Assembly: GCF_000143535.2 (NCBI RefSeq)
Contig: NC_037325.1
Location: forward strand, 124,001 to 188,000
Source: Botrytis cinerea B05.10
Taxonomy: Eukaryota > Ascomycota > Leotiomycetes > Helotiales > Sclerotiniaceae
DNA length: 64,000 bases
Reading direction: 5' to 3'
Part shown: positions 1 to 64,000 of the stretch, piece after piece
Layout: every line of letters starts with the position of its first letter
Numbering within the stretch: position 1 is the stretch's first letter
Notes under the pieces: generated by a model
Databases searched by the model: none
What the model saw: only the letters and a program-made list of their open reading frames with translations
Told to the model about the DNA's origin: nothing
Position numbers and translations under genes: made by a program

Positions 1-474
1 GTCGTCCAGAAAAACAATAAAGCTTACGTCGCAACTATTCGTAATATTACAACTGCGGGTATACCTTATACAGGTGTAGCTCTGAACGTCTCATCTCCTT
101 ACATTACATCTACCGTCGATAACGCTTTACTCCCAGCTTGGCGTGATACCTTAATCCATGTCATCTTGACTACACCATGGAACTATTCTGCGTCAATATC
201 TGAGATGGTAGCTGCTCAATATCATATGATTAATGAGATTATCCCACAATTCGAAGTGCTCACTCCTGGGGGAGGAAGTTATTTGAACGAAGGTAATTTC
301 AGACAGCCAGACTGGCAGCAAACTTTCTATGGGAAGAATTACCGCAAGTTACTAGGTATAAAAAATAAATGGGATCCAGATCAATTATTTTACGCCACAA
401 CTGCAGTGGGTAGTGAGGCATGGAGTATAGCAGCTGATGGGAGAATGTGCCGGACAGGTAACACGACTATGTGA
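1..474 (+). CDS. FAD-linked oxidase, BBE-type, C-terminal part (5' truncated by window)
   Basis: The frame is open from the first base and ends at a TGA at 472-474, giving about 157 residues. The tail has the pattern of the berberine-bridge enzyme C-terminal domain: an Asn-rich region, then GGGSYLNEGNFRQPDWQQTF, then YYG-like YRKL and KNKWDPDQLFYATTAVGSEAW. In this family the segment packs against the FAD domain, and the WDP..F motif is typical of secreted fungal flavin oxidases that oxidise alcohols, sugars or alkaloid-like metabolites. The FAD-binding half lies outside the window, so substrate and signal peptide cannot be judged. It converges with the Ras-like gene on the opposite strand. 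Confidence 0.85.
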   Translation, partial: VVQKNNKAYVATIRNITTAGIPYTGVALNVSSPYITSTVDNALLPAWRDTLIHVILTTPWNYSASISEMVAAQYHMINEIIPQFEVLTPGGGSYLNEGNFRQPDWQQTFYGKNYRKLLGIKNKWDPDQLFYATTAVGSEAWSIAADGRMCRTGNTTM

Positions 475-865
475 GTGCTAACCATGCCGAATGTTGGCGA
501 GAGGGGTTATGCCTATTGCAAATTAGATGTCACCTGAAACCGAGCTTTTTCTGGGCTTCAAATGAAAAACATTTATGCAGCAAAACAGCATTTTATAGCT
601 ATGTTTCTTTGAAAGAAAAAATTCTTGACTCTGAATCATGCAAATAGCCAGACTGGTCGTATCTTCAATTTCAACATCACCTTAACTACTAAGTCTAAGT
701 GAAGAGTCACAGCACTCAGCAAATGCAATATTGAGTACAGTATCTTCAGTTTGATTAATCATTAAATGTTCCATCATTTCGTGCTGTGGTATCAAAACTC
801 TCTCGAGCTAAGTTCCCATGGTCATTATTTCCTATTTTTCTGGTCAGCAAGCCCTCGTGTATTTG
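475..865. other. Intergenic, convergent gene ends
   Basis: Space between the 3' ends of the FAD oxidase (plus) and the Ras-like GTPase (minus). I see no coding pattern; it is presumably two 3' UTRs. Confidence 0.5.
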
Positions 866-1619
866 TCAAGTGCGATGAAAAGTCCATACCACACATCTCT
901 TCAAAACCCTCTTCACAACCCCGTTTTTCTTTCTATCTCTTTCTTCCCTCTCATCGTCTTCTTTTCTCCGTCTCGCGTCCCTCAATATCTGCTCCTGCTC
1001 ACGCCCAACTATAACCTTTCTAATCAAATTCTCAATTAGAACGTCACAATTCTCGCCTTCTTTTGCAGAACATTCTGAGAACCCGCAATTTAGCCTTTCG
1101 GCTAATGCCTTCCCATCCTCAGTCTTGACACGTCTTTTTTCCCACAGATCACTCATAGTCCCGACTACTTCCACATATAACCCCTTCTTTTCTGGAACCT
1201 TCACATGTTTCACAAGAGTCCAGAGGGCTTCCAGAACAGAGAAGGATTCGGGCGAACAGATTGAATACATCAAAATTATCCCATCGGCGTCTCTAATCAG
1301 TGGCTCAAACAAACCAGAATATTGAACATCGTAATTCAATTCCACAATATTTACGATACATTGCTCGGAACCGATAGTGATGTATGTTTGATGACTATCT
1401 TCGAGAGTCGGATCGTAGGGATCACTGGACACACGGAAATCATTGTAAACAATCTACCTTCCTGTCAACTCCACTCTCATTAAGTCTCAAAATTTTGGGC
1501 TTTACCTTATTCTTCATGCCAGCTTTCCCAGACCCAGTATTTCCAAAGAACAAAATATTGTATCGTCTTCTCCTAGGCGCTAGCCCGGAAGACACCCGAT
1601 TTTGTTGTGGTCGATTCAT
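866..1619 (-). CDS. Ras-like small GTPase with degenerate P-loop (2 exons)
   Basis: I model exon 1 at 1506-1619 and exon 2 at 866-1453, with a 52-bp GT-AG intron, giving about 233 aa. Exon 1 ends with a P-loop-like FFGNTGSGKAG. Exon 2 supplies the effector/switch I segment YDPTLEDSHQTY, matching Ras YDPTIEDSY, then a switch II region lacking the canonical DTAGQE, and the G5-like ECSAKEG. The P-loop has Ala where Ras has Ser/Thr, and the NKxD specificity motif is replaced by GTMSDL, so nucleotide binding may be weak or altered. The C-terminus is highly charged (RRRKEDDEREERDRKK) and ends CVVWTFHRT, so no proper CaaX box is present. Assignment to the Ras superfamily is solid; function is unknown. 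Confidence 0.75.
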
Positions 1620-3091
1620 TTTCGGCTTGAAATCTAGAACTGGCCGGTCTCAAATTTAAATTTTCTAAATGTTATAACCAAATTGCATGACGAGACTCAT
1701 TATCTATTATCTAGAATACCCATGCCGTGGAATTTCTGTGAGTAGATAGGCGCAGTATCGTGGCTGTGGGGTGTGTGATTAACGTTGCATTATGTGCGGG
1801 TGCGAGTGCTGTTAAGTGGGGGCATAGCCACAATTCCTTCTCGTATTAGTACTTCAACAATCGTTCTTGCATATATCATATCTATCTTTGGATCTTGATA
1901 TTGAGAATCTGAAGCAAATCGAGATCCGTTTTCATGTGCTAGGAAAGGTTTCATTTTTCACGTTCTTCTTCATGCCGAGGCTATCACATACACAGCTCTA
2001 CCACATTTCTGGCTCCTAAGACGGCCTATTGACGGTACGGACTTGCCAATTCCCCGTGTGGAGACTGGCGTGATAGTATTTGACCATATCGTTTGTAGTT
2101 TTAGTTATAGAGATTTTGTATTGCTAGCGTATTAATACTATACTAGCAGTGGAAAATTTTGTAGAAAGTCGGTTGGACTGGCAACCGGCTGTAGCAGGTT
2201 GAGAAATTTCTGAATCGGAGTTCGTTTTTACTTGCAACATAGATTCGGAATGTTCATTACTATCTGTTCTGGCTAGATGTTATCGATGAAGACTTTGTAG
2301 TACTGCTATAAGATGAGGACTTCTTTTTATCTTTGCTTCTTAAAATCCGACACAGATGCGTTCAATTACAATGCGCAACAACTGACCAGTTTCTTCCCCC
2401 AAAAAAGCAGTGCGGTCGCTTTCCAAGTGGTCTGATGCCTAAATGATGATATTTATCAGCGGTCACAGCAAAATGACTACTTAGGGGGGCCTTGACAGTC
2501 CAGAACAAACTTCGATAGTGAGAGCCTTTGAATCATCAATTGGCCTAAATCTTCTTCCAATACATGCGTCCTAATTGCGATATTCATTTCTAAATGTATT
2601 AATGAAACATCGCTAGGTTTGATAAAAATGGGCTTCTATATCCAATTGCATACTCTCACATGCACCTATCTTACTAATCAATGGGATCCAAGCTCTTCAA
2701 TATCCAGGTCCAGTTCCTACTTTAAAGAGCACTCGTCCGAATGGCTGCAAATATTGTCTGTTCTCAAGTCGGCCACTGGCCACCAGCTGAAACTATTGAG
2801 TTCTGACGAATCCAGAGTTGACATGTTTTCTTTCACATATGTTGATTCAAAGTTTCTTCTGACAAGAACGAAGTCTCGTTTGGTGCGAGAGAAAAAAGGA
2901 GAAAGCAGCGACGCGCTAGGCATGAATTACCAGATGAAATGAGCTGATTTAAGAGATATCTTGAATTTTGGAGCGTAGGTGATGTATATGGTATAAGTAA
3001 CAACTTTATACTCCGGTTGTATCCCTATTAATTCTACCCATTTTCGAATGATTGACCCACTTACCTGACACACAAGACTTATCCACCTGAG
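1620..3091. other. Intergenic, no supported gene
   Basis: About 1.5 kb containing the promoter of the Ras-like gene on its left side. Open frames at 2619-2942 (plus) and 2717-2923 (minus) overlap each other and resemble nothing I recognise, so I do not call them genes. Confidence 0.5.
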
Positions 3092-3601
3092 ATGTCCCAC
3101 CACGCCAACGACGCAACCGAGCCATGGGATTACGACTGGACCGCCGGTCTCGAAGCCATAATTCCCGCTATATCTGCGTCACTCAAAGATGACACTCGTT
3201 TCGAGAGATACCTTTATGAAAGTAGGATCGCGGAAGAGAAGAAGGGAGCACCTTTAGAGATTGAGGAAATGAAGGCGATCCGCCAAAAGTCGAAGGATGA
3301 TCTCGAACACGAGCTTGGAGTTGAACGCATCCGTCAGGACTGTTGGGCAAGACTTCAAATATGAGGGACAGTGAACAAGGAATTCAAGAACGCGGGATTT
3401 AAAGAGATGAAAGTTGAAAATAAAGAGGCCAATAAGAAAGCGGGGGAGTGGGGGAGTGGTGAGATTAATACAATTGCCAGTGGAGCTATGGTCTCATCCA
3501 AGGGGGCCGCAAACGAAGTGACTAATTTACTCATCGGGAACAATATCCATTCAGACCCTATGACTTCGAATGTTACAAAGGAAGATAACTTTACCGAGTA
3601 G
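3092..3601 (+). pseudogene. Small charged hypothetical protein interrupted by an in-frame TGA
   Basis: An ATG at 3092 opens a frame of 90 codons rich in charged residues (RIAEEKKGAPLEIEEMKAI). It stops at TGA 3362-3364 and then continues in the same frame for a further 79 codons (NKEFKNAGFKEMKVENKEAN) to TAG at 3599-3601. Composition is similar on both sides of the stop, which suggests one former reading frame of about 170 codons or a short intron I cannot place. The base after TGA is G, so it is not a classical readthrough context. No domain is recognised. It may equally be a genuine 90-aa protein. Confidence 0.35.
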
Positions 3602-4321
3602 ACCACAAACACAAACCAAATCATGATTAGAATCAGATACGCTCCATGCCATCGAGACAATCAAAATCCTCTTCAATGCTGCCAGAATTTCCTAAGAAAT
3701 GGTACCCGAGGAGACTTTGGTTGATTTATCTATGCTTCTAAGTTTAATAGTTGCAAGTCGCTGCGCGTGGATTGATGTTTGGGATAATTTGACATCAATG
3801 GGTTGTAATCTCACGATATTAAGTGCCAAATAAAGGAGATTGGAGGGAATCTTTAAGGATTCGGTTGAAGTGAAAATTAAAGTAATTAATTAATTATTTG
3901 AGTATGCGTGAAAAGAAGATTAATATTGAGATTCTTCATAGATCAAAGAAGTTACTTAAGGTTTCTCAATGTTGGAATGGGATTTTAGCAACATAAGAGG
4001 ACAGCAATCGAAGTAGACTTCAACGATCATAAATGAGTACACAAGATATCACCATGAATCTGATCATTACCAAGAAGTGTGTAGTTTATAACATAACAAA
4101 ACACTGTGAGAAATTTATATGCATTCCATTTCAGTCCACCATAAGAACACCAATCTGGGCTTATCATTCAAACACGCCGCTTTCCTCTTCTGAGGTTGCC
4201 TCTGACTGAAATGAATCCATCAATAGAACTCGAAATAAATCACCAAGAGAGGGTCCCAAATAGCTACTAGCATTAAAACAATGAGTAAAGAGGGTTCAGA
4301 ATTGAATGGTTCTTTAATATC
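3602..4321. other. Intergenic, no supported gene
   Basis: About 700 bp between the small hypothetical frame and the 3' end of the dioxygenase pseudogene. No coding pattern or repeat was seen. Confidence 0.5.
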
Positions 4322-5636
4322 TCAATGAGATACATTCTTGTCTGATTGTGCAGTAGGTGGGCGACCTCCTCCAGCAATGGGAGCACCACCATTAGCAGTG
4401 AGTCTTGCAGCAGCACTAGCTGTGTAGGTTACACTATGATTTACACTAAAGGCGATCTAAGCGAAAATCCCATCAGATACTGTGTCACCAAGCAAGACAT
4501 AGTTGAAGAATGGGGCCGAGCCACCAGCGATCTAAGGGACTGAATTAGCATAATACTTCTGTCACAAAAACTCATCACACGAGAAAATGACTAGTACAAG
4601 GAAGACATGCGAAAAAGATACATATTTCAGCAGCCACAACTCTGTCGGCGGCATTTGTGGCCAACCTTTGTGTGTTGATATTAAAAGGAGACAAAGCTTC
4701 CACCTTGGTAATCAAGCTCTGATCGAAAAACACCTGTCCCATATGGGAGACTTTGCCGCTAGTGTATGTTCCATTCGATAACACGGTACCTCCAATATGT
4801 GCAGCGACATGCATATAATTTGTTTTACCCGCATAATGTACAGGGAAGAGAGAGGTAAACTGTGCCACCCGTTAGCGTCCGTTGCTTGAAGACCATGGAG
4901 GAAAGTCTTGTTTATATTAGATGCATACCCGACGTTATCATTTATAGGGCTGGCTGGAATACCGCCATAAATGCCGGTAGAATTGCAGTTCCAAATATCC
5001 CAGTAAAGATCTTGTATTGGCTCGCATGCAGTGCTATCAAGAAATTGGCCGTCTATAACAAGAGGAACGCCAGCCTGAGTTTCGCGAAGATTGCTACGGA
5101 TATGCTCTCCTGATACGTCTGGCCATTGTTAGTGGAGGGACTAATTCACAGCTAAATATAAACTCACAGAAAGGGCCTGTCTCTCCTTCAAGTGACAAAA
5201 TACAGGAAGAATTGCAATAAATCATCTCTTCCATGTTGGGCGTAGTAGGTGTGACATTGAGGCCAGAGAGATGCGAGATGCGAGATGCTAACAGGACTTG
5301 TGGCTCTAGTTTTGATGGGTACTCTCTCTGTGTGCTTAGTTAAGATCTATTCTTGGTCTTAGAACGCACTAAGACTTACTCTTTGGGAGTCCAAGGTCAG
5401 CGCGAACTTTGGCCACAGTGGCCGCAATACGCTCACTGTTTCTGTCCTCAGAACCACGCTTTTGAAGGATATCCGCACAGTGGCTACGATCTTAAGGCAC
5501 CCTCATATCATCAAAGAAGATATTAGGCAATAATCTCACCTTACAGATCTTGCATGGTTTGACCAGGATGTGCAATAGATATCTGAAAGACATATGCTGC
5601 CGCAACAACTTTACTGAGAAGGCCGGAGTAAATCAT
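4322..5636 (-). pseudogene. Fungal extracellular intradiol ring-cleavage dioxygenase, inactivated
   Basis: Reading leftward from ATG 5634-5636, a signal peptide (MIYSGLLSKVVAAAYVFQIS) is followed, across short introns, by family landmarks: HCADILQKRG, CILSLEGETGPF, then YVSGEHIRSNLRE, IDGQFLDSTACEPI.DLYWDIWNCN, HVAAHIGGTVL, VSHMGQVFFD, NTQRLATNAADRV, and YVLLGDTVSDGIFA. This is the secreted fungal protocatechuate-dioxygenase-like family, which normally uses Tyr and His iron ligands to open catechol-type rings. Two lesions are visible. One base is missing in a G run at about 4869-4870 (between ATDANG and the AQFTSLFP segment). A TAG at 4457-4459 falls where relatives have Trp in GIFAWIAFG. Some intron borders were inferred by frame. 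A sequencing error could explain the single-base gap but less easily the stop. Confidence 0.75.
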
Positions 5637-7452
5637 AGCGTACAAGTTAAGAAAAAGGAGAGCGAAGAAGACTAAACTGATAGTTTGCTGAAATTGTCAG
5701 GATGTCGTGAAGGCTTTTATAGACAGCGTTGCCATGAAAAAAGTTTTACTGCAAAAAATTTCTCTGATCTATTCTTTCGAAAGTCTCTCAAACTCTGAAT
5801 TCACCACTTCATCTGTAACGCTGTAGAGAAGTCTCCACTCCGACCTGCGCATCCCCACGTCTCCACACCTCTCTAACAGACATGATGAAGCCCTTATATC
5901 AATATTTGCGTGGTCTAATCGACTAGTTAGGAATGTGTCGTAATCTGGTCAAATTTTTGAACTTCCGCCAAGCCGGGATCATTATACGCCAAGAACTAGG
6001 GGGAAGGAAAACTCCTGTTTTCGAACCGTTTCTGTTAGAGTCGATTTATCGCTAAATCAACAACACCGGCCTTGAGTGTTTCAATCCTGGCACCATTAAT
6101 TAGATCAAAATTAAAAATGTCCTTCATAAATAAAAACAGTGAATTGGCTAGTATGCATGACTGAACATGGGTATCTTCGGCATGTGAAAGTCTCCAAAAG
6201 GCAGTTGTGTAGTAAACGCCGCAATTATTATGAAGGGGCTAAATCCTCCCACATCTCAAATCCGTAAATAAATCTTAGTGTGTGGGGATGCGAAAATCAT
6301 CGTCATTTAGAGTAGGACAACTTTATAGGAGCCCGTCTTAGACTGCTAGAAACAAAGGGTTCGATTTGCTAATGTATTCTCCTACAGCACAGAACACATT
6401 GACAACTGTTCTTTCCGTGCGGTAGAATCCATTGGAAGGCAAGACTAGGCATATCCACAAATCAATATGGAAATGAAAGGTTCGACTTGAGATTCATTCT
6501 GACATAGGAAAAGTGGTGATATGTGACGGCTGTCATTGTAAGCATTTTGCGCAAGTTTGGGTGCAGCCAGTATCTGTCAATTGAGCGGCAAAACATGCAT
6601 ATCACGCGGCATTTACTAACAGTGCCACTTTCGATGGCATGATGTCTGCTAGAGCTCGAACAAATAATCCAGTGGTACTGAGTAACACTGTTACTAATTC
6701 TCATCTGTTTCGTCTCCAGTAGGTTAAGAAAATGAATACCGGTAGCTTATACACTACAGTTTATAACTGACGCAACAAATAGAATGATATCAACGATAGC
6801 AAAGCAGCAAAAACAAATAAAATCAGCTTTCTCTTTTGAACGTCAACCTTCCATTAGCATCATAGCATCAAAAAATAAAGGGTCACAACGGCTGCTCGCC
6901 AACTTGAACTTACGAGCGCTGTGTCCAAAAGATTAGTTGCCACTAGCATCAAAATCCCTGAAAATTTTATGACAAATATCTCCTTGCGAGTCTATCTTTA
7001 AGGAGGGTCCCATTATCCACATGGGAAAGAATGCAACATTCAGACATGCATATATACACAATTCTCAGAAAATAGTCACTGAAAGCATCAACATACATCC
7101 AGATAAGTACATACCATGAGTTGGCCCATTGAACATAGATTGAATGTAAATACATAGTTCGAGACGATTTATCAATGGAAAGATTCCTGAAGTAGAATGA
7201 AGTTTGAAGTCTGAAGTTGGCGAAGTTCCCTCGTTAGTTTCAGAGAACGTACTTGGTCTAACTATAATCTTACCCCACATCTTATTCCCTAGCCTTGCAT
7301 TTTAGCGTCCCTACCCATGAAGTACCATCACCACCATCACGTCACACATCATTCAAGCTGTTCGTCGTTGCCATCTTATTCAACCGAGTCAAAACACACA
7401 TCAACAGCTTCACTCCCTCGAACCTGCAGTCTTCTCATTCAATCGGATCACA
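5637..7452. other. Intergenic, no supported gene
   Basis: About 1.8 kb between the divergent dioxygenase pseudogene and the peroxiredoxin gene. The last 200 bp are pyrimidine- and CA-rich, as expected for the peroxiredoxin 5' leader. No other gene is supported. Confidence 0.5.
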
Positions 7453-8416
7453 ATGTCAACTATTTTCGCTCGTGTAGTTCCAAGAACAATTCGTGCATTG
7501 CCCCGTGCTTCTCTTGTTCAGAACTCCTTCAGAGCTCAAGTTGTTGCCCCTCTTCCGCGACGATTCCTGGCCACAAACACTTTACCAGAGCAACCGCGAT
7601 TGAGATTGGGTTCCGAAGGTATGGTCTTGTTGATTACTCCATCTTTCCTAAGAAGCTTGACTTGGTCTGTGATTCAATTGAATGTTAACAACTGCCTCGT
7701 ACACAGCACCCAACTTCCAAGCCGAAACAACCCAAGGCCCTATTGATTTTCATAAGTTTATCGGCGATAGATGGACAGTTTTGTTCTCCCACCCCGCAGA
7801 CTTCACTCCAGTTTGCACGACCGAACTTGGTGCTTTTGCGAAACTGAAGGATGAATTTGAGAAACGGGACGTGAACATGATTGGTTTGGTATGCTATCAT
7901 TTCACGACAATTATAGAAGCTCCGTCTGACACATACGGTATGCTAATATCTGGGGTTGGTTCGAAACAATAGTCCGCAGATCCTCTCCCTTCCCACAAAG
8001 AATGGATTAAAGACATCAACGAAGTCTCTGGGACCACACTGCAATTTCCCATCATCGCGGATGCGGACCGCAAAGTTGCTTACCTCTACGATATGCTTGA
8101 CGCTCAAGACACAACCAACATTGATCAAAAAGGCATTGCATTCACCATTCGATCCGTCTTTGTGATCGATCCTGCCAAAAAGATCAGACTTACGATGATG
8201 TACCCAGCTAGCTGTGGGCGAAATACTAAGGAAGTTCTAAGAGTTATTGATAGCTTGCAGACGGCAGATAAGAAAGGTGTCACTACACCCATCGATTGGC
8301 AGGTAGGAGATGATGTTATTGTGCCACCAACAGTCAAGACGGAAGATGCGCGGAAGAGATTTGGAAAGGTTAGAGAGGTAAAGCCTTATTTGAGGTTTAC
8401 AAACGTCGGGCAGTAA
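7453..8416 (+). CDS. PRX1: Mitochondrial 1-Cys peroxiredoxin (3 exons)
   Basis: Exons 7453-7618, 7707-7888 and 7973-8416 join in frame to about 263 aa. The N-terminus is Arg/Ser-rich without acidic residues (MSTIFARVVPRTIRALPRAS), a good mitochondrial presequence. The thioredoxin-fold core reads APNFQAETTQGPIDFHKFIG, SHPADFTPVCTTELG with the peroxidatic Cys in PVCTTE, then FPIIADADRKVA, and the Prx6-type C-terminal domain SCGRNTKEVLRVIDSLQ and DWQVGDDVIVPPTV. Family knowledge: 1-Cys Prx reduces hydrogen peroxide and organic or lipid hydroperoxides in the matrix, recycled by thioredoxin or glutathione. Length and all conserved blocks are intact. Confidence 0.93.
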
Positions 8417-8562
8417 AATTTATGTTCTATCTTTGCTATCCTGATACCATTGTACGACAATAGAATTAAAAATGCTTAGCATTACAGATGAGGGCTCATT
8501 ACTTCAGCGACTGAGATCGTAGCTAAAACTTCACAACTTATACTCCTCATCAAATTCATCTC

Positions 8563-10280
8563 TCAGCCAACAGAAATTCTAGTCTTCGAAACGATGACGC
8601 AAATGCTCCCGAGGCCTCCACAAATTACCAGATTACGACGTCTGGTCTCAGGTGGCCATTCCGCATCAAATTTCTCGAAGTATGCTACACGTTTGAATGA
8701 GCCACATCCGAAGTCCATCAAAATCAATCCCATGCAGATTCTCCGCTCCATTCCGTCTCCCATCTGTTTCAATAGCACCAAAGTTTGTTGTTTCGCTGAA
8801 ATCCAAGAATTTAAGGTGGTATTGCGACGCTCATATCCTAATAGAAGAGCCCAATACTTTTTTTTACGTCCAATTTTGCATCGGCGTAAAACGTCCCTAA
8901 TACCAACTCGTTGTAAATTGCGACATTTTCTCGAAATGGACTTACGAAGCAAGAAATATCAATTTTGAGAAGATGACCTTTGATAGTGACTGATCCACTT
9001 CTCACTGGCCCATAGCGATTGGAAACAAAGTCTATGTGGGCGCCTACCAACATTGCATCCCATAGAATATCTGTATTCTCGGAACCTGGAAAAGAGTAAT
9101 CACCAAGTGGTATATCTTGTGTGAGCAGTTCAGTGCCCTTGAAAGCCGCTGGAGCATAGTTGAAGAGGGTACAACACGATACCCATGACCATGAAGGGGC
9201 GTCATATATAGAGTCAGCCGTCATCGTGGAGCGACGAACACATCCACAGCTAGCTCTATAAGGCAGCCAGCATAATAAGGCTTGTGGAAAATCGCGGGCC
9301 CAAAGGCCTGCAAGATACGAATCTCCTATGATTGATCCGAGCTGATACGCCAAACCAGAAACTGCTGGGAGCTTGTCTTTTCTGTGCAATATTTGCTTTC
9401 CTGAATATATTTCTAATAGTTGATACCAGATGTCTATTTCTCGGGGTGAATAGAATCGTTGTTGCCCTTTATCCAGAGCTAGGTAAGGAAAGGTAGCTAG
9501 CTTACTACTAACAAAGATATCAAGGTTGCCTGCATCTTTCGCTGGGTCTTCGTCAGATCTTTGGCTCATGCGAAATCGGAAGTGCATACCAACAGGTGAG
9601 TATATAAGCGTCCGAGCCGCCAAAATACTTTCTTGAAGTACCCAGGCCCTACCAAAAAGTGGACATGGTAGAGAAATACCCTCTTCTCCCGTTGCATGTC
9701 CGGTTTTAATAGATGGTTGAATCCACAAAGACCTCTCCGTTGTCTTTTTCTCTGTGCGAATAACATGACCAAGTTTAACACTCAATCTCTCGAGCAAGAA
9801 ACCGCTATTTCCGTCAAGCGCTGCCGCAGCGGCGATGTTGAATTTAGCGTTATTGTAGACGAAGCACATTTTGGACGATTCTTCGATCCAATCTTCATCG
9901 AAGTCCTGAATAATACAAAGCGAATCGATCCACAAATATCGCATTTGTACCTCTCTAGTTACGCGTACAGCGTCTGCATATGTCTTGTTCAAACTGTTAA
10001 GCGGGATTGCGTGTTTCCTTTCATTCAAAGTATCTTTCTTAGTTGATAAGTGCGTCGATTTACCCCAGCAACGGCTCAAAGTGACGTACTGCCAATCCAT
10101 CCCAGTTTTAACGTCGGAAGGCAAAGATCCATGGGTGTCTATAAGATGTGACACACTAAAATCACCACTTTGATCGGGATGCCCAACGTCGATCAGCCTC
10201 GATGGGAGGCTCTTCGAGTTGAATCGTACGCGACATCCATCATGATTTTCTGAACATTCTCTGAGCCATTCTCTTGCCAT
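8563..10280 (-). CDS. HET-domain (heterokaryon incompatibility) protein with probable frameshift
   Basis: From ATG 10280 a 480-codon frame carries the HET blocks: WLRECSENHDGCRV and LPSRLIDVG, YVTLSRCWGKS (family YxxLSYxWG), YLWIDSLCIIQDFDEDWIEES, M.FVYNNAKFNIAAAAA, and ARTLIYSPVGMHFR after GRAWVLQES. The frame stops at 8838. However, a different frame continues the expected HET tail from ALLLGYERRNTTLNSW to FGCGSFKRVAYF and stops at 8563. The switch falls in an 8-A run (T run 8858-8865 on the plus strand), so one missing A explains it. Upstream of 10280 a third frame (FKLLRGRNEMVMYG, then ILPLKHHQAPDPLA) looks like the usual HET N-terminal region, hinting at another break. Such proteins trigger cell death on nonself recognition. 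Homopolymer error versus real decay is undecided. Confidence 0.7.
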
Positions 10281-12587
10281 GTTAGCTGTCTTGATGCCAA
10301 TGGATCTGGTGCTTGGTGATGTTTTAAAGGCAAGATTCTGTGTTTATATCCCTGCACGTAGAGTTGTAAACAGAGCACCCCATACATCACCATTTCATTT
10401 CGCCCACGAAGAAGCTTGAAGCTAAAATACAAATCATGGGAATTCTCTAGTGAGAACTTGCGTCAGGACTCCAGATTCAAGTAATGATCGCCGTTCAGAA
10501 ATTTCAACAACATCTGGCATAACCGGCAGCTCTTATCAGCAAAAAGCTAGAGGCTTCCTAAATTTTCATGATGATGCAAATGGGGTTCCCATCCATTCCA
10601 TGAGATGGGCCAGCTTGACTGATTCTGAGGCTTTGAAGCTTGGATTATAGTCTTGGAAGTGATCCAAGTGCGAAACCTCTTACACTTTACGCATAATGGC
10701 ATGGTGATAATGTGTGATATATGACTTTATGAGAATAAATGCCATGACTTGGTATGAATATCTGTACGTAGTGGTCAAGATAACTCGAGAAACAACAGAG
10801 CCTTATAGGTTGCCGTGAAAATGATTTCTCGACTGTTACGATGCCAAATTATGTGTCAGAGGTAGCACGATGTCTGTGCGATGAAAGAATCGTACAACGA
10901 AGAATCTAAACAAGATAAGATAAATTATCAATTTCAAAGTCTTTTTATTTTGAGGATGTAATTTGATAGGTCATTGATAAATCTGTGAACGGTTTGAAAA
11001 AAAAAGGAATCATTAAATTGAATTGTCGGGTAACCAGTCACTTAAAGGCTGATCGGGCTCTTTATTTTTTCGGGACGCGTGGAGGAAGTTCGAACAGCGA
11101 GTCATTCAACCGAAATTTTACACTGGGGGGTACAAGAGCCTTCCGCTAGGAAAGTGACGTGGGTAAAGGACAAAAAAGCAACCAAATGCTGATCTTTGCA
11201 TGGTTTTACAACATAGATTCTGGCTTCCGATTCTTTGGTCGAGCAACAGGGATGATAAATATGGATCTCAGGAGGTTTTGAGATGCCTGTAAGTTCTCTC
11301 ATGTTCTACCAGTGATGAAACTTCATGTCGGCCAAACACTGCTTGATTTACCTCTTCTTCTTTTAAATCCCATATCCAATCTATTTGCGAGAATCTCATG
11401 CCCGGGTTAGAAGTGCAATAGAAGTGATTTAACTGATTGATTCTAGTCTCTCTACATCTGAGACGTATCACGTCGTCAAGCGCTGTTCGAGAACAAAGTA
11501 GCGACTTCCGGTGAGATTTTCTAAAGTGGATGTAGGCGCACGCGCAAAAGCTCCTCAGGGCTGCATGATCGAGAACTGGGATTCATGCATTTTCTCTACG
11601 TTCAACTGAACTTGCTAACCAGGTCTTCGGTGAGCATATAAAAGTTTCCTTGGATCTTGTGTCCTTCGTGAGGCCTTGGTATCTTTTCTCTTCGGTGATA
11701 TTTGGCTCTCTATCCTTTTGCAAACTCCAGATCGGAATCTACTTGGCCCGCTAAAGAAGACTTCCTTGGTAAAACCAGATATTCCATCGAGATTATTCCA
11801 GCCTCGGATGAGGAATCGGGGACTAATCTCAAAACCCCGTGGCCTTATTAGAAGTGCCGTTGGGGGACAGTAGTCTGGATAAATCCACCTAGCAACCGTT
11901 AAGCTAGAAGGCTAGCGCCAGGCCGGTAGTATTAGCGTGAAGCTTGGCATCATACAGACAGTGGGGCTGAGCTTGAAGATATGAAGAAGGTGAAATGTGG
12001 AATAGAGTGCCAAAGTGGCTATTTGAGGAGCCTGGGAATCAGAGAGTCTTCGCGATGTACTATGTCATCACATCTTATAGACAAGCAATTCCATGTATAT
12101 GAGCTCCAAAGAGCACCCTGGCTCAAATCAAGACTCGACCTTGCAAATCACCAACTTTAAATTATGTTGGTCAATTTCCAAGGACTATCAGCGAAATTTT
12201 GTTCAATAGCTACTCTAGAAACAGACTACCTTGATTTCCTAATCACCATTTCAATCTTGCCAACTATTTGGTGGATGTTAGTGTGAATTAAGTGTTATAT
12301 TATGACGTTTCCGGCTCCCAAGCGAAGATAGGAACTTCTCTAAGTTCTCAGTAGATTCAGTTCTATTCCTAAAAACCACGCTTCAGGTTTTCTCCATAAA
12401 AAAGAATAAATGAAATAATAAATGTTTCAAAAGAATCATCAATTCAAAGAAGAATACGTGGTAATCATTTCGGTCCATAACAGCAGTCGTTCTCAATATA
12501 CTCGCAAGTAACTCCCTTTCGCATTCATTCTCGATAATTTAAGGGTCATTTGCAATAAAAAGATGGAATGACTAACACCCAAACAAG
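10281..12587. other. HET 5' remnant, then about 1.9 kb without supported gene
   Basis: The part up to about 10430 holds, on the minus strand, the probable displaced N-terminal HET segment. From about 10660 to 12560 I see only short random frames. A good CTAAC branch point and AG acceptor at 12571-12587 mark the likely start of the next gene's exon. Confidence 0.4.
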
Positions 12588-13873
12588 CCATAACCACTGC
12601 ACACGATATTTCAATTGAGGCCGGCCTTTCGAATTTTGCAGCCCTTGCGAAGGATACTCGAACTTCAAATCTTGACCCCTCATCTTCAGATACCGATGCA
12701 GAGAAGACCAAAGTTGAGAATAAGGATGAGGAAGATGGAAATGGTAAATTTGAAAGAATTCACCGCCAACCACCAAGAGATACCAATGTTATCTTTGATG
12801 GGGGCTCTGACGCCAATGACGAACCCGTATCCGAATCCGAATTTGAATCCGATTTCATGGTACGAGCAGGTGACAAAGGCGAAGAAAAGAGTAAATTTCG
12901 GAAATCGTTGAAGGAAAGTAGATCCACCATTGCACCTGAATTTGAGTCTGAATCTCGACCTCAATCTAGTTTTATCAGCTTTAGCACAGGGATTGAGAGC
13001 CAGTCTTCAGCAGCAGGAAACAGTGATCTTGATAAAATCGAAGATCCGTATCAAGAAGACAGCGAAGATTCATCCTCTCTTCTGCTCACACCTACATCTA
13101 TAGCCGAGTTCGTTACAGAATCTGACTCCCAATCGATACACCAGATTTCAGCCAAGACAGAAATTGATCACGGTACCACATCTGGCAAGGGGACAGATGC
13201 AAACCACGAAGCCGAGACTGCATCTCAAGCAGCTGCACATTTAGATTCATTGGATCCTATGAACCCATCTGTCGAGCAAGACGATGCAACACGCAATGCC
13301 AGCATACGAGCCACTATAAATGGACTCCAAAATTCCACTATCACAGTGTGTTTCCACATTTTTCTTTCTACTGTGTTCCTCTCCATACTCATATTCTTTG
13401 GGCTTCTCCTTCCTCAAAATTGCCGGGCTTCTTTGCTTGGTCACCCTTCGACAATAACGTTGCTAAGCACCATCTCACTCTTGCTTTTCTGAGAGATGTT
13501 TGTCATATTTGATATTGGAATAATAGGCGATGTGGGACTTAATGACATCAGATGTTTTGATGCAAAAAACATTCCAGACGTTCGATCGACCTCGGTCTTA
13601 AATCAATCGAGATTTCATAGAATGAGAAGTACTATAACACCAATTATTGTTTGGACATGGGTTTTAATTTTTGCGAGGTGGACTTGGATCCAATACCCAA
13701 TTTATTATGGGAAAGGAACATGCTTGGCATAGGAACGAGGGGGAACAAACGGTACCGCAAACGCAACCGCTACTGTATTTGTTGATATCACGTCGCATGT
13801 CCTGCTGAAAGCAATTAATAATGTTACAAATGCCACTATGAAAGCACTCATGAACGCTACGGCGCAGGCTTGA
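12588..13873 (+). CDS. Hypothetical acidic Ser-rich protein with C-terminal hydrophobic segments (exon structure unresolved)
   Basis: From an acceptor at 12587 the frame is open without ATG until 12857 and runs to 13492. It reads acidic, Ser/Glu-rich, low-complexity sequence (EPVSESEFESDFM, EDPYQEDSEDSSSLLL) followed by a hydrophobic stretch (IFLSTVFLSILIFFGLLL). That hydrophobic stretch may be an intron, because LPGFFAWSPFDNNVAKHHLT in another frame also looks coding. A further frame from 13496 has a Trp-rich membrane segment (IIVWTWVLIFARWTWIQY), meets a TAG at 13730-13732 and continues as NATATVF to NATMKALMNATAQA with N-glycosylation-like NAT/NVT sites, ending at 13873. These may be exons of one membrane protein or a decayed gene. 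No family is recognised, and the true start lies upstream of 12588. Confidence 0.4.
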
Positions 13874-14048
13874 ATGGCGCCACACTGCTTCGTTGAGGGC
13901 TTTCCCAATAGTCGAATCATACCAAAGGCACACGGCCTTAGATATAAATTGTATGACATATTTCGTTAATTTACAATGACATCTATCCAACTCCCGTGTT
14001 CTGAACTTTATACAATTAATCGTGCGAAGTTATTTGAAGACATTTTTA

Positions 14049-15737
14049 TCACCTCAATCTTTCAATAGGTCTACCTTCTCTGACCCGTCCGATTAAAAAC
14101 CAAGCACAACTAGCCCAACACATCCCGAAACCAATCCAATTGGAGGCTGGCAACTTGAAACCAGCCATAATAGGTAGTAAGAACGCAGCTCGTGGCACAA
14201 ACAAAAAGCTTGTCGTAAGGGGACCAGTTGCTCTAGTCAATGCAATTGTGCACCAGAATACTGCCCATGATCCAGTGCCGCCACAAAGAACCATTAACCA
14301 ATGAAAGAATACATCCAGGAAATAGCAATTGCGATAGACATCTGGCAGTTCGCCAGATAAGAGGAGAATGGGAACGAAAATGAGGATGGAGAGAAGGGAT
14401 GTATAGTGTAGCAGACGCCAGTATGCTCGATTCTCCTCGCGAGAACCAGAGAAATCCGACGGGCCGTTACCGGAAGCGAAACCCCCTATAAGGTCGCCTT
14501 GAGGAACAAGTTGAGCGACCAGCGTTTTATATGTACGTTGAATCTGAACAGGATATAACGCAACAAAAATGGACGAGAAGACTCCGGCAACTATACTTTC
14601 CCATGGTGCACGAAGACCAGCCTTTATCGTGCCTAGTAGCAGAAAGAGAGTAGCAATCAAAGCTGATGAAATGGTGGATGCAGAATGCTGCTGTTGTCCA
14701 AGGATCGCAGTAAATAGTAGAGAAAATGGAATGATTCCAATCCTAGCCATGACATATATAGAAAGTTCGGCGTAAGCGAAAGAGATGTTGCTCAATATAA
14801 GTTTCACCACAAAAATAATGGCGAGGGGTAAGACTTGTCGAGCGACAGCGTAGTCAAATTCGAACAGCCCACCACCAGCAATACCTCCGGAACTTGCAGA
14901 TGACAACCTTCCCAGAGTCGAAAGTAACCCTCGTTTCTTTCCTTCTCCCCTAAATCCAGGTGAGCTCGAATTGTGCAAAGGTGTACTTGGCGCAACCGCA
15001 CTCGACAGACCAGCAGTGACACAGACTGGACTTGCTAATCTTGTAAGGAATGCCGAAAGCCATAAAAATCCGTGTGTAATCAACAATTCGATAAATGTAG
15101 TCGTTAAAGGCCAGGGAAACTTATAAACTCCGGCTAATAAGATCATAAGCTTAGTATGTGAAGTATAGTTTTCTTGCAGGTACCCACTCCAAAGAACTAT
15201 CCTATTCATGACAGTCAGACCTATACCACAACCCCCTAACCAAAATACCAGAACCCCGACATAAAAGCGCCAGCCTAGTGATGTGTTGAAGAGGAATTGG
15301 CCCAGTCCTCCACTGTAGAGCGCATATCGCCAACCCGTATATTTAGGCTCTACCCCGGAAAGAATAGGGCGCCTGGACGATGTGCCCCAATTATCATATT
15401 CTTCGTCGCTTTCTGATGTCGGCTCGGGGCCCGAGGCAGCCGTTGGGCGATAAGGTGAGGGACTTCGGGATATGTTTATGAGCGGGATAGAAGGATAAAG
15501 TTCAGATGAGGTCGTTGCATTTCGAGAAGACATCTTATCGCCGCTCTCTCCATCTGAGTCCAGACTACTGATTGAATAACTTTTTCGATGATTCGAACGT
15601 GTTCGCGGGAGATTCGAATTCGCGGTATGGATAAGGTATTGAAGCGCGGGTCGAAATGGGTTTGGAGTATCGGTATTGCGAGCTGAGAACATGGTATTAA
15701 TTAAATATTGAATAAAAGGAGAGGACAATTGTTGCAT
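14049..15737 (-). CDS. Multi-spanning transporter, TPT/nucleotide-sugar (DMT) type
   Basis: A single 562-codon frame. The first about 120 residues are hydrophilic and Ser/Pro-rich (YSISSLDSDGESGDK, SPSPYRPTAASGPEP). They are followed by about ten hydrophobic helices, including FYVGVLVFWLGGCGIGLTVM, PLAIIFVVKLILSNISFAYA (the KxxxSN..xAY-type pattern of triose-phosphate/nucleotide-sugar transporters) and IGFGMCWASCAWFLIG near the end. A second Met at residue 16 (MFSARNTDTP) is an alternative start. Family knowledge: such Golgi/ER carriers exchange sugar phosphates or nucleotide sugars; substrate cannot be told from sequence. A Gly/Ser loop (GRLSSASSGGIAGGGLFEF) interrupts the mid-region. The start faces COX15 across a 495-bp shared promoter region. 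Confidence 0.75.
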   Translation of the reverse strand: MQQLSSPFIQYLINTMFSARNTDTPNPFRPALQYLIHTANSNLPRTRSNHRKSYSISSLDSDGESGDKMSSRNATTSSELYPSIPLINISRSPSPYRPTAASGPEPTSESDEEYDNWGTSSRRPILSGVEPKYTGWRYALYSGGLGQFLFNTSLGWRFYVGVLVFWLGGCGIGLTVMNRIVLWSGYLQENYTSHTKLMILLAGVYKFPWPLTTTFIELLITHGFLWLSAFLTRLASPVCVTAGLSSAVAPSTPLHNSSSPGFRGEGKKRGLLSTLGRLSSASSGGIAGGGLFEFDYAVARQVLPLAIIFVVKLILSNISFAYAELSIYVMARIGIIPFSLLFTAILGQQQHSASTISSALIATLFLLLGTIKAGLRAPWESIVAGVFSSIFVALYPVQIQRTYKTLVAQLVPQGDLIGGFASGNGPSDFSGSREENRAYWRLLHYTSLLSILIFVPILLLSGELPDVYRNCYFLDVFFHWLMVLCGGTGSWAVFWCTIALTRATGPLTTSFLFVPRAAFLLPIMAGFKLPASNWIGFGMCWASCAWFLIGRVREGRPIERLR

Positions 15738-16232
15738 GCCTTAAGAGGTAAAGAATGAAGTGACAAATATATGTGTGTGATATCAATGAAATATCCCCGT
15801 CATTGAGATTGTTCGGATTCTATATTACATTTATAGACTCCTGACACGGCTTCCTCCTTTTCATTAAAATTGGAGACGTCTTCGTCGTCGTCGCTATTGT
15901 CGTAAGCAGGATATGCGAATCTGGTGTCAAATTAGAATAATCAATTGGGAGTGATCTGGTTCAATTGATCTATTTCCAGAACCCTTGCTGTCGATCAATC
16001 GTGCTTGGTATTGATTGCTACTGGAATGGTTCATCCACCGAACCTTTGTAACGGAGAAAACGGCGTCGCCAAATCCCGTGACCGTGATTTTCGCTCGATG
16101 GCTGAGGTAATCCACAATTATTCGAGATCTGGAGCGAAATTGAGTCAAGGTTAGTAACAAGGTAAATATATTTCCAAAAACATGCCACTTTCTTTTCACT
16201 ATTTTGCTTTTCTCCACTTCAATTCTTGATCA
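15738..16232. other. Divergent promoter region between transporter and COX15
   Basis: 495 bp. On the minus strand there is a perfect TACTAAC branch point and CAG acceptor near 16131-16150, followed by a coding-looking run (YLSHRAKITVTGFGDAVFSV). A separate Asp-rich run lies at about 15830-15925. I could not join them into one frame with a start codon, so they may be 5'-UTR exons of the transporter or an unresolved small gene. Confidence 0.35.
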
Positions 16233-17840
16233 ATGGCTTCAATACTACCAGGACTGCGAAAGGCCACTCCTAGGCTATCTAGGGATTTCTTTATATGCCA
16301 TCAATGTTTAAAGCAACCTCGTCCTACATTACGACAAACAAAGTTCCCCGCCAAATCCATATCTTCCCGCTCTATACGATTCAACAGTCATACAGCTACG
16401 ATTACTGAATCTGCCAATGGAGTCTCTCCATTGAGTTCGCTGGCTGAGTCATTGAGTAAATCGAGTCAAGCAATAAATAAAGAATCGTCGCGAAGCAGAT
16501 TTCCAGAAACAAGTTCAAAATCTGTGGGTTATTGGCTATTAGGAAGTGCTGCAAGTGTTTTTGGAATTGTTGTATTTGGAGGTCTAACGAGGTTGACAGA
16601 GTCTGGGTATGTTCGATCCGACGAAGATTCTTTCGTTTGCTTTGTTCGATCTTCTGGTCTGCCAATACCGTCATTTAGAGCATCTTGCTGATTCCCCTCA
16701 AGTCTTAGTATTACAGAATGGAAACCCGTCACTGGATCTCTTCCGCCTCTCTCTGCTGCAGATTGGGAAAGTGAATTCGACTTGTATCGAGCCTCGCCTG
16801 AATTCAAGCTTCTCAACCCACATATGACCATGGAAGAATTCAAAAAGATATATTTTATGGAATGGTTTCATCGATTATGGGGACGATTTATTGGACTCTC
16901 CTTTGTCGTCCCAGCTGCCTACTTTGTCGCCCGCCGTAAAGTATCAAAGCCTATGGCTCTTCGCCTACTTGGAATATCGGGACTCATTGGCTTCCAGGGA
17001 GCTATTGGTTGGTGGATGGTTAAGTCAGGATTGAAGGACGATCTTTTCGCCCCCGGCTCCCACCCCCGCGTTTCCCAATACAGGCTTACCACACATCTCG
17101 GCGCTGCATTTATATGTTACACTGCGATGCTTTGGAACGGTCTCTCAATTCTTCGCGATCGCAAACTATTGTTTAACTCTACACCAGCTCAGGCGCATGC
17201 TCATCTCCTTCGTTTATCTTCGCCTTCATTATCTGTATTCCGTAAATCGGTTGCCGGTCTTGCTCTCCTCGTCTTCACAACAGCTATGTCCGGTGGATTG
17301 GTCGCGGGTCTTGATGCCGGTCTCATTTATAATGAATTTCCTCGAATGGGCAAGGGATTCGCGCCACCGAAGTCCGAACTCTTCTCCGAATTTTACTCCA
17401 GACAACCGGATCGTAGTGATTTGTGGTGGCGTAACATGCTCGAGAATCCATCAACAGTACAATTGGACCACCGTATACTAGCAACTACTTCATTTACTGC
17501 TATTCTCGCCCTATGGGCATATTCGCGCTTCAACCCTAGAGTTAAAACTGCTCTCCCAAAAAGTGGGGCGAAAGGAATGCTTGGTGTAGTTCATCTTTTG
17601 ATGATGCAAGTTACTTTGGGTATTAGCACTCTGATATACTTGGTACCCACTCCACTTGCTTCTGCCCATCAAGCTGGAAGTCTGGCATTATTGTCTGGTG
17701 TTGTGGTTTTGGGTAGTCGAGTCTGGGTTCCCAAAAGAACCATGGCTATCCTGAGGAGAAAGTTAGCATCACAAAGCCCACAAGCTGCTAGGGTGAAGTT
17801 TGCAAGCCGTGTTCCACCGCTTGCATCAAAAACTTCTTAA
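16233..17840 (+). CDS. COX15: Cytochrome c oxidase assembly protein COX15 (heme A synthase), 2 exons
   Basis: Exons 16233-16606 and 16703-17840 join to about 503 aa. The N-terminus has an Arg-rich mitochondrial presequence. The membrane core then shows the family signatures: FGGLTRLTESGLSITEWKP across the splice junction, FKKIYFMEWFHRLWGRFIG with a conserved His, GWWMVKSGL, RLTTHLGAAF with another conserved His, SGGLVAGLDAGLIYNEFP, VQLDHRILA and ASAHQAGSL with the last His ligands. Family knowledge: with ferredoxin, COX15 oxidises the C8 methyl of heme O to make heme A for complex IV in the inner mitochondrial membrane. All key residues are present, length is normal, and the gene looks intact. 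Confidence 0.96.
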
Positions 17841-18346
17841 TGCCGAAGTTTTCAATTGTATATTTGAAAAAACAGAACGAAAGGTGTTTGGGGGGGAAAT
17901 GGCGCACAGTTAAGCTCATCTCATGTTTATACTATTAGCTTCTCAACTCTGTATATTAATTTAACGAATTATGAGTATTCAGCCTACGTCTCTAAACATG
18001 GTTCTTTGTTACTCAATATCGCTAAATTAATCGCTGCTTTCTCCTTTGTTATTTCGTGAGACTTTTTTCTGCAATGAGATACGTGTGTCATTATTAAGAT
18101 TGAGATCGGTTTATGCGCGCATGATGGAGAAGAAATAATATTTGTCATTTGTTGAAAATAGACAAGATCCAATACTGTATTAACACAGTCGCGTGCGTCC
18201 TTTAGTCCGCCCAACAATTCCACCCACGGCGAAGATGCCTGCCATTTCCTCATATCCTCAACTTCTGACTGAGAAGTCCATGATTTTCTGTTTCTTTACT
18301 TGTTACTATCTGTGTATGTGTAATAGTACCCATCATCAATCTCATC
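17841..18346. other. Convergent intergenic region
   Basis: 505 bp between the 3' ends of COX15 and the repeat-peptide precursor. No coding pattern; presumably 3' UTRs. Confidence 0.5.
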
Positions 18347-18788
18347 TCATTTTGAAGCCTCTGCCACCGAGTCCCCGTTGTTGAAAAATCCCCGCTCTTT
18401 TGCTTCATGACGTCTTGAAGCGCCCACCAAATTGCCATTGTTAAAAAATCCTCGTTTGGTCTTCGAGGAATCTGATGCGTCGTTGTTGTTAAAGAATCCC
18501 CGCTTTTCACTAGATCCTGCATCGTTATTGTTGAAAAATCCTCTCTTTTCTTTTGCAGCAACTGATGAATCTCCATTATTGAAAAATCCCCGTTTCACAT
18601 CTGACCCTGCATCATTGTTATTAAAGAACCCCCGAGGAACACTGGCTTCATGTGCGGCTGTCATATCAGTGAAATATAAATATAGGATAAGCGGTAGACA
18701 TACCCAGTGAGTTGGTTTCAATGATCGGGGCTGCCATGATGGCGATGGCCAGCGCGGCTGATGTAAAACACAAGTATTGGAATTTCAT
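18347..18788 (-). CDS. Secreted kexin-processed repeat peptide precursor (candidate RiPP precursor), 2 exons
   Basis: Exon 1 (18704-18788) and exon 2 (18347-18657) with a 46-bp intron give 131 aa. Residues 1-20 form a signal peptide (MKFQYLCFTSAALAIAIMAA). The rest is six imperfect repeats starting RGFFNN at residues 37, 51, 67, 81, 97 and 117, each followed by N, G or D-containing variants and an acidic/Ser/Ala spacer of 7-15 residues. Four repeats are preceded by Lys-Arg (VKR, EKR, EKR, TKR), the classic Kex2 site; the first has PR and the last KER. Family knowledge: this is the organisation of fungal kexin-processed peptides and dikaritin RiPP precursors such as those of ustiloxin and asperipin. 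The core has Phe-Phe but no Tyr. Two UstYa-type genes follow on the same strand, supporting a modified peptide; an unmodified secreted peptide remains possible. Confidence 0.85.
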
Positions 18789-19917
18789 GATGATGGTGAA
18801 TTGTCGGTGAGATCGTTTTGTATGGGCGGGTGCTCTTTAATAAGTCTGCTTGTTCTAAGATGTTCTTGACCTAGCTGTCTTTTTGATAGTATTGCTTGTT
18901 GGTTAATGAGAAGGGTTTATATAGCAAATGCTTGGAAATATGATCCTCCCACAGCCCATCTATTCCGGTGGTAGTTCATCCCCGTCATCGTTTTCTATTC
19001 TCGTGCCGTCGTAAATGGTGTCAAAAGTCTCATCGGACTGTTTGAATGCTTGAATGAGGGGTATATTTATCACCTCGCACAATATAGAGAGGGGTTATGA
19101 AGGATATCGCAAGAACCAATTTTTCATCATCCAATGACTCGCCATCTAGCGTGCTGTTTGCACTTTCACTTTTCTCATGCTAGAAAAGAAGTCAACTCGC
19201 GTTGTCATTCCTCCGGCATTGCAATACTCAAAGCCATTCATCCCATGGTGCGTTTGTATTTATGAGGAAATTCGCCAAAGAAATCGTGAAATCGGTTTAC
19301 TACCACCACATTCGTCGCGTCTGGGCACGCCGATAATCACACGATAGTCTGGCCGAGTAGGTGATTGTGATCTTTGAAACACGGGTATGAAGCCACTTTC
19401 ACAGCGGTGAGAAAACGGTTATACATATTGTGGTGCGCGAGATGTTGTGTAAATGCAAGTTTGATGTGCATGATGTTGAATTTGGCATTACACAACAGAA
19501 GCGATCATGATTCCCTGGCTTTGTTTTATAGCATCACTTGTTCCCAAAGGAGCTTTCGGATTGTTTTCGGGGAGGAGTTTTTCATTGGAACCTCTTTTAA
19601 ACGTTCGCGGAGAGCATATGTATTTTTTTTTTGAGGGGAGGGCTGGGGGTCGGATATCCGAGGGGTAAAGGAGTTACTGTCAAGAAACGTAACTTTTACT
19701 TGACATTGTATTTACAAATTAAAGACGCTCATTAAATCACTTTTAAGGTGCTGCTAAGATTTAAAATATATCTCACATTGGTGCCATAAGGATTATTGTA
19801 ACGGACGGTTAAGTATCTTCAATCATTGAGAATGGTGATTGAATTCCGTAATGACAGCATCTTGCACTCAAACTCCATGAGAGTGCAAATAACTAGAACA
19901 TCGATAGAATTGGGTAA
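18789..19917. other. Promoter/intergenic region of RiPP-like locus
   Basis: 1.13 kb between the precursor start and the 3' end of UstYa-like gene 1, both on the minus strand. It should hold the precursor promoter. I see no extra gene; a frame at 19374-19634 is not convincing. Confidence 0.5.
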
Positions 19918-20942
19918 TTAATCATCAAAAGACTCAACACTCAACTTCCACAGCTCTTCAGGGTCCTTGCATTGTCTCTCCATCATCCCGTCGACATTTT
20001 CTTTTCCTTTCGAATCAGCTTTTGGTGGCTCCAGTGTTCCATCAGCCGTGCATAGTACTGTCTAGAATTTTGGTGTGAAGTCAGTGCTAAGTTCCTTAGT
20101 GTTTTATAGAAAGAAATTGTATCTTATGACATCCTACTTCGTCCCATCTACTAGCAACTATGCTCTGGCGTTAATACCCGGGTATTTTGTTTGCTAATTA
20201 AAATAACTGAACTCCAGATTTGTCCAAAGTCTCCAAGAAAGTCAAGAATGTGAGTGAGAACTGTACATACCTGTCTCAAATAATCAAAACAATGCAACCA
20301 ATGCAACGGATCCCCATGTTCAATGTGACCAAAATCATGACCATGACCATGGCCGCCTCCCGCTCTCTTTTTCTGCTGTCCCCTTCTCATTTTGCTCTCC
20401 GCCTCCTCATCGTCTTCCATCTTCTCCATCTTCAACTCCTCAACTTCCATCTTCAACTCCTCCATCTCCCTGAATAATTCCTGTACGCCTCCCCTCATAA
20501 TACCCAAACAGTGGAGAGAATGAAACATAGTTATTCCATATCTATGTTTCTTCCCCTTTTGCACTTCTCCTTTCTTTCCTTCCGCATACTCGTTCCCATT
20601 TGACTCCATATTTTCGTCAAAAACCCTCAAAAACCCCCCATTTTGTGGAAGTAATTCATCCCAAAGATGATCATATTCATGGGAAAGATTCTCGTATATT
20701 GGATGCTCAGAAAATAGAACAGTTTTGGAAAGCGGTGATGAGGGATTAAGGGACCCAGAAATAGAAGGTGTGGATGAAGATAATGGGGAGGTATGTGAAT
20801 TAGGTGAAGAGGTGGGAGAGACAAAGGACACAGAGGATATTTGAAGAAAGTATATGATAGTTGTGAGGATGACAATTAGGAATAGAAATGAGATGAGGAG
20901 GGATGAGGATTGTTTCGTCGAGGTGGAGCGGGATGCCAACAT
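19918..20942 (-). CDS. UstYa-family (DUF3328) oxidase-like protein 1, 2 exons
   Basis: Exon 1 20271-20942 and exon 2 19918-20061, with a 209-bp intron starting GTATGT, give about 271 aa. There is one N-terminal membrane helix (LLISFLFLIVILTTIIYFLQ) after a short cytosolic stretch, then a Ser/Pro linker. The luminal domain carries both family His/Cys motifs: FHSLHCLGIMRGG (HxxHC) and, after an unusual charged and His/Gly-rich insert (about residues 160-210), HWLHCFDYLRQ. The last motif continues across the splice site as TVLCTADGTLEP and ends QCKDPEELW. Family knowledge: UstYa proteins are ER/Golgi type II membrane oxidases that cyclise or oxidise precursor-derived peptides in ustiloxin-type pathways. 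Its neighbour is the repeat precursor. Compared with relatives the insert between the motifs is long. Confidence 0.88.
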
Positions 20943-22027
20943 TTTTTTCGACCTCTTCTGTTCTTCTTTGGCTTATATCATCGCGTGTGAATCTCTCTCT
21001 CAAATTTGTGATTAGGCGGAAATTTGAGACAATAATCAGAACTGAGTATTCTATTGTATTTTTGAGTATGTATATCTTTGCAGAAATTCTTCGTCTGCTA
21101 TCAGTAAATATCACCTTCCTATAAAACTCTAGTTCCCGAGTGCCAAGCGATGAATGTCTTGGCACCTGCCCTTCGGGTAAATCGCTGAACTGCCTTTTTC
21201 GGGTGTGTGAGATATGCGAGTGATCCCTACTCGGCATTTGCTTTTAGGACGGTAGTTAGCTGTACGTGTTAGACACTGTAAGATCTTGGAGCTGCGGTGG
21301 ACGAAGTGATATGCACCCCACTATTTGCAGAGCTGGTATCTGAATTGAGATGATTTGCGATGGAGACGATTGAGGCGATGGATCTTTGATATGGAGAAAA
21401 GTTTGCTCGTATCGTGAATTTCAGATTCAAAGTAAATTGTGGGTTGATATTCATGATGCAAGTAAAAATAAACTAAAAGAGTTCGTCGAACATATGGACT
21501 TCGAGCCATAGCAATATATGGGAGCGATTGAAATGGCAATACATTATTCTAAGCTAATTTTATTAAAGTACGATTTATATTATACTTTCGAGATGAAATC
21601 TTTGAGTGAAAGATTAATCAAAGTGTTTGTAGCTTTGTTTAATCGATTTTCGAATTTCTATATAATTATGGCTTTTTGTATTAATTCTAATGAATTAATG
21701 TATTTTGATAATTTGAAGAATCTAGTTCTAATCTATTTTAATCGTTTTTTTATATTCAATCTTATATATATATTATTTGATTTTATATTATATAATTTCT
21801 TTTTAATTTTAATTTTTGTAATATCTATATATAATTCAAAGCTATATTTTTCGAATTTCGTAATATAATCAAACCAATCAGACTTCTCGATTTCTTTGAA
21901 ATTTAATTATATAGAAAATATATATCTATATAGTAAAAGTCATTATTGATTAAATATACAATTATATTTATTATTATTATCTTTAATTTAATAAGGATAG
22001 ATCCCATCTTTTATTTTTTGTTTTGTA
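20943..22027. other. Upstream of UstYa-like gene 1, grading into AT-rich DNA
   Basis: The first about 600 bp are ordinary intergenic sequence (promoter of the gene to the left). From about 21540 to 22027 the DNA becomes overwhelmingly A/T with few C/G, as in RIP-mutated repeats. An open frame at 21518-21868 is a low-complexity Phe/Ile/Asn run and is not a gene. Confidence 0.6.
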
Positions 22028-22585
22028 TGTTACGGGAGCTGCCTCTAGGGTCACGTGGAAGTGTCTAGAGATCTCTCGAGGTGGTTTAGACTAGACTTCA
22101 AGTAGGAATTCAATAAGGTTGTAACTGGTTGCAATTCTCGTAACTATAGTAATGAAACTAATGATTGTTCTTGAGCACGAAGCTCTACATTGTAATGAAA
22201 CCCATTCCCTTATATAGACCTTCGTTCTCGTCTGGATAGCTTGGGTAGACTGTCTATCCTGTCTATCCACGGATAGCCTGGATAGCCTGCCTATCCTGTC
22301 TATCCATCACGTGACACTTGCCCCGTGACCTACATGATACTACTGCTTATCTAACCTGTGCTTACTAGATAACCTATAACCGCTATCCCTCCTGTGCCTA
22401 CTGTAGGGTAGGTGCCAACAAAAGATAGGTACCTATCTTTTAATCATTGCTTATTGATTCGGTTACTGCTATCTTTAGTTACCCTTTAATTCAACTGTCC
22501 CTACAGTGCTGTTTTCGTAGGTTCCAACACCAAGGCCTTAGGTTTATCTTATAATCCATGTTGCGGTGCGGGTACCTCCGTAACA
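22028..22585 (-). repeat. 3' LTR (left copy)
   Basis: 558 bp, TG...CA, with 8-bp inverted ends TGTTACGG/CCGTAACA. It contains several CTATCC-type short internal repeats (consensus GTCTATCC, about 22250-22310) and appears identical to the right LTR. Confidence 0.95.
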
Positions 22586-22612
22586 CTATCCCCTTCCTAG
22601 ACTAGCGCTTGC
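22586..22612 (-). other. Polypurine tract of retrotransposon
   Basis: On the minus strand, AGGAAGGGGATAG lies directly before the 3' LTR, the expected position for priming plus-strand DNA synthesis. Confidence 0.65.
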
Positions 22613-22685
22613 CCCAAGCGTCTATATAGCGGGGTTCCCCCATATCGATTTCTCACTGATTGACTAACTGCTTCTTTCTTTCAAT

Positions 22686-23261
22686 ATGCCAGTTGAGCGT
22701 ACCAAAAAACGAACAGAACAAATATCCCTTGGTCAGCGGATTGAGAGGTTAGGAATCGAAATGGTTGCATGCTCTCGTTGTGAAAAATCCAACAAACGTT
22801 GTGTTGGAATGAAAATTGGTCCTAATGTTGGCCGCTGTGCTGAGTGCTGTAGGCAGGGCAAAACCTGCGATGTGAGAGAGCGAAATCAAATGCCTTCCGT
22901 ATCCGACTGGGAGTCCATTGATCGTCAGCGCCAGCGCCTTCGCGACGAAGAGGAAGAGGCCATGGCTAAAATTCTTCGTTTGCGCAAACAACAACGATTT
23001 CTGGATGAACGGGAAAAGAAAATGATAGCTGCTGGTCTCAGTTCTATGGATGAGCTCGATGCTCTGGAAGAAAAGGAAAAGCTGGAAAAAGAGCGTGTGG
23101 ACAAAGAAACCGCAGATGTCGCTGCGCCCGTTCCTAGTGGTTCCCCCTCCTTCGACTTCTTCGGTTCTTCGTTACCTCCGTTGTCTGATGCCGAGCTTGA
23201 GGCTTTGCTGGCAGATGTGGGTACTTCAGGTGGAATGCCTGTAGTTTCTCAGGGCAGCTGA
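22686..23261 (+). CDS. Antisense ORF in the retrotransposon with a Zn2Cys6-type cysteine cluster
   Basis: A 191-aa frame with its own ATG runs opposite to gag-pol and overlaps the last 128 bp of the gag-pol frame. After a basic N-terminus (ERTKKRTEQ), six cysteines at residues 29, 32, 39, 51, 54 and 61 follow CX2CX6CX11CX2CX6C, the full spacing of the fungal binuclear zinc cluster, starting CSRCEKSNKRC. A charged coiled-coil-like stretch (about 75-145, Glu/Lys/Arg/Gln-rich) and an acidic tail (LSDAELEALLADVG) follow, the usual layout of a DNA-binding plus activation region. It would be transcribed away from the left LTR. I recall that Botrytis LTR elements carry an extra gene called brtn; whether this is that gene I cannot verify. 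Role unknown. Confidence 0.7.
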   Translation: MPVERTKKRTEQISLGQRIERLGIEMVACSRCEKSNKRCVGMKIGPNVGRCAECCRQGKTCDVRERNQMPSVSDWESIDRQRQRLRDEEEEAMAKILRLRKQQRFLDEREKKMIAAGLSSMDELDALEEKEKLEKERVDKETADVAAPVPSGSPSFDFFGSSLPPLSDAELEALLADVGTSGGMPVVSQGS

Positions 23262-26200
23262 GATCCTTCTTGAGTTCCCATGTGTTTTCCGAATGTGGGT
23301 AGTCTAACCATTTGATCAAATACTTGATTTTGCCCCTGACATATTTACAATCTAGTATTGTTTCAACGTCGTATATGGCGTTTGGGTTGACTGGTTCGAT
23401 TTCTGTAAATGGCGCATTTGGCGCTCCTGGTGGTGCTGGTTCGAGCAAGGATATGTGGAATACTGGGTGGATATTCATTGTGTCTGGTAATTTCAATCGA
23501 TAATTAACCGTTCCTATTACCTTATCAATCTTGAATGGTCCTATTTTCCTGTGGTCGAGTTTATTGCTTGGTCTCTTGGTTTCGATGTTTCGTTGTAGCA
23601 AATAAACTTTATCCCCCTCTTTAAGCGTAGGTTCCATACTACGTTTCGTATTGTAGTACGCTGCTGTTCTGGAAGATATGAATCTTAGATCAAGAGCCAG
23701 TTGCTCTTGGAGATCTTTCAGCTGTTCGACTTGTACTATTGCTGATTCGGCATTAACTTCTTGTGGTATCGGGATTTTATACGCTTGTGGATTAAACCCA
23801 AAATTAGCTCGTGCTGGGGTGATTTTCGTGGTTTCCGTTTCCGATGTATTGTATGCGAACTGTGCCATGGGTAATAGCTCTACCCAATTGTCTTGTCGAT
23901 AATTTACATAGCATCTAAGATATGCTTCCATTGTCTGATTGGTCCTCTCTGTTTGACCATCTGTTTGTGGGTGGAAAGATGTCGATAGCTTTCTCTTGAT
24001 ACCCATAAGTGCTAATAAGGTAGTCCAGAATTTCGAGGTAAAGAGCTTGTCTCGATCCGAGATTATCTCATCTGGTACTCCGTGTATGCTTACTATGACC
24101 CTTAGGAACACATATGCTAGTTGCTCAGCATCCCATGTTTCCTTGAATGGTATCATATATGCAAATTTCGTTAGCCTGTCTACTATATTGAGTATCGCGT
24201 CGTACTCAATTCCTGTAGTAGGATCCTTTGAGAGTGGTAGTTTGACCACAAAGTCCCATGTGATGGACTTCCATGGCTGAGAAGGCATGTCTGGGGTCTG
24301 GAGCTGACCATACGGCGCATGTCGTGATGACTTGTTTCGTATGCAGGTGTCACAATTTCCAACAACTTCTTCAACTATCGTTCTCATTCGTGGGAAGTAA
24401 CTGATTTCCCGGATTCTTGCAAATGTTCTTGCAATCCCTTGATGTCCGTGTGCCGGCAACCCATGTTGTTCCGTCACAAATTCCTTGGTCATTTGACTCG
24501 GAATGTATACTTTTCCATGAAAGTATATGGTATCATCTTCTATAGTGAATCCTGGTTCTATTGTCTTGCGTATGCGTGTGGCAGTAGCATCCTTGTTGTA
24601 GTGTGATTGGATCTGTTTCCTGAGGTGGTTGTCTTCCAACAGGTGTGTTGCTGCAAGCTGTGGTGCATTGTAGACCAGTGATTCGCCGTCTTTCTTGAAT
24701 ATAGCGTATGACTCGTACGTTTTGTTTTCTTGATATTCTGGTTTTCGGCTAAGAGCGTCGGCTCTAGCGTTTTCTGATCCTTTGACATATGAAATTCTGA
24801 AATTGTAGTTGGCCATGGTCTCCGACCATCTGACCTGTCGTCTGTTTAACTGCTTCGTTGTGGTGAAGTAAACCAAGTTCTTATGATCTGTATACACCTG
24901 TACTGTGTATTTCGATCCTTCCAAATATACTCGCCATTCTCTAAATGCATCGACTATTGCCAGTAATTCTTTGTCATATATCTCGTAATTTAACTCAGCT
25001 GGTGATAGTTTTCGGGAGTAGAATGCGATTGGCTGGTATTTTCCATTCTGGCCCGGTTGGCTCAGAACTGCTCCTATAGCGAAATCTGAGGAATCCGTTT
25101 CCACTATGATTTCTTTCTCTGGGTCAAAAGTCAACAGTATTGGTTCTTCTGCCACTGCTTGTTTGAGTGTATCGAATGACTCCTGTGCTTTGGCAGTCCA
25201 TTCGAAGCTTCCTTGATCTTTTCTGGTTAACGTGGTCAAGGGTGTAGTAATCCCTGAATAACCCTTGATAAATCTTCTATAGAAGTTGACAAATCCTAGA
25301 AAGGATTGTACTTCCTTGATTGTGGTCGGCTGCTTCCATTCGAGCACTGCCTTAACCTTGTCTTTGCTCATCTTGAGCCCTTGGCTTGATACGGTGAATC
25401 CCAAGAATTCTGTTTCTGTGACATGGAATTCGCATTTGCTTGGTTTGCACAGCAAGTCTGCTTTGGATAGACTTTCGAGGATGTTGCTAACGTCCTTAAT
25501 GTGTTGAACCTTGTTGTTTGAATATACTAGGATGTCGTCCAAGTAGCATATACAGCAAGTATCCAAATATTGTGACAACACATTGTTCATAAGCCTCATG
25601 AAAGTAGCTGGTGCGTTGGTTAGCCCGAATGGCATAACTTGGTACTCGTATAGCCCGTATCTTGTTTTGAAAGCGGTTTTCCATTCTTCGCCTTCCTTCA
25701 TTCTGATCAAGTGGTAACCATTACGTAGGTCCATCTTGGTGAATATCGTAGCTCCGCCTAATCGATCTCTTAATTCCGTAGCTAATGGAAGTGGATATCG
25801 ATCCTTCTTAGTGAGTGCGTTAAGCTTTCTATAGTCTACAACTAGTCTATCGGGTCCATCCTTCTTGGGTACCCACATAGTTGGACTGGCCACTTGGGAC
25901 GCGGATTCCCTGATCCATCCCTTGGCTAAATTGTCGTCGATGTATTCTCTGAGCCTTTTTAACTCATCGGCTGACATTGAATAAATTGGGGTGTGCACAG
26001 GCATCTTGCCTTCCTCCAATATTATCTCATGATCCCATGGCTTGTGTTCCGGTAAAGCCTCATGGATCCCTGGTTCTTTGAAAACATGTTCATATTTCTT
26101 GTACTGTTCTGGTATCGTAGGCCTTTCTTTTGCCTCGATTGCGATTTCGTGCCGTGTCGTTGGCTTCTGCATTTGTAGAGGAGGTGTACTGGCCTTCGCT

Positions 26201-27990
26201 CTTAATGGAGGACCCTGGACTGGGTGTCCTACGTCGCCGGTGTTGTTCGCGTTCAACTCCCCTTGGCGCGTGTTACGTCTCGCGGACGCCTCTAGCGTGT
26301 CCCTGTGACCGCTTTTGCACTGATCAAATGTCACAATTCCTTGTGCCCAATCTATTTTCGGATTATGTGCCTTCAACCATGGCATTCCTAAGATGATCTG
26401 TTGTTGGCCCAATGGCACAACGTCAAGCTGTATAACCTCTGTATGTTGGGTTATGCCCATTCGTACTGGGATTGTCTCCTGCGAAATCTTTCCGTCAGAC
26501 CCTGCTAGCTGTCCGTCAACTAACTGCAATCGGTAGGGATGTTGTTTCGTTTGAAGTGGTATTTCCAAGTACTTTGCAGCTTCTGGTGCAATAAAATTTC
26601 CTGTAGCCCCTGAATCTATCATGGCTGATTGTATGTGTCCATTTATCTGGACCTTGCAGTACACTTGTCCTGCCTGTCCCGTAGCATTCAACTGCTGGGT
26701 AACTTTGCGAACTTCTTGCGAAGTTATATTGGGAGTTAAATCCTCGCATGTTACATTATTCTGATGGTTCTTCGTCTTCCTTTTCTTGGGGAACCATCCG
26801 GTTGCTTCTTTATCTGATCGATGGATTCCGCAGAATTCATCATAGCAAGCTGTCCAGCTCATCGTGGCGTGGTCCGCTTCTGCCTCGTCCTGGTGACTTT
26901 CTTCTGTCACAGAGGGTGTTGGGGTTCTGTAATACTCTTGTTCCCATAAGTCTATTGCATTCATGCCCTCTTTATTTCGTGGTAATTCCTTTAGTAATTG
27001 CTGAAATTCCTCAACGGTGAAAGTCTCAGTATTTTCGGTTTTAGTTGAGTTTTCTGAGATGGCAAAGGTGGCGTTAAGTTGGCCCTTGCCGAACTTAGGT
27101 TTGAAGTTGCCCCTTTTTCCTCCTGTCTTCTTGCTTCGGCAGTCTACTGCTCGGTGCCCTGCTTTTCCACATTCAAAGCATAAGTTGTTTTCTCGTCTTC
27201 GTCTCTTTTCTGAGTCATCGTTCCCGTTTGTGTAGTGCGTGGCGTCTAGTTCCATGGGGTCTCCGTATCTCTGTGGATTGTAACGTGGTCTACCCTCATT
27301 CTTGCGGTAACGCCCTTGCTTTTGGTTTCCTTGGGGTTTGTATGATCTTTGGCTTTGTCGATATCTATAGAGACGATCATCTGATTCGATGGAGTCCTGA
27401 ATTAGATCGTTCAGATCTGTACTCTCGGCAGATCTTTCTAACTCTAGTCTGACTTCTGGTTTGAGTCCCTTACGGTAGTGACTCATGATAGCGATTTCGT
27501 CCCACTTGGTTGTTCCAGCATATCTTCGAAATTCCGTAGCATATTTCAATGCTGATCCTGTCTGCTTGAGGTTGAAGATCTTATCTTCCGCTACCTCTAA
27601 CTCGTTGGAATTTCCGAAGATTCTACGAATCTCTGTCTTAAATCCTTCAAAACTATTGAAGATTGTTCGGGTGGGTTGCATGCGATCCTTATCGTCATGC
27701 TCGAAATAGTCGCGCAAATATGGTTGAATCCATTTGGTTGCTTCACCTCGGAGGTATGATGCAGCCCATATGCTCTTGGATTCCTTGGTAGTGAACTTGT
27801 CTTCATTGAATCGGAAGTAGATCTCAAGTTGTAAGAGGAAAGTATCGAGCTCTTGTCGACTACCTTGGTACTTGTCTGGTAAGGCGATCTTAAGTGTTTC
27901 GTTGATAGTGATCTCCTTTGGGGCATCGGTCATCTCGATGTCGTTGGTATCTCCGGTAGACTGACCTGTGGCGGTGGCTCTGGATGCCAT
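23134..27990 (-). CDS. Gag-Pol polyprotein of Ty3/gypsy chromovirus
   Basis: One uninterrupted frame of 1618 codons. In order: Gag (about 30-260, with YLRGEATKWIQPYL); CCHC zinc knuckle CFECGKAGHRAVDC (about 270-284); aspartic protease with DSGATGNFI (about 460); reverse transcriptase with CICYLDDILVYS (about 818); RNase H (TDSSDFAIGAVL, about 965); integrase with an HHCC zinc finger (HGHQG to CDTCIRNKSS, up to about 1217) and catalytic triad in TWDFVV, ISDRDKLF and GQTERTNQ (about 1245, 1310, 1346); C-terminal chromodomain (YDVETILDCKY, YLIKWLDYPHSENTWE, about 1535-1590). Gag and Pol are fused without frameshift, as in the Tf1/sushi group. All catalytic motifs are present, so the element is potentially autonomous. 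The chromodomain probably directs integration to heterochromatin, consistent with the AT-rich surroundings. Confidence 0.97.
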   Translation of the reverse strand: MASRATATGQSTGDTNDIEMTDAPKEITINETLKIALPDKYQGSRQELDTFLLQLEIYFRFNEDKFTTKESKSIWAASYLRGEATKWIQPYLRDYFEHDDKDRMQPTRTIFNSFEGFKTEIRRIFGNSNELEVAEDKIFNLKQTGSALKYATEFRRYAGTTKWDEIAIMSHYRKGLKPEVRLELERSAESTDLNDLIQDSIESDDRLYRYRQSQRSYKPQGNQKQGRYRKNEGRPRYNPQRYGDPMELDATHYTNGNDDSEKRRRRENNLCFECGKAGHRAVDCRSKKTGGKRGNFKPKFGKGQLNATFAISENSTKTENTETFTVEEFQQLLKELPRNKEGMNAIDLWEQEYYRTPTPSVTEESHQDEAEADHATMSWTACYDEFCGIHRSDKEATGWFPKKRKTKNHQNNVTCEDLTPNITSQEVRKVTQQLNATGQAGQVYCKVQINGHIQSAMIDSGATGNFIAPEAAKYLEIPLQTKQHPYRLQLVDGQLAGSDGKISQETIPVRMGITQHTEVIQLDVVPLGQQQIILGMPWLKAHNPKIDWAQGIVTFDQCKSGHRDTLEASARRNTRQGELNANNTGDVGHPVQGPPLRAKASTPPLQMQKPTTRHEIAIEAKERPTIPEQYKKYEHVFKEPGIHEALPEHKPWDHEIILEEGKMPVHTPIYSMSADELKRLREYIDDNLAKGWIRESASQVASPTMWVPKKDGPDRLVVDYRKLNALTKKDRYPLPLATELRDRLGGATIFTKMDLRNGYHLIRMKEGEEWKTAFKTRYGLYEYQVMPFGLTNAPATFMRLMNNVLSQYLDTCCICYLDDILVYSNNKVQHIKDVSNILESLSKADLLCKPSKCEFHVTETEFLGFTVSSQGLKMSKDKVKAVLEWKQPTTIKEVQSFLGFVNFYRRFIKGYSGITTPLTTLTRKDQGSFEWTAKAQESFDTLKQAVAEEPILLTFDPEKEIIVETDSSDFAIGAVLSQPGQNGKYQPIAFYSRKLSPAELNYEIYDKELLAIVDAFREWRVYLEGSKYTVQVYTDHKNLVYFTTTKQLNRRQVRWSETMANYNFRISYVKGSENARADALSRKPEYQENKTYESYAIFKKDGESLVYNAPQLAATHLLEDNHLRKQIQSHYNKDATATRIRKTIEPGFTIEDDTIYFHGKVYIPSQMTKEFVTEQHGLPAHGHQGIARTFARIREISYFPRMRTIVEEVVGNCDTCIRNKSSRHAPYGQLQTPDMPSQPWKSITWDFVVKLPLSKDPTTGIEYDAILNIVDRLTKFAYMIPFKETWDAEQLAYVFLRVIVSIHGVPDEIISDRDKLFTSKFWTTLLALMGIKRKLSTSFHPQTDGQTERTNQTMEAYLRCYVNYRQDNWVELLPMAQFAYNTSETETTKITPARANFGFNPQAYKIPIPQEVNAESAIVQVEQLKDLQEQLALDLRFISSRTAAYYNTKRSMEPTLKEGDKVYLLQRNIETKRPSNKLDHRKIGPFKIDKVIGTVNYRLKLPDTMNIHPVFHISLLEPAPPGAPNAPFTEIEPVNPNAIYDVETILDCKYVRGKIKYLIKWLDYPHSENTWELKKDLSCPEKLQAFHLKYPHLPAKPQARHQTTEVTKNRRSRRRGNH

Positions 27991-28016
27991 ATTAGCGGTT
28001 GGTTATCGAATCGGTA

Positions 28017-28041
28017 CTTGAAGCAGAAATGGTGCTCAAAG
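28017..28041 (-). other. Putative primer-binding site, self-priming type
   Basis: Directly inside the 5' LTR the minus strand reads CTTTGAGCACCATTTC. It does not begin with TGG as tRNA-primed sites do. Instead its CTTTGAGCAC can pair with GTGCTCAAGA inside the LTR (plus 28182-28191 as the complement), about 30-40 nt downstream of a TATATAAG box, i.e. near the expected RNA 5' end. That is the Tf1-style self-priming arrangement. Confidence 0.5.
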
Positions 28042-28599
28042 TGTTACGGGAGCTGCCTCTAGGGTCACGTGGAAGTGTCTAGAGATCTCTCGAGGTGGTT
28101 TAGACTAGACTTCAAGTAGGAATTCAATAAGGTTGTAACTGGTTGCAATTCTCGTAACTATAGTAATGAAACTAATGATTGTTCTTGAGCACGAAGCTCT
28201 ACATTGTAATGAAACCCATTCCCTTATATAGACCTTCGTTCTCGTCTGGATAGCTTGGGTAGACTGTCTATCCTGTCTATCCACGGATAGCCTGGATAGC
28301 CTGCCTATCCTGTCTATCCATCACGTGACACTTGCCCCGTGACCTACATGATACTACTGCTTATCTAACCTGTGCTTACTAGATAACCTATAACCGCTAT
28401 CCCTCCTGTGCCTACTGTAGGGTAGGTGCCAACAAAAGATAGGTACCTATCTTTTAATCATTGCTTATTGATTCGGTTACTGCTATCTTTAGTTACCCTT
28501 TAATTCAACTGTCCCTACAGTGCTGTTTTCGTAGGTTCCAACACCAAGGCCTTAGGTTTATCTTATAATCCATGTTGCGGTGCGGGTACCTCCGTAACA
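28042..28599 (-). repeat. 5' LTR (right copy)
   Basis: 558 bp, the same ends as the left LTR and no difference found on reading both through. A TATATAAG sequence on the minus strand (about 28222-28231) is a plausible promoter for gag-pol RNA. Confidence 0.95.
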
Positions 28600-28604
28600 T
28601 TGTA

Positions 28605-30674
28605 TTATATATTTCATTTATTAATAAATATTGTATAGGGTTGAAGAAAAGAATAAGTTAGAAATAGTGGTAATATTTAGAAAGCTTTTTTTTTTAATCT
28701 TTTTATATCTTTTCAATTTGTATATTATGTATAATAATATATATGATAATCTGTTTAATAATTCTAATAAAAGAATATTTAGGGTTAATGGTTTTAATAA
28801 GCTTAATTCAATATTTCAAAATTTGATATTATAATTTATTTGAATTAATTAAAAAGTATTATGAAAGTAAATATAAATAGATATATATATAATTAGTTTA
28901 TATTTCGAATTAATTGAGTTAATATTAATAAATATAATTTCATTTCGAATTCGAATTGATTAATTTTATTACTTTATTTATTGAATTTAATATATTTATT
29001 TTAATTTTATAATTATATAAAGTTTTCATTATATAAGTTTTTATTTTAGAATAGTTTAGTTTTTGTATTAAATCTTATATATAATGAATTTTATATAAAA
29101 GGTGAATCACTTATTAATTATTAATTTAAATTTTATTAAAAAGAAAGGAAAAACTTATTTCTATTTTTTTAATATTTAAGTTTTGAAAAGCTAAATAAAA
29201 AGTTTTTTGTTTTATTAATGAATTATTATTTAAAATATATTGGAATTTTTAAAGGGTTTTATTCCGAATATACTATTATTTGATTATTAATAGAAATTCA
29301 GTAATCAATTTTTTAAATTTATTAAATAATAATATATAAATTATAAGAAATTATATACTTATAAAATTGTATATTATTAAAATGAATAATTTCTAATTTA
29401 ATTGATTAATCTTATATATTGAATTAATTAGAATTAAATATTTGAAATATTCAATATTATTTAAATAAATAGAATCGGTAAAAACAAGGTTTAATTCATA
29501 ATTATTATTTATATTAATTATAATAATATATTATTGAATTTATTTGATTTGATTAATAGTTATTAAAATGTTATATATTTATAATATAATATTATTTTTA
29601 ATAATTAAATCAATAAATAAAATATTTGGATTCTTCTCTTTTTAAAATAATCTATAATTAATAATATCTTGGTATATAAAAAAGATTCTATTTATAAAAT
29701 GAAGAATTAAATCAAAACTTACAAATTCAATCCTTTTATTCCTAATAACCCGAAGAATCTATATCGATCGATATCCTTTTATAATATTAACTTTTATTAA
29801 TCTAATTAAATAAAAGTAATATTTATTAATATTATATATATAATTAATCGATTTCCTTATAAAATGAAATTCAAAATAATTAATATATTCTAAAATCTTA
29901 AAAACTATATTGTATATAAATTCAAATCTTTTTCAATACTTAATTATAAAATTAAAGCTTTAATTTATCAATTTTGTATAATATTGTGAGAGTGAAAACA
30001 CGTGACTTCAGGGTCACGTGCTGCCAACGTTTAGTATTTATAGCTTCTCTTCTGTAGACCTAAAAATATCATCGAATTTTCCACCTTCAAAAGTTGTCTC
30101 CTGAAGAACTGAGTGCCCAACTCTTACCGTCTCCCTCGCCTCGCTGCCGCGATGTAGCGATTCACCCCATTTTACTACGTGTAGCCACTTGCTCTATGCT
30201 TGGTATATGCGAAGGCTTTCTTGTGTGACCATTACCACCTTCTACTCTTTTACAATATTTGAATCAATAGATTATATAATATAATATTATATTATTATAT
30301 ATTTTTTATTATATTCAATTTAAATAAATATTATTAATTATTAATTAAAGGAAATCATATTCAAAATAATTAAATCAAAAAGGAAAATAATTTAAATCAA
30401 AAAGATATTTTCTTTGAATTGAAATATTATATAATAGAAAAGATAAGTGATTCATTTTAATTTAAAGAAAAAGAAAATATTGATTTCGAAGCTTTATAAA
30501 GAAAAGTAAAGCTTTAAATAAGCCTTATAAAACCCCTATAGAATAAATGTATATACATAAAAACGAAGATTATGAGTTATCAAATTGAACTACCTAATAA
30601 GGTTAAGCTCCCATTAATGTGTTGCCATTTCAATCGCTCCCCAATATATGACCCATCGTCGCCTCCCAAACCGC
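28605..30674. other. AT-rich, RIP-like block with a GC-richer island
   Basis: Almost pure A/T from 28605 to 29984 and from 30254 to about 30570, dominated by TAATTA/TATATA strings with very few C or G. It continues the block at 21540-22027, into which the retrotransposon inserted. Frames here are Ile/Asn/Phe-rich noise. The island at 29985-30253 is listed separately. From 30570 sequence becomes normal and leads into the 3' end of UstYa-like gene 2. Confidence 0.75.
29985..30253. mobile_element. GC-richer insert, possible solo LTR or small element
   Basis: 269 bp of normal composition inside AT-only DNA, starting TGTGAGAGTG and ending CTACTCTTTTAC(A), with loosely inverted ends and AATAT on both sides (29980-29984 and 30254-30258). 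It contains two CACGTG boxes near the start. The TG...CA-like ends and flanking duplication suggest a solo LTR; in AT-rich DNA the duplication could be chance. Confidence 0.35.
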
Positions 30675-31646
30675 TTACGCAATCCCCGAACTATTTACCG
30701 GACTCCTATGCTCTCCCATCCACTTCAAAACTTGTTCCCAATCTCTACACTTATGAGTGATACCCCACCCATCAACTGTAAACGGAGGGTTTCCATCCGG
30801 CATCTCCATTGCCCATTCGATAGTCATGTCTGCAGAACACATCATTGCTTGTCGTAAATAATCGAAACAGTGGGATGTATGTTCTTTTTCCGATTCTTGG
30901 GCCGCTGAGTCTGAGAGATTTTCGTCACCGTGGATGTGCGGACGAACTCCCATAAGCACCGAGTTGTATGATTCGCGGATCATGCCCTGAGGGTGTTAGC
31001 TGGTGGCTTGGGTGAATTAGAGAGCGAAGAGAAAGAGATATTACCAGACAATGGAGTTGGTGGAATACAGAAACCGAATATCGATCTGGTCCATTTGCTG
31101 ATGGTAATCCTGGTCGAAGCCCATATTTTTCAGAGTTTTCGACAAGAATGAAACCTCGTCCAGCTGGTGATGTTTAATCAGCTATTGTTGGAGATACATC
31201 GACCGGAAAGCTTCTGAGAGTACACTTTACCTGGCATTAAATTATCCCATGCTGAATCTGTTTCTGGACTGGAAGCAGCTGCATATCTTTCGTCTTCTTC
31301 AAACATGACTGGGAGTGATGGAACTGCTCATTATGAGTACGTGATATCTAAAGCCACCGTAATCTTTGCAAGAGAAAACAGTTGTCCCCAACGTACAATC
31401 TGGAGGAAATGTATGTGGTACACTCCAATTAGAAATGTATGAAAATGTGGCATAGATAACCAGAATTATAGATAATCCGCTCAGAAGCCCCACAATTACT
31501 CCATATACAAACTTTCGTCGTAAAGCAGCCGCATCGCCATCTCGTAGGTATGGTTCTTCGACATTCTCTATCTTCGGATTCAAAAGTGAATGGTATGGCA
31601 AAGAAGTTCTGCTATTGCTAGACTCGTATGAGTGAACTTCAGGCAT
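30675..31646 (-). CDS. UstYa-family (DUF3328) oxidase-like protein 2, 4 exons
   Basis: Exons 31397-31646, 31231-31323, 31045-31163 and 30675-30986 join in frame to about 257 aa. After about 55 hydrophilic residues comes one membrane helix (YGVIVGLLSGLSIILVIYAT). The luminal domain follows: MFEEDERYAAASSPETDSAW (family F..D.RY..PS.E.D.AW), AGRGFILVENSEKYGLRPG, SVFHQLHCLGMIRESY with the first HxxHC, HTSHCFDYLRQAMMCSADMT with the second, TIEWA, then GWGITHKCRDWEQV near the C-terminus. This is a textbook complete UstYa protein; two His/Cys motifs are thought to bind the metal for peptide cyclisation. It lies on the same strand as the precursor and UstYa-like gene 1, separated from them by AT-rich DNA and the retrotransposon. 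Confidence 0.93.
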
Positions 31647-32350
31647 ACTGAAACTTGTTGGTTTTATGCACTTCTTTGACAATTGAAACGATGGAGGTTT
31701 AGGCTTTCATCAAATTGAGAGAAGCCACTTGGGTGTTTAATAAATCAGAAAGAGCCTTTCCCAGCTTTTTCCTCATCTTCGAGATCAATATCTTCGCTTC
31801 GAATGTCTAAACGCCATGAATCACGTCGCACTGCAGTGAAGATAAAAAGAAAATATGCATAAGAATGCCTTGACTCCTCGTTCTTGTAATGTGACATCTT
31901 AATGATACACATTGTCAAGCCCTGATACCATCAAATCTCTAGTTGCATGCAATGTACGACACGTATAACAACAGAAATTCCTCAAGCCTAGATCACTCGG
32001 CTTAGAAGTAGCATGACCGAGTAGGTAGTTTTCAGATTTAGAATCGAAATTCATGAAATTTAGCAAGATGTTTCGGTTTCGAAGGCAGGATTAGAGGGTG
32101 ATAAAAAAAATGTAAACACAATGTGTCTGCCAAAGATGCAAGACTAGCCAATTGATAGATATATCGATATATATATATATATATATCACGTGATATTCGC
32201 AAAAACCTAGCGGCCGCGCAAAATTCCGGGCACTTCTCTTTCCCGGAATCTCAGCGACACTTTTTCTTTACGAGAATTTTGATATCATGAAAGTCACAAC
32301 TGAAAATCCCCCGCGACACATAGTCAAAAAGATGGGTAAATTTAAGCATC
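31647..32350. other. Divergent promoter region
   Basis: 700 bp between UstYa-like gene 2 (minus) and the NYN gene (plus). It holds an (AT)n microsatellite at about 32166-32187 directly followed by CACGTG. No gene seen. Confidence 0.55.
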
Positions 32351-34005
32351 ATGAGATGCGCAATGGTTCCTCAATTGAGTCGCAGAAACTCAATCAACGC
32401 CTCTTTGCTTCCCAACACCAAATCATTCCTCCGTTCGTTGTACCCGAGGTTCAATAATCGGGGTGATACCAACAAAAAATTGTCAAAATTCAGTCTGGGC
32501 TCGGCATTATTCACGACACTTGCCACGGGCATCTCCTCAAATTTAACACTGTATGGTGGTGCACCACCGTTGAGTAGGGTTCGTCCATCCGCCCCTTCGA
32601 GAATATGGGAATGTTCTTAGTCTATCAGAAGAAGAAAAACTATAATGTCTTCAATTCTGAAGAATGGATCGAGCTTGATTTCGACTAACTCTTTAGAGTC
32701 AATAAATCCAAAGGATGCTTTGCATCTCCCATCTCTTTCTGATAGTAAATCAAGTTCCCCGAATTCGAAGTTGGATTTGGGCGTGGGTTCATTATCTCAC
32801 ATTAACATAAGTAGACGACAAGTGTCTTTCGCAGAGCCAAAAGTGAAAACGAAAGATCTTGGGCCAAAGACTGCACGCCCTAAATCTAATTCAAATTTGA
32901 GGCTAGATGGAAGTGAGAAGGACACCTCCGTACCGAATCAACGAAAACGTTTGATTGGCAAACAGGGTCATAAAGCTCAGTTATGTAAGCCACCACGTCA
33001 AAGGCAGTTTAAGCCAAAGTTTAAGCCGGGTCATATCTCTGCATCAGCAGACACGGAAGCTGCATCTAAGAATCATGAAAACACCTCTATGTCAAGGCAA
33101 AGCTCGATCGTGGTTCTATGGGATGCTGATAACAAAAGCTTTTCTCCGCCTTTTCTTGATGTGGCAACTTCGTTGAAGAAGCTTGCTGGGCATTTCGGGG
33201 GGAGCTTGTCAACATATCAGCTTTTGGTAGTCATCGCATTCTCTGAAATTGGTACAGAATCAACTGAAGCTGGCGTACACATTGAACGCGTGTACAGCTC
33301 CCCAAGAAGCAGATGCAGCTCTGCAACGCGCGTGGGAGGAGTGGAAGATGACCCGGTTAGAGAAGGAACCTGATTCTTTTATTTGGTTAATTTTGGTCTC
33401 GGATGATGCAGGGTTTCGGCACATGTTGAGTTCATCCAAGAGAAGTGGATTTGGGGTTGTGGTTGTGAACGAATTCATTACCAAACTGTCGTTAGAAGGG
33501 GATTTTTGCACGCCTTGGCTACAGCTCAAAGCTGGAAGCCATAGTTTGGACGGCCTGGTCGACCATATTGTTGGCATATCGACCATGGGTCGGAGCTGGA
33601 TGAGGGAGAATATGAATACAAATGATTTCGCAGATGAAGGTGTAATTGTCCAAATTGTATTGAAGCCTAAAAATCAATCATTGGCAAACAAAAATCATGA
33701 AACAGGAGCTATTGTCGAGAACAATGCAGAAACGATGTTGGAACAGCACCTGAAGCATGCAGGTGATAGACATTTGTAATATTTGGAAAATCTCGAGAAA
33801 GCGTTACAAAAATTGGAAGAGCCCTCTAAGGATAAAACCATGTGGAACATTAATGGAAGTATTTTGAAATTGGAAGCTAGATTGAAGGCAAGACTTAAAG
33901 CGAGGAGGACAAAAAAGTTCAACTCGCGAAATAACGGATATTTCCGACGAAGAGTTTCTGAAAATTTTATGTTATGCAGATTTCGTTGAGGGATTGATGA
34001 GATGA
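32351..34005 (+). CDS. NYN-domain (PIN-like ribonuclease) protein, 3' end possibly decayed
   Basis: A workable model is 32351-32550, 32629-33251 and 33298-33779 (introns of 78 and 46 bp, frames agree), giving about 434 aa. The N-terminus is Arg/Ser/Asn-rich and could be a mitochondrial presequence. The domain begins SSIVVLWDADNKSFSPP, matching the NYN start VLWDLDNK, and ends SFIWLILVSDDAGFRHML and FGVVVVNEF with the conserved SDD acidic pair. Such proteins are nuclease-fold RNA-processing factors. After the TAA at 33777-33779 the same frame stays coding-like (LENLEKALQKLEEPSKDK) and, after a slip in an A run near 33910, another frame reads EITDISDEEFLKILCYADF to a TGA at 34003-34005. The original gene may therefore have been longer. 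The first exon is the least certain. Confidence 0.6.
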
Positions 34006-34763
34006 GCGAACAAGTCGAGTCCAAATGTCGACTCGGGTTTGTAGAAGACTCTTCCAATTACTTCGATCTGCAGTCCGCAAGTTAAACAAAGGCTCGACAC
34101 CTGAGCAATGTCAGAAACTATCACTACGAGGAAGAAAAATGCAATGATCACTACCTACAAACTGCATACAAAATGATCACCAAGTATGTTTAGACACCCG
34201 GATACTGCTCCGAATCATCTTATCGCCGTTTCTGGGAGGAATGGAAGCCACAATTGAGGACAGGCCGGCTACAAATATAATGGTCAACAATGATCTGGTG
34301 TATCCACTGCCGCAGCAGACCACGTCCAAGCGTGTCAACGAAAAGCTCCAGTCGTGTAGCTGTCCGAGAAGATTTTTGGGTTAGCAGACTATCATCAAAT
34401 TCTTTATATATTAATTATCATCTGAATTTTTTTGATCATAGCCTAGCGAATACATTGGAGATTAAATCCTTCAGATATGAATTTGTGTACAGGTATTCCT
34501 CACAATATACTGTCCACTAGAGAATTATTAGTATGGACAAGATCCACATAGCCAAGATTTGGTACAAAAAGAAAGAGAGGACAGTTGAGAAAGAGAAAAG
34601 AAAAAACAAAGGAGTGGGCCTTGCACATTTCAAAATTACGATGATTCCGAGTAACGTTTCACACTCACAACAGAAAGTAATTCTAATGACGGTTATTCAA
34701 TTTTGATGTTGTATCTGAATTTTGAAGAGCTAGGCTTATTCATCAAATAGGCACATCTTGGCA
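34006..34763. other. Intergenic
   Basis: No gene recognised between the NYN gene and the tRNA. Confidence 0.5.
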
Positions 34764-34844
34764 GGCGTCGTGACGGAGTGGTTAACGTGATTGACTAGAA
34801 ATCAATTCCTTTCGGGGGCGCATGTTCGAATCATGCCGACGTCG
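34764..34844 (+). tRNA. tRNA-Ser (anticodon AGA)
   Basis: The acceptor stem GGCGTCG pairs with CGACGTC (one G-T). The D-arm ACG/CGT encloses GAGTGGTTAA. The anticodon stem ATTGA/TCAAT carries loop CTAGAAA with anticodon AGA. A long variable arm (CCTTTCGGGGGC region) is typical of serine tRNAs. The T-arm GCATG/CATGC encloses TTCGAAT. The discriminator is G, with no encoded CCA and no intron. It decodes UCU and, with inosine, UCC/UCA. Confidence 0.93.
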
Positions 34845-35013
34845 AGATCTTTTGTCATTCTTCGTCATAACATTTTATATATTCTTGTTACATCTTGGTA
34901 CTTTATATTTCTTTTTCGTTCTGAGGATGAATTGATCTTGGGAATTTTTTTTCAATAGGGGGAGGTGGAGAGGTGGGGCATTTTCCTTTATTGTGGAGAG
35001 AAAATCTTTGTTG
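34845..35013. other. tRNA downstream spacer
   Basis: T runs follow the tRNA (for example TTTTTTTT at about 34946-34953), one of which can serve as the RNA polymerase III terminator. Nothing else seen. Confidence 0.4.
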
Positions 35014-35455
35014 TAATGTGGTTTATCAATGAGTGGGTCATATCAGTGAATGGGTCATTTGAAAATATATCAAAATTAGACCTTTTTCAATATTCTTATT
35101 TTAATAACTAATCATCATTTTGAAAAAAGAAAAGAACTTTCAATAATAATAAGAGATTAGCTTCTTATAAATCTATTTTTTTTATAAATATTTTTATTAT
35201 ATTCTAAAAAAAGTAGAAATTGTCACGATTTTCGTTACAAAAAAGTTATTTTTATAATAACTATTATAATAATTTGATTTTTCGATAAATAATTAGATCT
35301 TTATAATATTTATATAATTAAATTTCAATATTTTCAGATTCCTTTAAATTATATTATTAAATAAAGAAAGTGCACGGTTACGCACAGACGAATTTTGTAT
35401 ATAAAATGAGATGACCCATTCACTGATATAACCCGCTCACTGATAAACTACGTTA
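35014..35455. mobile_element. MITE-like element with terminal inverted repeats
   Basis: About 440 bp of AT-rich sequence bounded by inverted repeats of about 45 bp. The left arm reads TAATGTGGTTTATCAATGAG and continues GGGTCATATCAGTGAATGGG. The reverse complement of the right arm reads TAACGTAGTTTATCAGTGAG and continues CGGGTTATATCAGTGAATGG. It has no coding capacity. Arms differ at several transitions, indicating some age. This is the structure of a non-autonomous DNA transposon. Confidence 0.65.
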
Positions 35456-36320
35456 GCTAAACGAGAATGAAGGGGTAGTCTAATAACGTAATCAATCTTG
35501 TAATTGACCTCTAGTTTTATCAAGGAAAATTAAATGAGTTTGAGTAGAAGTGGAAGTAGTAGAATCCTGGTTGACAATCGATCGACTGTTCTTACTTACA
35601 CATCATTTATTTTTCCGCACAAAGTTACATATAATTGATAAATACATAACACGATGCACATGACGTTTAGATGATAGAGCACCTTGGAGAATATAGCAAC
35701 TAAAAACTTCATCCGCTGTCATTGATGCCTCTCTGGTGTCCCCTCCTTCACAAAACTTTATATTCATAATATTACCAAAAAAGGAACAAACTCGATACCA
35801 AGAGATCGGTTGCAATACTAAAATTAACTACAGTCCTAGGGGATCAACTTATTATAGTGATCACTGTTAAACTAAGTTGACACTTTTTTTTTTGAGTCTA
35901 AGGTCCTAAGGCTTTGGCTGGCTTTGTCATGTCAGATCATCTAGTTTCAAACTCCACTGCTTATGCTTATGCTTATGCTTATGTCAATCCAGCCTCTACG
36001 TAACCGAAATAAGCGGCGGAAATTGAGTACCTTATTCTACGTATAATTTAGGTGGTGGGCACGGTACTCAATTTCCGCCGCTTATTTCGGTTACATAGAG
36101 CCAGCTTATACACTAGCACCTAGTATTACTCACCTTTCCGCACGTTTAGTCTATTAAGGTACTCTAATATGACAGACTCCCAGGTTTGTTACTCTATCCG
36201 GCACGACTTCTGTGACTTCCACGCCCAGCTTTTCTCTTTTCAAATCGCCATCTGCACTCACTCTGTTCCTTCTGATACCAGATACTCTCTGTCGCTACTG
36301 TTCTGTTTCGGGTTGCGATT
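35456..36320. other. Intergenic with microsatellite and hairpin, upstream of SDR
   Basis: Contains a GCTTAT x4 repeat at 35959-35982 and the long hairpin described separately. The part from about 36110 is the promoter/leader of the following gene. Confidence 0.55.
35994..36100. repeat. 38-bp inverted repeat (hairpin) with 31-bp spacer
   Basis: Arm 1 is 35994-36031 and arm 2 is 36063-36100. They are reverse complements except for one C/T difference at the sixth base. The arm core is CGAAATAAGCGGCGGAAATT. It lies about 220 bp before the ATG of the SDR gene. It could be a tiny MITE or a regulatory/cruciform structure. Confidence 0.85.
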
Positions 36321-37172
36321 ATGGCCTCACTCCGTGTTCTGATTTTTGGTGGAAATGGTGGCATTGGCCAACTGATCGTTGACTCGATGCTTACAAGATC
36401 CTGGCACGTTACTAGTGTCATCAGAGATTCGAGACAAAAAGCAGACGCTCTTCGGTTAGGGCCAAAAAAAGGTCCCAAAGCCGACATCCTCGTTTGTGAT
36501 CTAGCACGGATGAAGGATGAAGACGCCAGTAAGATCCTCACGCAAGTCAAGCCCAACTATGTTGTGTTCGCAGCAGGTAAGAAATCTTGTGATTATGCTA
36601 CAAATTATTTTACTAAGCTACTTTATTGTTCACCAGGGAGCATGACCAATGTTAATGCCGTTGATCGAGATGCAGCGAAAAAGATTATCAAGGCAGCAGT
36701 TAGTACTCTCGAAGTTACAAAATTCCTCATGATATCATTTCCTGCCTCGCGCCGAAAGAAGGCGCCTTGGTGGGACAACACTGATTACCAAGCTTTTCTC
36801 GACGAGACAAGAGCATATCCAGAGATAGCGGAGGCTAAGCTGAACGCTGATGAGTACCTGGTGGCCATGGCCAAGCAGAGGAATGATGAGAGCCCGGATT
36901 CTTTTCAAGCAATTAGCTTACGACCCAGCTGGCTTTCCAACGCTCCTAGTGGTAGAGTTCATTTGGGCAAAACCAAATTTTCAGGACGGGTATCGCGTGC
37001 CGATGTTGCTGCCGTAGCTGTCAGTCTTCTTTCACGAAGTGATGCTTCAGGCTGGTTTGATCTCGTGGATGGCAGTGATGATGTTGAATCCGCTGTGAAT
37101 AATGCGGTACAAAACAACTTAAATTCTATCCATGGGGAGGATCTTGAGCAGATGTATTGTAAAGTAAGATAG
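36321..37172 (+). CDS. NAD(P)-binding atypical SDR (NmrA/YwnB-like), 2 exons
   Basis: Exons 36321-36576 and 36637-37172 give about 263 aa; the 60-bp intron (GTAAGA...CACCAG) has no stop and could be misread as coding. The N-terminus has the dinucleotide motif VLIFGGNGGIGQLIV (GxxGxxG), then SVIRDSRQK, DILVCDLARM and NYVVFAAG, the Rossmann pattern of atypical short-chain reductases. Later blocks are FLMISFPASRRK, KLNADEYLVA, ISLRPSWLSNAP and SRADVAAVAVSLL. There is no strict YxxxK; the KLNADEY segment is the atypical counterpart. Relatives act as NAD(P)H sensors or reductases. Substrate unknown. Confidence 0.82.
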   Translation: MASLRVLIFGGNGGIGQLIVDSMLTRSWHVTSVIRDSRQKADALRLGPKKGPKADILVCDLARMKDEDASKILTQVKPNYVVFAAGKKSCDYATNYFTKLLYCSPGSMTNVNAVDRDAAKKIIKAAVSTLEVTKFLMISFPASRRKKAPWWDNTDYQAFLDETRAYPEIAEAKLNADEYLVAMAKQRNDESPDSFQAISLRPSWLSNAPSGRVHLGKTKFSGRVSRADVAAVAVSLLSRSDASGWFDLVDGSDDVESAVNNAVQNNLNSIHGEDLEQMYCKVR

Positions 37173-37822
37173 AGCCGAGCTAACTTGGGTCGGACGGAGT
37201 GGTCCTTGAACTATTTGCAAAACAGCCTTATCGAGTCTTTACTTCCGGCCATATCTTAGCGACACCACTCGCTTTGAAGTGACCTCTAGATTCTAGGAAT
37301 GTTCCCTTCTATTCGATTCTATGACTCGCCACCACTTTATAATTCCGAACTGGGGCGGGAATATCTACGGATCTAAAACAATGAAAACTTTCACCACATA
37401 GAAGAATTATATGGGCAACACCACCTGATACTAAGTAATTCAACCAAATCTAAACCCCTGATCAGTCCAGAGCGATAATCAATACCACAAGTACTCTATC
37501 GGATAAGAATTTTACTTTCTAGCTGAGAATTTAGCACCGGGGATTGGCACATGTGCATCGACCGGTATTGGAGTCTATCATTACGTTCTTAATTTCCTTC
37601 ATAACATTTTCTGTATACAAAAAAAAAAAACGAAATAGCTCAATCGAGAAGTATCTACCTCAGATTTATCATATTGTGTTTTTGAGTTTATTAAAATCAT
37701 TCTTGCATCCAAGAACAGCTCAATTTGCCAGCAGATTACAAAAATGCATATATGCCAAATCAGGCCGCTTATGTCCCTCTTGAAGAGCTTGCGATGCCAC
37801 CCATGAAACACATATAAAGCTA
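37173..37822. other. Convergent intergenic region
   Basis: 650 bp between the 3' ends of the SDR and the bZIP gene. A poly-A run at about 37619-37630 is the only notable feature. Confidence 0.5.
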
Positions 37823-38944
37823 TCAGATCAAAATTTTATCAAAGTGTAGAGCTATTTGACCACGACCTGCCCTCCACTTATTTGTAGACTCAAATAAATC
37901 CCAACATCCCTTGATCGTCCATCCCCAACGCTCCAAGAATCCCTCAGTTACTTCCCAGCCAGCCACATCCCACGGCTCTCCCCAGATAATCATACCTGTT
38001 CTCCCAGTGCCAGCACTGAAAATTCCAACTAGGTCTCCACAAAGTTTCATTACATCAAATATGTCTCCGGCTCGGATCAGATTCTGCCGCATCTGAGGCA
38101 CAGGCAAGCAATCGATCCAAGGATGATGGGGAATCTGAATTTGAAGATCTGTGGGCCGCAAGGATGGCGGCAATGCAAGGATACCGTTTATATCCGCAGA
38201 CAGTGGACAAAATGTAGATGTTGCATCGTCATCCGTGATGACGTCAGATGGGATTCCAAGTGTCATGGAATTGCTAATAAAAGCTCTGAACACATTGACT
38301 TTGACTAAAACTAGAAGTTTGTCGTTCCTCGGAGATCCAATCGTAGAAGTATTTTGTGCCCATTTTTGCAACCACGTCATAATTGTAAAATCATCTAGGT
38401 TTCCTCGTGCGCATGCGACAGCTGTTCGAGAACGCTCGCAAATTTTGATTTGAGAAAGACCTGCAGCTGAATTGAAGACATCAAGTAGATCGGCCTCTTG
38501 CCACTGAGTTACGTCCGAGGGCGACTGGGGAAATTTACACTCTGTAGTTCTTACCGTCAGCGAGCTATTCTCTACTGAGCCACTCTCTACCGAGCTACTA
38601 GAGTCAAACAAGCTAGTTTTCGTGGGTGCAAGCTTTCGCCCGGAGGAACTGTTCGACTCAAAAATTGCATGTTGCACCATGCGAAACTGTGATCGCTGAA
38701 GCTTCTTTCTTCTCCCTGCAAATTAGAGACGCACACATTATCAGTAATTTATTGTGGAATACGAGGACTTTTGCCAAGAGCAAAGCGAGTACTCACGCCA
38801 AGCTCTCTGATGGACTCGATTTTGTGCCTTTCTTCGCTCAGCTGCACTAGACAAGCCAGAGCAAACATACTCTATTTCTCTGCTTGTATCTTGTTGTATC
38901 GTATACTGCAGGGCAATCTGAGCGGCGCATGGTGACTTGGCCAT
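37823..38944 (-). CDS. bZIP-type transcription factor with DUF3425 domain, 2 exons
   Basis: Exon 1 38797-38944 and exon 2 37823-38715 join to about 346 aa. The splice lies inside the basic region and restores AERRKAQNRVHQRAWRRRKK, matching the fungal RRxQNRxAQRAYRxRK pattern, followed by a weak leucine-zipper region. The C-terminal half has the DUF3425 pattern: VNVFRAFISNSMTLGIP, CPLSADINGILALPPSLRPT, IPHHPWIDCLPVPQMRQNLI, and near the end MIIWGEPWDVAGWEVTEGFL. Family knowledge: these fungal-specific factors commonly regulate secondary metabolism, stress or nutrient genes. Its neighbours are four oxidoreductase genes, which it might control; that is inference. Confidence 0.9.
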
Positions 38945-39693
38945 GTTCGAACTATGTGGATATTGCACTTATTATTTACTCCCACCAAGGTTTGGGGTGG
39001 CCATAAGCAGTAATTAAGTAGTAAGCAATGGGTATTAAGCGAGCAGCAAACAGTAAGCAACTTGGACACGAGGTACTCAAGACAGCTAAAGCAAAATTGG
39101 ATATAGGAAGAAACTCGCAACCAAGCTCGGGGAAGAGAATGCCCACCTGCTTATGGGCGACTAAAAGTGGGGCATGTCGGGGAACCCACGGTAGACTGCT
39201 TATACTTTTGCTCGATCGCAACCTTGTCGATATGCGACAATGTGGTGTTGTTGGTGACGTAGAAATTCAAAATTCTGTTTTCAGCCAAAAGTTCATTGGA
39301 TCCAAAACAGTCACATTTCGGAAACACGTTATTTTATCGGGTATAGGGTGATTTGATCGGGTATAGGGTTTAACTGATCTCCACAGACCTCACTCTGCCG
39401 ATCCGATCCACAACAATACAAGGTGGAATCAATGCTGCTTTATTAATATCCAATGTTAGAAACTGAAGCGAACGGAACAACTACCTACACCCAACTAAAA
39501 GATCAAGTAGAATGTTTCAATCCACGCCAGTCTTAAGTCCGTAAAGTCCGTTTCTGATATTTCACCTCGCTCGCTTCCACTCCTTTGTTTTACGATATAT
39601 ATATCCATCTATAGCTACAACTTCGCATGATTCCGAAAGGTGCACACCAAGCAACTTAGCAAACATTCAGAAAACGCATCATAAAAAGTCAAT
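38945..39693. other. Divergent promoter region bZIP / aldo-keto reductase
   Basis: 750 bp. Apart from promoter sequence I see no gene. The short tandem TGATC/ATCGGGTATAGGG, repeated twice at about 39337-39369, is notable but small. Confidence 0.5.
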
Positions 39694-40974
39694 ATGGTCA
39701 AAACAATTCCCTTCGGCGACATTGAGATCGCTTCTCCGGGCTTCGGTGCTATGGGGTTAAATTTTGGGCTTGGACAAAATCTTAGCTTAGAGCAAGCTGA
39801 GCCAGTCCTTCTTAAGGCCGTCGAATTGGGGTGCACATTTTGGGATACTGCTGTAGGTTTAAAGTATCTCTGATCATGCGTCGGAACACTGCTAAATGAA
39901 AATTCAGGTTGTTTACGCAGCGGGGATCAACGAGAAACTGCTCGGAGACTTCATTAGAAAGCACAACGTCCGTGATAAAATCTTCAGTACGTTGCAATTC
40001 ACCGCCGTCAGAAAACCAGCACTGACTATACTAATCATTAGTTGCATCAAAATGCGGCTTTGATTGCATGGGGAATAATGGTGGTGGAACCGGCGGAGTT
40101 ACTAATTCTGCTTCCCATATTAAGGAGTATATCGAGGGCACCATTGAGAGACTCGGCTTCACGCCAGACCTCTACTATCTGCATCGTATTGATCCTAGTA
40201 GGTTGTCCCAGCTTTAATTCTGTACCCAATCTTCTAACTTTATTTGTAAAGAAACTCCTTTAGAAGAGTCTATTCCAGCTCTTGATGAAATTCGTAAAGC
40301 GGGAAAGACCAAGTTTATCGGCCTTTCTGAATGTTCCACTGCCACTTTGCGCAAAGCAAATTCAAGTAAGCTCCCATCTGCGATTGCCGGTTTCTGCTAA
40401 CATTCGTAGTTGCAAAGATTGATGCCATACAGGCTGAGTACTCTGCTTTTGAGACTATTCATGAAACAGATGGATTGATAGAAGCTGCAAAAGAGTTGAA
40501 GATTGCCTACGTTGCCTACAGCCCATTAGGTCACGGATGGCTCGTGGACGACTTTCCCTTCAAAACTCCCGATGATTTCGCTGCTAGCGATTTCCGCCGA
40601 TCGAGTATGTCTCTTATTGACTATGTTCATTATTCACTATGATTCTTTGGTTCCTTACTGATACTTAATTTCATCTAGGCCCTAAATTCCAAGGAGAAAA
40701 CTTCTATAAGAACAGGGCTATTGTGGAGGAAATCAAGAAACTCGCAACTCGAAGGGGGTGTACAATCACCCAAATAGCTCTCGCGTGGGTTGCTGCTCAG
40801 GGTATGATTGCTATTCCAGGTACAACTAAGCCAGAGCGACTTGAGGCCAACTTCGCGTCGCGAAACATTGATTTGACGAAGGAAGAGTTGCAAGAAATGC
40901 GCAAGATTGTGGATGAAGCCAAGCCACATGGTAACAGATATTCTGCCGCCGCGCAGTCTATGGTGGGACATTAG
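39694..40974 (+). CDS. Aldo/keto reductase (6 exons)
   Basis: Exons 39694-39852, 39908-39986, 40042-40197, 40252-40365, 40410-40604 and 40679-40974 join in frame to about 332 aa. Landmarks: [23 protein letters not shown] (catalytic Asp and Tyr), KIFIASKCGFD (catalytic Lys), LYYLHRIDP (catalytic His), [32 protein letters not shown], then [20 protein letters not shown], the NADPH phosphate-binding block. The complete AKR tetrad is present and the enzyme looks functional. It resembles yeast pyridoxal/Yakc-type reductases that reduce aldehydes with NADPH. Introns are 52-74 bp and five are in codon phase 0 or 1. Confidence 0.92.
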
Positions 40975-41886
40975 AAGCATATCGCTATATAGACAAGATT
41001 ATAGAAAAGGAATATTTAATTGCGATTCCAGATGTAAATACCCTACGGTGTGGATATTGAATTCCTTCAATCAATTGAAAGGCTTGTCATTTTCATGATC
41101 CGTACTGTCTTTTTACTCATCTATGAACCTTCGAGTTGCTTCCATACTAAGATGTGGCTACAAAACAACTGTTGAAAAATTAACTGAAAACTGATGAGAG
41201 AGTTCCTAATTGATGGATAAGTACTTATTTGTTTGTTTCATGATTTCGGTGGGCATGTCAAAGCTTGTACTTCAATCAAAGGTTTTTTTGTATGTACAAA
41301 ATACTCTCCTATGATCGAATAATAACTGCTAAACAAAATTCACTCTATGTAAATGAAATTGACATGAATCACATCAGCTCACTAGAAATATCACATTATG
41401 AATTCAACTGATCTCACCTTTATGAATACTAATTATTACTGAAATATGATAGTAATCTTGGAAATTCGCGCAATTGAAATTTTCTTCTGTATTCTTTATA
41501 TATTATATAGTTAGAAGAGATTTATATTATCTAACATATCACAGTTTATGTTCGAATACTAATGAAACTTCCATAAAAGCCACTTGGCGAATAATAATAG
41601 CAGCGGAGCTGTATAAACACTGTTTAAATCACTTTGCCGGATATCTTTTCTCTAATAAATCGAACCATCTCTCTCAGAATTACTAATCTAATGATTTCAA
41701 TCAAAAGCTTACTTTATAGTATATCATCTTGATGTATAGTTCAGATTTTGATCAAAAATATTTAATTGTAGATACATAAATTCAAACGGTGCTTGTATTT
41801 TGTGTGGTATGATATATGAGAATAACGACGATAGCAAAGTAATCCCGAAGAAGATATAATGATGTCCCATGTTTAAACTCGTATAT
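40975..41886. other. Convergent AT-leaning intergenic region
   Basis: 910 bp between the 3' ends of the reductase and the SDR. No gene or repeat supported. Confidence 0.5.
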
Positions 41887-42966
41887 TCAGAAATCAGTGT
41901 CTTTCAATCCAGCCATGTCCAATGACAGCTTCCAAAGTTTGCCCTCTCTTTCCTCATCATGAGCATGAGGAGCCCAACCGGGTAGTGCAAATGGTTGATC
42001 GGGAGTCCATGGGCTCGCAATCTGCACATCATCCAAATACTTTCCACCATATCCTTCCAAGTACTTGGCGATTGCCCCCCATACCGTTGTAGCGGCACCC
42101 TGCTCAGGCGATTTAAGACTTTCATCAAAACCCTCCTGGCTTCTTAGGTGGTCAATGTCTTCAGTTTTCATGGAATTCCATAATGGTGTAACAACACCGC
42201 CTGGGTGCACGGAGAATGCATGTAGATGCTTTGAACCGTATCGCCGTTTAATCTCATTGGCCATCCAAATGTTGCATGTTTTGCTGCTTCCATATGCTCT
42301 CCATTTATCGTAGCATCCAGTGAGATTGATATTATCAAGATCCGGCTCCCCGCGACGGTGACCCAAAGAGGAGAGATTAATAACGCGCGAAGCAAATTCG
42401 GGAGTTGTCGAGGCGAGGAGTGTGGGTTTGAGAAGATAGAAGAGGAGAAAGTGGGATAGATGATTAGTCTGGAACTGCGATTCGAAGCCATCTTCTGTCG
42501 TAGCCTCAGGTACAGCCATGATGCCAGCGTTGTTGATCATGATGTTTAGCGTTTTGCTCTGCTCGAGAAAACTCGCAGCACATGCTCGTACACTTTTGAG
42601 CGAAGTTTGATCCATTTCTAGGATGTGTACATGTGGTGATTCGGCGAGTTCACCAAGGGCTACTCGTGCTCTCGTCGGATTCCGAGCTGTGAGGAAGAGA
42701 GTAGCACCTGTTGCAAACATTGCACGCGCAGTGTCTACACCCAGACCTGCAGAGCACCCAGTGATAAGTACAACTTTATCCTTGAGTTTTCCCTCGAGCT
42801 CTTCATCTTTGACAACTTGTAACGCAGTTGGACGATGATCTCCCGGGCCGAGGAGTTTCTCGTGAGCTGCAGCGTACCTGTTGGACATTCTGAAAGCGAT
42901 AGTTTCGAGATAGTAGAAGGGGAACTCAAATTCCTGGATAGAAATCAACGAGAGGAAGAAAGACAT
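41887..42966 (-). CDS. Short-chain dehydrogenase/reductase, retinol dehydrogenase/WWOX-like
   Basis: Single frame of 359 codons. Cofactor motif VVLITGCSAGLG (TGxxxGxG), then LTARNPTRA, LEMDQTSLKSVRA, INNAGIMAVPEATTEDG (NNAG), NHLSHFLLFYLL, VINLSSLGHR (catalytic Ser) and YGSSKTCNIWMANE (YxxxK), ending FSVHPGGVVTPL. All catalytic residues are intact. The first Met is followed by a short hydrophobic stretch; a second Met at residue 27 (MSNRYAAAHEKLL, at 42888) is the more usual family start, so the true protein may be 333 aa. Typical members reduce or oxidise lipid-like alcohols or polyketide intermediates. It lies between two aldo/keto reductases. Confidence 0.92.
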   Translation of the reverse strand: MSFFLSLISIQEFEFPFYYLETIAFRMSNRYAAAHEKLLGPGDHRPTALQVVKDEELEGKLKDKVVLITGCSAGLGVDTARAMFATGATLFLTARNPTRARVALGELAESPHVHILEMDQTSLKSVRACAASFLEQSKTLNIMINNAGIMAVPEATTEDGFESQFQTNHLSHFLLFYLLKPTLLASTTPEFASRVINLSSLGHRRGEPDLDNINLTGCYDKWRAYGSSKTCNIWMANEIKRRYGSKHLHAFSVHPGGVVTPLWNSMKTEDIDHLRSQEGFDESLKSPEQGAATTVWGAIAKYLEGYGGKYLDDVQIASPWTPDQPFALPGWAPHAHDEEREGKLWKLSLDMAGLKDTDF

Positions 42967-43549
42967 TGGTCAATACGGATCACCTTGAATTTATACAAGT
43001 GACATGGAGTTAACGTATTGCTATGGCATTGACCGGTTGACTAGTGGAGTTCTCCTTTGCCTGGAGATATCGGCGGAGATACATGAGGGAGCATTGGCAC
43101 CTTCAAGGCAAAGAAAGTGAGACCTATTTTTATGCTCTGTGGGGTTAGGTGATAAAGTTCTTGAGTCATTCTATTAAGGTTTTTTAGATCGTTTTTTAGT
43201 CTTGCGGACGTTCTGTCGTGACAATAGCTAATTGGAAGTGAAGCAATATAGTGTCGAGCTAATGATGTGGGTTGCTTACGGTAAAATTGCCTAATTGAGC
43301 ATCTTTTTTTCGGCGGGTGTATCTCCTAAGATCGTAGCGTAGGAAAATCTCATCCTGCGCTCAGGAGTTAAGGAAGAGATATAAAAGTAGATCAAGTAAC
43401 TCCCAACATCCAAAGGTTTATTCTACTTTAAGTCTCTCAATATATAAACTGTTGATATCACGCAAGACACACAAAATCAAGTTCAATTAAACCCATTGTT
43501 TCATTGCACATAATATCATCCATTTAACACCACTTCAGCAGTATTAGTC
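42967..43549. other. Divergent promoter region
   Basis: 580 bp between the SDR and the second aldo/keto reductase, reading away from each other. A shared bidirectional promoter is plausible. No gene seen. Confidence 0.55.
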
Positions 43550-44704
43550 ATGTCCACCAAAATGCAATACATGAGGTATGCTCAAGCTCATTACACACCG
43601 GATCAATGTCCAGACAGAAGCTAACGTCTCTTGTAGGGTTGGAAGCTCCGGTCTCAAAGTCTCCAAGATCATAATTGGCTGTATGACCTATGGCGACAAG
43701 AACTGGCAACCCTGGGTCTTGAATCAAGAAGAGGCATTCCCTATCCTCAAGCATGCATATGATTCTGGTATCAACACATTTGATGTCGCCGATACGTACT
43801 CCAATGGTCGCTCAGAGGAGATTCTTGGCGCCTTCTTGAAAGAGTACAGTATCCCTCGGAACAAGGTTGTCATCATGACCAAGGTGTTTCATTTCGTCAA
43901 CCCTGAGAGAGGAGCAGTTGATGCCGCTGGTCAAGGAATAAATGATGATGTTCAAGTAAATCAAGTTGGACTCTCCAGAAAGCACATTTTCGACGCTGTG
44001 GACGCCAGTATTGCCCGCCTCGGTACTTATATTGATGTTCTCCAAACTCACCGTCTTGATCGAGAGGTATCATTCGAAGAAATTATGAAAGCCTTAAATG
44101 ATATTGTCGAGAGTGGGAAAGCTAGATATATAGGTGGTAGCTCTGTGAGTCTACTCCAGTCCTCAGATCACTAAAACAAATTTGACTAATGCGGTTGTTG
44201 TAGATGGCAGCCTGGGAATTTCAAATGGCGCAAAACGTAGCCGAAAAACACAACTGGCATAAGTTCATCTCAATGCAAGGCTTCTACAATCTGCTCTACC
44301 GCGAAGAAGAGCGCGAGATGAACGCATACTGCAAGGAAGCTAGTATTGGCCTCTTTCCTTGGTCGCCACTCGCCGCCGGTGTACTCGCTCACTCCTGGGA
44401 AGATCGCAGCGATGAACGTGAGAAGAGTGATGTCTTCTTGAAGCTGCTTTTCCGTGGCAAGAATCTTGAGGCTGATCAAGAAATTGTACGAAGAGTAGAA
44501 GAGTTGGCTGAAAAGAGGGGTGTCAGCATGGCCATCGTTGCCACTGCTTGGATTATAAAGAAGGGAGGAATGGCGCCTGTCTGTGGATTATACAACAAAC
44601 AACAGGTGGACGACAGTTTGAAAGCTTTAAGTGTTCAACTTACCGACGAGGAAAGCAAATATTTGGAGGAGCCTTATGTTCCAAAGGCTGTGATGGGCTA
44701 TTGA
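43550..44704 (+). CDS. Aldo/keto reductase, NADP-dependent (3 exons)
   Basis: Exons 43550-43575, 43637-44144 and 44204-44704 give about 344 aa. The start was chosen because the 8-codon first exon (MSTKMQYM) splices in frame to RVGSSGLKVSKIIIG, the family N-terminus. Landmarks: GINTFDVADTYSNGRSEE (catalytic Asp/Tyr), VVIMTKVF (Lys), IDVLQTHRLDRE (His), ARYIGGSSMAAWEF, FISMQGFYNLLYREEEREM, LFPWSPLAAGVL, ATAWIIKKG and APVCGLYNKQQVDD. This is the fungal AKR9/aryl-alcohol dehydrogenase branch, which reduces aromatic aldehydes and includes norsolorinic-acid reductase-like enzymes. Intact. Confidence 0.93.
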
Positions 44705-46116
44705 GTGGGTGTTCGGGCTGTGTGCACCCCTGTTGATTTAAGAATTAGATCTCTACCAACAATCACAATCAGAACTAATTTTTCTATATGCTTTTCTAAT
44801 AGTTAAAATGATTTGCGATTTGAAAACGACCCCCAAGACAGTCATGCAATAGCAAGAAGAGAGATTTGAGAGCCAGCTTTGAGAAATTTCATTCTGCAAC
44901 CCGAGCAAATTAGATAGTATTGTTTTAAATACGACTCTTTACAGGGTACAGCGGGAAGCGTAGGGTAAAATATGAGGGCATTCGGAGATCAATTCTATTA
45001 AGTGTAATGAAGCTAGCTATGAGAGAAGAGCTCTGATATAAGCCAGAGCTTTTACTATTGCTAATTAAGGCTAGCTCCCCCTGCTCTAGCACCCACGTGA
45101 ACCATACTTTAACAAATATCCTGGAAATACCCCAACCAAGTACGATCGGCTATATAAATAAAGTGTCTTATTCAAATTTTCAACTTTTCAATTATCGATC
45201 TTGATTAATAATAAATGATTAGAATGATTAGAATGATTAGAATGATTAGAATGATTAGAATGATTAGAATGATTAGAATGATTAGAATGATTAGAATGAT
45301 TAGAATGATTAGAATGATTAGAATGATTAGAATGATAAGATATTTTTTTTCTTAAAAAAAATGAGAAAAGGAAAATGAAAAATATTCTTTAGTATATTAT
45401 ATTATAAAAACTTAATTAAGAGCCTTTGTTTTTGTACATAAAAAACCCCCCGAAAAAGATTGCAAAGTCAGAAAGTCGAAAAGCAGAAACGCTAAATAAG
45501 ACACTTGATCTATATGACCGACGGTAACCAAGCTGGTGTTTTCAGCTCACTTATTCTGCACTTATCCGCGTACAATCTGTTGATCGCCATCAATAGAACC
45601 ATCCCAGGGATAATCCTGAAAATAGCCATCATCTCGTCCTAGCCCAATATAAACTAGAGTATTGCTCAAATCGCTTCTTAGGTACATAGATCCCCCTGGA
45701 TATCCTCCCACTATGCTCGGCCTTTAAGAGGAGAATGAGTTTGGACAAAATCACAGACTTGGGGCATATGAAGAAGGATTTGTTAGACTCAGAATAAAAA
45801 GTGAGACACATCAACATTAAATCAAGAAACATGAATCCAAGAAAAAAACAGATATTAAAATTAATCTAATCATATTTATCTATGCCAATTCCCACCACAA
45901 TCATAACACACGATTTCCACCGTTTCATACCTGAGAATACCAGATTTGAATTAAAACGAATGCAACATCATAAGATAAAAATAAATAAGAAAGATGACTT
46001 TGAAACATTGCACTATATCAGATTCGTGTCCAAACAAGGATTCGACCCCTTGTTTTAGGCCTCCCCCCGCCCATACCTTGTTGTTTGGATCACTCTTTGG
46101 TCGATAAACTTTGGGT
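44705..46116. other. Intergenic region with 9-bp minisatellite
   Basis: About 1.4 kb between convergent gene ends. Apart from the minisatellite there is a poly-T/A stretch at about 45343-45361 and no supported gene. Confidence 0.55.
45214..45339. repeat. Minisatellite, AATGATTAG x13 plus one degenerate unit
   Basis: Thirteen perfect 9-bp copies occupy 45214-45330; a fourteenth reads AATGATAAG. Perfect copies imply recent slippage, and the locus is probably length-polymorphic. Confidence 0.97.
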
Positions 46117-47752
46117 CTACCACAACGCGACCCTGGAGGAAGAAGATGATGAGCCAGTTCTCTGCGCAGAGGAAGAAGGAGCAATCGATGCCGATTGAGC
46201 GGCAGATAAAGAAAGGACAACAGTGGAAGAAGTGGCAGGAAAAAACGTCCCCGTTGAGGATGTATCATCGGAAAAGCCTACGGAGCTAGAAATATGAGTC
46301 GTTGGCGGCGAGACTGGAATACTACTTGTCGTTGTAAGAACTTGGATGAACGTAGTAGTTGTAGTTATTGTAGAGACAATCAGGCCGGTCGAACAAATTC
46401 CATTCGACGGGGTTATAGAGGGTTGGGGAATGGTGAGAACCTCTGTACAGTGTTTGCATGGAGACTTCGAGGAAGCTGTGGGCGTGAATGATGGGTCGAA
46501 GATCGTTGAGGAAGTTGTGATGATGACAGGGGTATATTGACCGACTAAACATGAGCAAGCAGATGAGAGAGCACCTGGTGCAGTGTCACATTCAGAGACA
46601 CAGGCTGGAAGTGAAATTGGAATCGTGTGAACAGTTGCTGTATAGGTAGCGCAGAACGGAGTAACGGCTGAGGATTCTAGCATTTGTTTGAGGCATGGGT
46701 CGTATTGACAAGTTGATGAAGGCAAAGTTGTAGTTGCTGAAATGGGCGTGACGGTTGAAGTTATGACAGATCCGGGGATTGTGATAATGGAGGTAGACCC
46801 CGGAACAGTGGTTTGAACAATTTCACCAGTCTTGGTGATCGTCAGTGTGCTTACTGAAATAGTTTTCGTGATCGTTGTAGCTGTCACAACAGTGGTGTAG
46901 ATATTCGATGAATAAGTCACGTATAGGGTTGACGGTTGATATGTGGAAGTTACAATGTGTCCAGATTCTGTTAATGTGATTGTAGACACAGGACAAGTTG
47001 TTTTGATCACTGTCCCCGTCTGAGTTAGTGTGAGGGTCGAATCACAAGGAATGACAGTGGTTTCGGTAGTTGGCGAGATAGTCTTTGTGATGACAACGAC
47101 TGATCCAGGAATGCTTGAAGTGATGATCGTGCCAGGTATAGTGGTTATGATAGTAAATCCAGGCACTAGAATTGGGCAGGTTAGATCTTGTGATAAAATA
47201 GGTGTGAAGAACCAAATAAATTAAAATACCAGTTGTAATTATTGGAGTACCAACTACTGCAGTCTGGACAGGAGGTTGACTAGGCGTGATAGTGGTGGTT
47301 ATTACAACGACAGTTCCTGAAGTTGTGATGGTTTGAGTGATCGTTTCACAAGGTATGGTACTCTGCGGTGGAGTTTGAATTGGTGTGATAGTACTGGTGA
47401 CAACAATCTTAGAGCCAGAGATGGTAGTTGTCTTGACGGTCGTTTCCAGCGGGGCAGTGGTGGAAGGTGTATGAATAACAATCGGTGAAGATGGTAGCCC
47501 TGCTGGACCAGTACTTGGACCGGGAGTTGTGTTTGCTGGGGGGGTTACTTCATGACTAATAGTTTTTGTGACAGTGAAAGTGTAAACAGGAGTAGCCGTG
47601 ATGGTAGTGTAGGAGGTGACAACCGGCGGACAATCGGAAGGTGGGCAGACACAAGTCTCACCAACCCATGATCCGCCTGCAACCGGTTTACTAAGAGACG
47701 ATCCGGACAGGGCGAGCACTGCTAGAGCAGCTAAGTTTCGACTTCGAAACAT
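46117..47752 (-). CDS. Secreted Thr/Ser/Val-rich cell-surface protein, 2 exons
   Basis: Exon 1 47230-47752 and exon 2 46117-47165 give about 523 aa. A signal peptide (FRSRNLAALAVLALSGSSLS) is followed by CVCPPSDCPP and then long stretches built from beta-prone repeats such as TITTSGTVVVITTTITPSQP, PGSVVVITKTIS, LTLTQTGTVIKTTC and LTITKTGEIVQTT. A Cys-containing module in exon 2 (CQYDPCLKQML, CATYTATVHTIPISLPACVS, CSCLVGQYTP) may be a small disulphide domain. The C-terminus is Ser-rich but I see no clear GPI signal. Such proteins are O-mannosylated wall or adhesin-like components. No enzyme motif is present. Confidence 0.8.
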
Positions 47753-49332
47753 CTTAGGTCGTAGGGATGTAGAGTATTATAAGATGGCGTTTAAAACTTA
47801 TCGATATAGAAAAAAAATTAGAACAACGGACGAAGGAATGAAGACCGTCGTAATCGAAAAGGAGAAGTAAATGAATGAACGTGATGATAAGATGACCCAG
47901 CTAATGAAAGTATCCAGAGAAAGAGAAAATACTCTCTTATTAATGTCAAGACACACCAAGGGTGATGTGTTAGGACATTGGAGACAGAGTGATTGTCAAT
48001 CAATATATTGTATTGCCTTGCAGGTGTTCAAAAATTGAAAATAAGGGAGAAGATTGTCGTACAACTGAAAAGATGCAAAGATCCAGTACATTCAGGCAAG
48101 GTCGATACCTTCATGAAGGGGTTTTGCAGGGCGAGGGTATCACTAAGCAAGGGATAAGATTTCCTCAAGTAACAAAAGCATCGAGGGTATCAGAACAGCA
48201 GAAGCAGTCTAATGACATTTCCAAGAATTCTGTTTCTTCCGAGTATTACAGCAGCAATAGATGACGAAAGTGGTTGTAGTCCAATCTTCGGATTATGCTG
48301 AATTTCCTTGTGTGGAAGAAATTTGCGTGGAAGCAGCAATCAAATTGTAGATCAGCGGGTGTACGGAGCAGTAACATTTTGACGAGGCGATAGAGTATCC
48401 AAGAAACTAGAACACACTTCGAGATATTATGATACTGTTAAGAGCATGCACAACCCTATGTTCCCGGTGAAAGAACGTGAAGTTGTTCCCAGGGAAAGGG
48501 GGGAGGGGATGTCAATCGAAGGATGTTAAAACAGTCCAACAAAGGGATGATGAGTCAAATACCTGTAAATTGACTCAACACATTGAACGAGGAGAGGAAA
48601 GGAAAGCCAAGCCAGGGAAAACGGATTGGTGACGCTCCGCCGTGTCACTGCCGTGGAGGTCTTCGCGCTTCACTCCTGTTAGATCGCTTAAAGAAACGAA
48701 GGAGGCCCTATTCAAGTTTACTATGTAAATACATGGAACTGGTGAAGATGGAAAGAATTGCTCTCCCAGAGCGAAGCGAAAAAGCGTCCATGGCAGCGGA
48801 GCGTCATTGTTGAACTTTGAGCATCTATTACCGTATATATTATATCAGTAATCGGAATGAGAAAGGGGCGGCTTTGGAAGTGAGGTTAACAATATATACA
48901 TGTGAGGTTTGTTTGTAGTGACAATGGAGCGAGTGACGATTACATATATTTGGTTGCTCAGTCAGCTTACTTGCTAGTACCTTGAAGGCTACCCAATTAC
49001 TAAAAGTGTCTAACCGTAATTTAGCCGGGAAGTTGGATCTCCATCATAATCAACTTTCTTATCGAAACATCCTTCTCCTCCCAAAAAGTTAAGAAATGCT
49101 TTCTTTGAATAATTTTATCAACATCACCTTGCTTTCGCAAAGACAATCAAAATCCAGTACATCCGTCGCGTATCTGGATATTAGCGATCCTCAGGAGTTC
49201 TGATCCCTAAAGTTGGTCTGTCGATGGTTGATTGTAGGTAGTACAGTTGGTGTTGTGTATGGGATCAATTTATCCCTGAGTCGTTGGAAGATAGACAGGA
49301 CAGAAGATAGAGAGACAGAGAGGGTAGAAACC
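47753..49332. other. Intergenic region
   Basis: About 1.6 kb between divergent genes, likely long promoters. The frames at 47989-48264 and 48583-48813 are not convincing as genes. Confidence 0.5.
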
Positions 49333-50011
49333 ATGGGTAATTGTTCATCTTGTCTTGGGCTGGAACGCAATCGTGATTCGTCGGATGAGGTTTGATTTCC
49401 CCTGTTGTATACAAAATAAAGCCGTCGCTGACGACCTTGCGAATAGGGTGAAGATCAAAGATTATTATTTGAAAACGATGCACATTCTCATCATTACGGC
49501 AGTTTCGGAAACCAAGATTCAAATGCCATTCAAGCAGATCCACAAGAAGTTCAAAGGGAGACGGAGGCCTTGCAAAAGGTCGTAGCGCAAACGTCCAAGT
49601 ATGTACGCTCCAAACGTTTCTTCCATATCGACACCCCTCAACCCCTAAACTACACATCGCGCAACCAACTATTCGATCGCATTGATGGCTCTTCTAACTA
49701 ACATTTGTGCCAGTCATCTCGTTGATATCTTCGCTATGGTCCCCCAAAATGTCCCTCGAGCACCCGTCACCATGTACAATGGTCAAGACGCAAGACTATT
49801 GCGGTATCAAGAAGTTCTAGCCAAGATGCCATCACAGGACGGATCGAGCAATACAAAACAAACCCCCGTCGAAGGTACCCACCCAATTTCCGATGGTTGG
49901 GCATCGGATGATGAAGATGTGGAGGAAATGAAGAAGTACAAGCCGGTCAAATCAGAAGACGTAGGACCATTATTAGGAGGGTTTGCAGATGCAGAGTCGA
50001 CCATGGAGTAG
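49333..50011 (+). CDS. Ego1/LAMTOR1-like lipidated vacuolar-membrane adaptor (3 exons)
   Basis: Exons 49333-49389, 49447-49598 and 49714-50011 give about 168 aa. The start MGNCSSCLGLE is an ideal N-myristoylation (Gly2) plus palmitoylation (Cys4, Cys7) signal and decides the start codon. Next come QRLLFENDAH and HHYGSFGNQ, then the helix ETEALQKVVAQTSNHLVDIF, which corresponds to the LAMTOR1 segment ALLSSILAKTASNIIDV. The tail is acidic (WASDDEDVEEMKKYK). Family knowledge: yeast Ego1/Meh1 and animal LAMTOR1 anchor the EGO/Ragulator complex, and thus Rag GTPases and TORC1, to the vacuole. Intron 1 has a CTGAC branch point 12 nt before AG. It was recovered only by splicing. Confidence 0.85.
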
Positions 50012-51238
50012 AACATGGATTCGAACTTATACGGGCATCTTTGTGTTCCACGGCGTATTGGAGTTGGGAAGGTCGTTACAATATCCTCATACCACGGCCC
50101 ATCATGCTGCCGCAATTTCCCTGGAGGAGTATCGGGAATCGACTTCTGACTGGACCAGCTAAGCGTAATTTGACTATGCGTTGTATCATTCAAGCATTTC
50201 CTTTGTCAAAAGCGCCTGCCTACTGGTTACTTGATCATGAATCAGAGCCTATCACGTCTCTTTCTCATGCTCTGCAGTCAGGCTGCACAGATATCCATTG
50301 AGGATTAGCCACGTTACAATTTACTACTACATTCAAGTTCATTCAGTCTGAAATTCATAAAGGGAAGGGAGGATCCTGTTGAAGATTTTTTCTTTTGGAA
50401 AGCGTTTCTCGACTTCTTTCCTTTCTTCTTACCATATATACATTTGTTATCCGTATCTTTATTTCAACCTCTTCTTGAAGAAAACTGTTCAGTGATGATA
50501 AATTTGCCGATCAGGCGTATGGTTGAGTATGCACATTAGGCTAATTGCAATAGGAAAACTTTTACACAGCATCACGACACGTACCTACAGAACGATACTT
50601 CGATACGTACATATATATATATATCGCGACCCACAACAAGGGACATTCAAATGGGATCTTTTCATTATCGCAAGGAAATTGATCATCATCGACGGCCAAA
50701 TTCTCCGGCAAATCTTTTGATATGATCGCCTTTTATGATTTCGGATGGTGCCTCAGTTCCCCGACAGTTCATGGAAGCTTGCATTTAGCTTGCATGCATT
50801 AATTTCCCGAGCCGCCCAATTTCTTCATCTAAGCGCCCGGTCAGCATCAAATGGCCCCCTCAAAATTTGACCAGATTGTCGGTTCCATTGACAGAATACA
50901 ATCATATCCACAAGTCATTGGCAACTTATTGGCAATTTCAAGGGACTTATTCAAATGATCGTTTCATCGTTAAGTCGTGAGACTATCTAATTCCAGAACA
51001 ATTCCTTCATCTGTCTCCAGAAACCAATCATTTCCAAAACATCCTTAAATGAAAGACCACTCTTCCGTTCCATCATTTCACTCCATCAAAAGAAAGACAA
51101 CCCTATGGAAAAAAAAAAAAGTTCGAAACGCGACAAAATAGTTCGCTAGTTCTGTACTATCGTGTCATGTGGAAAGTTTCACTGAGAAGAATTAGCATAA
51201 AATATCATCACTCAAACAAGCGATTGGTCTCTTACCTT
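50012..51238. other. Convergent intergenic region
   Basis: About 1.2 kb. No coding pattern. TATATATATA at about 50612-50623 and an A10 run near 51109-51120 are the only simple features. Confidence 0.5.
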
Positions 51239-51574
51239 TCACAACTCCATAGCATTCTGCGAGCGTTGCCATTCGAGATTATTGACCTCTTGTTGCAGAT
51301 CCCGGATCTTCTCCTCTGACGCCTCGATTGAGTGTTGGCGACTCTTTCCGTTTTCCTTCTTCCATCGAAGTACACGCTCCTGCTCCTTCTGGATACGGCC
51401 CCATTTTGTTTCGATCTTCGTGCAAATCTTGCACTTCTCATGACTCTGGTATGTGGTCATGACCAACTTCATGCCGCAGGTCTCGCCCGTACGGTATTCT
51501 TTGGCACAATGTTGTCGAAAGTGGCCCCACTTGTAGTCACCACAGACGAATTGGCACTGGTCGAAGAAACACAT
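51239..51574 (-). CDS. Small Cys-rich, coiled-coil hypothetical protein
   Basis: A 111-codon frame from ATG 51574. The first half holds paired cysteines (MCFFDQCQFVCGDYKWGHFR, then QHCAKEYRTGETCGMKL and HEKCKICTKIE), which could bind zinc. The second half is strongly charged and helical (EKIRDLQQEVNNLEWQRSQN). Codon-like bias and the structured Cys spacing favour a real gene, but I recognise no family. A GT/AG-bounded upstream exon may exist. Confidence 0.55.
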   Translation of the reverse strand: MCFFDQCQFVCGDYKWGHFRQHCAKEYRTGETCGMKLVMTTYQSHEKCKICTKIETKWGRIQKEQERVLRWKKENGKSRQHSIEASEEKIRDLQQEVNNLEWQRSQNAMEL

Positions 51575-54500
51575 GTTGATGGGAGCTATGTGTAACCATT
51601 CATATTAGCCTTGGTTCTCTGCAATACTTCATATGAAACGCGACAAGGCTTTATGGCTCGAACTTACTGGTCGAAGTACAGATATGTTATGGATAGGATG
51701 TTTGAGATCAGAGACGACGTCTGATGATATCTCGAGTGAGGTTGTTATACTGGATGGCGATGACACTTTAGGATCAAGAAAGAGTTGATAGATCTTTTGT
51801 TGAGATGCTTTGAAGGATGGTGTTGATGATGGATGTTATTCGACCTTTGGGGAAACCAAGAGGAGTATTTATACACGATTTGGACAGCACTGTTTATGGT
51901 CCGAACAACAACGCCGTCACAGTCCTCCCAGCCTTGCAGCGTGTTTGTCTACTAGCCCCGTCGAGTTTCCCACACTTCCATTCGAGCCAACAAACGAAGT
52001 GCATATCTGTGTGCCTTTCTCACCAAGACGTACATGCAACTAATCACATCCTTGGCTCGATTGCCAGAAGAACTGGCACCTATCGTATTCCTCCCCTCTG
52101 CCGATGCTTGGTTCAAGTTCTCTCGCGTTCAGTTACCTCTCTCGTCTCGACAGGGTGGACACTTCATCATGTTAGAATTTCTGCATTGGTAATAACGGTC
52201 CATTGCAACATCGTGTGCCCCCCCCCCTGCCGAGTGTAGAAGTTTACGCTATGGGAATCACGTTATGAATTTCCTATCCCGTCATTTTCTTGGTTTTACT
52301 GATTGCCACAAATCTTCTTCCTGATTACTGGATCATCCGTTTTCTGCTTGCAACGAGAGACCCGCTAGACCCAAGGACGGACCGTAACAACCTTCTTTGT
52401 GGAGAGATATCGACCAAACCCTATCACACAATTGCCGGCCGCTTCTTATTCCAAACCAACCGGAGTCTAATCACAAATGATGGTCGGCCGATCTTCATCA
52501 TTATCATAGAATGGCTGTGGTAATAGACTACTATTGGCTATTATTTTTCCTTCTCTTTCTTTCTCTAATCTATATCCTTGGTATCGAGACGTTTAATCCA
52601 GCATATCTCGTTTTGAGATATTGTCACATGTTGACAACTCCCCGCTTTCTGGCCGGATTTGCATCGAGCCATATCTGCCTGAAAGGGGTGTTTGATAACA
52701 GGACATATTCTTACAGTCTGGTGATTGCAAGCCACCTGGAATGCTTGTTCTGTTTTCTGCAACATTGACATGGCCGCAGATTGTGCAGAAGACGGCCTCG
52801 ATATGCATATTGACTTGAGAGACCGTTCCGTCTTGCCGAGATCAAGGTGGTCAGAAATCAATGTGTTGTCAGATACGGACAAAGCCTTGAAGCAAAGGAT
52901 CATCCATACAATGCGTTTGCAAACCAGCATACCCCGATCTGCTTAGCTAGAAGATGTTACGAATTCTCGCCACTCGCGGTGCATCTCACACCTACAAATT
53001 TTTCGCTAAGCTGTTGGTTAACACGATGCACCACGCACCTAGTTTGGAGAGAAATGGTTCCAATGAAGGGCTTCGGATGGTCACTGACGTGGCGACCTAG
53101 GTTTGGCCGAGCACGTCGCAACTAGATTACAATATCGAGGTTCTCAAACTACGGCTTTGTCGGGCTGCAATTAGCACTTTCTCAAGTTTACACACCACCT
53201 TCTTTATTTTCTCTCGCATTTTTCCGCCGGAGAATAATTCTGTCATATTCTAGCTGGAATATGCGGCCTCACTTTTCAATCGCTTGCGGTCTTCAAACTT
53301 AGTTTTTCCTCTCCCAATGGGAGTAGTAATTCGCCGTAAATCCTTCAGATTACCCCTGAATGGTCATTCGAGGAAAGACCCGATGATGCAGATGATGATC
53401 ATCTTTCTTGCTTTCCTTTAGTCTCTGACGGTCCATATCAGTATGGTCAGCATTCAGATTGTGAAAGACGATATTATGGGGCTTCAAGGACAAGGCAGTT
53501 CAGCGCAATCGTTCGTTGTAACGGTGGCAAATACTAATGCAATGGAGTCATCACACTAAAGTTATGTGATTCTAAAGATCGGATGTGCATCTTGGGGGGG
53601 GGCGAAAGATATCTAGTATTTCTGTCGTGTCTGCATGGCAGGTAGCAGCCTGTCCATAGTTAAGCTAGATACACAAACATCACAAACATAGGATGGAAGC
53701 TAAGTGGCCGTTTTTTTTTTGGTTTGCCTTACTTTACGTTGTACTTGCGTGGATCAGGGATTCTCTACGTCGAAGTTCATATGGTTTTATGCCAATCTCA
53801 TGTGTCATTTTTATATGATATCAGCAACTTTCTGTTAATGAGCAATTTCTTCTTTCTGCCTGGGGAATGTAAGGGGGAAAGGCATTCCAGCGATCCAGTT
53901 TCTATTTGACGATTATTTTGTTTGAATGCGTTATCCATTTATGGCACATCGATCAGATCAAAACGAGGGGTTGGGAGTCAAAAGCCAGCTGAACTCGTTT
54001 AAAGTGATGAAATCAAGCAGATTCTAGGATCATTGAAAGCCAGCTCAGTGTAACTATGCATGATGAGATGATCTAACTTATGAGTTATATTGCTGATGGC
54101 GAAAGAATTGGCTTGTTTCGGCGTTCACGTCTATTGAAGCTTCTTTTTGGCCCCCTATCCTCACGGACGATAAATTTAACAATAACAGCGGCCTCTCAAT
54201 GGGTCCACAAGCGAGAAATTTAATTTCTGCGCCCCCAAGAAACAATAAACATCAATAGAATGGGAATCAGCATTGGCGACATTCCGGTGCCCACAAATCA
54301 AATTTTCTCTAATTCTTCGAAGGTCACAAAAATTGGCGCGCGACGATAAAAGCGCGAAAATTACTGACCTTACTTTCGGGACTGAAATGAATCATGTGTT
54401 GAATTGGTGATGCGGAATTACAGTAAGGGACGAATCAAACCGACCAATTGGCTTACATATAAGAGTTCCAATGAACTCGATTGGTATTCTATACCGGGAA

Positions 54501-57317
54501 AAGCTGGGCATGAGGCGAATTGAAGAATTTGATTGGACGGAGCTTCGCGGGAGAGGCGGTTTCTAAGTTATTAGCTGTGAGAGTTTCTGTATGGAGGACT
54601 CTAGTAAACATGATTCTATAGGTCAATGAACAAGCTAGTTAATTAAGCAGCGAAGGTATTATGCGTGATAGTGCTTACTTGATTGCAATTAGTTTTTTTT
54701 TTTTGGTGGTCAGATAACTTGCAACGTGCGAATGGATGCTTGCTTGCTTCTCGAATCAATGCTTGAGTTAGCCTCCTACGCGTCCTGTATATCTGTCATG
54801 ACATGGTAGACCGAGTTTACGAGCTGAGATTCAGAGTGAAGAATGTGTAGAGGTGTGTATGTGAAATCAGAAATAGATACTAGCAAATAAACAATATGAG
54901 ATAGGGTGTCATTCACTCAACGTGTGCAGCAAGCTACATTGCATATGTTGGTCATATTTGGGGTCGCTACATGTCGGATCAAGTCTGCCTTTTGATCTTC
55001 ACATTTGATGTGCAAACTACTGGAAAGCTAGAACCACGACATCATAACGGACGGGCATTCTATGCATGCACTACGACACCACCTTTTGATAATAGTAATA
55101 TATTCAACACACGCAGAATGTAGGTGTGCGGATCTTGGATGTTCGGGCATGATTTCTTTGGCCGATGGATAGACCAATTGATCAAGTAGCCTATGGATAG
55201 ATAGGTGAGTAAATTATGGACACCTTACATTTGTCAGAATGGAGTTACAGTGCGTTAGCATCGGTGTGATTTGCTTGGTCAATGATTTCTGTATGACTGA
55301 CTCGCAAAAAATTGGTAAGATTCAGATAGAGAGGTGGGTAGATAGATACTAGATAGATGCACATGTATCTCTGCGCCTTGGTATACAAGACCTCGGATCG
55401 AGTTGTCACGATGAAAAGTATCGTGTATCAAACATGTAAGTAAATGCGGGACAATTTTGGGTCTACAATACGGTCTAGGAGAAATAAATATGAGGCGTGA
55501 AAAGTTTAGTTAGGAGTTAGCACGCACCGGTTGATTTCTGGGAATGAATAGTTTTGCAAACATAACCTGCGATGCTAAACTCGGGCCGATGCGGAACCGG
55601 TGGCAAGTATGTGGACTACGGAGATTTTGGTTGGGTGAGGAAGTGGTGGTGCCGTGATGGATGGGGTCGAGACCAGACCTTGTGGTCGGGGCCTTGGAAA
55701 GTTTAAAAGGAGTTGACTTGTCGCCTTACAATGATTGATTGATTGGTGTTGTGTAGATGTATTGGACGGAGAATAGAGAGAGAGAGAGAAGGTTAGTTGC
55801 ATGAGTAGTGAGGTGAGAGGTCGCTTCCGAAGCGTTGAGCATTTTTGGGATGACGGGGAAGTTGTTGGGAAGGTTCGGATTGAAATTTTGAGGCAGGTGG
55901 GTTAGGACAAAAATCGCAAATAAGATCGATGATTACTTGACCGATTGTTTGAGCGATTGAAAATTGACTGCATTGTATTGTACTCGGGTCACTATCGTCA
56001 ATCATCACAAGAACGCCTTACTTACTGATTGATCTATTGATCATTGTACTATGTATGCACACTAGATTTTATTGAAGTTTGCGATGACTTCAACGACACA
56101 AAAGATCTTGGGTTAGATAAGTGGATTGCCCTGTCATTTGAGTTGCATGCCCCATAATGACACGAGTATGATGTACTGTACCTACGTATGGTAGCTTGAC
56201 AGCATGTACACGCCTCCACCTTACATGAAAAATATGTATGGGGATATGATATACACGTTATAGTAGAACATGGTACCTACTTTGTACCTAACAATCCATG
56301 ATTTGCACGCACGGGGCATGATAGATGGTCGGAGATAGAGTTGTTTTGGTGATAGTGCGACAAAGTTGTAAGCAGGGCTGATAAAGAGGAGCTGGTTGGT
56401 TGTGGTTTGCTGGTGAGATGAAGGTGTGCTGGCGGGTCGGCAGGTCGGTCTAGTTCATAGGGTTGTTAGTTACCGAATATGGCACATGTGGGGACAGAAG
56501 GTGGAAGGAAAATGACTGCGGCTCTGGAGAGCGAGGAAGGTCGGTTTATGGGACGCGAAGGGGAGTTGTGGTGTGGTTGATTGTTGCTTTTTGGTGTTGC
56601 CAGAGGTGTTGGATTTTGGAAGATGAGAGGCGGAGGGACGTGTAGTGTGAAAATAGAAGGTCGTGTTGGGGTCTCAGGATTAAATCTGCGTGTTGAACAT
56701 GGGTGTCATGGGCGATGACGAGTGGTGGAGATAATTGTTCGCTGTCGCTCTTGAGCAAAGGCTGACATCAATAGCAATTCGAGAGAGAAAGGGTAGCCTT
56801 AGCATGATTCAAGGAGGGGTTACATTTTTGAGGTGATCATCTTTACATATATGCTGTGCTATTGCACAAGGGGGGTAGAGAATGACAATGTAGTTTGACC
56901 TCAAAATAGAATCTTGTTACCTACTTTCTTCCATCAATTAATTCTCGCGACACGAAGATGTGTTTGCTTAAGCGGAGGCAAATGAAGGGGCTTGAGCAAG
57001 AAAGCTTGGAAACTGTAGCAAAATCCCCTCCCCATTTTGAAGGTTGACTTGACAAGGAATTCATGATGTGAAGATTTCAATAAAGCCCATATCTCAAGCA
57101 ATTCTACACGCCAAAAAGGAAGTTGTCGTCGATAGAGCGTGATTACGCTTTGTTTGTTTATCAGAAACGTTCATTCTTTGTCTCGGAATGTCTCAGATAC
57201 TTCCGAACCGTGACTGCATCTGCAGCAGATTGATGAACCCCCGCTATTTACTGACGACGACGGAATCCCACTACAATCGACATCCATTCAATTCATCCTG
57301 TTCTCAATTAATTACAA
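51575..57317. other. Long region (5.7 kb) with no supportable protein gene
   Basis: Only short overlapping frames in conflicting phases. Base composition is ordinary, unlike the AT-rich blocks. It contains a C10 run at about 52218-52227 and scattered AGATAGAT/TAGATAG repeats at about 55195-55360. It may hold the extended promoter of the F-box gene, non-coding transcripts, or decayed sequence I cannot recognise. Confidence 0.45.
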
Positions 57318-58246
57318 ATGAGTACCAGAACATATCGTTTCATTCACAATACTATGGATTTAGCTTCACAGAATGAGGAAATAGTCACAGCAACGGAAGG
57401 TGCACTACGATACGAGATCAAAAGTGATAACGATATCGGGAAGCTCAGCTTATCGCAGTTTCCCGACGAGTTGATCCTCGAAATTCTATCATATCTAGAC
57501 GTCAATGACTTGCTAATTGCTTCACGAGTAAGTTGTAATCTTTATCTATTCAATACAAACCTCCTCAAACTATCATTCCTCATTTCGCCTTGAATAGTCA
57601 TTAATAAGTGTGCCCCCAGCTATCTCATCACCTACGAACCCTTTCCCTCGATCCCCTTCTCCATGCACAGCGTCTTCATGATGCATCCAACACCTTGTCT
57701 CGCCATCTTTCCCATCGAGCTCCTCTTACAGATCTTATGAGTCAACGAATATACATCACCCGGACTTCCCTTGCTGCCCGAAGTTTGGGGAGGAATCTTA
57801 TCAAGATAAAATTGAATAGGCAACTTGGGCAAAGACCTTCGATCGAGACGTTGGTGGAGAAAAATGTATTGCCGAAAGAATGCTATGGATACGGGAAAGG
57901 GAAAGTGGCACCTGGGCTAGTAGGGCTCAAGAGAAAGGTAGAGAGGGAAAGGGTTAAAGATGGACTGAGGGCGTGGGTGGATGGATGGAGGGGGAGGGTG
58001 GGGGAAAAGGAGAGAGAGATTGAGGGGACGAGAGAAGGGAAGGTGGAAGTAAGGTGGTTAGTTAGGAGGTTTGCTGGAAGGGATGTGGATAGAGGCGAGG
58101 GAACTGCAGGGAGAGGGCCGTGGGGTAAGAAGGTTGAGCGAAGGGAAATTCCAGCGAGGGCGAAGGTTCTGGGGCTGAGGAGATTTTGGGAGAAGGTTGG
58201 GAGAGAAGGTATGGGAGTTACTGGGAATGGTCTAGGTACTAATTGA
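57318..58246 (+). CDS. F-box protein (2 exons)
   Basis: Exons 57318-57527 and 57620-58246 give about 278 aa. The F-box is LSLSQFPDELILEILSYLDV with NDLLIASR, continued across the splice by LSHHLRTLSLDPLLHAQRL. The remainder is rich in Arg/Lys/Glu, with helices such as RVKDGLRAWVDGWRGRVGEK and ARAKVLGLRRFWEKVGREG. A second Met at residue 13 (MDLASQNEE) is an alternative start. Family knowledge: F-box proteins bind Skp1 and bring substrates to SCF ubiquitin ligases. No WD or LRR substrate domain is seen, so the target is unknown. Confidence 0.85.
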
Positions 58247-58841
58247 GGAACTCTTTTTCAGGCTGCGGGCTACTTATTTCCATCGTTTATATAATACGAA
58301 TTATAAAGGGCTTTTATCTGGAAGGGCTTGAGGCGGCTTTTTATTAAATGCATTTGAATAGGATCTGATATCTAGAATTTCGCTCTCGAAGCTTATTCCT
58401 AACAAAACTTCCGGGTGGGGTGGCTGCTACGCTTCCCTTGACCCCCTTCGAGCACATAATATTTCAAGTGAGATACATTAAAAACGAGCAAGTTTCCTAT
58501 TCTGAAGGAGTGGTTTCGTATGTCAGGACACGAGAGTATTTATTCTTTTAATGACAAGGACAACAGATGGGTAGGCAGCTAATAATATCTTACTATTGCC
58601 TTTAGTACGAAATTGTGACAACAAAGCATCCCATTAAGTACGAGCAAGTATAGTTCTCTTACACTTGTATGTATATCTATAGATGCCTTCTAGTTGCATA
58701 TAGTAGAGAAGATCCGAGATAGAAGGAGACACCGTTGGAGAATTGAAAAGTTACTTTGCCAACGAGTGTGATGTTTCCAACGTCCGGAAATCATACGCCT
58801 CACTTGAAATTGATCACGAACCTCTACCAGAATCCTCTCTA
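58247..58841. other. Convergent intergenic region
   Basis: 600 bp with no coding pattern, between the F-box gene and the 3' end of the amidase pseudogene. Confidence 0.5.
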
Positions 58842-60856
58842 CTAGTAACGTATCCTAACCGCATCTCGAAGATCGGTTCTCGGCTTAATATACGGATGTA
58901 CCGTTTTCTTTTTAATTGTTCTTTGCTCAAAGGCATATGCTAACCCAATGAGTTTTGCATCCGTAAATCTTGCTCCTAAGAAGCTGAAGTTAAATATAGG
59001 CTTGTTGTCAGTAATTGGCTGCGCTCCCCGAATCAATCAGCTTACGGAATATTAGGCCCCGCAGATACTATAGGCTGATCAGATGGTATTGCTCCCATCG
59101 GAACCGATGTGATGGGCGCGTCAACAACAGCAGCCCAGTTCGAAGAGAACAGAGACGGTAAAATAACATCATCGAGTTTATATCGCTTAATTAATCCGAG
59201 CAAACCTCCTTCTTTTCCACGGTATAGGGCTCGTTGATAAGCACGCCAGAACTTATAATCGGTATTGTTTCGATTCTCCAATACCACATCCCAAATATCA
59301 GTAGGTTTGTTTGGACAGTCCTCTAATGAACTGGACTGGGTCCATGCGCGTAGACCTTCTAAGTCTGTTATATTGCGCGAGTTGTATGCTAGTAAACTTA
59401 GGTATTTCTTCAGTGCCACAACAGAATCAGCTGCTACAACTTGGACGGTCAGTAAACCATTATTCCTGGATTCTTGTGCAGATGGGAAATCGGTATTCTC
59501 GATAATGATAGCGCCAGCTGATCGTAGAATCGCCAAAGATTTATTGAAAGCTTCAAGCATTGATCCCGTACTGTTATTTGACATGCTTGAAATCACATTT
59601 CGAGGAATGCCCAATCGAGCACCTTTGAGAGCCGAAAAATCGCACGCACTGACAAAGTCCAGGCCGGCTCCATACGGAATCCCAAAGGTATAGTTATCGA
59701 AAGGATCAACATCTACGATACTCTGAAGAACATAAGCGGCATCTTTGACACTCTTTTTCATCGGGCCAATCGTATCCATGTGCTCGCTAGCTGGGACTAC
59801 AAGATGGCGTGATGTCAATCCTACAGCTGTGACATTTCAGTAAGTAATCGAATTCATGATCAGAATTGCACATACTTGGCTTCATAGCAACAATTTTGTT
59901 GTAATGAGCAGGTGCTATGGTTGAACCACTAGTTTCCGCACCCAAGCAAACAGTTGCCAATCCCAGTCTTGAAATATTAGCAGCTTTTGATTATCACTGG
60001 ATATATCACTCACATCGCTGCCACCGCGCTACCACTCGAACTACCAGAGGGATCTTGCCGGGAAAAATACGGTCCATAAATTTGTCCGCCACGGGCTGGC
60101 CAGCCGTTACTGATGTTGAATGATCTGAAATGGCTCCATTGGCTGGGATTCGTCTTTCATAGGATAATGGCCCCAGATTCTCGAAGCTTTCTTGCGATGG
60201 TTGAATCTGCAGGCAATGTGGCCCCAACTAGTGCTTATGGTCCAGCAGCATTGTTCATTTTATCGTTTGTGGCGATCTATGGAAGATACTGCACACAGCT
60301 AATCAGTGTAGAACTCGCACAATGACAAACAGAAGACGAATTGAAGGAGAATTTGGTGCATTTGAGATGAAGAAAGGGCTTGTGCTGCAAGGCCCTTGGA
60401 ACTTAGAGACATAGCATACTACATCTTTCATCAAAATAGGAATTCCATGCAAAGGACTAAATTTTCAGCGTAAAGATGCCATGTTTATTCAATCTCAGAA
60501 CTCACCAGCGAATCATACCCACTGATCGCTCATCGTCGAGCATAGAGGCGATAAGTGTAGCATCAGGATTGATTTCGACCACTGCATTCAAAACATCATC
60601 GACATCAATGATTCGGGCTATATATGCCTATTGAACTAAATTAGGGTAGGTTCTAAGCTTATAAACGGGTGCTAAGATATCTTGCGTTGATAAAGTCGAC
60701 ACTGGTGAACTCTATATACTTGAGACCTTCTGCGAGATCTTCAGTGTTGGCTTGATTCAAACTTGGAAATATAATTTCAAAGAGATCGGTGTCGGTGGTC
60801 AAGCTTGAATTGGCACCACAAATGACTAAAGCGCAGAGTAGGATCCCAAGAATCAT
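58842..60856 (-). pseudogene. Secreted amidase (amidase-signature family), inactivated
   Basis: From ATG 60856 a signal peptide (MILGILLCALVICGANSS) and LAEGLKYIEFTSVDFIN lead through an apparent GC-AG intron to AYIARIIDVDDVLNAVVEIN. Further exons give PLHGIPILMKD (catalytic Lys), ATNDKMNNAAGP, DSTIARKLRESGAIIL, KTNPSQWSHFR, NGWPARGGQIYG, DPSGSSSGSAVA (catalytic Ser in the Gly/Ser block), ETSGSTIAP (second Ser) and VGLTSRHLVVPASEHMDTIG. The C-terminal exon has FLGARFTDAKLIGLAYAFEQ. Two stops break one exon: TAA at 60235-60237 (after NNAAGP, where relatives have an aromatic residue) and TGA at 60157-60159 (relatives have GKTN, so Gly became stop). The last splice is also ambiguous. The catalytic Ser-Ser-Lys motifs survive, indicating recent loss. 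Confidence 0.8.
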
Positions 60857-61510
60857 ATTGATTGAGTAATCGCGAAACTCAATAATGAAGTTGTTGGGGT
60901 TGTCCTTTCGATACTGTCACCCCATATGAGAGATGATCATAAGTCCAGTGAAAGATTTTCGAAAGTTCTTTTGATCAATTTAAATCCGTATAAAAGAGAA
61001 AGAAGGGGTGGTGACCAGATATAACAGATTAAGATGTTTTAAAGTCCCTTTTTTTTCTTCTTGATATAGATCTGGGATTGAGATTCATCTAAAGTATTTA
61101 AGTTTGATATAATCACTAAATAGTTGATTGTAAATGGGATGGTACAAACATTTCGAAGGTGACATAAGTGGCGCAAGTGGCTTCACGGCCAGTATCATAC
61201 AGTGCACACGCAATATGTGACAACTTGCTTCAAAGGGGACTTTCATGTTCAAACCCATTAAAAATAGCTTTCAGTTATTATTCAGATGTTCCAAGTTCCC
61301 CCGCTTGTAGTATCGTTTAGAATACTGAGTATACACATAATCAAGAGGATATCAAACTAAAGAAAAAAAGGAGAAATATGTCAAGTGTTCAATAACTTAC
61401 TTGCACACCAATAACAGCTCCAATAAATAATGCTTTTCCCGGGTTGTAGACTTGATTACTGTACTGAACAGATGTCATGCATATGCATGAAAGTGACAAT
61501 ATAGTATACA
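60857..61510. other. Intergenic
   Basis: 650 bp between the amidase start and the end of the sulfotransferase-like gene. No gene seen. Confidence 0.5.
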
Positions 61511-62548
61511 TTAAGTAAGCTGCTTGGATTTCATATATTCATAATGTGGCAAGGCATCTTTTACCAAAGTCTCCAAAATCCCCGCAATCTCATCTCCAAA
61601 CTCTTCTTTCCACTTCGCTACCTCTTCTTCAACAATTATCCCGGACGAAGTTTTCCCTTCCAAGATCCCAGAAGAAGATCTCAATGTAGAACTCATTCTT
61701 CTCCATGCAGGAGTTAATTCTCCCCAGTCTCGCTCGACCTTATCCACGTCCCACGAAAACTTCAATTTCGTAGGATCTGCTCCTATCATTTTTGCATATT
61801 TGACCATGATGCTGCGGTTCTTCATGATATCATCAGCATCCAGGACGATTGGCTCCTCTGTCCCTTGAGAGCAGTACCAATCATACAAATTCCTCGACCA
61901 TTTCATCGTCATTTGCATATTCCGAAATTTCCATTCCTTTTTCGTATATTCTAATCCCTCTATGTCTAGACGAGCTCTGATAAATGAAGGAATAACCAAT
62001 GCAGGATGACGAATTAAAAACGTTGGCATCCATTCCTTCAAAAATTCATCTGGTAGAAGTGTATCATTGCCGATGGAACGTGTTTGACTATCAAAAGCTT
62101 TCACAGTCCACCCCTCTTCCCCAACTTCTTCACCGTAAAGCAATTCCGTCAGCGCAACAGGATTTACGAGCCAATTAGCGTGTTCTTTAACATAAGCGAA
62201 TTTCCCTTCTGATTTCGCGGCAATAGCATGATCACGCAAATTTTCGAAGCAGGATTGATGAGCCGCTAGAGATTTCTTTCGATCATCTTCCGTCCAATCT
62301 TTCATATGTGGTGAATCGGCAGTGAAGAGATATTTCCGGGTGTTGTAACTGTCGACGAAGAAATATCCGTGTTTGGATTTTTCGGTTGTGTAGATGTTTG
62401 GTTGATTTTCGAGATTGAGGATCGTAACTAAGAGATTGGAGGCTGTGCGAGGACTGCTCAAGAGAAGGTGATTGCGGTATTGATTACTCATGATTGAAAC
62501 CTTGGTGAGTTTATTTGCATTGGAATTTGAGAACTGGAATGACTTCAT
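61511..62548 (-). CDS. Sulfotransferase-like P-loop protein
   Basis: Intronless frame of about 345 codons from ATG 62548. The family-like start is more probably the Met at 62491 (MSNQYRNHLLLSSPRTASNL, 326 aa), because LLLSSPRTASNLL is the expected first strand and PAPS 5'-phosphosulfate loop (compare RSGST-type motifs). Later blocks: FAYVKEHANWLVNP, FLIRHPALVIPSFIRAR, which fits the 3'-phosphate binding region, and PIVLDADDIMKN. Relatives in fungi are annotated as P-loop or sulfotransferase-family proteins and often occur in accessory regions; the acceptor is unknown. The gene appears intact. Confidence 0.7.
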   Translation of the reverse strand: MKSFQFSNSNANKLTKVSIMSNQYRNHLLLSSPRTASNLLVTILNLENQPNIYTTEKSKHGYFFVDSYNTRKYLFTADSPHMKDWTEDDRKKSLAAHQSCFENLRDHAIAAKSEGKFAYVKEHANWLVNPVALTELLYGEEVGEEGWTVKAFDSQTRSIGNDTLLPDEFLKEWMPTFLIRHPALVIPSFIRARLDIEGLEYTKKEWKFRNMQMTMKWSRNLYDWYCSQGTEEPIVLDADDIMKNRSIMVKYAKMIGADPTKLKFSWDVDKVERDWGELTPAWRRMSSTLRSSSGILEGKTSSGIIVEEEVAKWKEEFGDEIAGILETLVKDALPHYEYMKSKQLT

Positions 62549-64000
62549 GGGAGTTGAGATAATATATTCCAAGTTTGATGTACACGAGGTGACAGATATG
62601 TGATGTCACTAATCAATTAAGCGCATTGCATAGTATCGGGTATGTATGGCACATGCCAGATAGATCTGGCATACGACGTGCAACACTAACGAGTCAATTA
62701 CAACTATGTGAAACCTCTTAAAGATATTCCTCTTTTACAGGAAATTTCGGATAACGCGGTGCGGCGCTAACCTTGTACCCGCCCCCGAACTGGTCTCTAA
62801 ATTTAACTCAACCCTTATGCAGGCAATTGTAAACTTAGAAAAAGTAAAACAAACTAAAAGCATATCAGCCATAGAAATATTGGGATGTTGAACGTTGGTT
62901 GATTGTATGAGGTCCTTGCCGTTCCACCGCTATTTCAGACGCTCCTCTTTTACATCCTCATGAGTCATGCTGGAAGTGAAGTGTACCGTTTTTACATTGA
63001 TATCTCTTAATGGTATGTATGGAAAACAGCAATTGTTCCGACACGTAATATTAAAACCAGCCTCCGCTTTCTCGAGTGATACAAGGGTCTCTCAATGCTT
63101 TTCCGTGTGTTTAGGATTTTCGGACATTATTTTGTATATTGATACACTAGTAGAGCAATAGCATGTACATCACATCCAGACTTATTATCGTGATACTGCC
63201 ACGCTAAAGATAGACCCACCAGCAAACCCTCCACTAATTCTTGACCACTTGTTCTGAATCGACTCTTCTCCTTCAGAGGTACATGGAGGTTGCATTTGTG
63301 GCATTTTCGTCTAACAACAAATCAAAGGTTCATCCCGAGGTTTCACGAAACACATGAGAACATGATTTCTCCCGCCTTCTGTGGTCTTAGGAACCACGTC
63401 GTATAGATCATCATGCAGTATTGTATTACTCCAGCTTGCTATTTTTGGGAATATTCGGCACCATCCCAGTTCAATTTGATGGGCGGTTCGTGACAACAAA
63501 AAAGATACCAGGGTATCTTCGCAGGTATCAGAGCATAGAACTTGACAACGACAGCCTCCTCGCAGATTCCGAATTGCTTTTGGTAGAAATGTTATGGAAT
63601 AAGTGTTGTCTTCTTGATCAGAGCCCGATGACCAAAATAATCGGGAATTTTGAAATGACGAAAATCTGGGTACTTGCAATGTAATATCACAAGCTCCGGC
63701 GCATGATCTTTGAAGACATACCCCTCTCAAAACTACTCCCTAGTACTATGCTAAACAATCAATTCTATGACATGGCTATGGTGTCAAAATTCTCGGTGCT
63801 GAGACGGTCTTCTAACAGCTGTGCGGAACCATAGAAAGTTGTGAATCGTGAACTATAGCATGATTCTGTAGGATTGAAATATTGACCGCAGCAGTGACAA
63901 GGTGATTGATTGGCATCTGTCAATGAGACCCGATTCGTGCTGCCTCGGCGGCTGAAAGGCTGAATTGGTGCAAAGTAGCGCCGGAAGTTGTCATGAACGA
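62549..64000. other. Window end, no supported gene
   Basis: About 1.45 kb. On the minus strand 63311-63730 is an open frame with a plausible-looking tail (PKTTEGGRNHVLMCFVKPRD) but no ATG and no recognised domain; it could be the last exon of a gene extending out of the window. Confidence 0.3.

What the first reader, a model, noticed from the sequence alone, without database searches (positions are those of the whole stretch)
18347..31646. Candidate fungal RiPP cluster: repeat precursor plus two UstYa-family genes, interrupted by a retrotransposon
A secreted precursor with six GFFNN-type repeats at basic processing sites sits on the same strand as two complete DUF3328 genes, each with both HxxHC motifs. 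This trio is the diagnostic core of dikaritin-type pathways (ustiloxin, asperipin). No tyrosinase, methyltransferase or transporter typical of larger clusters is visible in between. The repeat core differs from those I know, so the product, if made, is probably undescribed.
Basis: partly seen in the sequence, partly recalled or inferred. Interest (0 to 1): 0.88.

Follow-up and report, generated by a model that had tools for sequence, protein, structure and literature searches.

The report
Unannotated repeat-peptide cluster in grey mould
A grey-mould fungus carries a small gene group that looks built to make short modified peptides; the peptide gene has relatives in several Botrytis species, but this copy stops early and lacks the conserved tyrosine-rich end that those relatives have.

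Summary
On the minus strand lie a two-exon gene for a 131-aa precursor with six GFFNN repeats at basic sites, and two complete UstYa (DUF3328) genes, each with two HxxHC motifs. A recent LTR retrotransposon and AT-rich DNA separate the UstYa genes. The genome fits Botrytis cinerea. The precursor search gave seven relatives, six from named Botrytis species. In B. sinoallii the precursor is next to UstYa1 by locus tag; UstYa1 and UstYa2 are neighbours in Sclerotinia nivalis. GFFNN codons differ among repeats only synonymously (39 to 0). Best reading: a dikaritin-type RiPP locus (Kex2-processed repeat protein plus UstYa). The repeats hold no tyrosine, the residue used in the best-known UstYa products. 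And 7 of 7 relatives carry a conserved tyrosine-rich C-terminal segment (GYYYTYTDS) that is missing here because the frame ends just before it. A product here, if any, would be phenylalanine-based. Three of 13 other UstYa loci examined in this genome also have repeat precursors, with tyrosine. A new member of a known kind with a testable twist; no product was shown.

The parts
18704..18788 (-). precursor exon 1: hydrophobic, signal-peptide-like N terminus
   Evidence: gene model; hydropathy; similar start in 5 of 7 relatives
18658..18703 (-). precursor intron, 46 bp, GTATGT...ACAG
   Evidence: spliced protein agrees with relatives
18347..18657 (-). precursor exon 2 with six GFFNN repeats (repeat part about 18350-18631) and the stop codon
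18296..18346 (-). stretch after the stop that, taken by itself, resembles the conserved tyrosine-rich C-terminal segment of the relatives; not part of the reading frame of the gene in this genome
   Evidence: piece translated on its own; relatives
20271..20942 (-). UstYa1 exon 1 (membrane helix, HSLHC, HWLHC)
19918..20061 (-). UstYa1 exon 2
   Evidence: 271 aa as in P0008
31397..31646 (-). UstYa2 exon 1 (membrane helix)
   Evidence: boundary agrees with P0037
31231..31323 (-). UstYa2 exon 2
31045..31163 (-). UstYa2 exon 3 (HQLHC)
30675..30986 (-). UstYa2 exon 4 (HTSHC)
22028..28599 (-). LTR retrotransposon between the UstYa genes: identical 558-bp LTRs (22028-22585, 28042-28599), target duplication TTGTA at 22023-22027 and 28600-28604; the 1622-aa frame 23134-28002 is read as gag-pol by eye, not scanned
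21500..22027 (.). AT-rich flank, GC 0.195, TA/AT 0.87
28600..30500 (.). AT-rich flank, GC 0.17, TA/AT 0.94 (mutated-repeat-like)

Best explanation
This is a minimal UstYa-linked (dikaritin-type) RiPP locus. The precursor enters the secretory pathway. Kex2 cuts after the basic pairs and frees peptides that begin GFFNN. The two membrane-anchored UstYa oxidases, which have paired HxxHC motifs (the family is reported to use a dicopper site), oxidise or crosslink the core, most likely through its phenylalanines. Acidic linkers are trimmed away. Relatives in Botrytis also carry a tyrosine-rich C-terminal segment, which is a second candidate substrate or a guide for the enzymes; this genome's copy ends before it. 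Shown: anatomy, intact enzyme motifs, selection on GFFNN, relatives in six named Botrytis species, the missing segment. Inferred: secretion, Kex2 cutting, crosslinking, the residue used, the product. My split: locus class about 0.85; GFFNN as the modified core about 0.5. The rivals below overlap with the class claim.
For: Six GFFNN repeats with only synonymous differences. Precursor ATG lies 1,129 bp from the UstYa1 stop, same strand; by my rough arithmetic from the 24 UstYa loci a random spot falls that near one about 0.2% of the time. Precursor and UstYa1 are consecutive genes in B. sinoallii (EAF02_001157/001158, contigs of equal length). UstYa1 and UstYa2 are consecutive in Sclerotinia nivalis (OCU04_007992/007991, contigs of equal length). 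Two HxxHC motifs are present in 28 of 29 UstYa1 relatives and 62 of 68 UstYa2 relatives. The best of five UstYa2 models (of P0037; pLDDT 80.5, the other four 69-73) puts the motifs on two helices, 146-166 and 180-205, behind a long helix 36-74. Three other UstYa loci of the same genome have repeat precursors with a signal-like segment before the repeats. UstYs are said to use a dicopper site and to join Tyr to Phe in asperipin-2a (PMC12186524, passages). Victorin is said to be cyclised through a Phe side chain (PMC9233826, passages).
Against: No product, transcript or assay. [quoted passage not shown] Two of six repeats follow PR or ER, which I recall as poor Kex2 sites. This copy lacks a segment kept in 7 of 7 relatives. 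UstYa enzymes also act outside RiPP pathways (PMC12048977, passages). Linkage of precursor and UstYa1 was readable in 1 of 7 relatives. No protein named B. cinerea appeared among the 7 precursor hits, and no Sclerotinia one, although UstYa1 and UstYa2 are there.
Confidence: 0.7

Rival explanations
1. The tyrosine-rich C-terminal segment is the true UstYa substrate in Botrytis; the GFFNN peptides are linear co-products or spacers. In this genome the segment is not translated, so the enzymes have lost their substrate and the locus is beginning to decay.
For: GYYYTYTDS is invariant in 7 of 7 relatives, against 31 of 34 exact GFFNN units. All Tyr of the relatives lie in that segment, except one in P0003. 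The three best-known Tyr-linked products need Tyr (PMC7329392). The frame ends before it here, and a transposon sits in the locus.
Against: Repeated units are described as holding the cores (PMC10512285, passages). Both UstYa genes are full length; UstYa1 is 99% identical to another B. cinerea sequence. The six GFFNN are unspoilt. P0004 has no Lys-Arg before the segment, so it would not be freed by Kex2 there.
Confidence: 0.25
2. The precursor yields unmodified secreted repeat peptides (signals or surface peptides) and the UstYa genes are there for another purpose.
For: About 78% of Kex2-processed repeat proteins have no DUF3328 gene within 15 genes (PMC7329392, passages). Repeats lack Tyr.
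Against: Adjacency to UstYa1 in a second species and paired UstYa genes in a second genus. Same layout at three other UstYa loci of this genome.
Confidence: 0.12
3. The locus is a non-functional remnant in this genome.
For: C-terminal shortening and a recent retrotransposon between the UstYa genes.
Against: Intact frames, splice sites and motifs in both enzymes and perfect GFFNN units; the insertion is outside the genes.
Confidence: 0.15

Closest known systems
asperipin-2a cluster (Aspergillus flavus)
   Same: Small cluster; repeat precursor with UstYa-type oxidase; aromatic core. Tyr-O to Phe-C-beta link reported (PMC12186524, passages).
   Different: Its core has tyrosines; the repeats here have only Phe. 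The sequence of its precursor was not compared. Its heterologous production used four genes (PMC10512285, passages).
ustiloxin and phomopsin clusters
   Same: Precursor with Kex2-separated repeats and UstYa homologues (PMC9233826, PMC10512285, passages).
   Different: Tyr-Ile linked cores; the ustiloxin cluster has 15 genes, and no tyrosinase or methyltransferase was seen here in the ORFs scanned.
victorin cluster (Cochliobolus victoriae)
   Same: Multi-core precursor; cyclisation described as through a Phe side chain (PMC9233826, passages), the precedent for a Tyr-free core.
   Different: Different core and more modifications; the original paper is not held.
DUF3328-linked Kex2-processed repeat proteins (Umemura 2020)
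   Same: Same class: 22.3% of 7,878 such proteins lie near DUF3328 genes; the Y content rate of their repeats is given as 65.6%, so Tyr-free ones exist.
   Different: The letters GFFN do not occur in the main text; its supplementary tables were not open to me.
Three other UstYa-linked repeat precursors of the same genome (L012, L014, L024)
   Same: Signal-like segment, then repeats at basic sites, UstYa exons within about 1-3 kb.
   Different: Their repeats contain Tyr.

Membership tests
dikaritin (Kex2-processed repeat precursor cyclised by UstYa homologues) | secreted precursor with N-terminal signal | tested here: inconclusive
   hydrophobic stretch, mean Kyte-Doolittle 2.37 over residues 11-22; no signal-peptide predictor at hand
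dikaritin (Kex2-processed repeat precursor cyclised by UstYa homologues) | several near-identical repeats separated by Kex2-type sites | tested here: met
   six GFFNN; four KR, one PR, one ER before them
dikaritin (Kex2-processed repeat precursor cyclised by UstYa homologues) | linked UstYa (DUF3328) gene with two HxxHC motifs | tested here: met
   two genes, both with two motifs
dikaritin (Kex2-processed repeat precursor cyclised by UstYa homologues) | linkage kept in relatives | tested here: inconclusive
   seen in 1 of 7 precursor relatives (B. sinoallii); the other 6 could not be read from the listings
dikaritin (Kex2-processed repeat precursor cyclised by UstYa homologues) | crosslinked cyclic product | not testable with these tools
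   needs mass spectrometry
Tyr-linked subgroup (ustiloxin, phomopsin, asperipin-2a) | tyrosine in the repeated core | tested here: not met
   the only Tyr of this precursor is residue 5, in the signal-like part. In relatives Tyr lies in the C-terminal segment, one in a linker of P0003
fungal alpha-pheromone-type repeat precursor | match to a pheromone family; no linked DUF3328 | tested here: not met
   no Pfam match for the precursor at E up to 0.1; UstYa genes linked

The most novel reading that the evidence does not exclude
Botrytis has a two-part RiPP precursor: one transcript supplies several Phe-Phe GFFNN cores and one Tyr-rich C-terminal core or guide, handled by two different UstYa enzymes. 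The genome in the window is a natural variant that keeps the Phe cores and both enzymes but not the Tyr part, so UstYa chemistry on a Tyr-free core could be seen in nature.
Probability: 0.2. Interest if true: 0.72.

Novelty: new member of a known kind. Interest (0 to 1): 0.5.

Why it matters
Only five dikaritins had been reported by 2022 (PMC10512285, passages), although the gene class is widespread. This one lies in a much studied fungus, no protein named B. cinerea was among the precursor hits, and it poses a clear question: can UstYa oxidases work on a core without tyrosine, and what is a conserved Tyr-rich segment for if one genome can lack it while keeping the enzymes?

Tried and rejected
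Pheromone precursor: rejected, no family match and UstYa genes linked. Chance repeat: rejected. The repeat scan of 321,413 bases (26 fetched stretches plus the window) gave hits at four loci only: L012, L014, L024 and the window; one of the two L014 hits is another frame of the same repeats. Five first-order resamplings of the same bases gave 0 hits. Reversed sequences gave 3 hits, all in the three fetched loci that hold true repeats, so reversal is not a clean control there. The looser threshold gave many further hits, mostly runs of basic residues, which I dropped.

Literature: six papers hold the letters GFFNN; by title none is about fungal peptides (listing only). Twelve papers hold both botrytis and ustya (listing only). 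Searches showed no paper on this locus in their listings, which were capped. Passages of PMC6339444 name neither Botrytis nor GFFN. Supplementary tables of PMC7329392 were not open to me, so the type may be listed there. The species name is inferred: genome of 42.63 Mb in 18 contigs and UstYa1 99% identical to a B. cinerea protein. That this size fits strain B05.10 is recalled.

Sclerotinia precursor: none among the 7 hits. With the three protein searches used, a diverged one could not be sought.
Full report
What is there. The window is bases 124001-188000 of contig 16 of a 42.63-Mb genome in 18 contigs. On the minus strand lie a precursor gene (18788-18347), UstYa1 (20942-19918) and UstYa2 (31646-30675). 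To the left is a COX15 gene. To the right are two ORFs without a Pfam match (32621 and 33231). The next recognised frames are an NAD-binding protein at 36276 and a DUF3425 protein at 37823. No tyrosinase or methyltransferase domain turned up in the 20 ORFs scanned, out of 41 listed with 130 aa or more.

The precursor. Exon 1 encodes a hydrophobic start. A 46-bp intron follows, then six units that begin GFFNN. Units are preceded by PR, KR, KR, KR, KR and ER. Among the six, GFFNN codons differ 39 times synonymously and never otherwise, against 42:228 possible single changes, while the five codons after each core differ mostly nonsynonymously (51 to 14 differing codon pairs). Selection has held GFFNN and let the linkers drift, which is what a repeated core with spacers should look like.

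Relatives. The database search gave seven proteins among 144 candidates: B. deweyae, B. calthae (as Botryotinia), B. hyacinthi, B. paeoniae, B. sinoallii, B. byssoidea and one unnamed. They carry 3 to 6 units, 34 in all, 31 of them exactly GFFNN. All seven continue past the last unit into a segment such as RDEEVDDDGYYYTYTDSNK, with GYYYTYTDS invariant; six of seven have Lys-Arg before it, P0004 does not. The window's frame ends before this segment; the DNA after the stop, translated by itself, still resembles it. So the gene is C-terminally shortened here and intact copies exist in other species. The only tyrosine of the window's precursor is residue 5; in the relatives four conserved tyrosines sit in the C-terminal segment, and P0003 has one more in a linker.

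The enzymes. Both UstYa genes are complete, with GT-AG introns and two HxxHC motifs. Among database relatives 28 of 29 (UstYa1) and 62 of 68 (UstYa2) hold at least two HxxHC. A model of the B. elliptica UstYa2, 95% identical, has a long N-terminal helix followed by two helices that bear the motifs (best of five models pLDDT 80.5, others 69-73). UstY enzymes are reported to use a dicopper site (PMC12186524, passages), and the paired motif is suspected to be part of the active site (PMC12048977, passages).

Linkage. Consecutive locus tags put precursor and UstYa1 side by side in B. sinoallii, and UstYa1 and UstYa2 side by side in Sclerotinia nivalis. This is linkage for one of seven precursor relatives; the others cannot be judged from the listings, since proteins are clustered at 90% identity. 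In the window the two UstYa genes are 9,732 bp apart, of which 6,577 bp is the transposon with one target copy.

The transposon. Its LTRs are 558 bp and identical, flanked by TTGTA on both sides. In the genome seven full-length LTR pairs 6,014-6,015 bp apart were listed, six of them with both LTRs 100% identical to the query (40 of 173 candidates scored, so a lower bound). It sits in AT-rich DNA of GC 0.17-0.20. TA/AT is 0.94 on the right, above the 0.89 that PMC8365987 takes as a sign of repeat-induced mutation (passages), and 0.87 on the left, below it; the element itself has GC 0.446. It breaks no gene seen here.

The same genome as yardstick. One search listed 44 UstYa matches, which I grouped by hand into 24 loci. 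I could fetch 13 of the 23 others. Three have repeat precursors: contig 7 near 406.5 kb (SYVNS units), contig 15 near 682 kb (FYAVQ units), contig 16 near 1142 kb (IIQYKDY units). In each, a signal-like segment precedes the repeats (not fully modelled). All three have tyrosine in the repeat. The GFFNN gene is the odd one out.

How it may work. Described for the class: repeat precursor, Kex2 cutting, UstYa oxidation. [quoted passage not shown] Yet the Y content rate of repeats in DUF3328-linked precursors is given as only 65.6%, and victorin is described as closed through a phenylalanine (PMC9233826, passages). I therefore favour modification of the GFFNN core at phenylalanine (about 0.5). The chief rival is that the C-terminal segment is the substrate in relatives and that this genome has lost it (about 0.25).

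Novelty. A member of a known and widespread class, with a core that no listing or passage I saw describes, and with a two-part precursor that is shortened in this genome. The supplementary tables of PMC7329392, which may list it, were not open to me.

Noticed in passing
L012 3411-3818 (+), G000 contig 7 about 406.5 kb: Repeat precursor with ELSYVNSKREA-type units about 2-3 kb from the strongest UstYa match of the genome.
   Followed up: partly
L014 1486-2073 (-), G000 contig 15 about 682 kb: Repeat precursor with FYAVQ(K/R)-type units about 1 kb from UstYa exons, same strand.
   Followed up: partly
L024 4401-4895 (+), G000 contig 16 about 1142 kb: Repeat precursor with FVPTIIQYKDYTEDASDDKAKR-type units about 2.6 kb from UstYa exons.
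   Followed up: partly
window 22028-28599: Retrotransposon with identical LTRs and GC 0.446, one of at least six in this genome with LTRs 100% identical to the query; a 197-aa frame without a Pfam match lies antisense to the long frame at 22668-23261. The title of a reference seen names an antisense gene in Boty-like elements.
   Followed up: partly
window 19918-20942: UstYa1 has a long charged insert between its two HxxHC motifs, with a His-rich end; Sclerotinia relatives have a similar insert with a shorter His part.
   Followed up: no
window 36276-38722: NAD-binding protein and DUF3425 protein 4.6-7 kb beyond UstYa2; whether they belong to the cluster was not tested.
   Followed up: no
P0006: The B. 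byssoidea relative bears the database label RxLR effector protein, not supported by anything seen here.
   Followed up: no
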